Made by a program: the position numbers and the translations under genes
Shown: positions 1 to 44,937 of the stretch, piece by piece
Position numbering within the stretch: the stretch's first letter is position 1
Layout of the letters: each line of letters begins with the position of its first letter
Assembly (NCBI RefSeq): GCF_001552675.1
Contig: NZ_BCRQ01000017.1
Span: 1 to 44,937 of the forward strand
Direction: 5' to 3'
Origin: Alicyclobacillus sendaiensis NBRC 100866
GTDB lineage: Bacteria > Bacillota > Bacilli > Alicyclobacillales > Alicyclobacillaceae
Length of the DNA: 44,937 nucleotides
The notes under the pieces: generated by a model
What the model was told of the DNA's origin: nothing
Databases searched by the model: none
What the model saw: the letters and a program-made list of their open reading frames with translations, nothing else

Positions 1-1
1 T

Positions 2-7
2 TATAAT
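2..7 (+). promoter_or_regulatory. -10 box of the dusB promoter
   Basis: A perfect TATAAT lies at the very edge of the window, about 40 bases before the dusB start. The matching -35 box would be outside the window, so only half of the promoter can be seen. Confidence 0.4.
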
Positions 8-47
8 ATCGGACATGCATTCCGGTTCGGGCGAAGGAGAGGTACGC

Positions 48-1034
48 GTGAAGGTCACCATCGCTGGCGTGACGTTGGACAACCCGGTCATCCTCGCGCC
101 CATGGCGGGCGTGTGCAATCCTCCGTTCCGCCGGCTCGCGAAGGAACTCGGCGCGGGCATGGTGTGCGCGGAGATGGTCAGTGACAAAGGGCTCGTGAGC
201 GGAAACGAGAAGTCCAAAAAAATGACGACCATTCTGCCGGACGAGCATCCCGTGAGCCTCCAGCTCGTGGGGTACGATCTCGCCTCCATGGAGCAGGCCG
301 CAGAGATGGTGGGCGAGACGAACGCCGATCTCATCGACATCAACATGGGCTGCCCCGTCTTGAAAATTTGCAAGACCGGAAGCGGGGCGGCGCTCGCGCG
401 GGATCCGAATTACGCCGCGAAAATCGTGCGAGCGGTCGTGAGCCGCGTGAACAAGCCGGTGACGGTCAAGTTCCGAAAGGGCTGGGATGACGATCACGTC
501 AACGCCGTGGAGGTGGCGCTTGCGGTCCAAGAGGCGGGGGCGCAAGCGGTGGCCGTGCACGGGCGGACGGCCAAGCAGATGTACAGCGGGAAGGCCGACT
601 GGGACATCATCCGCCGCGTGAAGGAGGCCGTGCGTATTCCCGTCATCGGCAACGGGGACGTCGTCGATCCCTTGACCGCGAAGCAACTGATGGAAGAGAC
701 CGGGTGTGACGCGGTCATGGTGGGCCGGGCGGCACTCGGGAACCCGTGGATCTTCCGCGAGATTGCCCACTATCTAGATACCGGCGAACTGCTGCCGCCG
801 CCTTCGGTGGAAGAGCGGCTCGAGGTGACGCTGCGGCACATGCGCATGCTGGTGGAGTTCAAGGGCGAGGACATCGGGGTGCGCGAGATGCGTAAGCATG
901 CGGCCTGGTACGTGAAGGGGCTGCCTGGCGCCGCGGAGGTCCGGACGCTCATCAATCAGCAGACGACCATGGCCGGCATGGAGGCCGTGTTGCGCGACTA
1001 CTGCGATTGGGTGCTGCGCAGAAAGACGGCGTGA
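48..1034 (+). CDS. dusB: tRNA-dihydrouridine synthase (DusB/Nifr3 type)
   Basis: This flavin enzyme reduces uridines in tRNA to dihydrouridine using NADPH. The 328-residue protein opens with the family pattern NPVILAPMAGVCNPPFR and carries NMGCP around C102, the proton-donating cysteine of Dus enzymes. VKFRKGWDD, VHGRTA, GNGDV and MVGRAALGNPWIF follow, forming the FMN-binding TIM barrel, and a helical tRNA-binding tail ends the protein. I chose GTG at 48 because GAAGGAGAGG sits just ahead of it; an in-frame ATG at 15 has no such site and lies near the presumed transcription start. The length is normal for the family. The next gene is convergent. The family is clear; DusB as the subtype is an inference from overall resemblance. 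Confidence 0.93.
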   Translation: MKVTIAGVTLDNPVILAPMAGVCNPPFRRLAKELGAGMVCAEMVSDKGLVSGNEKSKKMTTILPDEHPVSLQLVGYDLASMEQAAEMVGETNADLIDINMGCPVLKICKTGSGAALARDPNYAAKIVRAVVSRVNKPVTVKFRKGWDDDHVNAVEVALAVQEAGAQAVAVHGRTAKQMYSGKADWDIIRRVKEAVRIPVIGNGDVVDPLTAKQLMEETGCDAVMVGRAALGNPWIFREIAHYLDTGELLPPPSVEERLEVTLRHMRMLVEFKGEDIGVREMRKHAAWYVKGLPGAAEVRTLINQQTTMAGMEAVLRDYCDWVLRRKTA

Positions 1035-1063
1035 CAGCCCTTCGCAAGTTGTCCATGAGAGGA

Positions 1064-1098
1064 GGCCGCCGTTCGTGGACGTGCGACGACCGGCGGCC
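1064..1098. terminator. GC-rich hairpin between convergent dusB and MFS gene
   Basis: GGCCGCCG at 1064-1071 pairs perfectly with CGGCGGCC at 1091-1098 around a 19-base loop, in the only gap between two convergent genes. No run of T follows on either strand, so an intrinsic terminator is possible but not proven. Confidence 0.3.
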
Positions 1099-1126
1099 AC
1101 CACATGCGACGAAACCCTCTGAATGC

Positions 1127-2341
1127 TTACTCCAGCGCGACTCCCTTGGTCTCCTTGCCGAGCGCCGTCACAATCACAAACCCCACGAAGAGCACCGCAA
1201 AGAAGACCCCAAACACCCAGCCGTAACCAAGATGTGCTCCGAGCAGCCACCCCGTGGCAAACGGGGCGATGGCGCTGCCGAACCGGCCGAACCCAGCCGC
1301 CCACCCCATGCCCGTCGCCCGGAACATGGTTGGGAACTGCTCCACGGTAAAGGCGTACGTCGCTGCGAAGGCCGCGAGCATGAAGAACGAAAGCAAGAGG
1401 CCAAAGACGATGAGCGAGACCGTGTTCCACGCAAACCCGAATGCGAGCGCCGACAGCGCGGTCAGGATCATCGCCGCGACGAGCGTCCGCTTCCGGCCCC
1501 ACCGTTCGACAAGCCACGCAGCCGTCATGTATCCTGGAATTTGAGCGAGCGTCATGATGAGCGAGTAGCCCAAGCTGTGTACCAGCGAGTATCCCTTGTC
1601 GTACAAGACGGACGGAAGCCACAGGAACATACCGTAGTAACTGTAGTTCATGACGAACCAGACGACGGAAGCCACGAGCGAGCGGCGGCCGAGCTTTCGC
1701 GACCAGATGTTTTGCACGGACTCGCCAAACGTGCTCCGGCGCTTGAGTCGAGCGTACCGCTCCGCCTCGGGCAAGGCAAAGCGCAACACCAGCGTGTACA
1801 GGGCTGGGATGGCGCCGATGAGGAACACCACGCGCCAACCGAAGGACGGGATGACGAAGTAGGACACCAGCGCGGCCGCGAGTGATCCCACGGCCCAGAA
1901 CGACTCAAGGAACACGACGCGTCGGGCGCGCACCTCGTCTGGCGAGGACTCGAGCACGTACGTCGTGGCCACTGGCAGCTCGCCCCCGAGCCCGAGGCCG
2001 ACGAAGAAGCGCAGCACAAAGAACATCCCAATACCGGCTGCAAACGCGGAAAGACCCGTCGCGAGGCTGTAAATCAAGATGGTGACCATGAACAGCGAAC
2101 GCCTGCCGAATCGATCGGCGCAAAGACCCGCGAGGGCGGATCCCACGGCCATGCCGAGGGAACTCACGCTTCCGACGAGGCCGGTCACCGCGTGCGTCAG
2201 ATGCCACTGTTTGGCGAGAACCACGAGTACATACGACAAGAGGCCCACGTCAAACGCGTCGAACAAAAGTCCAAGGCCTGAGGAGACCAGGATTCGAACC
2301 GCCGACACGCGCTTGACCGGGAGAGAGACGGGATCGACCAC
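1127..2341 (-). CDS. MFS transporter, NiaP-like
   Basis: A 404-residue, roughly 12-helix major facilitator protein of the inner membrane. The N-terminal part reads GLLFDAFDVGLLSYVLVVLA and then the family loop ADRFGRR. PEAERY precedes the central loop, and WLVERWGRKR marks the second half. The start FDAFDVGLLS and helix 2-3 resemble the NiaP/YceI nicotinate transporters and the aromatic-acid:proton symporters, so a small carboxylic acid is a plausible substrate; this is inference. I chose GTG at 2341 because CAGGAGAGGTGA lies just upstream. The reading frame stays open for another 240 codons, but that part is not membrane-like and runs opposite to addB. It is divergent from addB and convergent with dusB. 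Confidence 0.85.
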   Translation of the reverse strand: MVDPVSLPVKRVSAVRILVSSGLGLLFDAFDVGLLSYVLVVLAKQWHLTHAVTGLVGSVSSLGMAVGSALAGLCADRFGRRSLFMVTILIYSLATGLSAFAAGIGMFFVLRFFVGLGLGGELPVATTYVLESSPDEVRARRVVFLESFWAVGSLAAALVSYFVIPSFGWRVVFLIGAIPALYTLVLRFALPEAERYARLKRRSTFGESVQNIWSRKLGRRSLVASVVWFVMNYSYYGMFLWLPSVLYDKGYSLVHSLGYSLIMTLAQIPGYMTAAWLVERWGRKRTLVAAMILTALSALAFGFAWNTVSLIVFGLLLSFFMLAAFAATYAFTVEQFPTMFRATGMGWAAGFGRFGSAIAPFATGWLLGAHLGYGWVFGVFFAVLFVGFVIVTALGKETKGVALE

Positions 2342-2457
2342 TGCGCTCACCTCTCCTGTGCGTTTACCCACGGTATATGTGCCGCATGTGCGAACGGTGA
2401 CAGCCGCCCAAGCGGGGCGACGAGAATGGCTCGAAATAGGCGGAAAGGATGAAGGCC

Positions 2458-5400
2458 ATGTCCAACCGGGTGGAATGGTGGATTGGACCTGCGGGGAGCG
2501 GAAAATCGTCTCTCGTCGCGGAGGAGATGCGCCGCGCCGCGGAAGCGATGCCGTTCGGCCCGCCCGTCCTGTGGGTGGTTCCGGAGTCGACGGCGTTCGC
2601 GGCGGAGACGCTGTTGATGGAGCGCGTCCGCGCGGCGTTTCGCGTCGAAGTGGTGACCTTGAGGCGACTGGCAGATCGCGTGTGCGCGCACGGTGGCATG
2701 GCAAGGCCTCTTTTGACGCCGGTGGGGAGGCAGTTGCTGCTGCGCGCGGCGTACGAAGAGCTCGAGCCCTCTCTCGGCCCGCTGCGCCGCGCTGTGCGGA
2801 GCCCATCGCTCTACCACCACCTGCTTGCGGCGTTTGACGAGCTGACTGCGCACGGGGTCTCACCGGAACAACTCGCGGCGTTGTTGGAGATGTCCGCAGC
2901 CCGCTCGCAAGAGGTCGAAGCGACACGGCGGGTGGTGCACCGGTCACTCGTGGGGAAACTGGGCGACGTGCTGAAGCTGTACGTGAGATACAGGCAACTC
3001 GCCGAAGAGAGGGGATTCGCAGATCCGCCTCTTCGCTTTTCGGAGGCCGCCCAGGCCGTGCCACACGTCCCCTGGATCGAAGGCGCGTCTGTGTACCTGG
3101 ACGGTTTTCACGCGTTTTCGCCGGCCGAGCGCCAGTTCATCTCGGCGCTAGCGCGGCGCACGAAGCGGCTGGTCATCACCTGGGAGGATACCGGCCTCGA
3201 GGGAGAAGGTTGGGAAGCCCTGTTTGCGGAGGCTTCGTCGCAGGCCTCGTGGCCGCACCTGTCCGTTTGGATCGACGCGCACGAGGAGCATTTCGCGAGC
3301 GAGTCGGAGGCCGTGGCGGCGTACCACCTCCTCGCATGTGCGCGGGATTTTGCGCGAGATTCGCTTGAACAGGCGTTTTGCCGCATGCCGCGGGGCGAAA
3401 GGGCCGGCCGATTCGGAGCCTCACCGCTCCTGCACTTCGAGCGGGCGCTCGCGGGCCACGCGCCCGAAGAGCCGATTCGCGGCGTCCGCGTGACAAAGTT
3501 TCGCGATCGCGCCGAGGAGTTGGGGGCGGTCGCAGACGAGATCGCGTACTGGGTGCAACACGAGGGCGTGCGACCGCGGGACATCGCGGTGTGCGTTCCA
3601 GCGCTCGACGGCCTTGGGCGCGATCTCGCCGACGAGCTCGCGGTGCGCGGGGTCCCGGTCTCCATCGATTCGTTTGCCACCTTGGCGGATCACCCTGTGG
3701 GACAGCTGTTGCGCGGGGCCATCGGCGCGGTGCGGACCGGGTTCGATCTCGACGCCATCGCCACGCTGCTCCGCTGTCCGCTGGTGCCCATCAAGCGGCG
3801 CGAGGCGTTCGATCTCTACGTCCGCGAGCATGGCGTCAGCGGTGCGGCAGCGTGGCTGAATCCGGAGCCCTGGAGCTTTGGCGCCCGCGCCTTCCGCACG
3901 ACGTCCGGCCTGTCGGACGAGGAGGCCGACGAGACGCGCCGGCGCTTGGCCGACGCTCTCGCTCCCGTCGTCCGGGCGTTTGCGCAGCCCGCGCTTCGCT
4001 TGAGCGAGGCGGCGAGGGCCCTTTGGTCGCTGCTCCAGGCGTTTGGTGTCAAGGACCAGCTTGCACAATCCGTCGTTCAGGTGGACGATGACCCGATGGT
4101 CGGCGTGATCCACGAGCAGGCGTGGAGCGCGGTGACGGCCCTTCTCGACGATCTCGCCACGCTCCAGCCTGAGATTGCCCTGCCGAGTCACGAGGTGGCG
4201 GATCTCGTCCTGGAGTCCATGGCGACCGAGCGACTGACGCGCATTCCGAGCGATGCGGATGCGGTCTTCGTCTGCGACTTTGCGCGCGCCGACAACTGGT
4301 CCCGGCCCCGGGTGTTCGTCGTGGCCGCGGAGGACGCGTCGCTGCCGCCGCGCGTGGCACCGAGTGGCATCCTGCGCGACGACGAGCGCCTCGCCTTCGC
4401 CGAGGTCTTTCTCCGCCCGCTCGGGCGCACCACGGAGGACGAGCGTCGCAACCTCGAGTGCCTTCCCTATCGGGTCATGACGCGAGCGTCCGAGGCGGTG
4501 GTGGTGACGTGCGCGGCGAGCGAGGGCGGGATCGAACGACACCTCGCGCAAGCCCTGGCGTCGCTCGTCGAACGAGGTCACCTGAGGGTGGACGAAGCGC
4601 GCGGGAACGGCGCAGTCCCCGTTCACCCTGTGCAGGCGATGCGCCTGCTCGCCGACGCGCTCTGCCGCGTGCACACCGGGGCGGCGCTTGCGGAGGTTTC
4701 AAAGAATCCGCTCGTGCAGGACGTGCTGACCCACGTGTGGGCCGGGGCGGGGGACGACGCCCGGTTTCAGCGCGTCCTCGCGGGGCTGTGTCATCGCCCG
4801 CGGCCATGGCGACTGCCTGCCGAGTGGGTGCGGGATCTGTACGGCGACCCCATTCGCGTCAGTGTCAGTCGACTGGAGACCTACGCCAAGTGCGCCTATC
4901 GTCACTTCGCCCGGTACGCCCTCCGCTTGGAACCGCTCGAGCTCCAGCCGGAGGCCGAGCGGAACGCCGGCACCTGGATCCACGCCGCGGTCCAGGTGGC
5001 GACGCAGCGGTTGGCGGAGCAAATTTCGCGCCTGGCTGACCTGGACGACGAGGCGCTGGAGACCGCCTTGCTCGAGATTGCCCACCAGGCCCTCGAGCAG
5101 GCCGCGCAAGACACCAAGCTGGAAGCTGAGCTCGAACGACCGGAGATGGGCGCCTATGTGGCAGAGCGGCGGCGCCACTTCGAGTTCGTGGTGCGCGCAA
5201 TCTGGATGCAGTTGGCGCGCGGCCAGATGCGTCCCCTGTGGCTGGAGAAGGAGTTTCGCGATGTCGAGGTGGGCGCGTGGAACGGGGTGCGCGTGGTGCT
5301 GGACGGGCGGATCGACCGCGTCGATGGCCTCGAGCAAGGGGAGCTGGGGCTGTGCGTGTACGATTACAAGTCGTCGGACACGTCGCTTCACCCGTCCAAG

Positions 5401-5967
5401 GTGCACGAAGGGCTGCAGCTGCAACTCTTGCTGTATGCCCTGGTGGCGATGCGCGAGGCGGAGGCCGCGGAAGGACGGCCCGCGAGGTTGTACGGCGCAT
5501 TCTACATGCCGCTTGTGGCGAGGCGAAACGTCCTCGACAGCCCACCCGAAGCGCGCGAGGCGTTTGCGCAGCTCGGCGCGTATCGAGCCAAGGGCTTCTT
5601 CCTGCGCGACGAGGGCGCCCTTGTGCGCGTGAACGAGGACCTTGCGCCTGGCCGCGGCTCCGCCCTCTTCAGCAGGCAGCTGCGGGCAGACGGCGCCTGG
5701 GCAGCGGATGCGACCGCCTGGCGAGAGGACGAGTGGCAGGCCGTCCTTCGCCACGTGCAGCGCCGGGCGGGGGAGGCGGCGAAGGCCATTGCCGAGGGCG
5801 ACGTGCGCGTGTCGCCGTATCATCTGAGCCACGAGGACAGCGGCTGCACGAACTGTCCCTACAACACCTTGTGCCACTTCGAGCGCGCGGATCACTTCGA
5901 TCTGTACCGCGCCGTGCCGAAGCTGACGTTTGACGACGTGATCGCAGGAGGGGGTGCGAACCCGTGA
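2458..5967 (+). CDS. addB: AddB, helicase/nuclease subunit of AddAB
   Basis: AddB pairs with AddA to process double-strand breaks for RecA-dependent repair and to recognise Chi. The 1169-residue protein begins with an intact Walker A motif, GPAGSGKS at residues 10-17. The C-terminal RecB-like nuclease has LDGRIDRVD and the catalytic D969-Y970-K971. The iron-sulfur staple is complete: C812 in YAKCAYRHF, then C1130, C1133 and C1139 in CTNCPYNTLC. I chose ATG at 2458 because AAAGGA sits eight bases upstream; ATG at 2449 is nine bases earlier and has no room for a binding site. Its stop overlaps the addA start by four bases, so the subunits are probably translationally coupled. The length matches the family. 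Confidence 0.97.
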   Translation: MSNRVEWWIGPAGSGKSSLVAEEMRRAAEAMPFGPPVLWVVPESTAFAAETLLMERVRAAFRVEVVTLRRLADRVCAHGGMARPLLTPVGRQLLLRAAYEELEPSLGPLRRAVRSPSLYHHLLAAFDELTAHGVSPEQLAALLEMSAARSQEVEATRRVVHRSLVGKLGDVLKLYVRYRQLAEERGFADPPLRFSEAAQAVPHVPWIEGASVYLDGFHAFSPAERQFISALARRTKRLVITWEDTGLEGEGWEALFAEASSQASWPHLSVWIDAHEEHFASESEAVAAYHLLACARDFARDSLEQAFCRMPRGERAGRFGASPLLHFERALAGHAPEEPIRGVRVTKFRDRAEELGAVADEIAYWVQHEGVRPRDIAVCVPALDGLGRDLADELAVRGVPVSIDSFATLADHPVGQLLRGAIGAVRTGFDLDAIATLLRCPLVPIKRREAFDLYVREHGVSGAAAWLNPEPWSFGARAFRTTSGLSDEEADETRRRLADALAPVVRAFAQPALRLSEAARALWSLLQAFGVKDQLAQSVVQVDDDPMVGVIHEQAWSAVTALLDDLATLQPEIALPSHEVADLVLESMATERLTRIPSDADAVFVCDFARADNWSRPRVFVVAAEDASLPPRVAPSGILRDDERLAFAEVFLRPLGRTTEDERRNLECLPYRVMTRASEAVVVTCAASEGGIERHLAQALASLVERGHLRVDEARGNGAVPVHPVQAMRLLADALCRVHTGAALAEVSKNPLVQDVLTHVWAGAGDDARFQRVLAGLCHRPRPWRLPAEWVRDLYGDPIRVSVSRLETYAKCAYRHFARYALRLEPLELQPEAERNAGTWIHAAVQVATQRLAEQISRLADLDDEALETALLEIAHQALEQAAQDTKLEAELERPEMGAYVAERRRHFEFVVRAIWMQLARGQMRPLWLEKEFRDVEVGAWNGVRVVLDGRIDRVDGLEQGELGLCVYDYKSSDTSLHPSKVHEGLQLQLLLYALVAMREAEAAEGRPARLYGAFYMPLVARRNVLDSPPEAREAFAQLGAYRAKGFFLRDEGALVRVNEDLAPGRGSALFSRQLRADGAWAADATAWREDEWQAVLRHVQRRAGEAAKAIAEGDVRVSPYHLSHEDSGCTNCPYNTLCHFERADHFDLYRAVPKLTFDDVIAGGGANP

Positions 5968-8900
5968 GTGTGACGTGGTCGCCGGAACAAGCGCGAGCCA
6001 TCCGGGCGCGAGGGACCAACCTTGTGGTGTCGGCCGGAGCCGGTTCGGGCAAGACCGCGGTGCTCGCAGAGCGCATCGCGAGCTTGGCGGAGGGGGATAA
6101 GGCGTTTCGGATGGACCAGCTGCTCGTGATGACGTTCACCGAGCCGGCGGCGGAAGAGATGCGGGTGCGCATCGTGCGCAGGTTGGCCGAACGCGCCGAA
6201 GAGGCGGAACGAGCAGGCGAATCCGCCAAGGCGCGGCGATTCCGCCGGCTCGCCCACCGCGCCAAGGACGCCCAGATCTCGACAATTCACAGCTTTTGCC
6301 TCTCCCTGTTGCGCGATCACGCGCTGGAGGCGGGGCTTGTCCCGGGCTTCCGCGTGCTGTCCGGCGAGGAGGACGCCGTCCTGCTGCGCGCCGCGGCGCA
6401 GCAGGTGCTCGACGAATGGGCGGGCCATCCCGAGCGCGGGCCGCAGCTTGGCAGCGCCCTCGCGGCTCTGAGGCTTCACCGGCGGCAGCAGGCGGTAAGC
6501 GCCGTGTGCGAGTTGTGCGGTGTCGCGCTGAGCCAGGTCGATCCCGCCGGCTGGCTCGCCGAGATCGCGCACCACTACGATGCAGACGAGCTGTGGGCGG
6601 GCCCGTTCGCCGAGGCGTTCGCGCGCTGGGCGCGCATGAAGGTCGCACAGGCGGCCGAGTACATGCGCAGGGGCGTGAAGGAGCTCGAGCGGCTGCGCGC
6701 GCCGGAGGCGACCATGGCGGGCGCGCACGCCATCCTCGCGCAGCTGAACGAAGCGCTCGCCCTCCTCGCGGCGCACGGCGCCAGGTTCGATCCCGACGCG
6801 ATCGCGCCGCTCCTCGAATGGCGGTCGGCGCGGCTCGCCAAGGAGTACGAGCCGTACAAGAAGTGGCGGAAAAAGGCAGGCGATACTCTCAAGGTGCCGC
6901 GGAAGGTGCTCGGCCGCGGTCGCGCCGACCTCGAGGCGGACGTGCGCGCTATGCGCCCGCACGTCGAGGCGCTGATCGGCGTGGCCCGCGACACGCTGGC
7001 CCGCGCTCAGTCGACAAGGCGCCAGGAAAACCGCCTGTCGTTCTCCGATCTGGAGCACCTGGCGCACGACCTGTTGGCGAAGGACGAAGGGGTTCGCGCC
7101 GCGCTTCACGCGAGATACCGGTACGTGTTCGTGGACGAGTACCAGGACACAAGCCCCATTCAGGACGCGATTGTGGACGCCGTCGCGCCGCCGGGCGGGC
7201 TGTTCCTCGTGGGGGACGTGAAGCAGAGCATCTACGGGTTTCGCATGGCGGAGCCCGGGCTGTTTCTCGCCCGCTATCGCCGGTACGCCGCAGGTGACGG
7301 CGGCGAGGCCATCGACCTTTCGGCCAACTACCGCAGCCGATCTGGCATCGTGCGCTTTGTCAACTACCTATTCGCACAGTTGTTTCACGCGGATGTCGCG
7401 GGATTCGATTACGCCGACGGGCACGAGATGAAGGCCAAAGCGGCGTATCCCGACGACGAAGGCGGGCCGTGTCCCGTTCAGATCAAGTTGTTCTTCTCGG
7501 GAGACGCCGAAACAGGACGGGAAGAGGAGGACGGGCTGTCCGAGGCGCCGGATGAGGCGGGCGAGGAAGACGACGAACAGGTGGCCAGGGAAAAACTCGA
7601 AGTCGAGGCCATGTGGGTCGCGGACCAGATTGCCCGGGCCATGGAAACGGGCGAAGAGGTGTACGATCGCGCCTCCGACACGCCCCGGAAGCTGCAGTAT
7701 CAGGACGTCGCCATCCTGCTTCGCGCGGGCGGCGAGCAGCTGAACACTGTCGTGCAGGTGCTCGCTTCCCGCGGCATTCCTGCAGTGGCGCGCTCGTCGA
7801 GCGGATTCTTTCGCGCGATGGAGATCCGCTGGGCCGTGTCTCTGCTCGCGGCGCTTGACAACCCGCTCGACAGCTTGGCGCTCGCCGAGGCGTTGAAATC
7901 ACCGTTTCTGGGCTTGTCCGACGAAGATCTCGCCGCGGCGCGGATAGCTCACCCGCGGGGACCCTTGTGGTACGCGGTGCGGAAGGCCGCGGCCGATGGC
8001 GCGGAGGCGCGGGAGGCACTGCGCGCAGCCGTGGAGCGGTTGGAGCGCTGGCGAGGCCTCGCTGAGGCGCGCTCTCCGGGGGATCTGTTACGCGACATCG
8101 CGCGCGAGGTCGAGATCGACCTGTATCTCCGCGCCATGCCGCGGGGGCTCGCCCGCGTGGCGAACCTCGAGCAATTGATTCGCCTGGCGAAGTCCCACGC
8201 GCCCCACGCGGGAGACCTCTACCGTTTTCTCGCCATGGTCCGGGGGCTCGAGGAAGCGGATGTCGATCTCGGCCACGCGCCTGGGGCGAGCACGGACAGC
8301 GTGGCGGTGATGACGATTCACGGCTCGAAAGGGCTCGAGTTTCCGCACGTGTACGTGCTCGGCATCGGCCGCCAGTTTCAGCGCAACAAGCGCACGCTCG
8401 CGCTTCACCGCCGCCTGGGCGTGGGCGCGGCCATGTGCGACACGCGGACCGGTGTCACCTGGCGGACCGTCCCTTCCATTGCCGTGGAACAGGCCGACCT
8501 CGAGGCGTCGCGCGCCGAGGAGGCCAGGGTGCTCTACGTCGCGCTCACGCGGGCCAAGGAGCGGCTCGTGCTCGTGGGCCACGCGGGCGACGTGGCGAAG
8601 CTCGCCGATGTGGCCGAAAGCCACGACGATGAGGGCCGCCTCGCGACCGAGGCGTTTCTCAAAGGGAACTCCTACGCGTCCTGGATCCTGCCTGCGCTCA
8701 TGCGCCATCCTGACGGCGCCTGGTTGAGAAGGGAGGCGGGCGACGCTCGGGCCGCCCTGCCAGACGCGGCAGGCGTTCGATTCGAGCTCCAGGTTGAGGT
8801 GGCCGGCAGGCCGCAGGAATCGACGAGCGGCGACGCGCGGCCGTCCTCGTTCAGAGCGCCGATCCCGCCCGCGCAGGAGGTGGAGCGCGAGCTTCGCCGC

Positions 8901-9659
8901 CTGTGGCAAGGCCCGGCGTGGCGGTATCGCGAGGTACGGCCAGCCACTGCCGAGAGCGGACCGCGCGTTTCGCTCCCGAGCAAGCTCACCGCCACCGACA
9001 TCCGGCGCCTGTTTGCCGAGCGAGAGCTGCAGGCGCGCGGCCGCCGCGCGGGCGCCGTGCTGGACGATCCAGCCTTCGTCCGCCAGCGCAGCGCGTCGCC
9101 GCGCGAGCGAGGCATCGCGTTTCACGTGTTCATGCAGCGAGCCCCCATCCAGCCTTACGCGACGCCCGATGAGGTCGCGCGCGTCGCGCAGGCACTCTTG
9201 GAGCAAGGGCTTCTGGACGAGCGCGCGGCTTTGGCGCTCGATCCCGACGACGTGCTTGCGTTCTTCGCCTCGCCGTTGGGTCGCCGCGTGCTCGCGGCCG
9301 ACGAGGTGTATCGCGAGCAGCCGTTCTTCTATCGGCTGGATGTGCGCGCGGGGGACGCTCAGGCGCCCGTGCTGGTGCAGGGCGTGATCGACTGCATGAT
9401 TCGGGATGCGCGCGGGTATGTGGTGATTGACTATAAGACGGACCAGGTGCGGAATCGGTCCGATCTCGACCGGCTGGTGCAGGCCTACGAGCCGCAGGTC
9501 GCGACCTACGCCGCGGCGGTGCGGGAAGCGGTTGGGGCGGAGCCCGAGGTGTATCTGTACTTCGTTCACGCGAGAACGGCCCGTTCGACGGTGCCAAGCC
9601 CGCTGGGCGTTCGCTTGGCGCAATGGGCGCAGCGCCAGATGGGTGAACTCCCTCGCTGA
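5964..9659 (+). CDS. addA: AddA, helicase/nuclease subunit of AddAB
   Basis: AddA is the 3'-5' superfamily 1 helicase and second nuclease of the AddAB complex. The 1231-residue protein shows WSPEQ (Q motif), the Walker A AGAGSGKT at residues 24-31, the Walker B VDEYQDTSP with D391 and E392, and then LVGDVKQSIYGFR. NYRSRSG, MTIHGSKGLEFPHVYV and ALTRAKERL follow. The C-terminal nuclease carries GVIDCMI and VIDYKTD with D1156 and K1158. GTG at 5964 is preceded by GCAGGAGGGGG and overlaps the addB stop by four bases. An acidic segment near residues 520-545 is a likely disordered linker in the helicase core. All hallmark motifs are intact and the length is normal. Confidence 0.98.
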   Translation: MSVTWSPEQARAIRARGTNLVVSAGAGSGKTAVLAERIASLAEGDKAFRMDQLLVMTFTEPAAEEMRVRIVRRLAERAEEAERAGESAKARRFRRLAHRAKDAQISTIHSFCLSLLRDHALEAGLVPGFRVLSGEEDAVLLRAAAQQVLDEWAGHPERGPQLGSALAALRLHRRQQAVSAVCELCGVALSQVDPAGWLAEIAHHYDADELWAGPFAEAFARWARMKVAQAAEYMRRGVKELERLRAPEATMAGAHAILAQLNEALALLAAHGARFDPDAIAPLLEWRSARLAKEYEPYKKWRKKAGDTLKVPRKVLGRGRADLEADVRAMRPHVEALIGVARDTLARAQSTRRQENRLSFSDLEHLAHDLLAKDEGVRAALHARYRYVFVDEYQDTSPIQDAIVDAVAPPGGLFLVGDVKQSIYGFRMAEPGLFLARYRRYAAGDGGEAIDLSANYRSRSGIVRFVNYLFAQLFHADVAGFDYADGHEMKAKAAYPDDEGGPCPVQIKLFFSGDAETGREEEDGLSEAPDEAGEEDDEQVAREKLEVEAMWVADQIARAMETGEEVYDRASDTPRKLQYQDVAILLRAGGEQLNTVVQVLASRGIPAVARSSSGFFRAMEIRWAVSLLAALDNPLDSLALAEALKSPFLGLSDEDLAAARIAHPRGPLWYAVRKAAADGAEAREALRAAVERLERWRGLAEARSPGDLLRDIAREVEIDLYLRAMPRGLARVANLEQLIRLAKSHAPHAGDLYRFLAMVRGLEEADVDLGHAPGASTDSVAVMTIHGSKGLEFPHVYVLGIGRQFQRNKRTLALHRRLGVGAAMCDTRTGVTWRTVPSIAVEQADLEASRAEEARVLYVALTRAKERLVLVGHAGDVAKLADVAESHDDEGRLATEAFLKGNSYASWILPALMRHPDGAWLRREAGDARAALPDAAGVRFELQVEVAGRPQESTSGDARPSSFRAPIPPAQEVERELRRLWQGPAWRYREVRPATAESGPRVSLPSKLTATDIRRLFAERELQARGRRAGAVLDDPAFVRQRSASPRERGIAFHVFMQRAPIQPYATPDEVARVAQALLEQGLLDERAALALDPDDVLAFFASPLGRRVLAADEVYREQPFFYRLDVRAGDAQAPVLVQGVIDCMIRDARGYVVIDYKTDQVRNRSDLDRLVQAYEPQVATYAAAVREAVGAEPEVYLYFVHARTARSTVPSPLGVRLAQWAQRQMGELPR

Positions 9660-9695
9660 CATGGCTTAGGAATGAAGAGGGTCTAGCACCACACA

Positions 9696-9724
9696 TTGAT
9701 CCTACTTCCTGTCTCCGATATAGT
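9696..9724 (+). promoter_or_regulatory. Sigma-A-like promoter of the small membrane protein
   Basis: TTGATC at 9696-9701 and TATAGT at 9719-9724 are separated by exactly 17 bases. Transcription would start near 9731, so in-frame ATGs before that cannot be used, which supports the start at 9771. Confidence 0.5.
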
Positions 9725-9770
9725 CAGGAGAGAGCGACAGCGCTCAATCCAATCGGGGATGGGGATAGGC

Positions 9771-10262
9771 ATGGCGGCTTCACCCCAAACGACGGCTTTG
9801 GTGCTTGGCATTGTCCTGATCATCGTCGTGGTCGTCAGCGTTCCTGTGTACGTGTATGGGTCCATCGTCTTGTATCGGGTGTTGAAGAAGACGGGCGTCA
9901 GCAAGCCGTGGGCGGCATGGATCCCGGTGTACAACACCATCAAGATCCTGAATGCCATCGGCATGCGCGGGTGGTGGATTCTGCTTCCGATGGCCGTCTC
10001 GCTCGCCGGCTTGGCCGTGTCGCCGCCGGGGAGCGGCCACGCGTTCTGGTGGGCGAATATCCTCGCGTCGACAGTGAGCGGTGTGGTGTTGGCGGTGTGG
10101 TTTGCCAGGCTGTTTCGCGGGTTTGGGATGAGCCCCGTCTACGCGTACTTTTACGCCGGGGTTGGCATTCCCCTCCTGAACGTGGTCTGCGTCATCGTCG
10201 TCTTTGTGGGACTCTCCTTGATTGCGTTTCGCAGGGACGTCGTGTGGTGGGGCGTGGACTGA
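9771..10262 (+). CDS. Small multi-pass membrane protein, DUF5684-like
   Basis: The 163-residue product is strongly hydrophobic with four or five predicted membrane segments. They lie roughly at residues 8-32, 57-75, 85-103 and 113-146. Between the first two is the conserved-looking stretch KKTGVSKPWAAWIPVYNTIK, which resembles the short membrane family DUF5684; its function is not known to me. I chose ATG at 9771, preceded by GGGGATAGG. An ATG at 9759 is possible, while 9696 falls on the predicted -35 box. It is a monocistronic gene after addA and converges on the broken cell-wall hydrolase. It is hypothetical apart from membrane location. Confidence 0.7.
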   Translation: MAASPQTTALVLGIVLIIVVVVSVPVYVYGSIVLYRVLKKTGVSKPWAAWIPVYNTIKILNAIGMRGWWILLPMAVSLAGLAVSPPGSGHAFWWANILASTVSGVVLAVWFARLFRGFGMSPVYAYFYAGVGIPLLNVVCVIVVFVGLSLIAFRRDVVWWGVD

Positions 10263-10336
10263 GGACAAGCGGAGCGGTTGCTCGGCGCTGGATCGCGCGT
10301 GGACCGGGGACGGGTGCCCCGGCCGCCGGCTAGGCC

Positions 10337-11081
10337 TTAGGATCCAATCACGTCTCGCGCCCCGTAGTAATGGGCGACGTAGTACGGATTTTGAAAGACG
10401 TTTTGGACGATGACCACGCCTCGCCGTTGTGGGCGGACGACGACTCAATCATCGGCCGTTGCCCATGTTGAATGCCCACGTGGGTCACGTGGTGGGGATA
10501 GAGCGACGCGTAGCTGTCCGTATCGGCGAAGAAGAGGAGATCGCCCGGCTCAAGATTGGAGACGCTGACAGGCGCCCCGACGGTGCCGGATCGTGCAATT
10601 CTCTCAGCAGCTTCATTCCGAAGTGTCCGAAGACATAGACGACGAAACCGGAGCAGTCAAAGCCTGTCTTCGGCGAGTCACCGCCCCAGCAGTATGGCGT
10701 GCCGAGAAACGACTTCGCATACTGCCCAATCATGAGGTCCAAGGGGTTGATCCCTAGGGTGGGCTGGAGGATGGCCGAACTCGCGAGGTTGTGCGCCTTG
10801 GCGATGAGATTGACGGTGTCGCCGGGCTGGACCGCCTAGACGGTGGGCAAGGCAACCTGTTGTCCGGCGACGAGTTCGTTCGGGTTCGACAGCTGAGGAT
10901 TGGCGAGTTCCAGGGCGGCAAGCGGCAGGTGGCAAGCCTCTGCGATGCGGTACAGGGTGTCGCCCGGGCGAGCCGTGTACGTGGCGGGCTGGTTTTCGGT
11001 GGCCGCGAGCACGATGGCGTGGCCAAGTGCGACAAAGCTGAGCGTCAGGGTGGTCAACATCCAGGCGCTCGGTCGTCTCAT
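10337..11081 (-). pseudogene. Broken LysM-NlpC/P60 peptidoglycan hydrolase
   Basis: An intact copy would be a secreted endopeptidase cutting peptide crosslinks in the cell wall. The ATG at 11081 follows AGAGGATGG and opens a signal peptide and a LysM repeat (TARPGDTLYRIAEACHLPLA). TAG at 10836-10838 stops it after 81 codons. The same frame continues with a second, shortened LysM (VQPGDTVNLIAKAHNLAS) and the NlpC/P60 start FLGTPYCWGG and FDCSGF with the catalytic Cys. A frameshift near 10600 moves the next part, LEPGDLLFFADTDSY and HHVTHVGI, to another frame. Compensating indels follow near 10455-10472, and another shift near 10425. The end, VQNVFQNPYYVAHYYGARDV, stops with TAA at 10337. One nonsense change plus several indels means decay or poor sequence. 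Confidence 0.85.
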
Positions 11082-11094
11082 GCTCTCCATCCTC

Positions 11095-11130
11095 TCGAAA
11101 TCGAAGGTTGTAGACCAACTTCGATTTCGA
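11095..11130. repeat. Inverted repeat upstream of the broken hydrolase
   Basis: TCGAAATCGAAG at 11095-11106 and CTTCGATTTCGA at 11119-11130 are perfect inverted copies with a 12-base loop. On the minus strand the hairpin ends right at the ribosome binding site of the LysM gene. It could be an operator or a leader hairpin. There is no T-run, so it is not an obvious terminator. Confidence 0.6.
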
Positions 11131-11192
11131 GGCGGACAAGAATCCTTTATGGAAATGAAAGCAGCGAAAAGCATCCGTGATGATGTGTTCCA

Positions 11193-11228
11193 AATGAAAA
11201 GGCGCCGGTCTCTCCCGATCCCGGCGCT
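11193..11228 (-). terminator. Rho-independent terminator of galU
   Basis: Read on the minus strand, GCGCCGG and CCGGCGC (11202-11208 with 11221-11227) form a seven-pair stem with a 12-base loop. CTTTTCATTT follows directly. It lies about 20 bases past the galU stop codon. Confidence 0.7.
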
Positions 11229-11246
11229 AGGCAGGCCAACTCAGTT

Positions 11247-12137
11247 TCAGTAATTCGCCAGGCGGCTCTGGACGCGATCGTCCATCAGCCACTTGCGCAT
11301 GGACGCGGCCAGCTTCGGATCTTCCAAACCGAACGCCAGGTTCGCTTTGAGCCAACCCTCGAGGTTGCCGATGTCGTGCCGAACGCCTTCGAACTGGTAC
11401 GCGTCGACGAGCCCCATCGCGGCGAGCTTTTGAAGGGCATCGGTCAGCTGGAGTTCGCCGCCGTGGCCGATGGGCGTCTGCTCGAGCGCGTCAAAGATGG
11501 ACGGAGGCAATATGTATCGTCCGAGCACGGCGAAGTTCGAAGGCGCCTCGGCTTCGTTCGGTTTCTCGATGAGCCGCCTGACGGGGAACGGTTCCGGGCC
11601 CACCACGAGGCGCGCGGGCTCGATGATCCCGTACTTCGACACGTCGGCCGCGGGCACGGGCTGCACGCCAAGCAGGGCGCGCTCCGGATCCGTATATTGC
11701 TTCATGAGTTGCCGGACCACGGGCTCGTCCGACTGGATGATGTCGTCGCCGAGCAGGACGGCAAACGGCTCTCCGCCGACGAACGACCGCGCACAGAGAA
11801 TCGCGTGCCCCAGGCCGAGCGGCGTCTTCTGGCGCACGTAGTGGATGTTGACCAGATCCGAGATAGCCTGCACCTCGGTCAGCATGTTCGACTTGCGGCT
11901 TTGCTCCAGGTGCAGTTCCAACTCGGGCGATCGGTCGAAATGGTCTTCGATGGCCTTTTTCGCGCGCCCGGTGATGATGAGAATCTCCTCAATCCCCGAG
12001 TACACGGCTTCTTCCACGATGTATTGAATGCAAGGCTTGTTCAGGATGGGCAGCATCTCTTTCGGCACGGCCTTGGTGGCCGGAAGCATCCGCGTGCCGA
12101 ACCCCGCGGCCGGGATGACCGCCTTTCTGACCTTCAT
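11247..12137 (-). CDS. galU: UTP--glucose-1-phosphate uridylyltransferase
   Basis: It makes UDP-glucose from UTP and glucose 1-phosphate, for polysaccharide, glycolipid and cell-envelope synthesis. The 296-residue protein starts with the nucleotidyltransferase signature PAAGFGTRMLPATKAVPKEM. IQYIVEEAV, LGLGHAILCA, FAVLLGDDI and LIEKPNEAEAP follow, all GalU features, and the length is typical. I chose ATG at 12137 because GAGGTGAAGGAT precedes it and the family starts at this point; an in-frame ATG at 12194 would add 19 residues unlike the family. It stands 91 bases after moeA in the same direction and has its own terminator. I saw no convincing promoter in the gap, so co-transcription with moeA is possible. 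Confidence 0.96.
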   Translation of the reverse strand: MKVRKAVIPAAGFGTRMLPATKAVPKEMLPILNKPCIQYIVEEAVYSGIEEILIITGRAKKAIEDHFDRSPELELHLEQSRKSNMLTEVQAISDLVNIHYVRQKTPLGLGHAILCARSFVGGEPFAVLLGDDIIQSDEPVVRQLMKQYTDPERALLGVQPVPAADVSKYGIIEPARLVVGPEPFPVRRLIEKPNEAEAPSNFAVLGRYILPPSIFDALEQTPIGHGGELQLTDALQKLAAMGLVDAYQFEGVRHDIGNLEGWLKANLAFGLEDPKLAASMRKWLMDDRVQSRLANY

Positions 12138-12228
12138 ATCCTTCACCTCTGCGATGTTTCGCACAAATCGGCCTGTCCTCCATATTTTAGCCATCCTGCA
12201 GCGCGCGCGCTACGCCTCTATCTGGAAA

Positions 12229-13470
12229 TCAAACGAGGCCGAGCGACGGGAGCCAGCCTCGCGTCCAGGCGACCGAGACCGCCTGACCGTCGGCCAGGCG
12301 GTCGCCGTCCATCCGCGCGATGGCGTTCGTCGATACGAGGCCCGTCAAGCTGCCCGAAGACTGCCTGTCCTCCGCGCGGAAGACGAGCGTGGCGCCGCGC
12401 AGATGCAGGTGGCCGCGGAGCACGCGCGTATGCTTGACCGGCTTCGCGCGCACCTCGCCTTCCACCAGGGCCGTGAGTGGAAACGGGCGCGCTTCCTTCG
12501 CACCGAGCCAGCGCAACACGAACGGCACCACGAGGGCGTGAAACTGCACGTACGCGGCCGCCGGATTGCCCGACAGGCCAAATGCAAATCCATGGGGCGT
12601 GGGCCGCGCAAGAAAGGGCGCGCCCGGCCGCATGAAGACGCGTTCGAAGAGAACTTCGCCGCCCGCGATGGCGTCGAGCGCCTCTCGGGCGTAATCCGCG
12701 TCGCCCACGGAGGCGCCGCCCGTCAGAAGAAGCAGATTCGCTCTAGTCGCGAGTCGCTGCGCCGCGTCGGTGATGGCGGCGGGATCGTCCGCCGCGTGTT
12801 CCACCGCGACGACGGGGACGCCGAGCTGGCCGAGCGCCGACTGAAGGAACGCGTCGGTCGCAGCAAACACCTGTCCTGGCGCCAAACATCCCTCGGCGCG
12901 AGGGGAGGTCACCAACTCGGATCCCGTCGACAGGATGGCCGCCGTGAGCGGCCCCAGGCACTTGCACTCGTGGACGCCGGCTGCGCGCAAGACGGCCTGG
13001 GTCTGCCCGTCGAGCACCTGGCCCGCTCTGGCGATCACGTCGCCGCGCCGCGCGTCGTCGCCCTGAGGCTGAACCGACTCGCCCGCAGGCACGGGGCGGA
13101 GGAGGCGAATGGCGCCATCTTCCGCCTCCACCCACTCTTCTCGGGCCACCGCCGCCGTGCCGGGGGGCACGGGCGCTCCCGTACGCACGCGGACCGCTTG
13201 CCCGGGCGCGAGGGTCGCGCCTGGGGCTTCGTCCCCCGCGCGCACGTCCGCCACCACGTGGAGCGGAGTTCGAGCGGCGAGGTCTTCGGCGTGGATGGCG
13301 TACCCGTCCATCATGGAGCGAGAGAACGGCGGCAGATCGACTGCCGCCGCCACATCCTCGGCAAGCCAGCGCGGATGGGTATAAGCCCATGAGCTGATGG
13401 GCGCGGTGGACTGCACGGGCAGATGCCGCTCTAGCCGCGCCCACGCCTCGTCGAATGCGATGACTTCCAT
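12229..13470 (-). CDS. moeA: Molybdopterin molybdenumtransferase MoeA
   Basis: MoeA inserts molybdate into adenylated molybdopterin, the last step of basic molybdenum cofactor synthesis. The 413-residue protein has the family motifs in order. PPFSRSMMDGYAIH is near residue 47, VRVRTGAPVPPGTAAV follows, then STGSELV, the MoCF-domain LLLTGGASVGDADY and GLSGNPAAAYVQFH, and a C-terminal beta-barrel. ATG at 13470 has GAGGGA upstream. The aldo/keto reductase gene ends 11 bases before this start, so the two are probably one transcript from the promoter at 14454. No other cofactor gene and no molybdoenzyme is in the window, which is unusual since moe and mob genes often cluster. Confidence 0.95.
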   Translation of the reverse strand: MEVIAFDEAWARLERHLPVQSTAPISSWAYTHPRWLAEDVAAAVDLPPFSRSMMDGYAIHAEDLAARTPLHVVADVRAGDEAPGATLAPGQAVRVRTGAPVPPGTAAVAREEWVEAEDGAIRLLRPVPAGESVQPQGDDARRGDVIARAGQVLDGQTQAVLRAAGVHECKCLGPLTAAILSTGSELVTSPRAEGCLAPGQVFAATDAFLQSALGQLGVPVVAVEHAADDPAAITDAAQRLATRANLLLLTGGASVGDADYAREALDAIAGGEVLFERVFMRPGAPFLARPTPHGFAFGLSGNPAAAYVQFHALVVPFVLRWLGAKEARPFPLTALVEGEVRAKPVKHTRVLRGHLHLRGATLVFRAEDRQSSGSLTGLVSTNAIARMDGDRLADGQAVSVAWTRGWLPSLGLV

Positions 13471-13481
13471 CGGATGGTCCC

Positions 13482-14432
13482 TCAGCCTTTCAACACCTCT
13501 TCGATGCGCGCCAGGACGTCGTCGCTGAGCGCGACGCCGGAGGCCTTCGCGTTCTCCTCGACCTGTTCCGGCCGGCTGGCCCCGATGAGCGCGCTCGCCA
13601 CGTTGGGGAGGCGCAAGGTCCAGGCGAGCGCGAGCTGCGCGAGCGAGAGGCCGCCCTCCTTCGCGATGCTCTCGAGCCGCTCGACCTTGTCGAGAATGTC
13701 GTCCGTCACCTTCATGAACTGGTTGACACCCGGGGTCGCGAGGCGCGAGCCCGCCGGGGCGGGTTGGCCCTTGCGGTACTTGCCCGTCAGCACGCCTTGC
13801 GCGAGCGGCGAGAAGACCACCTGGCCAATGCCGGCCGTCTCGCAGATGGGCACGACGGCGGCTTCAATATACCGCTCGAACATGTTGTAGATGGGCTGGC
13901 TGGCCACAAACTTGTGCAGCCCAAGTTCGCGCTGCAGACGAACGCCTTCCGCAATCTTATCCGCGGGCCACTCGCTGAAGCCCGCGTACAGGATCTTCCC
14001 TTGCGTGATGAGGTCGTCTACCGCGCGCAAGCTCTCCTCGAGATCCGTCTCGGCATCGTAGCGATGGAAGTAAAAGATGTCGATGTAGTCGACGCCGAGC
14101 GCCTTGAGGCTTTGGTGGACCTGTTCGACGATGTGCTTCCGGCTTAACCCGCGGTCGTTCGGCCCCTGTCCCACCGGCCAAAACGCTTTCGTCGTGATGA
14201 TGTAGCTCTCGCGGGGGAAGGGCGCGAGTGCCTCGCGCATGACTTCCTCGGCGGCGTGCGGTTTCGCACCGTACACGTTCGCGCAGTCGAAGTGGTTGAT
14301 GCCGAGTTCGTACGCCCTGCGCACGCAGGCTATCGCCTGCTCCCGCTCGGTCACGGTTCCGTACGTCAGCCAGCTGCCGAGCGCGATTTCGGACACTTTC
14401 AGTCCGCTCTTTCCAAGTCTCCGGTACTTCAT
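13482..14432 (-). CDS. Aldo/keto reductase
   Basis: A cytosolic NADPH-dependent reductase with a TIM barrel. The 316-residue protein starts MKYRRLGKSGLKVSEIALG and shows the full catalytic tetrad: D49 and Y54 in FDCANVYG, K82 in TTKAF, and H123 in YFHRYD. GASRPEQVEEN near the C-terminus is the usual NADP phosphate-binding segment. It resembles the group that includes potassium-channel beta subunits and YghZ-like glyceraldehyde reductases, but I cannot name the substrate. I chose ATG at 14432 because GGAGGTG lies eight bases ahead; the frame remains open far upstream, but that part is not AKR-like. It is the first gene of a two-gene unit with moeA; there is no known functional link between the two. 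Confidence 0.93.
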   Translation of the reverse strand: MKYRRLGKSGLKVSEIALGSWLTYGTVTEREQAIACVRRAYELGINHFDCANVYGAKPHAAEEVMREALAPFPRESYIITTKAFWPVGQGPNDRGLSRKHIVEQVHQSLKALGVDYIDIFYFHRYDAETDLEESLRAVDDLITQGKILYAGFSEWPADKIAEGVRLQRELGLHKFVASQPIYNMFERYIEAAVVPICETAGIGQVVFSPLAQGVLTGKYRKGQPAPAGSRLATPGVNQFMKVTDDILDKVERLESIAKEGGLSLAQLALAWTLRLPNVASALIGASRPEQVEENAKASGVALSDDVLARIEEVLKG

Positions 14433-14453
14433 GGCGCGGACACCTCCGCTCCC

Positions 14454-14482
14454 ATTGTACTGGCTTTTTCTGCGAAGACCAA
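14454..14482 (-). promoter_or_regulatory. Sigma-A-like promoter of the aldo/keto reductase-moeA unit
   Basis: On the minus strand, TTGGTC (14477-14482) and TACAAT (14454-14459) are exactly 17 bases apart. They lie just ahead of the reductase binding site. Confidence 0.55.
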
Positions 14483-14582
14483 ACCGCTTTCTCTCCCACA
14501 GATTTTGCAATGCACACAGGACTTTGCAAGCCGGCGTCGAATCCTTGCTACGGACACCACTGCGGCGACAGGGAGGACTCGT

Positions 14583-15332
14583 ATGGATGTACGCGCATTG
14601 CTCGGTCTGAAAGCGCTTGACGACGTGCGGTCGGCGCTTTTTGTTCAGCCTCATCCAGACGACAACGAGGTGGGCGCCGGCGGCACCATGGCCAAGCTCG
14701 CCGCAAAGGGCTGTCGAGTGGTTGCCGTCACCGTCACCGACGGGCGCTACGGCGCCGTGGGCCCGGTTCAACCGGCGGATCTCGCCCGCCGCCGGCAGGA
14801 GGAGCTCGCGGCGGCCTGCGCGGCGCTCGGGGTCCGGGAGCACATCGAATTCGGTTTCGAAGACCTCGGATCCTACACGGAGATGGACGTGATCGACAAG
14901 CTCGTGCCGGTGCTCCTCGACATCCGCCCAGAAGTGGTCGTCACCGTGGATCCTTGGACGCCGTACGAGGCGCATCCAGATCACGTCAAAACCGGGCGCG
15001 CCGTGGCAGCCTGCGCCATTCGCTTGGCAAGCCTCACGGTACCGCAGACGCTGCCGGCCTATGTGCCGCCGATGTTTGCGTTTTACGCGAGCGCGTATTC
15101 CAACACGGCTGTGGACGTGACGGATCACTGGCACGCCAAGATCCGGGCGATCGAAGCGCACGCGAGCCAGTTTGGCACGCCGGAATGGCCCATGTTGAAG
15201 GCCTATCTGGAGCATCAAGCGCGGGCGGCAGCGGAACGGCTCCTTGACGCACCAGACGGGCGGCTCGCGGAGTCCTTCAAGCTCCTGTCGCCTCGCCAAC
15301 TTCACTTCTTTCCGGATGCCATGACGAGTTGA
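14583..15332 (+). CDS. PIG-L/LmbE family deacetylase
   Basis: A zinc-dependent N-deacetylase acting on an N-acetyl sugar or sugar conjugate. The 249-residue protein has the metal motif PHPDDNEVG (H24, D26, D27) and the second motif AHPDHVKTG (H131, H134), plus TDGRYG and LARRRQEELAAACAALGV, all typical of the fold. Some relatives make bacillithiol (BshB), but the opening motif is not close enough to BshB1 for me to assign it. ATG at 14583 follows GGGAGGACT. A GPH-type sugar transporter starts 15 bases downstream and is surely co-transcribed, which suggests a carbohydrate substrate; this is inference. Confidence 0.88.
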   Translation: MDVRALLGLKALDDVRSALFVQPHPDDNEVGAGGTMAKLAAKGCRVVAVTVTDGRYGAVGPVQPADLARRRQEELAAACAALGVREHIEFGFEDLGSYTEMDVIDKLVPVLLDIRPEVVVTVDPWTPYEAHPDHVKTGRAVAACAIRLASLTVPQTLPAYVPPMFAFYASAYSNTAVDVTDHWHAKIRAIEAHASQFGTPEWPMLKAYLEHQARAAAERLLDAPDGRLAESFKLLSPRQLHFFPDAMTS

Positions 15333-15347
15333 AACGGGGGCGTGCCC

Positions 15348-16655
15348 ATGGCCCAAGTCGGCCTCCATCCTTCCGTTCGGCCGCGCCCATCGGCCGCGAA
15401 GAAGACTGCGTATGCCGCAAATCAGATCGCCGTCAACATGCTTTGGCAGGCGTTCAACGCCGTCGCCGTGTACGACTACGTGGCCTACCACGGCGTGTCT
15501 GCGGTTCGGTTGTCGAGCGGACTCATCGTCTATGGCGTGCTGAACGCCCTGTTCAATCTCGTCGCGGGCCACGTGAGCGATCGCACGCGAACCCGCTTCG
15601 GCCGGCGCATTCCCTACGTCGCCGTCGCGTCCATCCCGTATGGGCTTTGTTTCGCGCTCTTGTTCTCCCCGCCTCACCTGACTAAGGCAGGGCTCGTCGT
15701 CTACTTTCTCGCTATGACCTTCTTGTTCGATCTCGCCTTCACGTTCGCAGCCCTGAACGCCAACGCGCTGTACGCCGAGATGTACACCGAGCCCCGAGAT
15801 CGAGCGTACGTGTCAGCGCTCCAGCAGGTCTTTGGCATCGTCGGGCTCATCGCCGGCGTCGCCCTCTCGAAGTCACTTGGGCAGTCCCTTGGCTGGTCGC
15901 GCATGGCGTGGATCTTCGCCGCGGTGGCCGTCGCCTCGATGTACGTGTCCCTGTGGGGCAGCTTCGAAACGGACCAACCTGTCGAACCGTTTCGCTTACG
16001 CGAGGCGCTCCGGGAGACGTTCCGGAACCGCGCCTTTCTGTGGTACGTCGCGGCGAGTTTCCTGGTCCAGTTCACCACCACGCTCTTCACCACGGCCTCC
16101 TCGTTCTACACGTCGTACGTGGTACGCTTGAGCCCGTTGCAAAATTCGCTGTTTCTCGGTGGCATCTTCCTCGTGGCCATGCCTGTCGCGTTCGTCTGGG
16201 CGCGCGCCGCCATTCGCTACGGCGCAGCGCGCTCAGCCATGGCCGCCATCGCGCTGTACGCCGGCATCGAAGCCCTCCTCCTCGTCGATCGGTCGCCCGC
16301 TTCCGTGCTCGCAACCGGTCTTTGCCTCGGCGTCCCCGTCGCGGGCTTCATGGTGCTCTTGAACATGCTCTTGGCCGAGGTGATCGATCTCGACGCGCGC
16401 CGGACAGGCCGCCGACGCGAAGGGATGTACCTGGGCGTGAACGGATGCATCGTGCGCCTCGGCCTATCCCTGCAATACGCCGTCATGGCCATCTTTTTCG
16501 AGGTCTCGGGATATCGGGCCGGGGCGGAGGTCCAACCGCCGAGCGCAATCGAGGGGTTTCGTCTCTTGCTCGGCCTGGTTCCGGCGCTGTTTCTCGCGGT
16601 CGCCTTTTGGTGCATGTGGGTGTACCACCGAATGCTGCGCCGCGAGGGGGCGTGA
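15348..16655 (+). CDS. GPH-family (MelB-like) sugar transporter
   Basis: A 435-residue inner-membrane symporter of the major facilitator superfamily, subgroup MFS_2 (glycoside-pentoside-hexuronide). The typical loop HVSDRTRTRFGRRIPYV lies between helices 2 and 3, followed by FLFDLAFTFAALNANALYAEM and many further membrane segments, about 12 in all. The second half has LLNMLLAEVIDLDARRTGRR, which matches the conserved cytoplasmic motif of the group. I chose ATG at 15348; GTG at 15342 lies directly on the G-rich binding site GGGGG. It follows the deacetylase gene by 15 bases, so the pair may import and deacetylate a sugar derivative. The exact substrate cannot be read from sequence. Confidence 0.85.
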   Translation: MAQVGLHPSVRPRPSAAKKTAYAANQIAVNMLWQAFNAVAVYDYVAYHGVSAVRLSSGLIVYGVLNALFNLVAGHVSDRTRTRFGRRIPYVAVASIPYGLCFALLFSPPHLTKAGLVVYFLAMTFLFDLAFTFAALNANALYAEMYTEPRDRAYVSALQQVFGIVGLIAGVALSKSLGQSLGWSRMAWIFAAVAVASMYVSLWGSFETDQPVEPFRLREALRETFRNRAFLWYVAASFLVQFTTTLFTTASSFYTSYVVRLSPLQNSLFLGGIFLVAMPVAFVWARAAIRYGAARSAMAAIALYAGIEALLLVDRSPASVLATGLCLGVPVAGFMVLLNMLLAEVIDLDARRTGRRREGMYLGVNGCIVRLGLSLQYAVMAIFFEVSGYRAGAEVQPPSAIEGFRLLLGLVPALFLAVAFWCMWVYHRMLRREGA

Positions 16656-16686
16656 TCGCACCTAACCGCGCTCGTGCGTTCAGGGC

Positions 16687-16715
16687 TGGCTTCGCACTCC
16701 GAAAACCCGTACAAT
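16687..16715 (+). promoter_or_regulatory. Possible promoter of the tryptophan-rich small protein
   Basis: TACAAT at 16710-16715 is a good -10 box. TGGCTT at 16687-16692 is a weak -35 with a 17-base spacer. About 115 bases of leader would follow before the gene. Confidence 0.3.
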
Positions 16716-16832
16716 GAGTGGAAATTGGGTCGAGGTCTACGCCCTTTTGCGCGGGCACCCTTCCGTTTCGTCCATCCCTTTCGCGCGCTTGCCGCGTACC
16801 GTACAACAAACGCGGCAAAGGAGGGATGGATC

Positions 16833-17138
16833 GTGGCGGACCTGCGCGCGGTCGCGAGAAATTACATCGGCCGGCCCGTCGTGGTGCACACGCACAACGG
16901 CGTGCACTACGGCATCCTTCATCACGTGGACGATCGCGGCATGTACCTGCGTGTGTACCGCCCAGGTGCGCGCGTGACGGGGTTTGACGGCGAATCCGAC
17001 GTCCGCACCCTCGATCAACTTCCGCAATCGCTCGACGCCGAGACGGCGTGGTGGATCTGGCCGCTCATCTTCATTCCATGGGCTGTCGCTGTCGCTTTGG
17101 CGCTCGCACCTTGGTGGTGGGGACCCTGCTGGTGGTGA
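16833..17138 (+). CDS. Small membrane-anchored protein, LSM-like head and Trp-rich tail
   Basis: The 101-residue product has a soluble head of about 70 residues, including NYIGRPVVVHTHNGVHYGIL and then VDDRGMYLRV. This pattern of strands is like the small LSM/SH3-like barrels of Bacillota. A single hydrophobic segment follows (WIWPLIFIPWAVAVALALAP), and the last residues are WWWGPCWW. I chose GTG at 16833 because AAAGGAGGG stands six to seven bases ahead; an in-frame upstream start at 16674 would add 53 residues overlapping the promoter region. It lies 40 bases before an SDR gene in the same direction and may share its transcript. Function unknown. Confidence 0.7.
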   Translation: MADLRAVARNYIGRPVVVHTHNGVHYGILHHVDDRGMYLRVYRPGARVTGFDGESDVRTLDQLPQSLDAETAWWIWPLIFIPWAVAVALALAPWWWGPCWW

Positions 17139-17178
17139 GGGGGCCCCTCCCACCGCACGCTCGAAAGGGGGACAAGCT

Positions 17179-17955
17179 GTGGCGAAAGTGGCGTTCATCA
17201 CGTCGGGCGCAAAGGGGCTCGGCCACAGCATGGTGCTCACATTGGCGAAAGCCGGCTGGGACGTGGCGTTTACCTACGGGAGCAGTCAGCAGGAGGCAGT
17301 GGCCCTTGCGGGGCGCGTGGAGAAGTCGGGGCGCCGCGCGCTACCCATCCACTGCGACCTGTTTAGCCGCGACGACATTCAAAGTGCGGTTTCCGCAGCG
17401 AGGGGCGCCTTGGGCGGGATCGATGCGGTGGTCCATAACTTCGGCCCGTTCGTGTTTGAGCGAAGGCCGCTCGCGGATTACGACGACGAGATGTGGCGCC
17501 TGATGATGGACGGCAATCTGACGAATTTCTTCTGGCTGTACCGAGCCACCGTGCATGAGATGCGCGCCAACCGGTTTGGGCGGTACGTCACGGTGGGATA
17601 CGACGGCGCGGGCGAAGCACGCGGATGGCGGTTTCGCGCAGCGTATGCCGCCGCGAAATCCGGCTTGGCGGCGCTCACGCGTTCCATCGCGCGCGAGGAG
17701 CGCATCTACGGCATCACGGCCAACATGGTCTGCCCGGGGGACATCCGCGGCGAGGACAAGATGCGGATGATCGAGGACGTGAAAGATGTGCGGACCGAGG
17801 AAGGATTACGGCCGCCGGTCGGAGAAGACGTAGCCCGCGCGGTGGAGTGGTTCTTGCGAGAAGACAGCCAGGAAGTGAATGGCACGGTGCTCGAAGTCAC
17901 CGGCGCCCGGGAAATTGTGGCGAAGGACTCCTTTCCGCGCAGGCCCGAGCCTTAA
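17179..17955 (+). CDS. Short-chain dehydrogenase/reductase, atypical
   Basis: A 258-residue Rossmann-fold oxidoreductase. The cofactor motif reads TSGAKGLG near residue 8 instead of the usual TGxxxGxG, VVHNFGP stands where NNAG is normal, and the catalytic pair Y-x3-K is present in AAYAAAKSGLAALT. The residue 13 before that tyrosine, normally the catalytic serine, is a glycine. C-terminal VCPGDIRGEDK and NGTVLEVTGA are family-like. GTG at 17179 follows AAAGGGGGACAAG. The closest groups I recall are 3-oxoacyl-ACP-reductase-like proteins, but the altered active site argues against copying that name. It converges with the 42-residue small protein, and their stop codons overlap. Confidence 0.85.
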   Translation: MAKVAFITSGAKGLGHSMVLTLAKAGWDVAFTYGSSQQEAVALAGRVEKSGRRALPIHCDLFSRDDIQSAVSAARGALGGIDAVVHNFGPFVFERRPLADYDDEMWRLMMDGNLTNFFWLYRATVHEMRANRFGRYVTVGYDGAGEARGWRFRAAYAAAKSGLAALTRSIAREERIYGITANMVCPGDIRGEDKMRMIEDVKDVRTEEGLRPPVGEDVARAVEWFLREDSQEVNGTVLEVTGAREIVAKDSFPRRPEP

Positions 17956-18080
17956 GACTTCGGCTCTTCGTCCGCGCCGTGCCGCTTTCTTAACGAGCGC
18001 CTGAGGCCGTCGGAAAGGCGCCAGGTCAGGTACGCGGCGAAACACGCTGCGGCAATGAGATACGCCGTGCTGTCGCGCAT
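17952..18080 (-). CDS. 42-residue single-pass membrane protein
   Basis: This short gene fills the gap between the SDR and the hydroxyacyl-CoA dehydrogenase. ATG at 18080 is preceded by GGGAGGAGG with good spacing. The product begins MRDSTAYLIAAACFAAYLTW, one membrane helix, followed by a positively charged stretch (RRSLRKRHGADEEPKS). This fits an N-out or N-in anchored small protein with a cytoplasmic basic tail. Its TAA overlaps the SDR TAA by two bases on the other strand. No family recognised. The strong binding site, the clean helix and the basic tail argue that it is real. Confidence 0.6.
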   Translation of the reverse strand: MRDSTAYLIAAACFAAYLTWRLSDGLRRSLRKRHGADEEPKS

Positions 18081-18212
18081 CCAAGGTCCTCCTCCCGCGT
18101 GTAAACGCATCGTGCATCAGCACTTCACAGGTTTTGATGGATTCGAGCTTCCTATACCACCAATCGGGTCAACAAGGAGCCGCCTTGGCCTTGGGCGGAA
18201 GGAGGAAGGTCG

Positions 18213-19130
18213 GTGGACGTTCAATCCGTCGGAGTCATCGGGGCGGGATTCATCGGCCGCGGCGTCGCGATGGCGGCCGCACTCGGCGGAATGCGGGTGC
18301 TTCTGTACGACATCCAGGAAGAGGTTCTCGAGCGCTCGCTCTTCCACATGGGACAGCGCTTGGCCGCTCGCTCGCGCCACTACGGCCTGACGCCCGGCGA
18401 GATGGAGGAGGTGCTTCGGCGCATCCGAACGGTGCCTCGCCTCGAGTCGGCCTGCGATGCCGATCTCGTCCTGGAGGCGATTCCGGAGGACTTCGAGGCC
18501 AAGATGGCCCTGTTGCGGGACGTGGACCGGTTCGCTCCACCGAGGGCCGTCTTGGCCACCACCACGTCGACGTTCTCCGTCACGGAGCTCTCCGGCGCCA
18601 CGTCTCGGCCGGAGTGGTTCCTCGGGCTCCACTTTCCGCAGCCGCCCACGTCCTCGCGCGTCGTGGAGGTGGTGCGCGGATACGTGACGTGCGAGGAGGC
18701 CCACGAGCTCGCGCTCCGATTCTGCAAGCGCGCGGGGCTCACGCCCATTCAGACCATCGACGTGCCGCCCTTTCTCGTGCAGCGCCTCCTCATTCCCTTC
18801 ATCCACGAGGGCATCCGCGCCCTGCAGGAGGGCGTCGCCAGCGCGAGCGACATCGACGAGGCGATGCGCCTCGCGCTGCAACACCCCGTGGGCCCGCTGC
18901 AGCTGGCGGATCGCATGGGGCTCGATCACGTCCTCGCCACTAGTGAGAAGCTCGCGCGCGAGACGGGAGACAGCCGCTATCTCCCGCCGCGCCTGTTGCG
19001 CCAGATGGTGCGCGCGGGCAAACTGGGGCGCAAGAGCGGGGAGGGGTTTTACGTGTACGACGACGTATCGACTTCTGCCGCGAGCGCGGCGAGCGATTCG
19101 ATGCGCGTGGAGCGCAGGCCCCTCGGATAG
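18213..19130 (+). CDS. 3-hydroxyacyl-CoA dehydrogenase
   Basis: It oxidises 3-hydroxyacyl-CoA with NAD+ (or the reverse). The 305-residue protein starts with the NAD motif VGVIGAGFIGRG (G10, G12, G15). It has VLEAIPEDFEAK, ATTTSTF and the active-site histidine H140 in GLHFPQPP. The family usually has HFFNPP here, so the asparagine is replaced. The C-terminal domain shows VPPFLVQRLLIPFIHEG, ASDIDEAMRLALQHPVGPLQLAD and GRKSGEGFYVY. GTG at 18213 follows GGAAGGAGGAAGG. About 24 residues extend past the usual end and overlap the RsmF-type gene by 82 bases tail to tail. It lies outside the acyl-CoA cluster at 23.5 kb but could supply its missing beta-oxidation step. Confidence 0.9.
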   Translation: MDVQSVGVIGAGFIGRGVAMAAALGGMRVLLYDIQEEVLERSLFHMGQRLAARSRHYGLTPGEMEEVLRRIRTVPRLESACDADLVLEAIPEDFEAKMALLRDVDRFAPPRAVLATTTSTFSVTELSGATSRPEWFLGLHFPQPPTSSRVVEVVRGYVTCEEAHELALRFCKRAGLTPIQTIDVPPFLVQRLLIPFIHEGIRALQEGVASASDIDEAMRLALQHPVGPLQLADRMGLDHVLATSEKLARETGDSRYLPPRLLRQMVRAGKLGRKSGEGFYVYDDVSTSAASAASDSMRVERRPLG

Positions 19131-20488
19131 AGGTTGTTGAGGCGTCCCGGCGCCCGCTTGGCAAAACCCAGGTGAAATCCCTCGTGGGCCACGGCGCAGA
19201 AGGTGGCCTCGTGGTCATAGCCAGCGGGAAGTGCGAGGGGTTCGCCTGCCAGGTACCGGATGGCGGTCTCCTCGTCGATCTCGACGGTCGCTCGGAAGCC
19301 CCCTGGCGGCAGGAGGCGGGACGCCGCGTGATGCGGGACAAACACCTGGCCCTTGCGTTCCGCGATCGGTGGCCCGGGCCGCAGGACGCGAAGCGAAGAA
19401 ACGGCGAGATCGCCCAATGCGTCCGCGAACACGACCGCCTTGCGCGCGACCGTTTTCCGCCAGGTGGGCGGCACCTCCGCGACGAGCGACGTGAGCCACG
19501 CGTCCCAGGCCTTGTCGGTCGAGGGGGTTCCGGCCTTCGGACGCCGCCGAGGGCTTGTTGCCACCGGCTCCAGCAGGCGGAAGCGCGCCACGAAGTGCCC
19601 TTCGCCTCGCCCGACGTGGGGCCAGAGGCGCTTCGCGAGCCCCACCCCCTCGCGGTCGGCCGCCCAGTCGCTCCGCGCCGGGCGCCACTCGGGCCAGTCC
19701 GGCAGCGGTTCCAGTGCCACCGGATAATGGTCGAGCAGCCACAGCACCACCTGCTCGTTTTCCAGTGGATTCAGCGTGCACGTCGAATACACCAGCCGCC
19801 CGCCTGGTCTCAGCATGGTGAGCGCGTGGCGCAGAATGTCTTTTTGCAGCGCCTGGAAACGTTCGGGCGCGTCGGGCCGCCATTCCGCGCGCACAGCCGG
19901 GTCTTTTCGGAACATGCCCTCGCCGGAGCAGGGCGCGTCGACCACGATGGCGTCGAACGCCTGCGGCCATGCGTCGGCCAGCGCCGCGGGCGATTCGTTG
20001 GTGATGGCGCACGGCGCGCCGACGCGCTCGACGTTTTCCGCGAGGGCGAGGACGCGATCGCGGTGGACGTCGTTCGCGACGAGCTGGGCGCCGCCCCTTC
20101 GCGCCGCCATCAGCGCGGCGTGCGTCGTCTTGCCGCCTGGCGCGGCGCATAAGTCCAGAATCCGCTCGCCAGGCTGTGGATCGAGTGCCACGGCGACGGC
20201 CATGGCGGACGGATCCTGCAGATAAAACGCGCCTGCCTGATGGAGCACCGTGTAGCCGAGCGATGGGCCGGGGGCGAGGTAAAAACCGTCGGGAGCCCAA
20301 GGGACGCCGCCGCTCAAAAACGGCGCGAGGCTTGGCGGCAGCTCGCCGCGAGGCCGTGCGACCGCCGCGTAGCGAAGCCCGCGCCAGGGTTTGGCGGAAA
20401 GCGCGGCGACGAGATCGCGCGCCTCGGCGCCCAGCCAGTGCTCCATTTGGCGCACAAAGGCCGCCGGTATCTCGGGTGGATTGCGCAT
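19049..20488 (-). CDS. rsmF: RsmF/NSUN-type RNA cytosine-C5 methyltransferase
   Basis: It methylates C5 of a cytosine in rRNA or tRNA using S-adenosylmethionine. The 479-residue protein has FYLQDPSAMA, the SAM-binding LDLCAAPGGKTTHAA at about 111-125, and both catalytic cysteines: C187 in DAPCSGEGMF and C237 in YSTCTLNPLENE. After a divergent RNA-binding part it ends with HLGFAKRAPGRLNNLYPRGL, the PUA-like end typical of Gram-positive RsmF relatives. ATG at 20488 follows GAGGAGGATGG. The target base is not readable from sequence. Its 3' end overlaps the dehydrogenase gene by 82 bases. It is divergent from queF, another RNA-modification gene, across 67 bases. Confidence 0.92.
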   Translation of the reverse strand: MRNPPEIPAAFVRQMEHWLGAEARDLVAALSAKPWRGLRYAAVARPRGELPPSLAPFLSGGVPWAPDGFYLAPGPSLGYTVLHQAGAFYLQDPSAMAVAVALDPQPGERILDLCAAPGGKTTHAALMAARRGGAQLVANDVHRDRVLALAENVERVGAPCAITNESPAALADAWPQAFDAIVVDAPCSGEGMFRKDPAVRAEWRPDAPERFQALQKDILRHALTMLRPGGRLVYSTCTLNPLENEQVVLWLLDHYPVALEPLPDWPEWRPARSDWAADREGVGLAKRLWPHVGRGEGHFVARFRLLEPVATSPRRRPKAGTPSTDKAWDAWLTSLVAEVPPTWRKTVARKAVVFADALGDLAVSSLRVLRPGPPIAERKGQVFVPHHAASRLLPPGGFRATVEIDEETAIRYLAGEPLALPAGYDHEATFCAVAHEGFHLGFAKRAPGRLNNLYPRGLRSTRIESLAALAAEVDTSSYT

Positions 20489-20505
20489 GGGTCCATCCTC
20501 CTCGC

Positions 20506-20534
20506 TTGTCCGCGCGCAAACCGAACGTTAGAAT
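20506..20534 (+). promoter_or_regulatory. Sigma-A-like promoter of queF
   Basis: TTGTCC at 20506-20511 and TAGAAT at 20529-20534 are exactly 17 bases apart. Transcription would start around 20541, giving a very short leader with no room for a preQ1 riboswitch. Confidence 0.5.
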
Positions 20535-20555
20535 GCCAAAGGGGTGAGATTCTCC

Positions 20556-20909
20556 ATGTTGAACCAGCCGTCGAAGGCGCTTGTGACGGTGCCTAATCCG
20601 CATCCGGATCGCCGGTACACCGTGGAGATGGAGACGCAGGAATTTACCACCCTGTGTCCCATGACGGGTCAACCGGACTTTGCGACGATTTACATTCAGT
20701 ACGAGCCAGATCAGAAGTTGGTGGAGCTCAAGTCGCTGAAGCTGTACCTCTGGAGCTATCGCAACGAGGCGAGCTACCACGAGGACTGCGTGAACCGGAT
20801 TCTGAACGACTTCGTCGCCGCGGCAGAGCCGCACTACGCGAAGGTCGTGGGCGACTTCACGATTCGCGGTGGCATTCACACCAAGGTGACCGTAGAATAC
20901 CGCAAATGA
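20556..20909 (+). CDS. queF: NADPH-dependent preQ0 reductase QueF
   Basis: QueF reduces 7-cyano-7-deazaguanine (preQ0) to preQ1 for queuosine in tRNA. The 117-residue protein carries the catalytic C34 and D41 in [14 protein letters not shown]. It also has the QueF family motif in [20 protein letters not shown], followed by HEDC and RGGIHTKV. It is shorter than the B. subtilis enzyme, ending just after the core tunnel-fold domain, which is common in the single-domain type. I chose ATG at 20556, with GGTGA eight bases before it; GTG at 20544 is an alternative giving four extra residues. No other queuosine gene is in the window. A strong terminator follows directly. Confidence 0.96.
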
Positions 20910-20913
20910 CGGC

Positions 20914-20945
20914 AAAACGCGATCGCCCGGGCGCGATCGCGTTTT
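20914..20945. terminator. Strong hairpin terminator after queF
   Basis: AAAACGCGATCGC at 20914-20926 and GCGATCGCGTTTT at 20933-20945 form a perfect 13-pair stem with a six-base loop. The T-run lies within the arm end. It begins five bases after the queF stop. Confidence 0.75.
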
Positions 20946-20997
20946 CGCGCAAATCGGGGCCTCTCGCATACCATGAATCGAATGCGAGGGGATTCGC

Positions 20998-22074
20998 GTG
21001 GCCAACCATCAGGACGGACTCTGGCTCGGCATTGCCACCACCGCGGTACCGCGACACGGCCGCCCCGGCGCTCATTATCGGCGGATCGCCCGGGCGGCGA
21101 GGCGACACAACCTGCGCGTGTGCTTGTTCGATCCCGGCCGACAGGCGGACTGGTCTCGCCTTTCGGCCTTCGCTCCCGTCGATCCCGACCGGCCGGACGG
21201 GGAGTGGAAACCTGTCTCGGTTCGCTTTCCCGATGTGATTTACGAAAACGTGTATGTGCATCTCGCCGTCCAGGGTTACAGCGCGCCGCTCAGAGCGGAG
21301 GCGCGGCGACGCGGCGTGCCGCTCTTCAACCCCATGCTGCCCGGGAAGTGGCAGATGATCCGCTTCTTGCAGCGGGCCCAATTGGACCACTTGGCGCCGG
21401 AGACAGAGGCGCTGACCACGGCGGAGGCGCTGTGGCGAGCGCTCGAGCGCTGGCGAACCGTCTACGTCAAGCCGAGCGGCGGCTACGGCGGCGTCAACGT
21501 GCACCGGCTGGAACTCCTCGACGGGCGCGTGCGGGCCCGGGCGGATCGCCGCTTTGGCCGCGTGCGGACTTGGGAGCGCGTGATGGACCGCGCGCAGCTG
21601 GCGAGCTTCATCCGCTCCCTGCGAGGGCGGTATTTGGTCCAGCGCGGGCTTCGCCTCCTGCGCGTGGGCGGGCGCAAGGTGGACTTTCGCGTCGTGTTGC
21701 ACCGTGACCACCGAGGCGAGTGGCAGCTCATCGGGATTGTGCCAAAACTCGCGGCCCAAGACGGCGTGGTGACCAACCTCATCGCGGGCGGAGAGCGGTG
21801 GACGCTTGCTCGGCTCGTCTCCGCCGCCAACCGGGAAGGCAAGGACGTGCCCGTGGAGCAACTCGTCAAGGCCGCTCAATCGATTGCCGAGGCGCTGTCG
21901 CGCCGGTACCCGACGGTTGGGCTCGTCGGCTTCGACATGGCGGTGGAGGAAGACGGAAGCGTCCGGATGATCGAGATGAACCCCAAACCGGCGCGATCGC
22001 TCCTGGACCGGCCGATGCTCGAGAAGCTGGCCGCCTGCCAGGCGGGCTTCGCGCACTGGCTCATCCGGCGCTGA
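20998..22074 (+). CDS. YheC/YheD-family ATP-grasp protein
   Basis: This family occurs in spore-forming Bacillota, where the B. subtilis members are linked to the spore coat; its reaction is not established. The 358-residue protein has an N-terminal part with VIYENVYVHL, then FNPMLPGKWQM, YVKPSGGYGGVNVHRL (the ATP-grasp lysine and glycine loop), LVQRGL, KVDFRVVLHRD and the C-terminal metal and ATP site GFDMAVEEDGSVRMIEMNPKPA. GTG at 20998 follows GAGGGGATT. It stands alone between the queF terminator and the uronate-isomerase-like gene. It is the best internal sign that the host makes endospores. A role in making a peptide-like or amide-linked product is only an inference from the fold. Confidence 0.88.
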   Translation: MANHQDGLWLGIATTAVPRHGRPGAHYRRIARAARRHNLRVCLFDPGRQADWSRLSAFAPVDPDRPDGEWKPVSVRFPDVIYENVYVHLAVQGYSAPLRAEARRRGVPLFNPMLPGKWQMIRFLQRAQLDHLAPETEALTTAEALWRALERWRTVYVKPSGGYGGVNVHRLELLDGRVRARADRRFGRVRTWERVMDRAQLASFIRSLRGRYLVQRGLRLLRVGGRKVDFRVVLHRDHRGEWQLIGIVPKLAAQDGVVTNLIAGGERWTLARLVSAANREGKDVPVEQLVKAAQSIAEALSRRYPTVGLVGFDMAVEEDGSVRMIEMNPKPARSLLDRPMLEKLAACQAGFAHWLIRR

Positions 22075-22111
22075 TGGCAGCTGGAAAGGCGCACCTCCCG
22101 CGAAGGGGCCG

Positions 22112-22120
22112 TGATACAAT
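22112..22120 (+). promoter_or_regulatory. Extended -10 promoter of the uronate-isomerase-like gene
   Basis: TGATACAAT fits the extended -10 pattern TGnTATAAT. No clear -35 box stands 17 bases upstream. It lies about 20 bases before the gene start. Confidence 0.4.
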
Positions 22121-22139
22121 CGGGCCAGGAGGTGTGCCT

Positions 22140-23375
22140 ATGGAATCATCCATCTCGACTTGGGTGCGCGAAGCGGTCGATCGCGTCCAGGTGATTGACA
22201 TGCACACGCACCTGTTCCCGCCCTCGTTCGCCTCGCTCTGGCGCTCGGGTGCGGATGGCGTCCTGACCTATCACTACCTCATTGCGGAAGCCATCCGCGC
22301 GGGCGGCCGCTCGCCGGAGTGGTTCTACGCGCTGCCGCCGCGAGAACAGGCGGCGTGGGTCTACGAACAGCTCTTTGCGCGCACGAGCCCCTTGTCCGAG
22401 GCGGCGATGGGCGTGGTGGCCATCGCGCGGGCGTTCGGCGTGGATCTGAAACGAGATGGCATCGAAGGGCTGCGCGCAGCGCTTCAGGACGAGCCGAGTG
22501 ACGCCTACGCCGAGCGCGTATTTCAACTCGCCGGCGTGGATCGGGTGGTCATGACCAACGACCCGCTCGATGCAACCGAGCGCGCGCACTGGCTGGAGGG
22601 ACGCCCTGTCCATCCCCGTTACCTCGCCGCGCTACGCCTCGATCCGTTTCTCGGGGATTGGGGCGCGCTTCGCGAGCGCCTCGCCGCCGCGGGCGTCTCG
22701 GTGTCTTCCGCCGCGGATTCGGCCGATCTCGCCGAGGTACGCCGGTTTCTCGAGAGCTGGATTGCGCGGATGCGGCCCGTGTACCTGGCGTTTTCGGCGC
22801 CGCCCGAGTTCGCCTATCCCACGGATTCCACGCCTTCGCGCGTGCTCGACGCGTGCATCCTTCCCCTGTGTCGCGAATACGGCCTTCCCCTCGCGCTCAT
22901 GATCGGCGTGCGCAGGCAGGTGAACCCAAGGCTCCGGGAGGCGGGGGACGCCAGCGGGCGCGCGAATCTCACGGCGGTTCTGGGCCTTGCCGCGTCGAAC
23001 CCCGAGGTGCGATTCTTCGTCACGGTGCTGTCGCGCGAGGACCAGCACGAGCTCGTGGTGTTGGCCCGCAAGTTCGCGAATCTCCTTCCCTTCGGCTGCT
23101 GGTGGTTCGTCAACACCGAGACGCTGACGCGCGAGATTTCCGCGCTGCGCCTGGAACTTCTCGGGCCCACCTTCGTCCTGCAACACTCCGACGCGCGCGT
23201 GTTGGAGCATTTGGTGTACAAGTGGAGGAACGCGCGCGCCCTCGCGGTGGACCTATTGGCACACAAGTATACAAAGTTGGCCGAGGCAGGGTGGCCGGTG
23301 ACACGGGACGAGATCGAACGCGTGGTTGAGCGCCTGTTTCGCGACAACTTCCTGGCAGCCGCAGGGGCCATGTAG
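22140..23375 (+). CDS. Amidohydrolase-fold protein, uronate-isomerase-like
   Basis: The 411-residue protein has the amidohydrolase metal motif in VIDMHTHLFPPSF (H22, H24). Later come FGCWWFVNTETLTREISALR and FVLQHSDARVLEHLVYKWRN, stretches that resemble glucuronate isomerase (UxaC) rather than ordinary amidohydrolases. True UxaC is about 460-470 residues and normally sits with hexuronate genes; here none is near, so the substrate may differ. ATG at 22140 has the strong site CCAGGAGGTG. I put the fold at high confidence and the isomerase activity at low confidence. It is likely its own transcript; the next operon starts 180 bases later with its own promoter. Confidence 0.75.
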   Translation: MESSISTWVREAVDRVQVIDMHTHLFPPSFASLWRSGADGVLTYHYLIAEAIRAGGRSPEWFYALPPREQAAWVYEQLFARTSPLSEAAMGVVAIARAFGVDLKRDGIEGLRAALQDEPSDAYAERVFQLAGVDRVVMTNDPLDATERAHWLEGRPVHPRYLAALRLDPFLGDWGALRERLAAAGVSVSSAADSADLAEVRRFLESWIARMRPVYLAFSAPPEFAYPTDSTPSRVLDACILPLCREYGLPLALMIGVRRQVNPRLREAGDASGRANLTAVLGLAASNPEVRFFVTVLSREDQHELVVLARKFANLLPFGCWWFVNTETLTREISALRLELLGPTFVLQHSDARVLEHLVYKWRNARALAVDLLAHKYTKLAEAGWPVTRDEIERVVERLFRDNFLAAAGAM

Positions 23376-23485
23376 GAGGCCGCGCAAGGCGATGCGGACG
23401 GGGCGCGCCGCGGCCTTGGCTCCCGCCTGGCGTCATGAGCCGCGGCGCAGCGGCGCCTTTGGTCTAGCGCGACTCCTCGCGCTTC

Positions 23486-23494
23486 TGTTAGAAT
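23486..23494 (+). promoter_or_regulatory. Extended -10 promoter of the acetoacetate operon
   Basis: TGTTAGAAT matches the extended -10 pattern. No good -35 box is visible at the right distance. It sits 65 bases ahead of the first CoA-transferase gene and directly abuts the cre-like site. Confidence 0.45.
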
Positions 23495-23507
23495 GAAAAC
23501 GCTTACT
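23494..23507 (+). promoter_or_regulatory. cre-like operator
   Basis: TGAAAACGCTTACT matches 13 of 14 positions of the Bacillus catabolite-response consensus TGWAANCGNTNWCA. It overlaps the expected transcription start, a position from which CcpA represses. This fits catabolite repression of an operon that burns acetoacetate and acyl-CoA. CcpA itself is not in the window. Confidence 0.5.
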
Positions 23508-23559
23508 CGTTGTGGATGCACCACGGCGCGTCGCGTCTGGGTCGAATGGAGTGAGGTTG

Positions 23560-24270
23560 ATGCGTTCCAACAAGGTGTACGAGTCGGCGGAGGCTGCGGT
23601 CGCGGACATCGGGAGCGGTGCCACGCTGCTCGTCGGCGGCTTCGGCCTGTGCGGGATTCCCATGGCGCTCATTCAGGCCCTGCGGGACCGGGGCGTGTCG
23701 GATCTGGTCTGCGTCAGCAATAACTGCGGCGTGGACGACTGGGGACTCGGGATCTTGCTGCAGACGCGGCAGATCCGCAAGATGATCTCCTCCTACGTCG
23801 GGGAGAACAAGACGTTCGAGCGTCAGTTCTTAAGCGGAGAGTTGGAGGTCGAACTGGTTCCGCAGGGGACGCTCGCCGAGCGCATCCGCGCCGGCGGCGC
23901 AGGGATCCCCGCGTTTTACACGGCCACGGGCGTGGGGACGTCCGTCGCGGAGGGCAAAGAGGTGCGGGCCTTCGACGGGCGCGAGTACGTCCTCGAGCGA
24001 GCCATCACCGGGGACTTTGCGCTGATCAAGGGCTGGAAGGCCGACAAGCTCGGCAACGTCATCTATCACGAGACGGAGCGCAATTTTAACCCGGTCATGG
24101 CGACGGCCGCCAAGGTCACGATTGTCGAGGTGGAGGAACTCGTGGAGCCGGGCGATCTCGACCCGAATTTCATCCACACCCCGAGCATATACGTCCATCG
24201 GATTGTGGTCCATCCGAATCCCATCAAGCGGATTGAACGGCGAACGGTTCGCCCGCGCCCACAGACCTGA
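23560..24270 (+). CDS. scoA: 3-oxoacid CoA-transferase, subunit A
   Basis: With subunit B it moves CoA from a donor such as succinyl-CoA or acetyl-CoA to acetoacetate. The 236-residue protein shows [73 protein letters not shown] and FYTATGVGT, the standard family blocks. I chose ATG at 23560, preceded by GGAGTGAGG; the in-frame ATG at 23512 lies near the transcription start and on unlikely sequence. It is the first gene of the operon; subunit B follows after 28 bases. The succinyl-CoA:acetoacetate form (ScoA) and the AtoD form are hard to tell apart by eye; the leucine pathway context favours acetoacetate as the acceptor. Confidence 0.95.
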
Positions 24271-24298
24271 CGCTGGCCGAAAGAAAGGGTGATGGTGA

Positions 24299-24961
24299 AT
24301 GCCTCTCACGCGCGAACAAATCGTCCGGCGCGCCGTCCAAGAGATCCGGGACGGGGACTACGTGAACCTCGGCATCGGCATGCCGACGCTTGCGGCCAAC
24401 TACATCGATCCCAGCCGCGGGGTGATGCTTCATTCCGAAAACGGCCTCATCGGCATGGGCCCATACCCCTACGAGGGCGAGGAGGATCCGGATCTCATCA
24501 ACGCGGGAAAGGAGACGGTTACGGCGGTGCCCGGCGCGGCGTTTGTGGACAGCGCGGAGTCGTTCGCCATGGTGCGCGGGGGTCACATCGACATCGCCAT
24601 CCTCGGCGCCATGGAAGTCTCGGAGTTCGGGGATCTCGCCAACTGGATGATCCCCGGCAAGATGGTCAAGGGGATGGGCGGCGCGATGGACCTCGTCCAC
24701 GGCGCGAAACGGGTGATCGTCACGATGGAACACGTGAACAAGGACGGGCAGCCGAAGATCCTGAAGACCTGCCGCCTGCCGCTCACGGGCCGGCGCGTGG
24801 TGCACCGCATCATCACGGACTACGCCGTGATGGACGTGACGGAACAGGGTCTCGTGCTGCGCGAGGTGGCCCCCGGCCACACCGTGGAAGAGGTCCAGCG
24901 CATCACGGAGCCCGAGCTCCACATCCCGCCCGAGGGCGTGAAGGTGATGCTGGTCGAATGA
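24299..24961 (+). CDS. scoB: 3-oxoacid CoA-transferase, subunit B
   Basis: The catalytic subunit of the CoA-transferase. The 220-residue protein has [14 protein letters not shown] and the active-site glutamate E47 in [12 protein letters not shown], which forms the glutamyl-CoA thioester. [40 protein letters not shown] and [13 protein letters not shown] follow. ATG at 24299 follows AAAGGGTGATGG. Length and motifs match the family. The thiolase gene starts 30 bases later. Confidence 0.95.
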
Positions 24962-24991
24962 CGTGAGGGTATCCAAAAGGAGGGTTGGCAT

Positions 24992-26179
24992 GTGCAAGAC
25001 GTGGTGATTGCTGGGGCGGTGCGGACGCCCATCGGATCGTTTCAGGGCGGTCTATCGCCGCTTTCGGCGCCCGATCTCGGCGCGGCCGTGATCCAAGCGT
25101 CGCTTAAGCGCGCGGGGGTGCGGGCGGAGGACGTGGACGAAGTGGTGATGGGCAACGTGCTGCAGGCGGGCCTTGGCCAGAATCCCGCGCGGCAAGCCGC
25201 CATGCGCGCCGGCATTCCGGAAGACGTCCCGGCGACGACGGTGAACATGGTGTGCGGGTCGGGGCTCAAGTCGGTCATGCTCGCGGCGCAGGCCATTCGC
25301 GCCGGAGACGCGGGCGTCCTCGTGGCGGGCGGCATGGAGTCGATGTCGAATGCGCCGTATTTGCTGCCCGGGGCGCGCGAGGGGTACCGCATGGGCCACC
25401 GCGAAGTCGTCGACAGCATGATCCGGGACGGCCTGTGGTGCGCGTTTTGCGACATCCACATGGGCGTCACCGCGGAAAACGTGGCGAGCCGCTATGGGGT
25501 GAGCCGCGAAGACCAGGATCGGTTCGCGCTGCGAAGTCAGATGCGCGCCAAGGAGGCCATGGAGGCGGGCCGGTTCAAGGACGAGTTGGTGCCCGTCTCG
25601 GTTCCGCGGCGCAAGGGCGAGCCAGTCTTGGTGGATCGCGACGAACACCCGCGCCCCGACACGACGTACGAGGCGCTGGCCAAGCTTCGGCCCGCGTTTC
25701 AGGCGGACGGTACCGTGACCGCGGGCAACAGTTCCGGCATCAACGATGGCGCGGCGGCCATGCTGGTGCTCGGCCGGGATCGCGCCGAACAGCTTGGCGT
25801 GAAGCCAATGGCGCGCATCGTGAGCTACGCGAGCGTGGGCTTGGATCCGAGCGTCATGGGGCTTGGCCCCATTGAGGCCACGCGCAGGGCGCTCGAGAGG
25901 GCGGGGCTTTCCGTCGAAAATCTGGACCTCATCGAGGCGAACGAGGCGTTTGCGGCACAGGCCCTTGCGGTGGCTCGCGAGCTGTCATTCCCAGATGACA
26001 AATTGAACGTGAACGGCGGCGCCATTGCGCTCGGCCACCCCATCGGCGCGAGCGGGGCGCGGATTCTGGTCACGCTGCTTCACGAGCTCGAGCGCCGCGG
26101 CGGCCGCTTTGGCCTCGCCACGCTGTGCATCGGCGGGGGGCAGGGCGTGGCCATGGTCGTGGAACGCCTCTCGCACTGA
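24992..26179 (+). CDS. Acetyl-CoA C-acyltransferase (thiolase)
   Basis: It cleaves acetoacetyl-CoA with CoA into two acetyl-CoA, the last step of acetoacetate use, or runs in reverse. The 395-residue protein has all three catalytic residues at textbook positions: C88 in [12 protein letters not shown]349 in [12 protein letters not shown] and C379 in [21 protein letters not shown] is also present. GTG at 24992 follows AAAAGGAGGG. An ATG two bases earlier is in a different frame. Broad beta-ketothiolases look the same, so longer substrates are possible. Confidence 0.95.
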
Positions 26180-26214
26180 CGCCCACACGGCCATTACCTT
26201 GAGGAGGGATCCTC

Positions 26215-28188
26215 GTGGCAGACGAAGTGCTGAGCATGATCGCGAGCGCAAAGCTCGTTCCGCCGCCTGAGGCGTACGCGGCCCGGTCGTATCTGTCAAG
26301 CTACGGCGAGTACCGAGCGAAATACCAGGCGTCCATCGACGATCCGGCGGCCTTCTGGGACGAGATTGCCGACGAGTTGGTCTGGCAGCAGCGCGGAAAG
26401 ACGGTCATCGCGGGCGATCTCCCTGATTTTCAGTTCTTTCCCGGCAGCTACATCAATGTCTGCGAGAACTGCGTGGACCGGCACGCGAAGGACCCGATGT
26501 ACCGGAACAAGGTGGCGCTCTTCTTCGAAGGGGAAAACGGCGAGCGCAAGAGCGTGACCTACTACGAACTCCAGGATGCGGTGTCTCGGTTTGCGAACGC
26601 GCTCAAGGATCTCGGCCTGCGCCAGGGCGATGTCGTCTGCGTGTACATGCAGAACCTCATTGAAACCTACGTCGCGCTTTTGGCCTGTCTGCGCATCGGC
26701 GTGCTCTACAACACCGTGTTTGCCGGGTTCTCGGCCGAGGCGCTGCGCGAGCGGATTGTGCGCTGCGGGGCCAAGGCCGTCATCTGCGCCAATGGCAGTC
26801 TCAGGCGCGGCCGCGTGCTGCGGCTGAAGGAAACCGTGGACCGGGCGCTCGAAGGCGTGGAGACGGTGGAGCATGTGATTGTGTATCGGCGCCTCGCCGA
26901 TCTCGACACCCCGATGACCCCCGGGCGCGATCTCGACTTCGAGTCGCTCGTCAAGGGCGCCTCGCGGGACTGCCCGCCCGCCGTGCTGGAGGCGAACGAG
27001 CCCTCGTTCCTTATCTTCACGAGCGGGACCACGGGCAGGCCCAAGGGCATTGTCCACGCCGGCGGCGGGTTTCTGCTCGGAACCTACGCGTACACGAAAT
27101 ACCAGCTCGACCTGCGGCCCGAGGACATCTACTGGAACACGGCGGACATCGGCTGGCTCACGTCGCACATCTTCGTGTTGGTCGGCGGCCTCGCCTTGGG
27201 CACCACGACCCTCCTGTACGAGGGCGCGCTCGATTGGCCCAAGCCGGGAAGGCTGTACGAGATGATTGAGCGCTACCGCGTCAACAAGCTGTTCTCGGCG
27301 CCCACAGCGTACCGGATGATGATGAAACACGGCGAGGACGTCGCGCGGTCCTACGACCTGTCGTCGCTCGAGCTCTTGGTGTCGGTCGGAGAGCCGTTCA
27401 ACCCGGAGGCCTGGCATTGGGTGCGCCGCGTGGTCGGCGGTGACGTGGCCGTCATCAACAACACCTGGGGTCAAACGGAGACAGGCGGGACGCCGCTCGC
27501 GCTGTTGCCAGGAGCGGTGCCTATGAAGCCCGGTTCCTGCGGTGTGCCGTTCTTTGGGCACGATCTCGCTGTGGTGGACGAACAGGGCCGGGAGGTGCCG
27601 GACGGCGTGCCCGGATATCTCGTCATTCGGCGCCCGTTCCCGTCGCTCGCGCGCGACGTCTACGGCGATCGGAGCCTCTACCTGAACGCGTACTTCTCGC
27701 GTATGCCGGGGCTGTATTTCACGGGCGACAGCGCGGTCCGCGATGCGGATGGCCACTTCTGGGTGCTCGGCCGCGTCGACGACGTGATCAACGTGTCCGG
27801 CCATCGCATCAGCACGATGGAAATGGAGAGTTCCCTCATTCAGCATCCGGCCGTGGTGGAGGCCGCGGTTGTGGGCGAGCCGGACGAGGTGAAGGGACAG
27901 GTGCCGGTGGCGTTTGTGACGCTCGAGCGGGGGTGGGAACCAGGCGTGGAGCTGGAGGAGGAACTAAAGGCCCGCGTCGTCGCGGACATCGGCTCGTTTG
28001 CACGCCCTGCGCGGGTGTACTTCGTGGAGGCCATGCCCAAGACGCGGTCGGGCAAGATCCTGCGGCGGATGTTGCGAGAGATCCTGCAGACCGGCGAAGT
28101 GAAGGGCGACGTGACCGGTCTGGAGGATTGGGAGGCCGTCGAGCGGCTTTTGCACGACTTGCGCGAGCGCGCGCCGGGTCACGAGTGA
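26215..28188 (+). CDS. Acs-like acyl-CoA synthetase (acetoacetyl-CoA or short acyl)
   Basis: An AMP-forming ligase that makes an acyl-CoA from a carboxylic acid, ATP and CoA. The 657-residue protein has the N-terminal Acs segment (YQASIDDPAAFWDEIADELV), the phosphate loop FTSGTTGRPKGIVHAGGG, WGQTETGGTPLA, YFTGDSAVRDADGHFWVLGR, VDDVINVSGHRIS and the C-terminal lysine in KTRSGKILRRM. GTG at 26215 follows TTGAGGAGGGATCC. Position between the thiolase and the acyl-CoA dehydrogenase matches the role of B. subtilis YngI. The substrate could be acetoacetate, giving a second route to acetoacetyl-CoA beside the transferase, or isovalerate. Sequence alone does not decide. Confidence 0.93.
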   Translation: MADEVLSMIASAKLVPPPEAYAARSYLSSYGEYRAKYQASIDDPAAFWDEIADELVWQQRGKTVIAGDLPDFQFFPGSYINVCENCVDRHAKDPMYRNKVALFFEGENGERKSVTYYELQDAVSRFANALKDLGLRQGDVVCVYMQNLIETYVALLACLRIGVLYNTVFAGFSAEALRERIVRCGAKAVICANGSLRRGRVLRLKETVDRALEGVETVEHVIVYRRLADLDTPMTPGRDLDFESLVKGASRDCPPAVLEANEPSFLIFTSGTTGRPKGIVHAGGGFLLGTYAYTKYQLDLRPEDIYWNTADIGWLTSHIFVLVGGLALGTTTLLYEGALDWPKPGRLYEMIERYRVNKLFSAPTAYRMMMKHGEDVARSYDLSSLELLVSVGEPFNPEAWHWVRRVVGGDVAVINNTWGQTETGGTPLALLPGAVPMKPGSCGVPFFGHDLAVVDEQGREVPDGVPGYLVIRRPFPSLARDVYGDRSLYLNAYFSRMPGLYFTGDSAVRDADGHFWVLGRVDDVINVSGHRISTMEMESSLIQHPAVVEAAVVGEPDEVKGQVPVAFVTLERGWEPGVELEEELKARVVADIGSFARPARVYFVEAMPKTRSGKILRRMLREILQTGEVKGDVTGLEDWEAVERLLHDLRERAPGHE

Positions 28189-28250
28189 TGGCGAGCGACA
28201 AGGCCGTCCACCAATTGAGAAGGCGAGAGCACCTCAAGCGCGCCATCTGA
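28188..28250 (+). CDS. Possible 20-residue coupled ORF
   Basis: ATG at 28188 overlaps the synthetase stop codon in the arrangement TGATG, which allows translational restart. It reads MASDKAVHQLRRREHLKRAI, a basic, helix-prone peptide, and stops eight bases before the next promoter. There is no binding site of its own and no known relative. It may be a chance frame. Confidence 0.2.
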   Translation: MASDKAVHQLRRREHLKRAI

Positions 28251-28257
28251 ACATTCA

Positions 28258-28286
28258 TTGCAAGCGCTTGCTTATTCGGCTACAGT
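28258..28286 (+). promoter_or_regulatory. Promoter and palindromic operator of the acyl-CoA operon
   Basis: TTGCAA at 28258-28263 and TACAGT at 28281-28286 are exactly 17 bases apart. The perfect palindrome GCAAGCGCTTGC at 28260-28271 covers most of the -35 box, where a bound repressor would block polymerase. The regulator is not in the window; a TetR-type acyl-CoA sensor or a LacI/CcpA-type protein would fit. Confidence 0.55.
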
Positions 28287-28316
28287 GAAACGTGAGTGCG
28301 AAGGGAGAGAGGCCGC

Positions 28317-29450
28317 GTGGACTTTGATCTCACCTCGGAACAAAAGATGATCCGCGATACGGTGCGCGAGTTTGCGGAAGCCGAGATTGCGCCGCACGCC
28401 GCGGAGTGGGATAGGACCGAGCACTTCCCCATCGAGGTGTTTCGCAAGATGGGCGAACTCGGCTTCCTCGGGCTGACCATCCCGGAGGAATACGGCGGCG
28501 CAGGGGCCGACATGATCTCGTACTGTCTGGCCGTGGAGGAAATCGGGCGCGCCTGCGGCGGGACGGGGCTCAGTTACGAGGCGCACGTGTCCCTCGCGTG
28601 CACACCCATTCTGCTCTATGGGACGGAAGAACAGAAAAAGAAATACCTCGTGCCGATGGCGCGGGGCGAGGCGCTTGGCGCGTTTGGCCTGACGGAGCCA
28701 GGGGCCGGATCGGACGCAGGGGGGACGCGGACGACAGCGGTCCTAGAGGGCGACAAATGGGTCATCACGGGCAACAAGATCTTCAACACCAACGGCGGCT
28801 ATGCGAAATACGTCGTGCTCACCGCGTTGACGGATCCTGCGTCGCGGGGCATCAGCGCGTTCATCGTGCCGACCGACGCCGAGGGCTTCTCCGTGAGCAA
28901 GCCGTATGAGAAACTGGGCATGCGGGCGTCCAACACGGTCGAACTGATCCTGGACCACGTCCGCGTCCCGAAGGAGAACCTGCTCGGCCCGCTGAACGCC
29001 GGCTTCAAGCAGTTTCTATCGACCCTGGACGGTGGACGCGTGGCCATCGCGGCGCTGGCGGTCGGCATCGCGCGCGCGGCGTTTGAAACGGCGCTCGCCT
29101 ACGCGAAGACGCGGGTGCAGTTCGGGCAGGCCATCAGCAAGTTCCAGGCGATTCAACACAAGCTCGCCGACATGGCGATGCACATCGATCTCGCCCGGAA
29201 CGCGGTGATGAAGGCCGCGTGGCTGAAGGATCAAGGCCGTCCGTACACGCTGGAGGCGTCGTACGCGAAGCTCTTCGCCTCGGAGATGTGCACGCGGACC
29301 TGCGAGCAGGCCATTCAGATCTTGGGCGGCTACGGCTACATGCGCGAATACCCGGTGGAGCGCCATTATCGCGACGCGAAGCTGGTTGAGATTGGCGAGG
29401 GCACGTCGGAGATCCAGCGCCTCGTCATCGCGCGCCAACTGGGGTGTTAG
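28317..29450 (+). CDS. yngJ: Acyl-CoA dehydrogenase (YngJ-like)
   Basis: An FAD enzyme that puts a 2,3 double bond into a short acyl-CoA; in the leucine route, isovaleryl-CoA to 3-methylcrotonyl-CoA. The 377-residue protein has [16 protein letters not shown], the FAD signature [69 protein letters not shown] and [21 protein letters not shown]361 in IGEGT is the normal catalytic base of short-chain enzymes; classical isovaleryl-CoA dehydrogenases have alanine there. I chose GTG at 28317 because AAGGGAGAGAGG precedes it; the in-frame upstream start at 28296 has no good site. It is the first gene of the second transcript. Electron acceptor is presumably ETF, encoded elsewhere. Confidence 0.95.
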
Positions 29451-29462
29451 GGGGTGGCTGGC

Positions 29463-30803
29463 GTGTTCCGCAAGGTGTTGATCGCGAATCGGGGCGAGAT
29501 CGCGAGGCGCATCCTTCGCACGTGCAGGCGGCTTGGCATTGCGACGGTGGCCGTGTATTCCGACGCGGACGAGAAAGCGCTTCACGTCCGCGAGGCAGAC
29601 GAGGCCGTGCGCATCGGCGAGGCACCGGTGGCCAAGAGCTACCTGAACATCGAGGCCATCCTGCGCGCCGCCGAAGAGACCGGCGCCGAGGCCATCCATC
29701 CAGGCTACGGGCTTTTGAGTGAAAACGCGGATTTTGCGCGAGCGGCGATGGAGCGAGGCATCCGCTTCATCGGGCCCTCGCCGGAGGCCATCGCGGCCAT
29801 GGGGAGCAAGGTGGCGGCGCGGGAAACGGTGAAACGCGCGGGCGTTCCGGTCGTGCCGGGGAGCGAGGGCGCAGTGGCGAGTGTCGACGAGGCGGCGCGC
29901 ATCGCGGCCGAGATTGGCTATCCGGTCATGCTCAAGGCGTCGTATGGCGGCGGCGGAATCGGCATGCAGGTGGTGCATTCCGAGGAGGAGTTGCGCAAGG
30001 CGTTCGCGTCGAACTCGGCGCGCGCCAAGGCGTACTTCGGCAACGGCGAGATGTTCCTGGAGAAGCGCGTGCAGAGGCCGCGCCACGTGGAAATTCAGGT
30101 GTTGTGCGACGGGCACGGGCACGGCGTGTATCTCTGGGAGCGCGAGTGCTCCATCCAGCGGCGCCACCAGAAGGTCGTCGAGGAAGCGCCGTCCCCGTTT
30201 GTCGACGAGGCCCTCCGGCGCGACATGGGCGAGGCGGCGCTCGCCATCTGCCGGGCCATCGGTTACGAAAACGCGGGAACGCTGGAATTTCTCGTGGATG
30301 AGGAGAAGCATTTCTACTTCCTCGAGATGAACACGCGCCTGCAGGTCGAACACCCGGTGACGGAGATGATCACGGGGCTCGATCTCGTCGAGTGGCAGCT
30401 GCGCATCGCGGCCGGTGAGCCGCTTGGATTTGAACAGGGCGACATCCGGCGCGACGGCCACGCTATCGAGTGCCGGGTGTACGCCGAAGATCCGGAGAGG
30501 ATGCTGCCGTCTCCCGGCACGATTGCGCGCATGGTGTTGCCGGAGGGCGAGGGCATTCGCAACGACGTCGGCGTTGAGGCGGGCTCGGAAATCACGCCAT
30601 TTTACGATCCGATGATTGGCAAGCTCATCGCCCACGGCCGAGATCGAGCCGAGGCCATCGCGCGCATGAAGCAGGCGCTCGACGCGTATGTCATCGAAGG
30701 CATCCGCTCGAACCTGCCGCTGCTTCGCGCCATCGTCGCCTCGGATCGGTTCGCCGCGGGGGACACCACGACCGACTTTTTGGAATCCTGGGGGAAGCGC
30801 TGA
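29463..30803 (+). CDS. yngH: Biotin carboxylase subunit of an acyl-CoA carboxylase
   Basis: It carboxylates biotin using ATP and bicarbonate. The 446-residue ATP-grasp protein starts MFRKVLIANRGEIARRI. It has IHPGYGLLSENADFA, SYGGGGIGMQVV, FLEKRVQRPRHVEIQVL, ERECSIQRRHQKVVEEAPSP and NTRLQVEHPVTEMITGLDLV, all biotin-carboxylase landmarks. I chose GTG at 29463 because AGGGGGTGG lies eight bases upstream and the family starts here; GTG at 29454 would add three residues. The context with carrier, carboxyltransferase and HMG-CoA lyase points to methylcrotonyl-CoA rather than acetyl-CoA. It has no fused biotinyl domain, unlike alpha subunits of animal-type enzymes. Confidence 0.95.
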   Translation: MFRKVLIANRGEIARRILRTCRRLGIATVAVYSDADEKALHVREADEAVRIGEAPVAKSYLNIEAILRAAEETGAEAIHPGYGLLSENADFARAAMERGIRFIGPSPEAIAAMGSKVAARETVKRAGVPVVPGSEGAVASVDEAARIAAEIGYPVMLKASYGGGGIGMQVVHSEEELRKAFASNSARAKAYFGNGEMFLEKRVQRPRHVEIQVLCDGHGHGVYLWERECSIQRRHQKVVEEAPSPFVDEALRRDMGEAALAICRAIGYENAGTLEFLVDEEKHFYFLEMNTRLQVEHPVTEMITGLDLVEWQLRIAAGEPLGFEQGDIRRDGHAIECRVYAEDPERMLPSPGTIARMVLPEGEGIRNDVGVEAGSEITPFYDPMIGKLIAHGRDRAEAIARMKQALDAYVIEGIRSNLPLLRAIVASDRFAAGDTTTDFLESWGKR

Positions 30804-30815
30804 GGAGGGTGCGTC

Positions 30816-31031
30816 ATGGCAACGGTGCAGGCGAGCATGGCGGGCATCGTGCTGCGCGTGCTGGTTCAGCCTGGCGATCGCGTCGAGGCTGGGCAGGACG
30901 TCGTCGTGCTCGAGTCGATGAAGATGGAGGTCCCCATTCCGGCCGAAGGGGCCGGCGTGGTGGCCGAGGTGTTGGTGAACGAGGGCGACTTCGTCAACGA
31001 AGGGGACGATCTCGTCCGGCTGGAAAGCTGA
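30816..31031 (+). CDS. yngHB: Biotinyl carrier protein (free lipoyl-like domain)
   Basis: It carries biotin between the biotin carboxylase and the carboxyltransferase. The 71-residue product is just one biotinyl domain with the modified lysine in LESMKMEVPI and the usual hairpin GDFVNEGDDLVRLES. ATG at 30816 follows GAGGAGGG and lies 12 bases after the carboxylase gene. The small free domain is the YngHB layout of Bacillus. It is far shorter than AccB, which has a long N-terminal linker. Confidence 0.95.
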   Translation: MATVQASMAGIVLRVLVQPGDRVEAGQDVVVLESMKMEVPIPAEGAGVVAEVLVNEGDFVNEGDDLVRLES

Positions 31032-31049
31032 CGCAAAGAGGGCGATCAC

Positions 31050-31955
31050 ATGGCAGAGCGCGTGTGGCTGCGCGAGGTCGGGCCGCGCGACGGGCTGCAG
31101 AACGAACCGGGCGTGATCGACACGGCGGTCAAGGTGGAGCTCGTCGAGCGGCTCATGGACGCAGGGCTCACATCCATCGAGGTCTCGTCGTTCGTGCATC
31201 CGAAGTGGATTCCGCAGCTGGCGGACGCCGACGAGGTGTTCGCGCGGATTCGGCGCAGGCCCGGCGTGGAGCTGTCGGCGCTCGTGCCGAACGAGCGCGG
31301 GCTCGCAAGGGCGCTCGCGGCGAAGGTGGACGCGGTGCACGTGTTCATGTCGGCAAGCGAGTCCCACAATCTGAAAAACATCAACAAGACCGTCGCAGAG
31401 ACGTATCCCGTGCTGCGACCCGTGATTGAGGGTGCCAAGGCGGAAGGCCTCGTGGTGCGCGGGTACGTGTCCACGGCCTTCGGCTGCCCGTACGAAGGCA
31501 GGGTGCCGGTGTCGCAGGTCCTCGCCGTCGTGGAGCGGCTCTTCGAGCTTGGCGTCGATGAAGTGGCGCTCGGCGACACCATTGGCGTGGCGGTGCCCAC
31601 GCAGGTCGCGGACCTGGTGCGCGAGGTGGCGCGCATCGCGCCGCTCGACCGCATCTCGCTCCACTTCCACGACACGCGCGGGATGGCGATTGCCAACCTC
31701 TACGCGGGCTTTCTCGCCGGCGTGCGGCGGTTTGACGGCTCCGTCGGCGGACTCGGCGGTTGTCCGTACGCGCCCGGCGCATCGGGAAACGTGGCGATGG
31801 AGGACGTGCTGTATCTCTTTCACAGCATGGGCGCGGAGACGGGCGTCGACGCCGAACGGTATTTGGACGTTGTCGCCTGGTTGGAAGGGAAGCTCGGGAA
31901 GCCCCTGTCGAGCCACGCGCGGCAAGTCGCGAGAAGCGCATGTCAGACCACATGA
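31050..31955 (+). CDS. yngG: Hydroxymethylglutaryl-CoA lyase
   Basis: It splits HMG-CoA into acetyl-CoA and acetoacetate, the end of the leucine route. The 301-residue TIM-barrel protein has the catalytic pair in LREVGPRDGLQNE, SSFVHPKWIPQ, SLHFHDTRGMAIAN with the metal-binding HxH, and the signature loop GGLGGCPYAPGASGN with the active-site cysteine. ATG at 31050 has GAGGGCGATC upstream, 18 bases after the carrier gene. Length and motifs match the family. Its product acetoacetate feeds the CoA-transferase or the synthetase of the upstream operon. Confidence 0.97.
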   Translation: MAERVWLREVGPRDGLQNEPGVIDTAVKVELVERLMDAGLTSIEVSSFVHPKWIPQLADADEVFARIRRRPGVELSALVPNERGLARALAAKVDAVHVFMSASESHNLKNINKTVAETYPVLRPVIEGAKAEGLVVRGYVSTAFGCPYEGRVPVSQVLAVVERLFELGVDEVALGDTIGVAVPTQVADLVREVARIAPLDRISLHFHDTRGMAIANLYAGFLAGVRRFDGSVGGLGGCPYAPGASGNVAMEDVLYLFHSMGAETGVDAERYLDVVAWLEGKLGKPLSSHARQVARSACQTT

Positions 31956-31970
31956 GGGAGGGTTGGCGCG

Positions 31971-33497
31971 GTGGCGGATGAGCGGTTGGAACAGATGCGG
32001 GCGCGCGCGATGGCAGGCGGCGCCGCGAAGTATCACGAGAAAAACCGGGAACAGGGCAAGCTGTTTGTGCGCGATCGCCTGAAGCTCCTCCTGGATGACG
32101 GCCTGGAGGTCGAGGACGGGCTGTACGCGAACTGCGCCGCGGACGATCTGCCTGCGGACGGCGTGGTGACCGGGATTGGGCGCATCCACGGGCGGAAGGT
32201 CGCCGTCATGGCCAACGACAGCACGGTCAAGGCGGGAAGCTGGGGGGCGCGGACGGTCGAAAAGATCCTCCGCATTCAGGAGACCGCGGAGAAGCTTCAC
32301 ATCCCCCTGATCTACCTGGTGGATTCGGCCGGCGCGCGCATCACGGATCAGGTCGAGATGTTTCCCGGCCGGCGGGGCGCAGGGCGGATCTTCTACAACG
32401 AGGTACGCCTGAGCGGCCACATCCCGCAGATTTGCCTGCTCTTCGGCCCGTCCGCGGCTGGCGGCGCGTACATTCCTGCGTTCTGCGATCTCGTCATCAT
32501 GGTCGAAGGCAACGCCAGCATGTACCTGGGCTCGCCGCGCATGGCGGAGATGGTCATCGGGGAGAAGGTGACGCTCGAGGAGATGGGCGGCGCGCGCATG
32601 CACTGCACCGTGAGCGGTTGCGGGGACGTGCTCGTAGAAGACGAGCCGAGCGCTATCGAGGCGTGCAGGCGATACCTCAGCTACATGCCGGACTCGTACC
32701 TCGGGCGACCGCCCGTGGAAGCGCCGCGCGATCCGGCGCCGTCCGACCGTCCCGCCTCGGCGATTGTCCCGAAGAATCCGAACGTGCCGTTCAACATGTA
32801 CGATCTCATCCATCGGCTGATCGACGGCGGTTCGTGGTTTGAGGTGAAGGCGCTGTTTGCGCCGGAGATCATCACGGGGCTCGCGCGCATCGCGGGGCGG
32901 CCGGTCGGCATCATCGCGAATCAGCCGCGCGTGAAGGGCGGCGTTCTGTTCGTCGACTCCGCCGACAAGGCGGCGCGTTTCATTGCGCTGTGCGATGCGT
33001 TTCACATTCCCCTCCTCTTCCTGGCGGACGTGCCCGGGTTCATGATTGGGACGAAGGTGGAGCGCCAGGGCATCATTCGCCACGGCGCGAAGCTCATCGC
33101 CGCGATGTCCGAGGCCACGGTGCCGAAGATCTCGGTGATTGTGCGCAAGGCGTACGGCGCAGGGCTGTACGCCATGGCGGGGCCCGCGTTTGAGCCGGAC
33201 GCGTGCATCGCGCTGCCGACGGCCGAGATCGCCGTGATGGGGCCGGAGGCGGCGGTGAACGCGGTCTACGCCAACAAGATCGCCGAACTGGAAGAGCCCG
33301 AGCGGTCCGCGTTTGTGAAGGGGAAGCGAGAGGAGTACCGGCGCGACATCGATATTTACCGCTTGGCGTCCGAGCTCGTGGTGGACCACATCGTGGACGC
33401 GGACGAATTGCGGGACGAGCTCATCCGCCGGTTCGCGATGTACGAAGGGAAATCGGTCGCGTTCGGGCACCGGAAGCATCCGGTGTATCCGGTTTGA
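31971..33497 (+). CDS. yngE: Acyl-CoA carboxylase carboxyltransferase subunit
   Basis: It moves the carboxyl group from biotin to an acyl-CoA, probably 3-methylcrotonyl-CoA. The 508-residue protein has both crotonase-like halves. The first shows YLVDSAGARITDQVEMFPGR and AAGGAYIPAFCDLVIMV. The second shows GGVLFVDSADKAARFIALCD, PLLFLADVPGFMIGTKVE and the oxyanion helices KAYGAGLYAMAGPAFEPDAC. GTG at 31971 follows GAGGGAGGG. Propionyl-CoA carboxylases share this build, so substrate is inferred from the neighbours. It ends 14 bases before the hydratase gene. Confidence 0.95.
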   Translation: MADERLEQMRARAMAGGAAKYHEKNREQGKLFVRDRLKLLLDDGLEVEDGLYANCAADDLPADGVVTGIGRIHGRKVAVMANDSTVKAGSWGARTVEKILRIQETAEKLHIPLIYLVDSAGARITDQVEMFPGRRGAGRIFYNEVRLSGHIPQICLLFGPSAAGGAYIPAFCDLVIMVEGNASMYLGSPRMAEMVIGEKVTLEEMGGARMHCTVSGCGDVLVEDEPSAIEACRRYLSYMPDSYLGRPPVEAPRDPAPSDRPASAIVPKNPNVPFNMYDLIHRLIDGGSWFEVKALFAPEIITGLARIAGRPVGIIANQPRVKGGVLFVDSADKAARFIALCDAFHIPLLFLADVPGFMIGTKVERQGIIRHGAKLIAAMSEATVPKISVIVRKAYGAGLYAMAGPAFEPDACIALPTAEIAVMGPEAAVNAVYANKIAELEEPERSAFVKGKREEYRRDIDIYRLASELVVDHIVDADELRDELIRRFAMYEGKSVAFGHRKHPVYPV

Positions 33498-33511
33498 GAG
33501 GGGAGACGAGC

Positions 33512-34294
33512 GTGGAACAGCCGATGGTCTGGCACAGGGGCGAGGACGGGATCGCCGAGCTCGTGTTGAACCGGCCGGATGCGATGAATGCGCTCAATTA
33601 CGCGCTGCTTTGCGCGCTGGAGGACGCCGTGCGCGAGATCGCGCAGGACCGCGGCGTGCGGGCCGTGATCGTCCGGGGAGAAGGCAAGGGGTTCTGCGCG
33701 GGGGCGGACCTGAAGGAGCGGCGCGGGCTTTCGCCAGATGAGGTGCGGCGCAACGTGCGCCTGACGCGCGAGGCGTTCGATCGCGTCGCGCGCCTGCCGC
33801 AGCCAACCATTGCGGTGCTGCACGGATTCGCGTTCGGCGGCGGGCTGGAGTTGGCGCTGGCGTGCGACTTTCGCATCGGCAGCCGCGATCTCCGGCTCGG
33901 CTTGACGGAGACGTCCCTCGCCATCGTCCCGGGGGCGGGCGGGACGCAGCGGCTCGCCCGCCTCATCGGGCCGACGTGGGCGAAGTGGATGATCTTCACG
34001 GCTGCGCGCATCGATGCGGAGCGCGCGAGAGAGCTCGGCATCCTGCTCGAGGTGGCCGATACGCGCGAGGCCGCCATGGATGTGGCGCGATCGCTGGCTC
34101 GCGCCATCGCCGACAACGGACCGGTAGCGGTGCGCCAGGCGAAGTGGGCCATCGATCGCGGCCTCGACGTCGATCTCGCGACGGGGCTCGCCATCGAGGA
34201 CGCGGCGTACGAGGGCGTTTTGCCGACGGCGGATCGCCTGGAGGCGCTCGCCGCGTTCGCCGAGAAGCGCAAGCCGCAGTTCCGCGGCGAATAG
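33512..34294 (+). CDS. yngF: Enoyl-CoA hydratase (methylglutaconyl-CoA hydratase role)
   Basis: It adds water to an enoyl-CoA; in this operon, 3-methylglutaconyl-CoA to HMG-CoA. The 260-residue crotonase has LNRPDAMNALN, GEGKGFCAGADLKER, FAFGGGLELALACDFRIG and LTETSLAIVPGAGGTQRL. The two catalytic glutamates E113 and E133 are 20 residues apart, as in rat crotonase. I chose GTG at 33512 because GAGAGGGGAGACGAGC precedes it; the open frame extends 103 codons upstream only as a shadow of the carboxyltransferase. It is the last gene of the cluster, followed by a strong hairpin. Confidence 0.95.
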   Translation: MEQPMVWHRGEDGIAELVLNRPDAMNALNYALLCALEDAVREIAQDRGVRAVIVRGEGKGFCAGADLKERRGLSPDEVRRNVRLTREAFDRVARLPQPTIAVLHGFAFGGGLELALACDFRIGSRDLRLGLTETSLAIVPGAGGTQRLARLIGPTWAKWMIFTAARIDAERARELGILLEVADTREAAMDVARSLARAIADNGPVAVRQAKWAIDRGLDVDLATGLAIEDAAYEGVLPTADRLEALAAFAEKRKPQFRGE

Positions 34295-34341
34295 GCGGCG
34301 GGGTGTGGGTCTTCGCGCCGCGCCCCGCGCGCGGGAGGTGC

Positions 34342-34369
34342 GCCTCGCGCCCTGTGGCGGGCGCGAGGC
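34342..34369. terminator. Hairpin between the leucine cluster and the Rieske gene
   Basis: GCCTCGCGCCC at 34342-34352 and GGGCGCGAGGC at 34359-34369 form a perfect 11-pair stem with loop TGTGGC. It lies midway between two convergent genes. There is no T-run, so it may be a weak intrinsic terminator or an RNA end-stabiliser. Confidence 0.45.
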
Positions 34370-34389
34370 ACCGGCCCCGACACGGGCGG

Positions 34390-35370
34390 TCAGGGGGCGG
34401 ATGGATCGATCGCGACGCGGGGCTCATCCCCCGTCAGAAACCGATACCAGCGGTGGCGGAAGCGGACCTGCGGCGCGTCGGCGGGCACGTGTGCCTCCAT
34501 GCGGAGCGCTTCGGGAATGGGCCTCGGGTGCTGGCTTTCGACGACCCGCTGATCCTCGCGCAGCACCCGCAGGCTGTAGTGGCGGAACAGGGCGTCGATG
34601 CCGGGGACGGATCGCAGAAAAGAGCGGCCGGCGTAGCCGAGAATGCGCGTGGTCTCCGCGTCGACAGGCGTGAAGGTGACAAAATTGATGAAGCCGCTGC
34701 CTTCGGCCGGCCGCAGAATCCACATCTGCGGGAACCAGTACTCGAGCACGCCGCCGCCATTGCGAATGACGATGCGATTGCCATCGTCGGTGTCAAAGGA
34801 CACGCGCGGAATGACGGCGGGTGTCCGGCGTCCGATGGTCTTTCGGTGGACGAACGCCAGGTGCGCGACGTCGAGCACGCTTTCCACGACGCGCGTGAGG
34901 TGGGCCTTCCACACGTCCTCATACGGGACGAGGCGATACGATCCGTCGGTGAGCTCGGAAAACAGGGGTGGCTCCGGTGGGCTGGTGTCGCTGCCGAGGT
35001 ACACCCATGCTATCCCGCCTCGTTCGCAGGTGGGAAACGCGCGGTTGTGGGCGAAGGCAGGGATGGGGCGGTCCGGGTGCGCCGGGATGAGCGAGCAGCG
35101 GCCGTCGCCTTGAAACTGCCAGCCGTGATATGCGCACGCCAGTTGTCCGCGTTCGACGCGGCCGAGCGCGAGATCCGCGCCTCGGTGGGTGCAATACCGG
35201 GACAGCGCGCGCACGTGCCCTGTTGCGTCGCGGAACAGGACGAGATCGCGCCCTGCCACGCGCACGGCAAGCGGTCTCCCGTGCGTGAGCTGCTTGGAGA
35301 AACAGACCGCGTACCATGTCGCGGGAAACACGCGGTCTTCGCTGGGCGTAGGCGTTGTTCGTTCAGCCAT
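34390..35370 (-). CDS. Rieske-type aromatic/ring-hydroxylating oxygenase
   Basis: An oxygenase subunit that activates O2 at a non-heme iron fed by a Rieske [2Fe-2S] cluster. The 326-residue protein has the cluster ligands C60, H62, C79 and H82 in CTHRGADLALG and CAYHGW. The iron site is in ESVLDVAHLAFVHRKT, with D167, H170 and H175. The overall build resembles vanillate demethylase and pheophorbide oxygenase, so demethylation or monooxygenation is as likely as dihydroxylation. I chose ATG at 35370 because CAGGAGGCG precedes it seven bases away; the frame extends 12 codons further up without support. No reductase or ferredoxin partner is adjacent. Substrate unknown. Confidence 0.9.
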   Translation of the reverse strand: MAERTTPTPSEDRVFPATWYAVCFSKQLTHGRPLAVRVAGRDLVLFRDATGHVRALSRYCTHRGADLALGRVERGQLACAYHGWQFQGDGRCSLIPAHPDRPIPAFAHNRAFPTCERGGIAWVYLGSDTSPPEPPLFSELTDGSYRLVPYEDVWKAHLTRVVESVLDVAHLAFVHRKTIGRRTPAVIPRVSFDTDDGNRIVIRNGGGVLEYWFPQMWILRPAEGSGFINFVTFTPVDAETTRILGYAGRSFLRSVPGIDALFRHYSLRVLREDQRVVESQHPRPIPEALRMEAHVPADAPQVRFRHRWYRFLTGDEPRVAIDPSAP

Positions 35371-35411
35371 GGTCAAACGCCTCCTGGCCGAAATCGTCTC
35401 ATTCATTCTGA

Positions 35412-35441
35412 ATTATATATACTGGTAAGTTAATTATGCAA
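35412..35441 (-). promoter_or_regulatory. Promoter of the Rieske oxygenase gene
   Basis: On the minus strand, TTGCAT (35436-35441) and a perfect TATAAT (35412-35417) are 18 bases apart. An overlapping TATATA is a second -10 option. Confidence 0.55.
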
Positions 35442-35621
35442 GAGAAACAGGGCTGCACGAACCTCCGCCGGATTTCGTCAGGTCTGAAAGCGCCCGGCGA
35501 GCGCCTCGGCTTCCACTCCAACGACATTGTAATCGCATCCGTCTGACGCGCCAAGTGAAGATTGAGTAAAGAGAACTTCACGCAAATTCAAAATCGAAGT
35601 ATGTTCTCATCCCCTCTCGTG

Positions 35622-35630
35622 TGGTATTCT
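35622..35630 (+). promoter_or_regulatory. Extended -10 promoter of the metallo-hydrolase gene
   Basis: TGGTATTCT fits TGnTATAAT with one weak position. No good -35 box is visible. It is 46 bases before the chosen start. Confidence 0.4.
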
Positions 35631-35675
35631 GTAGTGCTCGGCTGCGATTCAAGCTTGAACAAAGGAGCGATGCTC

Positions 35676-36989
35676 GTGGACCACGCAACGCGCATCACGT
35701 TTTTTGGCGGAACGCGCACCATCGGCGGCACCATTTTCCAGGTGAAGACCTCGTCCGCAGAGATCATCTTCGACATGGGGCACGTCGTTCGCCCCACTTC
35801 CCCGATGTTCGCAGGTGCGCTGCGGCCGCGTTCGACCGCCGACCTTCGAGCGGTCGGCATTCTTCCGGATATTCCTGAACTTTATGCAGGAAAAATACGT
35901 GACACTTTGGCAATTTGCATAAGCCATAATCACTTGGATCATACCTCTATTTTGCCTTATATGGCAAATGAAATCTCGGTTTTTGCGACGAAAGATACCT
36001 GTAAAATCTTGCAACTTCTCTCCGCAGCCGGGATCGAGGACCAACCCCCTCTGCGGCTCATCGCGATGGAGCCCGAGGCGTGGCGGAGCGTCGGGGATCT
36101 GCAGTTCCAGTTTGTTTCGGTCGATCACGACACGCCCGGTGCCGCGGCCATCTTCGTCAGCGCCCCGGATATGCGGTTGGTCTACACGGGAGATCTGCGG
36201 TTTCACGGGTGGAGGCCCGAGGTCACCCACGCGTTCGTCGAGAAGGCGCGAAAGTTCGAGCCGGACGTTCTGCTCATCGAGGGGACACGGGCCGGAGACG
36301 AGGCGCGCCCGCAGGCGACGGAGCAGGAGCTCGTCCGTCTGATTGTAGAGGCCATGGTGGGTGAGGCTCGCATGGTCTATTTCAATCCGTATCCACGGCA
36401 TCCGGAGCGCGTGCTCGCGTTCGCCCGCGCGGCTCGGGAAGCGAAGCGCATCCCGGTGTTCGAAGCGCGAACGCTCTACGTGGCCTCGCACTTCACCGAC
36501 GACTTGCCCGAGGGCATCCACGTGTGGGCGGACGAGGCCCTGCCGGATCCGGTCGCCAGATGGCTTCAAGACACGGGCTTGCCCTCGCTCGACGCGGCTC
36601 GCGTGCGGGCAACATCCGGTGCGTTTGCCGTCGAACTCGCGTACGACAGGCTGTGGCGGCTCATCGATCTCGGCTCTGCGGCCTCGGGCCTTTATATTCA
36701 CTCCAACGGCGCCCCGCTCGGTCCGTTCGATCCGGCCTGGGACAATCTCCAGCGCTGGCTCGCGCACTTCGAGGTGACCTTTCGCGCCATCGGCACCAGC
36801 GGCCACGCGGCGCTCGACGAGATCGAACGGACCGTCGAGGCCATCCGTCCCCGGGTCTACCTGCCCATTCACTCGTTCCATCCAGAGCGCGTCATGGCAC
36901 CTGGGATCCCGCGGGTGCTGCCCGAGGAACGCGTGGATTACACCTTGCCTCACCTTCTCGCCATCGCGTCCATGGCTTCCGGGGCGTGA
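35676..36989 (+). CDS. Metallo-beta-lactamase-fold hydrolase, beta-CASP/RNase J-like
   Basis: A two-zinc hydrolase, probably acting on RNA or another phosphodiester. The 437-residue protein has the metal ligands H84, H86, D88 and H89 in ISHNHLDHTS, then H151 in SVDHDTPGAA and D173 in VYTGDLRFHG. LIEGTRAGDEA is like the RNase J block, and the C-terminal TSGHAALDE and VYLPIHSFHPE fit the last beta-CASP motifs. It is shorter than RNase J, lacking its C-terminal domain. I chose GTG at 35676, eight bases after AAAGGAG; ATG at 35670 is only two bases from it. The stretch 35881-36000, coding for the metal motif, has only 44 G or C in 120 bases, against about 65% nearby. Substrate unknown. Confidence 0.8.
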   Translation: MDHATRITFFGGTRTIGGTIFQVKTSSAEIIFDMGHVVRPTSPMFAGALRPRSTADLRAVGILPDIPELYAGKIRDTLAICISHNHLDHTSILPYMANEISVFATKDTCKILQLLSAAGIEDQPPLRLIAMEPEAWRSVGDLQFQFVSVDHDTPGAAAIFVSAPDMRLVYTGDLRFHGWRPEVTHAFVEKARKFEPDVLLIEGTRAGDEARPQATEQELVRLIVEAMVGEARMVYFNPYPRHPERVLAFARAAREAKRIPVFEARTLYVASHFTDDLPEGIHVWADEALPDPVARWLQDTGLPSLDAARVRATSGAFAVELAYDRLWRLIDLGSAASGLYIHSNGAPLGPFDPAWDNLQRWLAHFEVTFRAIGTSGHAALDEIERTVEAIRPRVYLPIHSFHPERVMAPGIPRVLPEERVDYTLPHLLAIASMASGA

Positions 36990-37023
36990 GCCGGTGCCGA
37001 GGCGGCCGGCCGCCCCGGTCTCT

Positions 37024-38250
37024 TCACGATGCCCCACTCAATTTTCGTTTAGCGAAAAGAAAGGCGATCGCGGCCGCCGCTTGCGCGGCCAAGATCATGC
37101 CGATCACGCCGCGCCAACCCATGTCCGTCCAGAACAGGCCAGCGACAAAACCGATGACACTAGAACCAGTGTAATAACAAAAGAGATACAAAGCCGAGGC
37201 CTGTGCCCGCTCTGCGCCACCCAGGCTGCCGACGCTCGACGAGGCGGTGGCATGCGCGCCGAAGAAGCCGAACGTGAACACCACCATCCCGGCGACGATG
37301 GCGGCAAGGCTTCGCGCGCAGGTGAGCACCGCACCTGCGGCCATGATGGCAATGTTCAGCGGCAGCACGCGATGACGTCCGATTCGATCCGTCAAGCTGC
37401 CCATGAACGATGAACTGAACGTGCCCGCGAGATAGGCGAAGAACAAGAGTCCGATGACGGACGTCGAGAGGTGATAAGGCGCGCGCGCGAGGCGAAAGCC
37501 CATGTACGTGTAGAGGGACACGAATCCGCCCATCAGAAGCCCACCCACGAGATACAGCGCGTCCAGTTCCGGCCGCGTCACCGCGCGTGCAAAGCGGGAC
37601 AAAATCTCCCGGGCGCCATCCCTTCTCTGCTCAAAGTGCCGCGACGCTGGCAGAGCCCAAGCCACATAGCCGCTCAAGGCCAGGCTCACCGCGCCGAACG
37701 CCATCATCCCGATCCGCCACGAGGCGCCATCGGCCACCAAGCTGATGAGCACGCGCCCGAGCAAGCCGCCGAGCGAGTTGCCGCTGATGTACAGACCCAT
37801 CGCAGCTCCCAGGCTCGACGCATCCATCTCCTCGCTCAGGTAGGTCATGGCCACAGCAGGCAATCCGGCCAGCGTGAACCCTTCCAAGGCCCGCGCGGCA
37901 ACCAGCTCCCAGAACGTCGGCACGAGGCCGATGGCGAATTGGAGTGCGGACGACGAGAATAGGGAGAAGATCATGATCGGTTTGCGGCCGAATCGGTCCG
38001 AGAGTGACGCAAACACGGGGAGGGACAGCGCGAGGGTGAACGTCGAAGCGGAAAGCGCGAGGCTCGCGGTTGCCGGCGATCGGGCGAACGCCAAGCTGAA
38101 CGTCGGGATGAGCGGCTGCACCGCATACAGGTTGGCGAAGATGACGAGGCCCGCAGCGAGAAAGGCGATGCTCACGCGCCGGTAGACCGGCGTGCCTCGC
38201 ACGATGTAGGCGTGATCGCCCGGAGATTGAGACGGAAGCACCCGATCCAC
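37024..38250 (-). CDS. MFS transporter, YnfM-like
   Basis: A 408-residue inner-membrane transporter with about 12 helices. It has FANLYAVQPLIPTFS in helix 1, the conserved loop SLSDRFGRKPIMI, ARALEGFTLAGLPAVAMTYL, the mid loop with SRHFEQRRDG and the second-half loop GSLTDRIGRHRVLPL. These features resemble the YnfM/arabinose-efflux-like branch, likely an exporter of small molecules. The substrate cannot be read from sequence. GTG at 38250 follows GGAGGAAGAG. It converges with the metallo-hydrolase gene; a GC palindrome at 37001-37014 lies in the 34-base gap. It is divergent from the exported ABC partner. Confidence 0.85.
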   Translation of the reverse strand: MDRVLPSQSPGDHAYIVRGTPVYRRVSIAFLAAGLVIFANLYAVQPLIPTFSLAFARSPATASLALSASTFTLALSLPVFASLSDRFGRKPIMIFSLFSSSALQFAIGLVPTFWELVAARALEGFTLAGLPAVAMTYLSEEMDASSLGAAMGLYISGNSLGGLLGRVLISLVADGASWRIGMMAFGAVSLALSGYVAWALPASRHFEQRRDGAREILSRFARAVTRPELDALYLVGGLLMGGFVSLYTYMGFRLARAPYHLSTSVIGLLFFAYLAGTFSSSFMGSLTDRIGRHRVLPLNIAIMAAGAVLTCARSLAAIVAGMVVFTFGFFGAHATASSSVGSLGGAERAQASALYLFCYYTGSSVIGFVAGLFWTDMGWRGVIGMILAAQAAAAIAFLFAKRKLSGAS

Positions 38251-38411
38251 CCTCTTCCTCCAAGTGAAAGATCACAATTCCAGCATACGACGATCTCGGC
38301 GCGAAGGCCAGCCACCGCGACATTCGCAGCGAGATTCGGATGGCGTTACAATGGAGCCGGATGGCCATCTCACGAGGCATCATGGGGATGCCTTTCGAAA
38401 GGGACAGTGGC

Positions 38412-40379
38412 ATGAGGTTTGTCTCGCGCTGCCTTGAAGCGCTTGGCCGATATCGAGCTCTGGCTTGCGCCGCCATCACCGCGGCGTCGTTGGTCGGTTC
38501 CATGCTTTTGGCGCCCGAAGCTTCCGCCGACTCGGTATCCATGGCGACCGCCGTGGGCTATGGCGGTTATTACGTGGCGGACGCGTGGGTGCCGGTGCAC
38601 GTCTTCGTCCGAAACGAGGGCCCGGCGAACATGGCGAAGCTGGTGCTGCGCGTGGGCGGCCCGTCGATTGGGGATCGGCGCGTGACGGGCGTGTTGACCT
38701 GGCCGCTTTGGCTGCCAAAGGATGGCTATGCGTCGACGTTTATCGACGTGCCGGGCAGCGCGCTTGCGCAGGGGACGGCGCTCGACCTGGTGGTCGGTGG
38801 GCGCGTCGTCACGAGCTCCTGGCTTGGGGGCAACAGCGTCTCGCACGTCGATCTCGTCGGGGTCGTGAGCGACAGCTCGCAGGCCACGCAGTTTCTGGCC
38901 GGAACGAGCGCGGACGGCATGCCGGTTTTGCCCGTTGCGCTCAAGGCTTACGATTTACCCACGTCCGCGCAGGCGCTCGCGAATCTGAGCGCGCTGGTGG
39001 CCAGCGTGGACGAGCTCCGCGCGCTGTCCACCGCGCAGGCGCGGGCGCTCGCGAACTGGGTGGCGCAGGGCGGGCTCCTCATTGTGACGGGCACGGGCGA
39101 TGCGCCGTCCGAGTTCGGGCAGCTTCCCATTTCTCCTGGCGCGTTCCAAGTGGTGAACGGCGATCCGCTGGCGAACTTCGCGGGCACAGGCGGCGGGCCG
39201 GGCCAAATCGAGTCCACCGCCGGGCAGGCCGCGGCTTGGGCCCGCCTTTGGGCGGGATCGAACGCCGAACCCCTGGTGGCGAGCAAAACGTTTGGCCGGG
39301 GGCAGATCTGGCAGACGTCCTTTTCTCCGCTCGATCCGGATCTACTGGCTTGGCCGGGGAATGCGCAGATGTGGACGGCCCTGTTTCACGACGCCAATCT
39401 GGCGCAGACGGCGGACGTGGCTGTCTCCGGCCTCCTGCGCCCGACGGGCGGGCTTAGCCTGACGAGCGTGGGCGACGCGCTGGAGCCGCTGCGCATGCCG
39501 GGGCTCTCCACGTTTGCCCTGGTGCTCCTGGCGTACCTGGTGGCGGCGGGGCCGGTCGCATTTTTTGTGCTCCGGCGCGTTCGCCGGGCGGCGCTCGCGT
39601 GGGTCATCCTGCCCGCCCTGAGCGGCCTCACCACGGTCGGCATCTTTGTGCTCGGCGGATCGTCGCGGCCCGCGGGACTTCTGATGAACGGCGTCGGCGT
39701 GATGGATCTGCTTGGCGACGGGCGCGCGTTTGAGTACGGCGCGCTCGCCATGATGTCGCCCGACAGCGGCGATGAGATCCTCCGCTTGCCCCCTGCCGAC
39801 GACGTTCTGACCTTGCAGAGCGACACGGAGCCCGTGGCGAACACTCGAATCGAACACGGCGGTGGCGCCACGCTGGTGTCTCTCGCCGACGTGCCGCGTT
39901 GGCATGTGCGCTACGTGTTCGCGTCGGGATTCGACGAAGCCGCCGGCCGGATCCAGTGCAATTTCAAAGAAGCGTATGGTCTTTTGTTCGGCACGGTGAC
40001 CAACGAGACGCGGATGACGCTCTCGGATGTCGCGGTGGTGTATGACGGGATGCTGGTCAAGTTGGGCACGCTCGCGCCGGGCCAGACGAGATCGCTCAAC
40101 GCGAGCCAAGAGGTGCAGACGTCGTCCTGGATTTCGGATTACGGGCTGTACAACCGCCAACTGACGCACGGAATTGGCCGAACGCTCGGCGCGTATTTGT
40201 CGGGGCTCGTCGCGGAATGGCACCCTGGCTCTGCGGAAGCCCTCGTGGTGGCCACGGCCAGTCGCGGTCTGCCCGAGCTTTCGGTGCCGTCCAATCAGCG
40301 CGCCGTGGCGAGCGAGAAGACGCTCGTGCTTGTGCGCGAGTACGCACCGGTGATGCCAGTGGTGGAGGCGGGATCGTGA
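38412..40379 (+). CDS. Exported membrane-anchored protein, partner of an ABC transporter
   Basis: The 655-residue protein starts with a signal peptide (hydrophobic core at residues 17-33, likely cut after ASA at 37-39). A beta-rich outer domain and a segment around 210-235 (RALANWVAQGGLLIVTGTGD), like the GATase-type fold of DUF4350/GldG-like proteins, come next. Two membrane segments lie near 365-387 and 393-413, and another outer domain of about 240 residues completes it. I chose ATG at 38412 because AAAGGGA sits seven bases ahead and the signal peptide starts well; ATG at 38382 is possible. A possible -10 (TACAAT at 38347) lies upstream. Its stop overlaps the ATPase start by four bases, so it surely works with the ABC proteins. 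Function unknown. Confidence 0.75.
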   Translation: MRFVSRCLEALGRYRALACAAITAASLVGSMLLAPEASADSVSMATAVGYGGYYVADAWVPVHVFVRNEGPANMAKLVLRVGGPSIGDRRVTGVLTWPLWLPKDGYASTFIDVPGSALAQGTALDLVVGGRVVTSSWLGGNSVSHVDLVGVVSDSSQATQFLAGTSADGMPVLPVALKAYDLPTSAQALANLSALVASVDELRALSTAQARALANWVAQGGLLIVTGTGDAPSEFGQLPISPGAFQVVNGDPLANFAGTGGGPGQIESTAGQAAAWARLWAGSNAEPLVASKTFGRGQIWQTSFSPLDPDLLAWPGNAQMWTALFHDANLAQTADVAVSGLLRPTGGLSLTSVGDALEPLRMPGLSTFALVLLAYLVAAGPVAFFVLRRVRRAALAWVILPALSGLTTVGIFVLGGSSRPAGLLMNGVGVMDLLGDGRAFEYGALAMMSPDSGDEILRLPPADDVLTLQSDTEPVANTRIEHGGGATLVSLADVPRWHVRYVFASGFDEAAGRIQCNFKEAYGLLFGTVTNETRMTLSDVAVVYDGMLVKLGTLAPGQTRSLNASQEVQTSSWISDYGLYNRQLTHGIGRTLGAYLSGLVAEWHPGSAEALVVATASRGLPELSVPSNQRAVASEKTLVLVREYAPVMPVVEAGS

Positions 40380-41311
40380 TTCTCACGCAGAACCTCACGA
40401 AGCGGTACGGAAAGACGTTGGCGGTGAACAACCTCAACCTGAACGTCGACCGTGGGGTCATCTTCGGGCTTGTGGGTGAAAACGGGGCTGGCAAAACCAC
40501 GGCGCTGTCGATGCTCGCGACGCTGACGCTGCCGTCGTCCGGGCGCGCGTATGTCTGCGGCCACGAGGTGACGCGGGAACCGCAGGCGGTCCGCCGGGCC
40601 ATCGGGTACATGCCGGATTCGTTCGGCGTCTACGACGATCTCACGGTGATGGAATACCTGCGCTTCTTCGCACAGTGTTACGGCGTGGACAGGCGGACCA
40701 TCTCGCGCCGCGCGGAGGAACTTTTGGAACGCGTTCGCCTCGCGGACAAGCGAGACGTCTACGTCAATCACCTGTCGCGCGGCATGCAGCAGCGCCTCGA
40801 GGTGGCGCGCTGTCTCATGCACGATCCGGACGTGCTCATTTTGGACGAGCCCTCGAGCGGCCTCGATCCGAAGTCGAGGCTCGAGATGCGCTCGGTGCTC
40901 GCCGGATTGCGCGAGTTGGGCAAGACCGTGATCATCAGCACGCACATTCTCAACGAACTCGCCGAAGTCGCCGACGAGGTGGGCATTCTGCTGCGCGGCG
41001 AGCTCGTGGCCGTGGCAGCGGTTCAGGTGATGGTCCAGCATTCGAGCGCGTACCGCACCATCGTGATTGACGGGCGCGATCTCGGCGACGACTTCGTCAA
41101 GGCACTCTTCGCCGATCCTCACGTCGCCGAGGTCCGGCCGCTCGCACCAGGCTGGGAGGTGCTCTACGCGGGCACGCTGGCGCAGCAGGCCGAACTTTTG
41201 AGTCGGCTTGTCTCAGAAGGGTTTTCCATCACGCAGTTCCGCGAGCAACCGACGGACATTGAGCAACTGTTCCTCCGCCTTGCGGCGATCCAGGAGGGGG
41301 CGATCTCGTGA
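40376..41311 (+). CDS. ABC transporter ATP-binding protein
   Basis: The ATPase of an ABC-2 type system. The 311-residue protein has Walker A GENGAGKT at residues 34-41, the Q-loop region AIGYMPDSFGVYDDLTVMEY, the signature LSRGMQQRLEVA, Walker B VLILDEPSSGLDP and the switch histidine in ISTHILNE. A C-terminal part of about 90 residues follows, as in drug and polysaccharide exporters of the DrrA/CcmA type. GTG at 40376 overlaps the previous stop by four bases, and its own stop overlaps the permease start by four. Substrate unknown. Confidence 0.93.
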   Translation: MILTQNLTKRYGKTLAVNNLNLNVDRGVIFGLVGENGAGKTTALSMLATLTLPSSGRAYVCGHEVTREPQAVRRAIGYMPDSFGVYDDLTVMEYLRFFAQCYGVDRRTISRRAEELLERVRLADKRDVYVNHLSRGMQQRLEVARCLMHDPDVLILDEPSSGLDPKSRLEMRSVLAGLRELGKTVIISTHILNELAEVADEVGILLRGELVAVAAVQVMVQHSSAYRTIVIDGRDLGDDFVKALFADPHVAEVRPLAPGWEVLYAGTLAQQAELLSRLVSEGFSITQFREQPTDIEQLFLRLAAIQEGAIS

Positions 41312-42150
41312 AGTGGCACCTCAACCCGCTGCTCCTCAAGGAGTTCCGCCAGCGCATGCGCACCATTCGGGCCCCGCTCGTCATCACGGCCTACCTGTTT
41401 GCGATGAGTGCGCTGACCGTCTTTCTCCTGTACGAAAACGTACAGGGGCAGCTGTACTTGGTCCAGCCCACGAAGAGCCAGCAGGTGTTTGCGCTGGTCA
41501 GCCTCTTGCAGATGGTGGTGGTGGCGTTTTTGGCGCCGGCGTTCGCGTCCGGCTCCGTGAGCGGTGAACGAGAGCGGAAGACGCTCGCGGTCCTTCTGAC
41601 CACGCCGGTCGGTCCTTTTGGCATCCTGTTCGGCAAGGTCGTCTCCTCGAGCGCGCTTTTGGTCCTGCTCGTGGTCCTGACGTTGCCCGTGTACAGCCTG
41701 GTGTTCCTCTATGGCGGTGCCGTGCCGGCGCAGGTCGCGTCCGTCCTTGGGTTCCAACTTGTTACGATTGTAGTCATTTCTGTAGTATGCGTACTGTTTT
41801 CGACCATCGCGCTCAGGTCCACGTGGAGCACGGTATTCGCCTACGGCAGTGTCGGCCTCATGACTGTCATCTTCGGGGCGCTCGGTTACGGCTTGAAGTC
41901 CCTGTACGAGCAGAATCCCATCGACTACTCGGCGCTCGTGTGGTCTCACTTTTTCTACGCGTTGGATCCGCTGTACGTCGAGGCCGCGTTCTTGGGCGTG
42001 GTGTCCGCCGCGCCTCACGTGTGGGTGCCTTTTGTGGAGTTCTATGCGGTCGTGATCGCCATCCTGTTGGTTCCGAGCCTCTGGCGCCTGAGGCCGCAGT
42101 GGTTCTCGTGGCTGCCCTTCGTGAGTGGCACCGAGAAGCAGTATCAGTGA
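41308..42150 (+). CDS. ABC-2 type permease
   Basis: The membrane subunit of the ABC system. The 280-residue protein starts with NPLLLKEFRQRMRTIRAPLV, a typical ABC-2 amphipathic start, and has six hydrophobic segments. The motif GSVSGERERKTLAVLLTTPV is the conserved cytoplasmic loop of ABC-2 permeases that contacts the ATPase. GTG at 41308 overlaps the ATPase stop by four bases. It has no partner permease, so it probably works as a homodimer. The large exported protein is the third component. Confidence 0.9.
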   Translation: MKWHLNPLLLKEFRQRMRTIRAPLVITAYLFAMSALTVFLLYENVQGQLYLVQPTKSQQVFALVSLLQMVVVAFLAPAFASGSVSGERERKTLAVLLTTPVGPFGILFGKVVSSSALLVLLVVLTLPVYSLVFLYGGAVPAQVASVLGFQLVTIVVISVVCVLFSTIALRSTWSTVFAYGSVGLMTVIFGALGYGLKSLYEQNPIDYSALVWSHFFYALDPLYVEAAFLGVVSAAPHVWVPFVEFYAVVIAILLVPSLWRLRPQWFSWLPFVSGTEKQYQ

Positions 42151-42195
42151 CGGGCGGCGCGGTCGGCGAGGGCATGTCATAGGAGGGGCGGGCGG

Positions 42196-42223
42196 CGCGT
42201 ACAGGTGTAAGGACCTGTGCGCG
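42196..42223 (+). promoter_or_regulatory. Hairpin enclosing the exchanger start codons
   Basis: CGCGTACAGGT at 42196-42206 and ACCTGTGCGCG at 42213-42223 pair over 11 positions, ten Watson-Crick and one G-U, with the six-base loop GTAAGG. The loop shows part of the ribosome binding site, and the stem holds the first GTG and the first base of the second. It could control translation. Confidence 0.5.
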
Positions 42224-43335
42224 TGGGGGTGGACGAGTTGACGGCCGTCCAGATGGCGTTCGGGCTCTGCATGGTGCTGTTTGGCGCAGAGCTGTTCACC
42301 AACGGCGTGGAGTGGCTCGGCGTGAAGCTCCGCCTGGGCGAGGGCGCCGTGGGGAGCGTGCTGGCGGCGCTCGGAACGGCGCTGCCCGAGACGGCGGTTC
42401 CCATGACGGCGATTGTGCTCGGCGGTGGCGAGGCGGACCAGGTCGGCATGGGTGGGATTTTGGGGGCGCCGTTTCTGTTGGCGACGCTCGGCGGGCTCGT
42501 GCTCGCGCTCGCCGCTGTGCTGTTTCGCACAGGCCATCCCGCGGGTGGCATGGCGGTCAGCAGCCGGGCCTTTCTGCGCGATCTCGCCTTTTTTCTGGTC
42601 GGGTTCTCCCTCTCCCTCGCGCCCGCAGCGTGGCCGGCGCCTTGGTTCAAAGCGTCGGTCGCGTGTTTGCTCATCGGCTGGTATGTGGTCTTCGTCCGCG
42701 CGCACCTGCGCGACGGCGACAGAGCCGAGTCCGCGCCCGACCTGCGGCCGCTCTACCTGAACCGCCGCCACGGCCATCCGGCCGCGGTCGCCGTCCTCGC
42801 GCAGATCGCCCTGGCGGTTCTGATCGTGGTGGCAGGCGCGCACCTTCTCACGAAGGGCGTGGAATCCGTCGCAGCGGAGCGAGCGGTGCCCGCGTTTGTG
42901 CTCTCCGCGCTCGTCGTGCCCCTGGCCACGGAATTGCCCGAGACGTTGAACAGCGTCCTCTGGATGCGAGACCGAAAGGACGCCCTCGCCGTCGGCAACA
43001 TCACCGGCGCCATGGTGTTTCAGGGGACGCTCGTGCCTGCCATCGGCATGCTCTTGACCGACTGGACGTTCACGCGCACGGCCTGGTGGACCGCCGGGCT
43101 CACGGTCGCGGCCGCCTCGTACCTGCTGATGGCGGTGCACCTCGCGTCGCGCGTTGAACCGTGGATGTTGGTGGTTCCCTCCATCGCGTACTTTGCGTTT
43201 CCCCTCGTCGCCTTCCAGCTCCATGCGTTGTCGCCGTCGGCCCGCCTTGCGCTTGTAGCCGCGATGTTGGCCTCGTCGGCGCTCTGCGCGGCCCTGTGGG
43301 TGCGATCTCGGCGCGACCTGCCCCCTCGCCGCTAG
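42223..43335 (+). CDS. Na+/Ca2+-exchanger-family membrane protein
   Basis: A cation antiporter-like protein of the inner membrane. The 370-residue protein has about ten hydrophobic segments in two inverted halves. Each half carries an alpha-repeat motif with the ion-binding acid: LGTALPETAVP (E56) and PLATELPETLNSV. AVGNITGAMVFQGTLVP in the second half is also family-like. The usual GTSLPE is altered in both repeats, so ion choice may differ. I chose GTG at 42223, nine bases after AAGGA; GTG at 42217 and 42229 are options. It follows the ABC permease after 72 bases and may be part of that transcript or controlled by the hairpin. It ends three bases before the hemL end (convergent). Confidence 0.82.
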   Translation: MGVDELTAVQMAFGLCMVLFGAELFTNGVEWLGVKLRLGEGAVGSVLAALGTALPETAVPMTAIVLGGGEADQVGMGGILGAPFLLATLGGLVLALAAVLFRTGHPAGGMAVSSRAFLRDLAFFLVGFSLSLAPAAWPAPWFKASVACLLIGWYVVFVRAHLRDGDRAESAPDLRPLYLNRRHGHPAAVAVLAQIALAVLIVVAGAHLLTKGVESVAAERAVPAFVLSALVVPLATELPETLNSVLWMRDRKDALAVGNITGAMVFQGTLVPAIGMLLTDWTFTRTAWWTAGLTVAAASYLLMAVHLASRVEPWMLVVPSIAYFAFPLVAFQLHALSPSARLALVAAMLASSALCAALWVRSRRDLPPRR

Positions 43336-43338
43336 GCG

Positions 43339-44640
43339 CTACACTTCCCTCGCGAGATGGGAGAACACACTATCGAGCGCCTCTGCCGTCTCCTCGATGT
43401 CCGCGTCGCTGTGAACCGCCGAAACAAACCACGCCTCGTACTTGGACGGCGCGATGAGGATGCCGCGATCGGAGAGGAGATGGAAGAACCGAGCGAAGCG
43501 CCGGCTGTCCGTGCGCGTCGCCGCCTCGTAATCGCGCACCGGCTCGCGGCCAAAGTAGATGGTGAACGCACCGCCGACGCGGTTGACCACGATATCGATC
43601 CCGTTCGCGCGAGCAGCCGTCTCGGCCACGTCCACGAGCAACGCCGCGCGGCGGGCCATCTCGTCGTACAGGCGAGGATCGGACAGCGTGCGCAGGCAAG
43701 CCATGCCTGTGCGCATGGAGAGCGGGTTCCCCGCCATGGTGCCGGCCTGGTACGCGGGCCCGAGTGGCGCCACCTGCTCCATGATGTCCCGCCGCCCACC
43801 ATACGCGCCGATGGGCAACCCCCCGCCGATGATCTTGCCGAGCGCGTACAGGTCTGGATGCACGCCGTAGAGCTGCGCCGCGCTCCCGTAGTGAAAGCGA
43901 AAGGCCGTGATCACCTCGTCGAAAATCACGAGCGCCCCCACTTCGTGGCCCAGGTCGATCACGTCGGCCAGGTACCGATCGTCGATGGGCGGCACGATGC
44001 CGAAATTGCCCACAATCGGTTCCACGAGGATGGCCGCGAGGTCCCGGCCGTGGGCGGCGAGCGCCTCCTTGAGCGCGGCGCGATCGTTAAACGGCACGGT
44101 GACGATCTCGCTCGCGATGTTGCGCGTGACGCCCGCGCTGTCCGGCACGCCGATGGATGACGGGCCGCTGCCTGCAGCGACGAGCATCGCGTCCGAGTGG
44201 CCGTGGTAACACCCGGCGAACTTGAGCACCTTCGTTCGCCCCGTGTAGGCGCGCGCGACGCGAACGGTCGTCATCACCGCTTCGGTTCCGGAGTTGACAA
44301 AGCGAATGCGCTCCAAGTCCGGGATGGCGGCGCGCAGCATTTCGGCAAACTCCACCTCGTACGGCGTGGGCGTTCCGTAGAGCACGCCGTCCTCCGCAGC
44401 CTCCTGAATCGCGCGCGTGATGGCCGGATGGGCGTGGCCGAGAATGGAAGGGCCATAGCCCGCGAGGTAGTCGATGTACCGGTTGCCGTCCACGTCGTAG
44501 AGATACGGCCCTTCGCCGCGGACCATGACCACGGGCGTGCCCCCGCCGACGGACTTGTACGATCGCGACGGGCTGTTGACGCCGCCCAAGATCACCTGTT
44601 CGGCTCGCTGAAACCAGACTTCCGACTGACGTCTCTCCAT
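43339..44640 (-). CDS. hemL: Glutamate-1-semialdehyde 2,1-aminomutase
   Basis: It turns glutamate-1-semialdehyde into 5-aminolevulinate for heme and related tetrapyrroles, using PLP. The 433-residue protein has [71 protein letters not shown] and the PLP lysine K269 in [17 protein letters not shown] chose ATG at 44640, with GGAGGAGGAACAGG upstream; ATG at 44673 gives 11 extra residues without a site. The length is normal. It has its own promoter and no other heme gene nearby. Many spore-formers carry two HemL-like genes; whether this is the main one cannot be told here. Confidence 0.96.
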
Positions 44641-44663
44641 ATCCTGTTCCTCCTCCGCGCACC

Positions 44664-44692
44664 ATTGTTTCAACTGCTCTTTGCGCCGTCAA
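44664..44692 (-). promoter_or_regulatory. Sigma-A-like promoter of hemL
   Basis: On the minus strand, TTGACG (44687-44692) and AACAAT (44664-44669) are exactly 17 bases apart. They lie just ahead of the hemL binding site. Confidence 0.5.
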
Positions 44693-44766
44693 GGGAAGGC
44701 GCCGCGCGCATGAGCTGCCGGCGGCCGGGGCAACGTAGGGAAAACGGCGTTCGGAGGAGATGGAGC

Positions 44767-44913
44767 TTGCGCATGACGCCGCTCGACATGGCGCGAAGAT
44801 CGATGCAGCAAACGCACGCGGCGGTCGGCCGCCAGCCCGAATTGCGCGTCCTCGCCTTGGAAGACGCCTTTCCCACAGAGAAAGGCTCGCCGGACAAGCC
44901 GTATCGGCGCTGA
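44767..44913 (+). CDS. Small hypothetical protein (48 residues)
   Basis: TTG at 44767 lies nine bases after GGAGG; ATG at 44773, with TGGAG ahead of it, is the other option and gives 46 residues. The product is charged and soluble, with RQPELRVLALEDAFPTEKG near the middle and a C-terminal KPYRR. Codon use is like the neighbours, with G or C mostly in third positions. It is divergent from hemL. No family recognised. Confidence 0.45.
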   Translation: MRMTPLDMARRSMQQTHAAVGRQPELRVLALEDAFPTEKGSPDKPYRR

Positions 44914-44937
44914 CGGGCGATACATCCCGGCGGCTCC

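Follow-up and report, generated by a model that had tools for sequence, protein, structure and literature searches.

The window, by which we mean the whole 44,937-nucleotide stretch of DNA analysed here, holds three genes on the + strand between positions 38412 and 42150, designated A, B and C. The genome that carries it comprises 2.79 Mb in 153 contigs. The genes, and the putative signals upstream of them, are as follows:

38323-38352, + strand: promoter-like site 5' of gene A, TTCGCA-18-TACAAT, agreeing with the consensus at 9 of 12 positions
38397-38404, + strand: ribosome-binding-site-like GAAAGGGA, 5' of the ATG of A
38412-40379, + strand: gene A, 655 aa, ATG start, exported and membrane-anchored protein
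40376-41311, + strand: gene B, 311 aa, GTG start, ABC ATPase (PF00005, E 5.2e-31)
41308-42150, + strand: gene C, 280 aa, GTG start, ABC-2 permease (PF12679, E 2e-13)

The four-base overlaps reported in the initial annotation are confirmed: both the A/B overlap (40376-40379) and the B/C overlap (41308-41311) read GTGA. Compared with five congeners, dN/dS is 0.13-0.16 for A, 0.03-0.07 for B and 0.03-0.04 for C, the last from 189 codons in three of the five comparisons. Because these ratios are low, and because the order A-B-C is kept in all 103 loci discussed below, the overlapping arrangement is more than a product of chance. Upstream of A, one promoter-like site was found where shuffled sequences give an expectation of 0.5; its hexamers TTCGCA and TACAAT show no difference among the aligned congeners (6 of 6), and GAAAGG within the ribosome-binding-site-like stretch is invariant in the six-species alignment.

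Gene A was found in 54 of the 55 genomes of the window's order, in a single copy each; the genome from which it is missing is 60% complete. Among 398 Bacilli genomes, a profile of A (E up to 1e-10) matches 146 and a profile of C (E up to 1e-30) also matches 146, both searches naming the same genomes when the lists are compared by eye, and neither profile finds a match in the remaining 252. Ten genomes have more matches to A than to C, and a repeat search resolved the surplus into pieces of one gene beside C. A second copy of A is split across two frames in one genome (G094), and seven f12 genomes encode a shorter A (open frame of 586-605 aa) with a gap in the middle domain. Among the matches listed, C lies 943-1691 bases downstream of A on the same strand at 116 of 116 A places, a count restricted to places whose partner was listed too and covering few of the second copies. 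We also read 103 loci, in which five contigs, to judge by their equal lengths, are counted twice (L058/L066, L051/L077, L047/L078, L052/L080 and L063/L125) and one locus (L085) stops at a contig end; A, then B, then C are contiguous in every one. On the strength of the genome lists, the spacing, these loci and the repeat search, we reject the possibility that A regularly occurs without the ABC genes, and the earlier proposal that the three genes are made together as one functional unit is supported. A-B-C is a trio found together in many spore-forming bacteria.

The surroundings of the trio vary. At 64 of the 103 loci it heads an eight-gene operon, in which it is followed by genes for X, MoxR, DUF58, BatA-vWA and vWA-GATase proteins; this proportion overstates the eight-gene form, as 62 named loci were fetched with patterns built on members of the full operon (A3). 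Neither this arrangement nor the one described next is present at 30 loci, which include all 20 from the window's order, and a search for BatA (PF07584) found it in none of the 55 genomes of that order while recovering its positive control in genome G056. In the genome carrying the window, MoxR and DUF58 genes lie together on another contig than the trio. The trio had initially been described as lacking companions; this holds for the present genome and order and fails elsewhere in the Bacilli, where the eight-gene operon occurs.

At the remaining nine loci, the trio comes after genes for an ECF sigma factor and for a TolB-like propeller protein that has a single hydrophobic stretch (one-TM), which suggests an envelope response. 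This pair is what would be expected if the trio were a sensor or signalling complex that reports the state of the envelope to an ECF sigma factor and moves no load. We consider this improbable, as the other 94 loci show no such pair within the stretch read, and where present the pair could simply control the trio. Three further ideas were discarded. A roadblock-like identity for the FAM20 gene (240-300 aa) was a reading by eye, to which Pfam lends no support. For an anti-phage role, PADLOC gave no match to A, C or five operon proteins, and the ATPase matches generic ATPase models only. For a viral or mobile origin, a scan of viral contigs with a relative of A returned no match, and the BFVD fold rows were weak.

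From its sequence, B appears to be an intact ABC ATPase of the DrrA/GldA kind, with the motifs GENGAGKTT, LSRGMQQR and LILDEPSSGLDP all present as read by eye. Among NCBIfam models it fits the DrrA subfamily best (240 bits; cut-off 312), and in the PDB the sequences that match it best are those of ABCA lipid transporters. For C, the predicted model (pLDDT 85.7) retrieved NosY of NosDFY at all of Foldseek ranks 1-11, and VIA Z against NosY is 18.0-19.1 (best 19.1, 3.4 A over 241 residues); ABCA, ABCG and PmtCD exporters overall score Z 14-16 (ABCA1 16.0, PmtCD 15.3). NosY is the best PDB match of C by sequence as well. The predicted fold of C is therefore closest to NosY among solved permeases; a permease fold in common with NosY proves no function.

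The relatives of B, together with the likeness of C to ABCA1, ABCG and PmtCD, could also be explained if the trio exported a lipid, a glycan or a toxic compound in the manner of any ordinary ABC-2 system, A serving outside the cell as an accessory that accepts or gates the compound. We regard this as unlikely, though as the most credible of the alternatives considered here. It sits poorly with the proximity of C to NosY by both fold and sequence, and with an exported partner of 655-800 aa that has two helices of its own and is never absent in the loci read. It also leaves the usual linkage of the trio to MoxR and vWA genes unaccounted for, since such linkage would be atypical of pumps for drugs or lipids.

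The anatomy of A was taken from an AlphaFold2 model (ma1b66ffb7ac9; mean pLDDT 79.4, pTM 0.77), the relatives behind the prediction being 16-24% identical. The parts recognised are:

38412-38531, + strand: signal peptide region, residues 1-40 (...APEASA/DS), hydrophobic at 16-34, model helix at 2-31; cleavage site judged by eye
38535-38840, + strand: predicted N-terminal beta domain, residues about 42-143 (AlphaFold2 model)
38844-39410, + strand: predicted GATase1/GIFT-fold alpha/beta domain, residues 145-333 (model and VIA-align)
39504-39662, + strand: two predicted transmembrane helices, residues 365-389 and 393-417 (model; hydropathy peaks at 369-387 and 395-413)
39678-40358, + strand: predicted C-terminal, mostly beta, exported domain, residues 423-649 (model)

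Both large parts of A would lie outside the cell, provided that the start of the protein serves as a signal peptide and that the helix pair is folded as a hairpin. No known solute-binding family was found in A by Pfam at E up to 1, in agreement with the earlier description of a 655-residue exported protein that is not a normal solute-binding protein; as the permease is moreover of the ABC-2 type, we reject solute import by the trio. For the C-terminal domain, Foldseek returned generic beta sandwiches with low TM-scores. The top Foldseek row for the whole of A is a transglutaminase (E 4e-7), which was set aside as a generic beta match because its TM-scores are near 0.1.

In sequence searches the GATase-like segment claimed for A scores weakly (Pfam DUF4350, E 0.0011, 19.7 bits, cut-off 30.4; GATase1_like, E 0.24), and in the predicted structure it is clear. 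By VIA-align, this middle domain is most similar to 2gk3_E (STM3548; Z 16.9, 3.0 A, 185 residues), followed by STM1381 (Z 16.7), the GATase1-like protein 3rht_A (Z 14.8), GIFT domains of IFT52 (Z 13.2 for 5fms_A, 3.4 A, 178 residues, and 13.1) and chain G of human OST (Z 10.5), which we take to be OST48. STM1381 was also retrieved by sequence with a profile of the A family (E 1e-6). No Cys column is common to more than one row in alignments of 20 or of 35 rows of the middle domain. Catalysis through the usual nucleophile is therefore unlikely, the idea of an active glutamine amidotransferase was set aside, and the domain is probably a structural pseudo-enzyme.

A catalytically dead scaffold of this sort would be suited to holding a partner, and motor logic of the same kind underlies a further possibility, in which ATP-driven movement of A turns on a cell-wall or envelope enzyme in the manner of FtsEX. 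We give this little credence: in the loci read, no conserved hydrolase or transferase is linked to the trio, and C has the ABC-2 fold, whereas FtsX has a type VII fold.

NosDFY is the ABC complex for copper-site assembly of nitrous oxide reductase, and its NosD subunit is a beta-helix on which the copper chemistry depends. The trio resembles it in the permease fold of C, in the ATPase family and in having one dedicated exported partner per ATPase-permease pair. It differs in that the modelled A combines beta domains with a GATase/GIFT fold, brings its own pair of helices and has no fold of the NosD type. The analogy with NosDFY thus covers the motor and not the tool.

The layout had also been said to recall GldA/GldF/GldG of gliding Bacteroidota. 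This likeness stands, as both have three ABC-associated parts and a GIFT-type domain outside, with extra domains in A as the difference; true membership does not. Of the NCBIfam models, GldF matches C best, at 22.9 bits (cut-off 288.5), and B scores 206.6 bits against GldA (cut-off 402.6), so both miss their curated cut-offs. The GldG family PF09822, present in 64 of 299 genomes of the phylum, has no match in the genome carrying the window, and A has no NCBIfam match, GldG TIGR03521 included, at E up to 1. An HH comparison of the A profile with Bacillota GldG-like proteins (PF09822, 11-sequence alignment) gave probabilities of only 3.6% and 15%. We therefore reject membership in GldAFG. A does have a predicted extracytoplasmic domain of GIFT fold, by its match to IFT52, which does not imply common ancestry with IFT52. 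GIFT is named after GldG and IFT (PMC7226087, PMC10191852). Membrane localisation of GldA is reported to require GldF and GldG, and Flavobacterium GldA mutants to lose the surface lipoproteins GldJ and GldK (both PMC9127263).

A third comparison is with the archaeal arCOG01314 / DUF4350 set with MoxR and vWA genes, for which a secretion system was predicted (Makarova 2015, PMC5898192). Its exported GldG-like flavodoxin-fold protein, accompanied by MoxR/vWA genes, resembles what is seen in the eight-gene operons; in section 9 of that paper the protein is described with a single C-terminal helix, and no ABC genes are named there as components. In the trio loci, by contrast, the ABC pair is never missing and the MoxR/vWA genes may be lacking. 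The same domain of a 796-aa relative of A (L050) is matched by DUF7408 (45.7 bits, cut-off 27), which has no Pfam match in the A of the window at E up to 1. A MoxR-vWA module is reported to be strongly associated with bacterial multicellularity (PMC10067837).

Taking these comparisons together, we lean towards the view that the trio is a mechanotransmission ABC machine like NosDFY and GldAFG, assigned to neither, that acts on an envelope component. Most economically, it can be read as a NosY-like motor with a permanent exported arm and no enzyme. A, B and C would form one membrane machine, in which a pair of B subunits consumes ATP in the cytoplasm, a pair of C subunits passes the movement through the membrane, and A, kept beside C by its two central helices, converts it to work outside the cell by means of its two beta domains and of a GATase/GIFT domain that is catalytically dead. 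The load would most likely be an envelope or secreted component, such as a surface protein or glycan that is assembled, remodelled or released, and not a small solute. Where present, the MoxR, DUF58, BatA-vWA and vWA-GATase proteins may serve as an auxiliary assembly module; in the window the trio would work alone. We infer the stoichiometry, the formation of a complex, the direction of force and the nature of the load, while gene order, co-occurrence, selection and the retention of the trio independently of the module are observed, as are the folds by prediction.

The trio is real, conserved and unstudied in the literature searched, from which most subscription journals are absent and in which no function or study of it, nor any established function for the family, turned up; the combination is new and the parts are familiar. 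It may, and here we are more tentative, represent an undescribed class of mechanical ATP machine in the envelope of Bacillota, in which a NosFY-like motor bears a permanent pseudo-enzyme GIFT arm. Such a machine would be the core of a larger system for MoxR-vWA surface assembly and able to work alone. The design of GIFT on ABC would then be one that bacteria use generally to perform work outside the membrane. If the mechanical reading is true, an unstudied ATP-driven device that works outside the membrane is carried by roughly one in three of the Bacilli genomes sampled (146/398), and the role of the GldG/GIFT domain, open since the genetics of gliding, becomes testable in culturable Gram-positives that neither glide nor possess an outer membrane.

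The core of the system can be told from loci that have naturally lost the MoxR-vWA genes and kept the trio. At four Rossellomorea-type loci, from Bacillus sp. RO3 (L098), Rossellomorea sp. AcN35-11 (L111), Bacillus sp. BHET2 (L115) and R. arthrocnemi (L116), a different gene on the opposite strand comes after C. Using the full operon of R. vietnamensis (L095) as reference, we found remnants of the vWA gene in the gap 3' of C at each of them (tblastn E 1.6e-22, 3.7e-26, 2.5e-23 and 3.3e-11, respectively) and an additional remnant of X in L111 (4.7e-13); the same approach found none in two further trio-only loci, L048 and L059. All three genes of the trio have open frames in L098, L115 and L116; the sequence of L111 shows a frameshift in A near residue 52, so that the trio itself may be decaying at that locus. 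The remnants beside a kept trio indicate that the trio can persist when the genes downstream of it are lost, an argument that rests on few independent events, as L098 and L111 are near-copies. The dN/dS ratios of the Rossellomorea pairs were not used, as dS is saturated. In a quick LG+G4 tree, drawn with midpoint rooting and unable to separate gain from loss, L095 groups with L115 (SH-aLRT 95) within a clade with L098 and L111 (100), L116 not being among the rows of the tree; this grouping requires that the downstream genes were lost twice, or lost once and later regained. The long branches of L054 and L055 meet in this tree and composition differs in many rows; the labels of all groups require 9 changes on it, compared with 26.6 when shuffled.

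The gene order 5' of gene A, which encodes the exported anchor protein of the trio, has been rearranged in the window's lineage, since the families of the QueF-like and YheC/D-like genes lie immediately upstream of A in relatives and near 21 kb here. On the other side of the trio, two further genes follow gene C, which encodes the permease.

Window 20544-22074: QueF-like and YheC/D-like genes, near 21 kb
Window 42217-43335, same strand as C: Na/Ca-exchanger-like gene (family PF01699 in the relatives' trio locus L030)
Window 43339-44673, - strand: hemL-like gene (identity by eye), facing the trio operon

An exchanger-like gene lies 3' of C on the same strand throughout the window's family (15 of 15 loci) and at no locus of the sister family (0 of 5); in the window, a terminator-like site was looked for in the gap between C and this gene and none was listed. 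In 17 of 21 loci, a member of the hemL-like gene's family lies 3' of the trio. In seven of the 15 loci of the window's family, all outside the window's genus, the order is C, FAM20, exchanger; FAM20 is a protein of 240-300 aa with a single helix, to which Pfam assigns no family.

L028 5599-6318: FAM20 gene (also in L029-L032, L034 and L035)
L050 8332-9945: gene X, 537 aa, between the trio and MoxR in full operons
L111 9850-12253 (complete genome CP128835): gene A, interrupted near residue 52 by a frameshift

Searches with X of L050 against Pfam, NCBIfam and PADLOC gave no match in any of them. Elsewhere, in Bacilli and Desulfotomaculum-type Clostridia, genes for an ECF sigma factor and a TolB-like propeller protein lie immediately 5' of the trio (L046, L056, L065, L088, L090, L092, L109, L118 and L126).

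The frameshifted A of L111 adjoins a decayed operon, and one match to C (G232:C1:2341675-2342529) holds a single in-frame TGA. In seven genomes of f12, a group of Bacilli (G102, G116, G142, G152, G162, G202 and G232), the frame of A is 586-605 aa long and the A profile match omits part of the GIFT-like middle domain.
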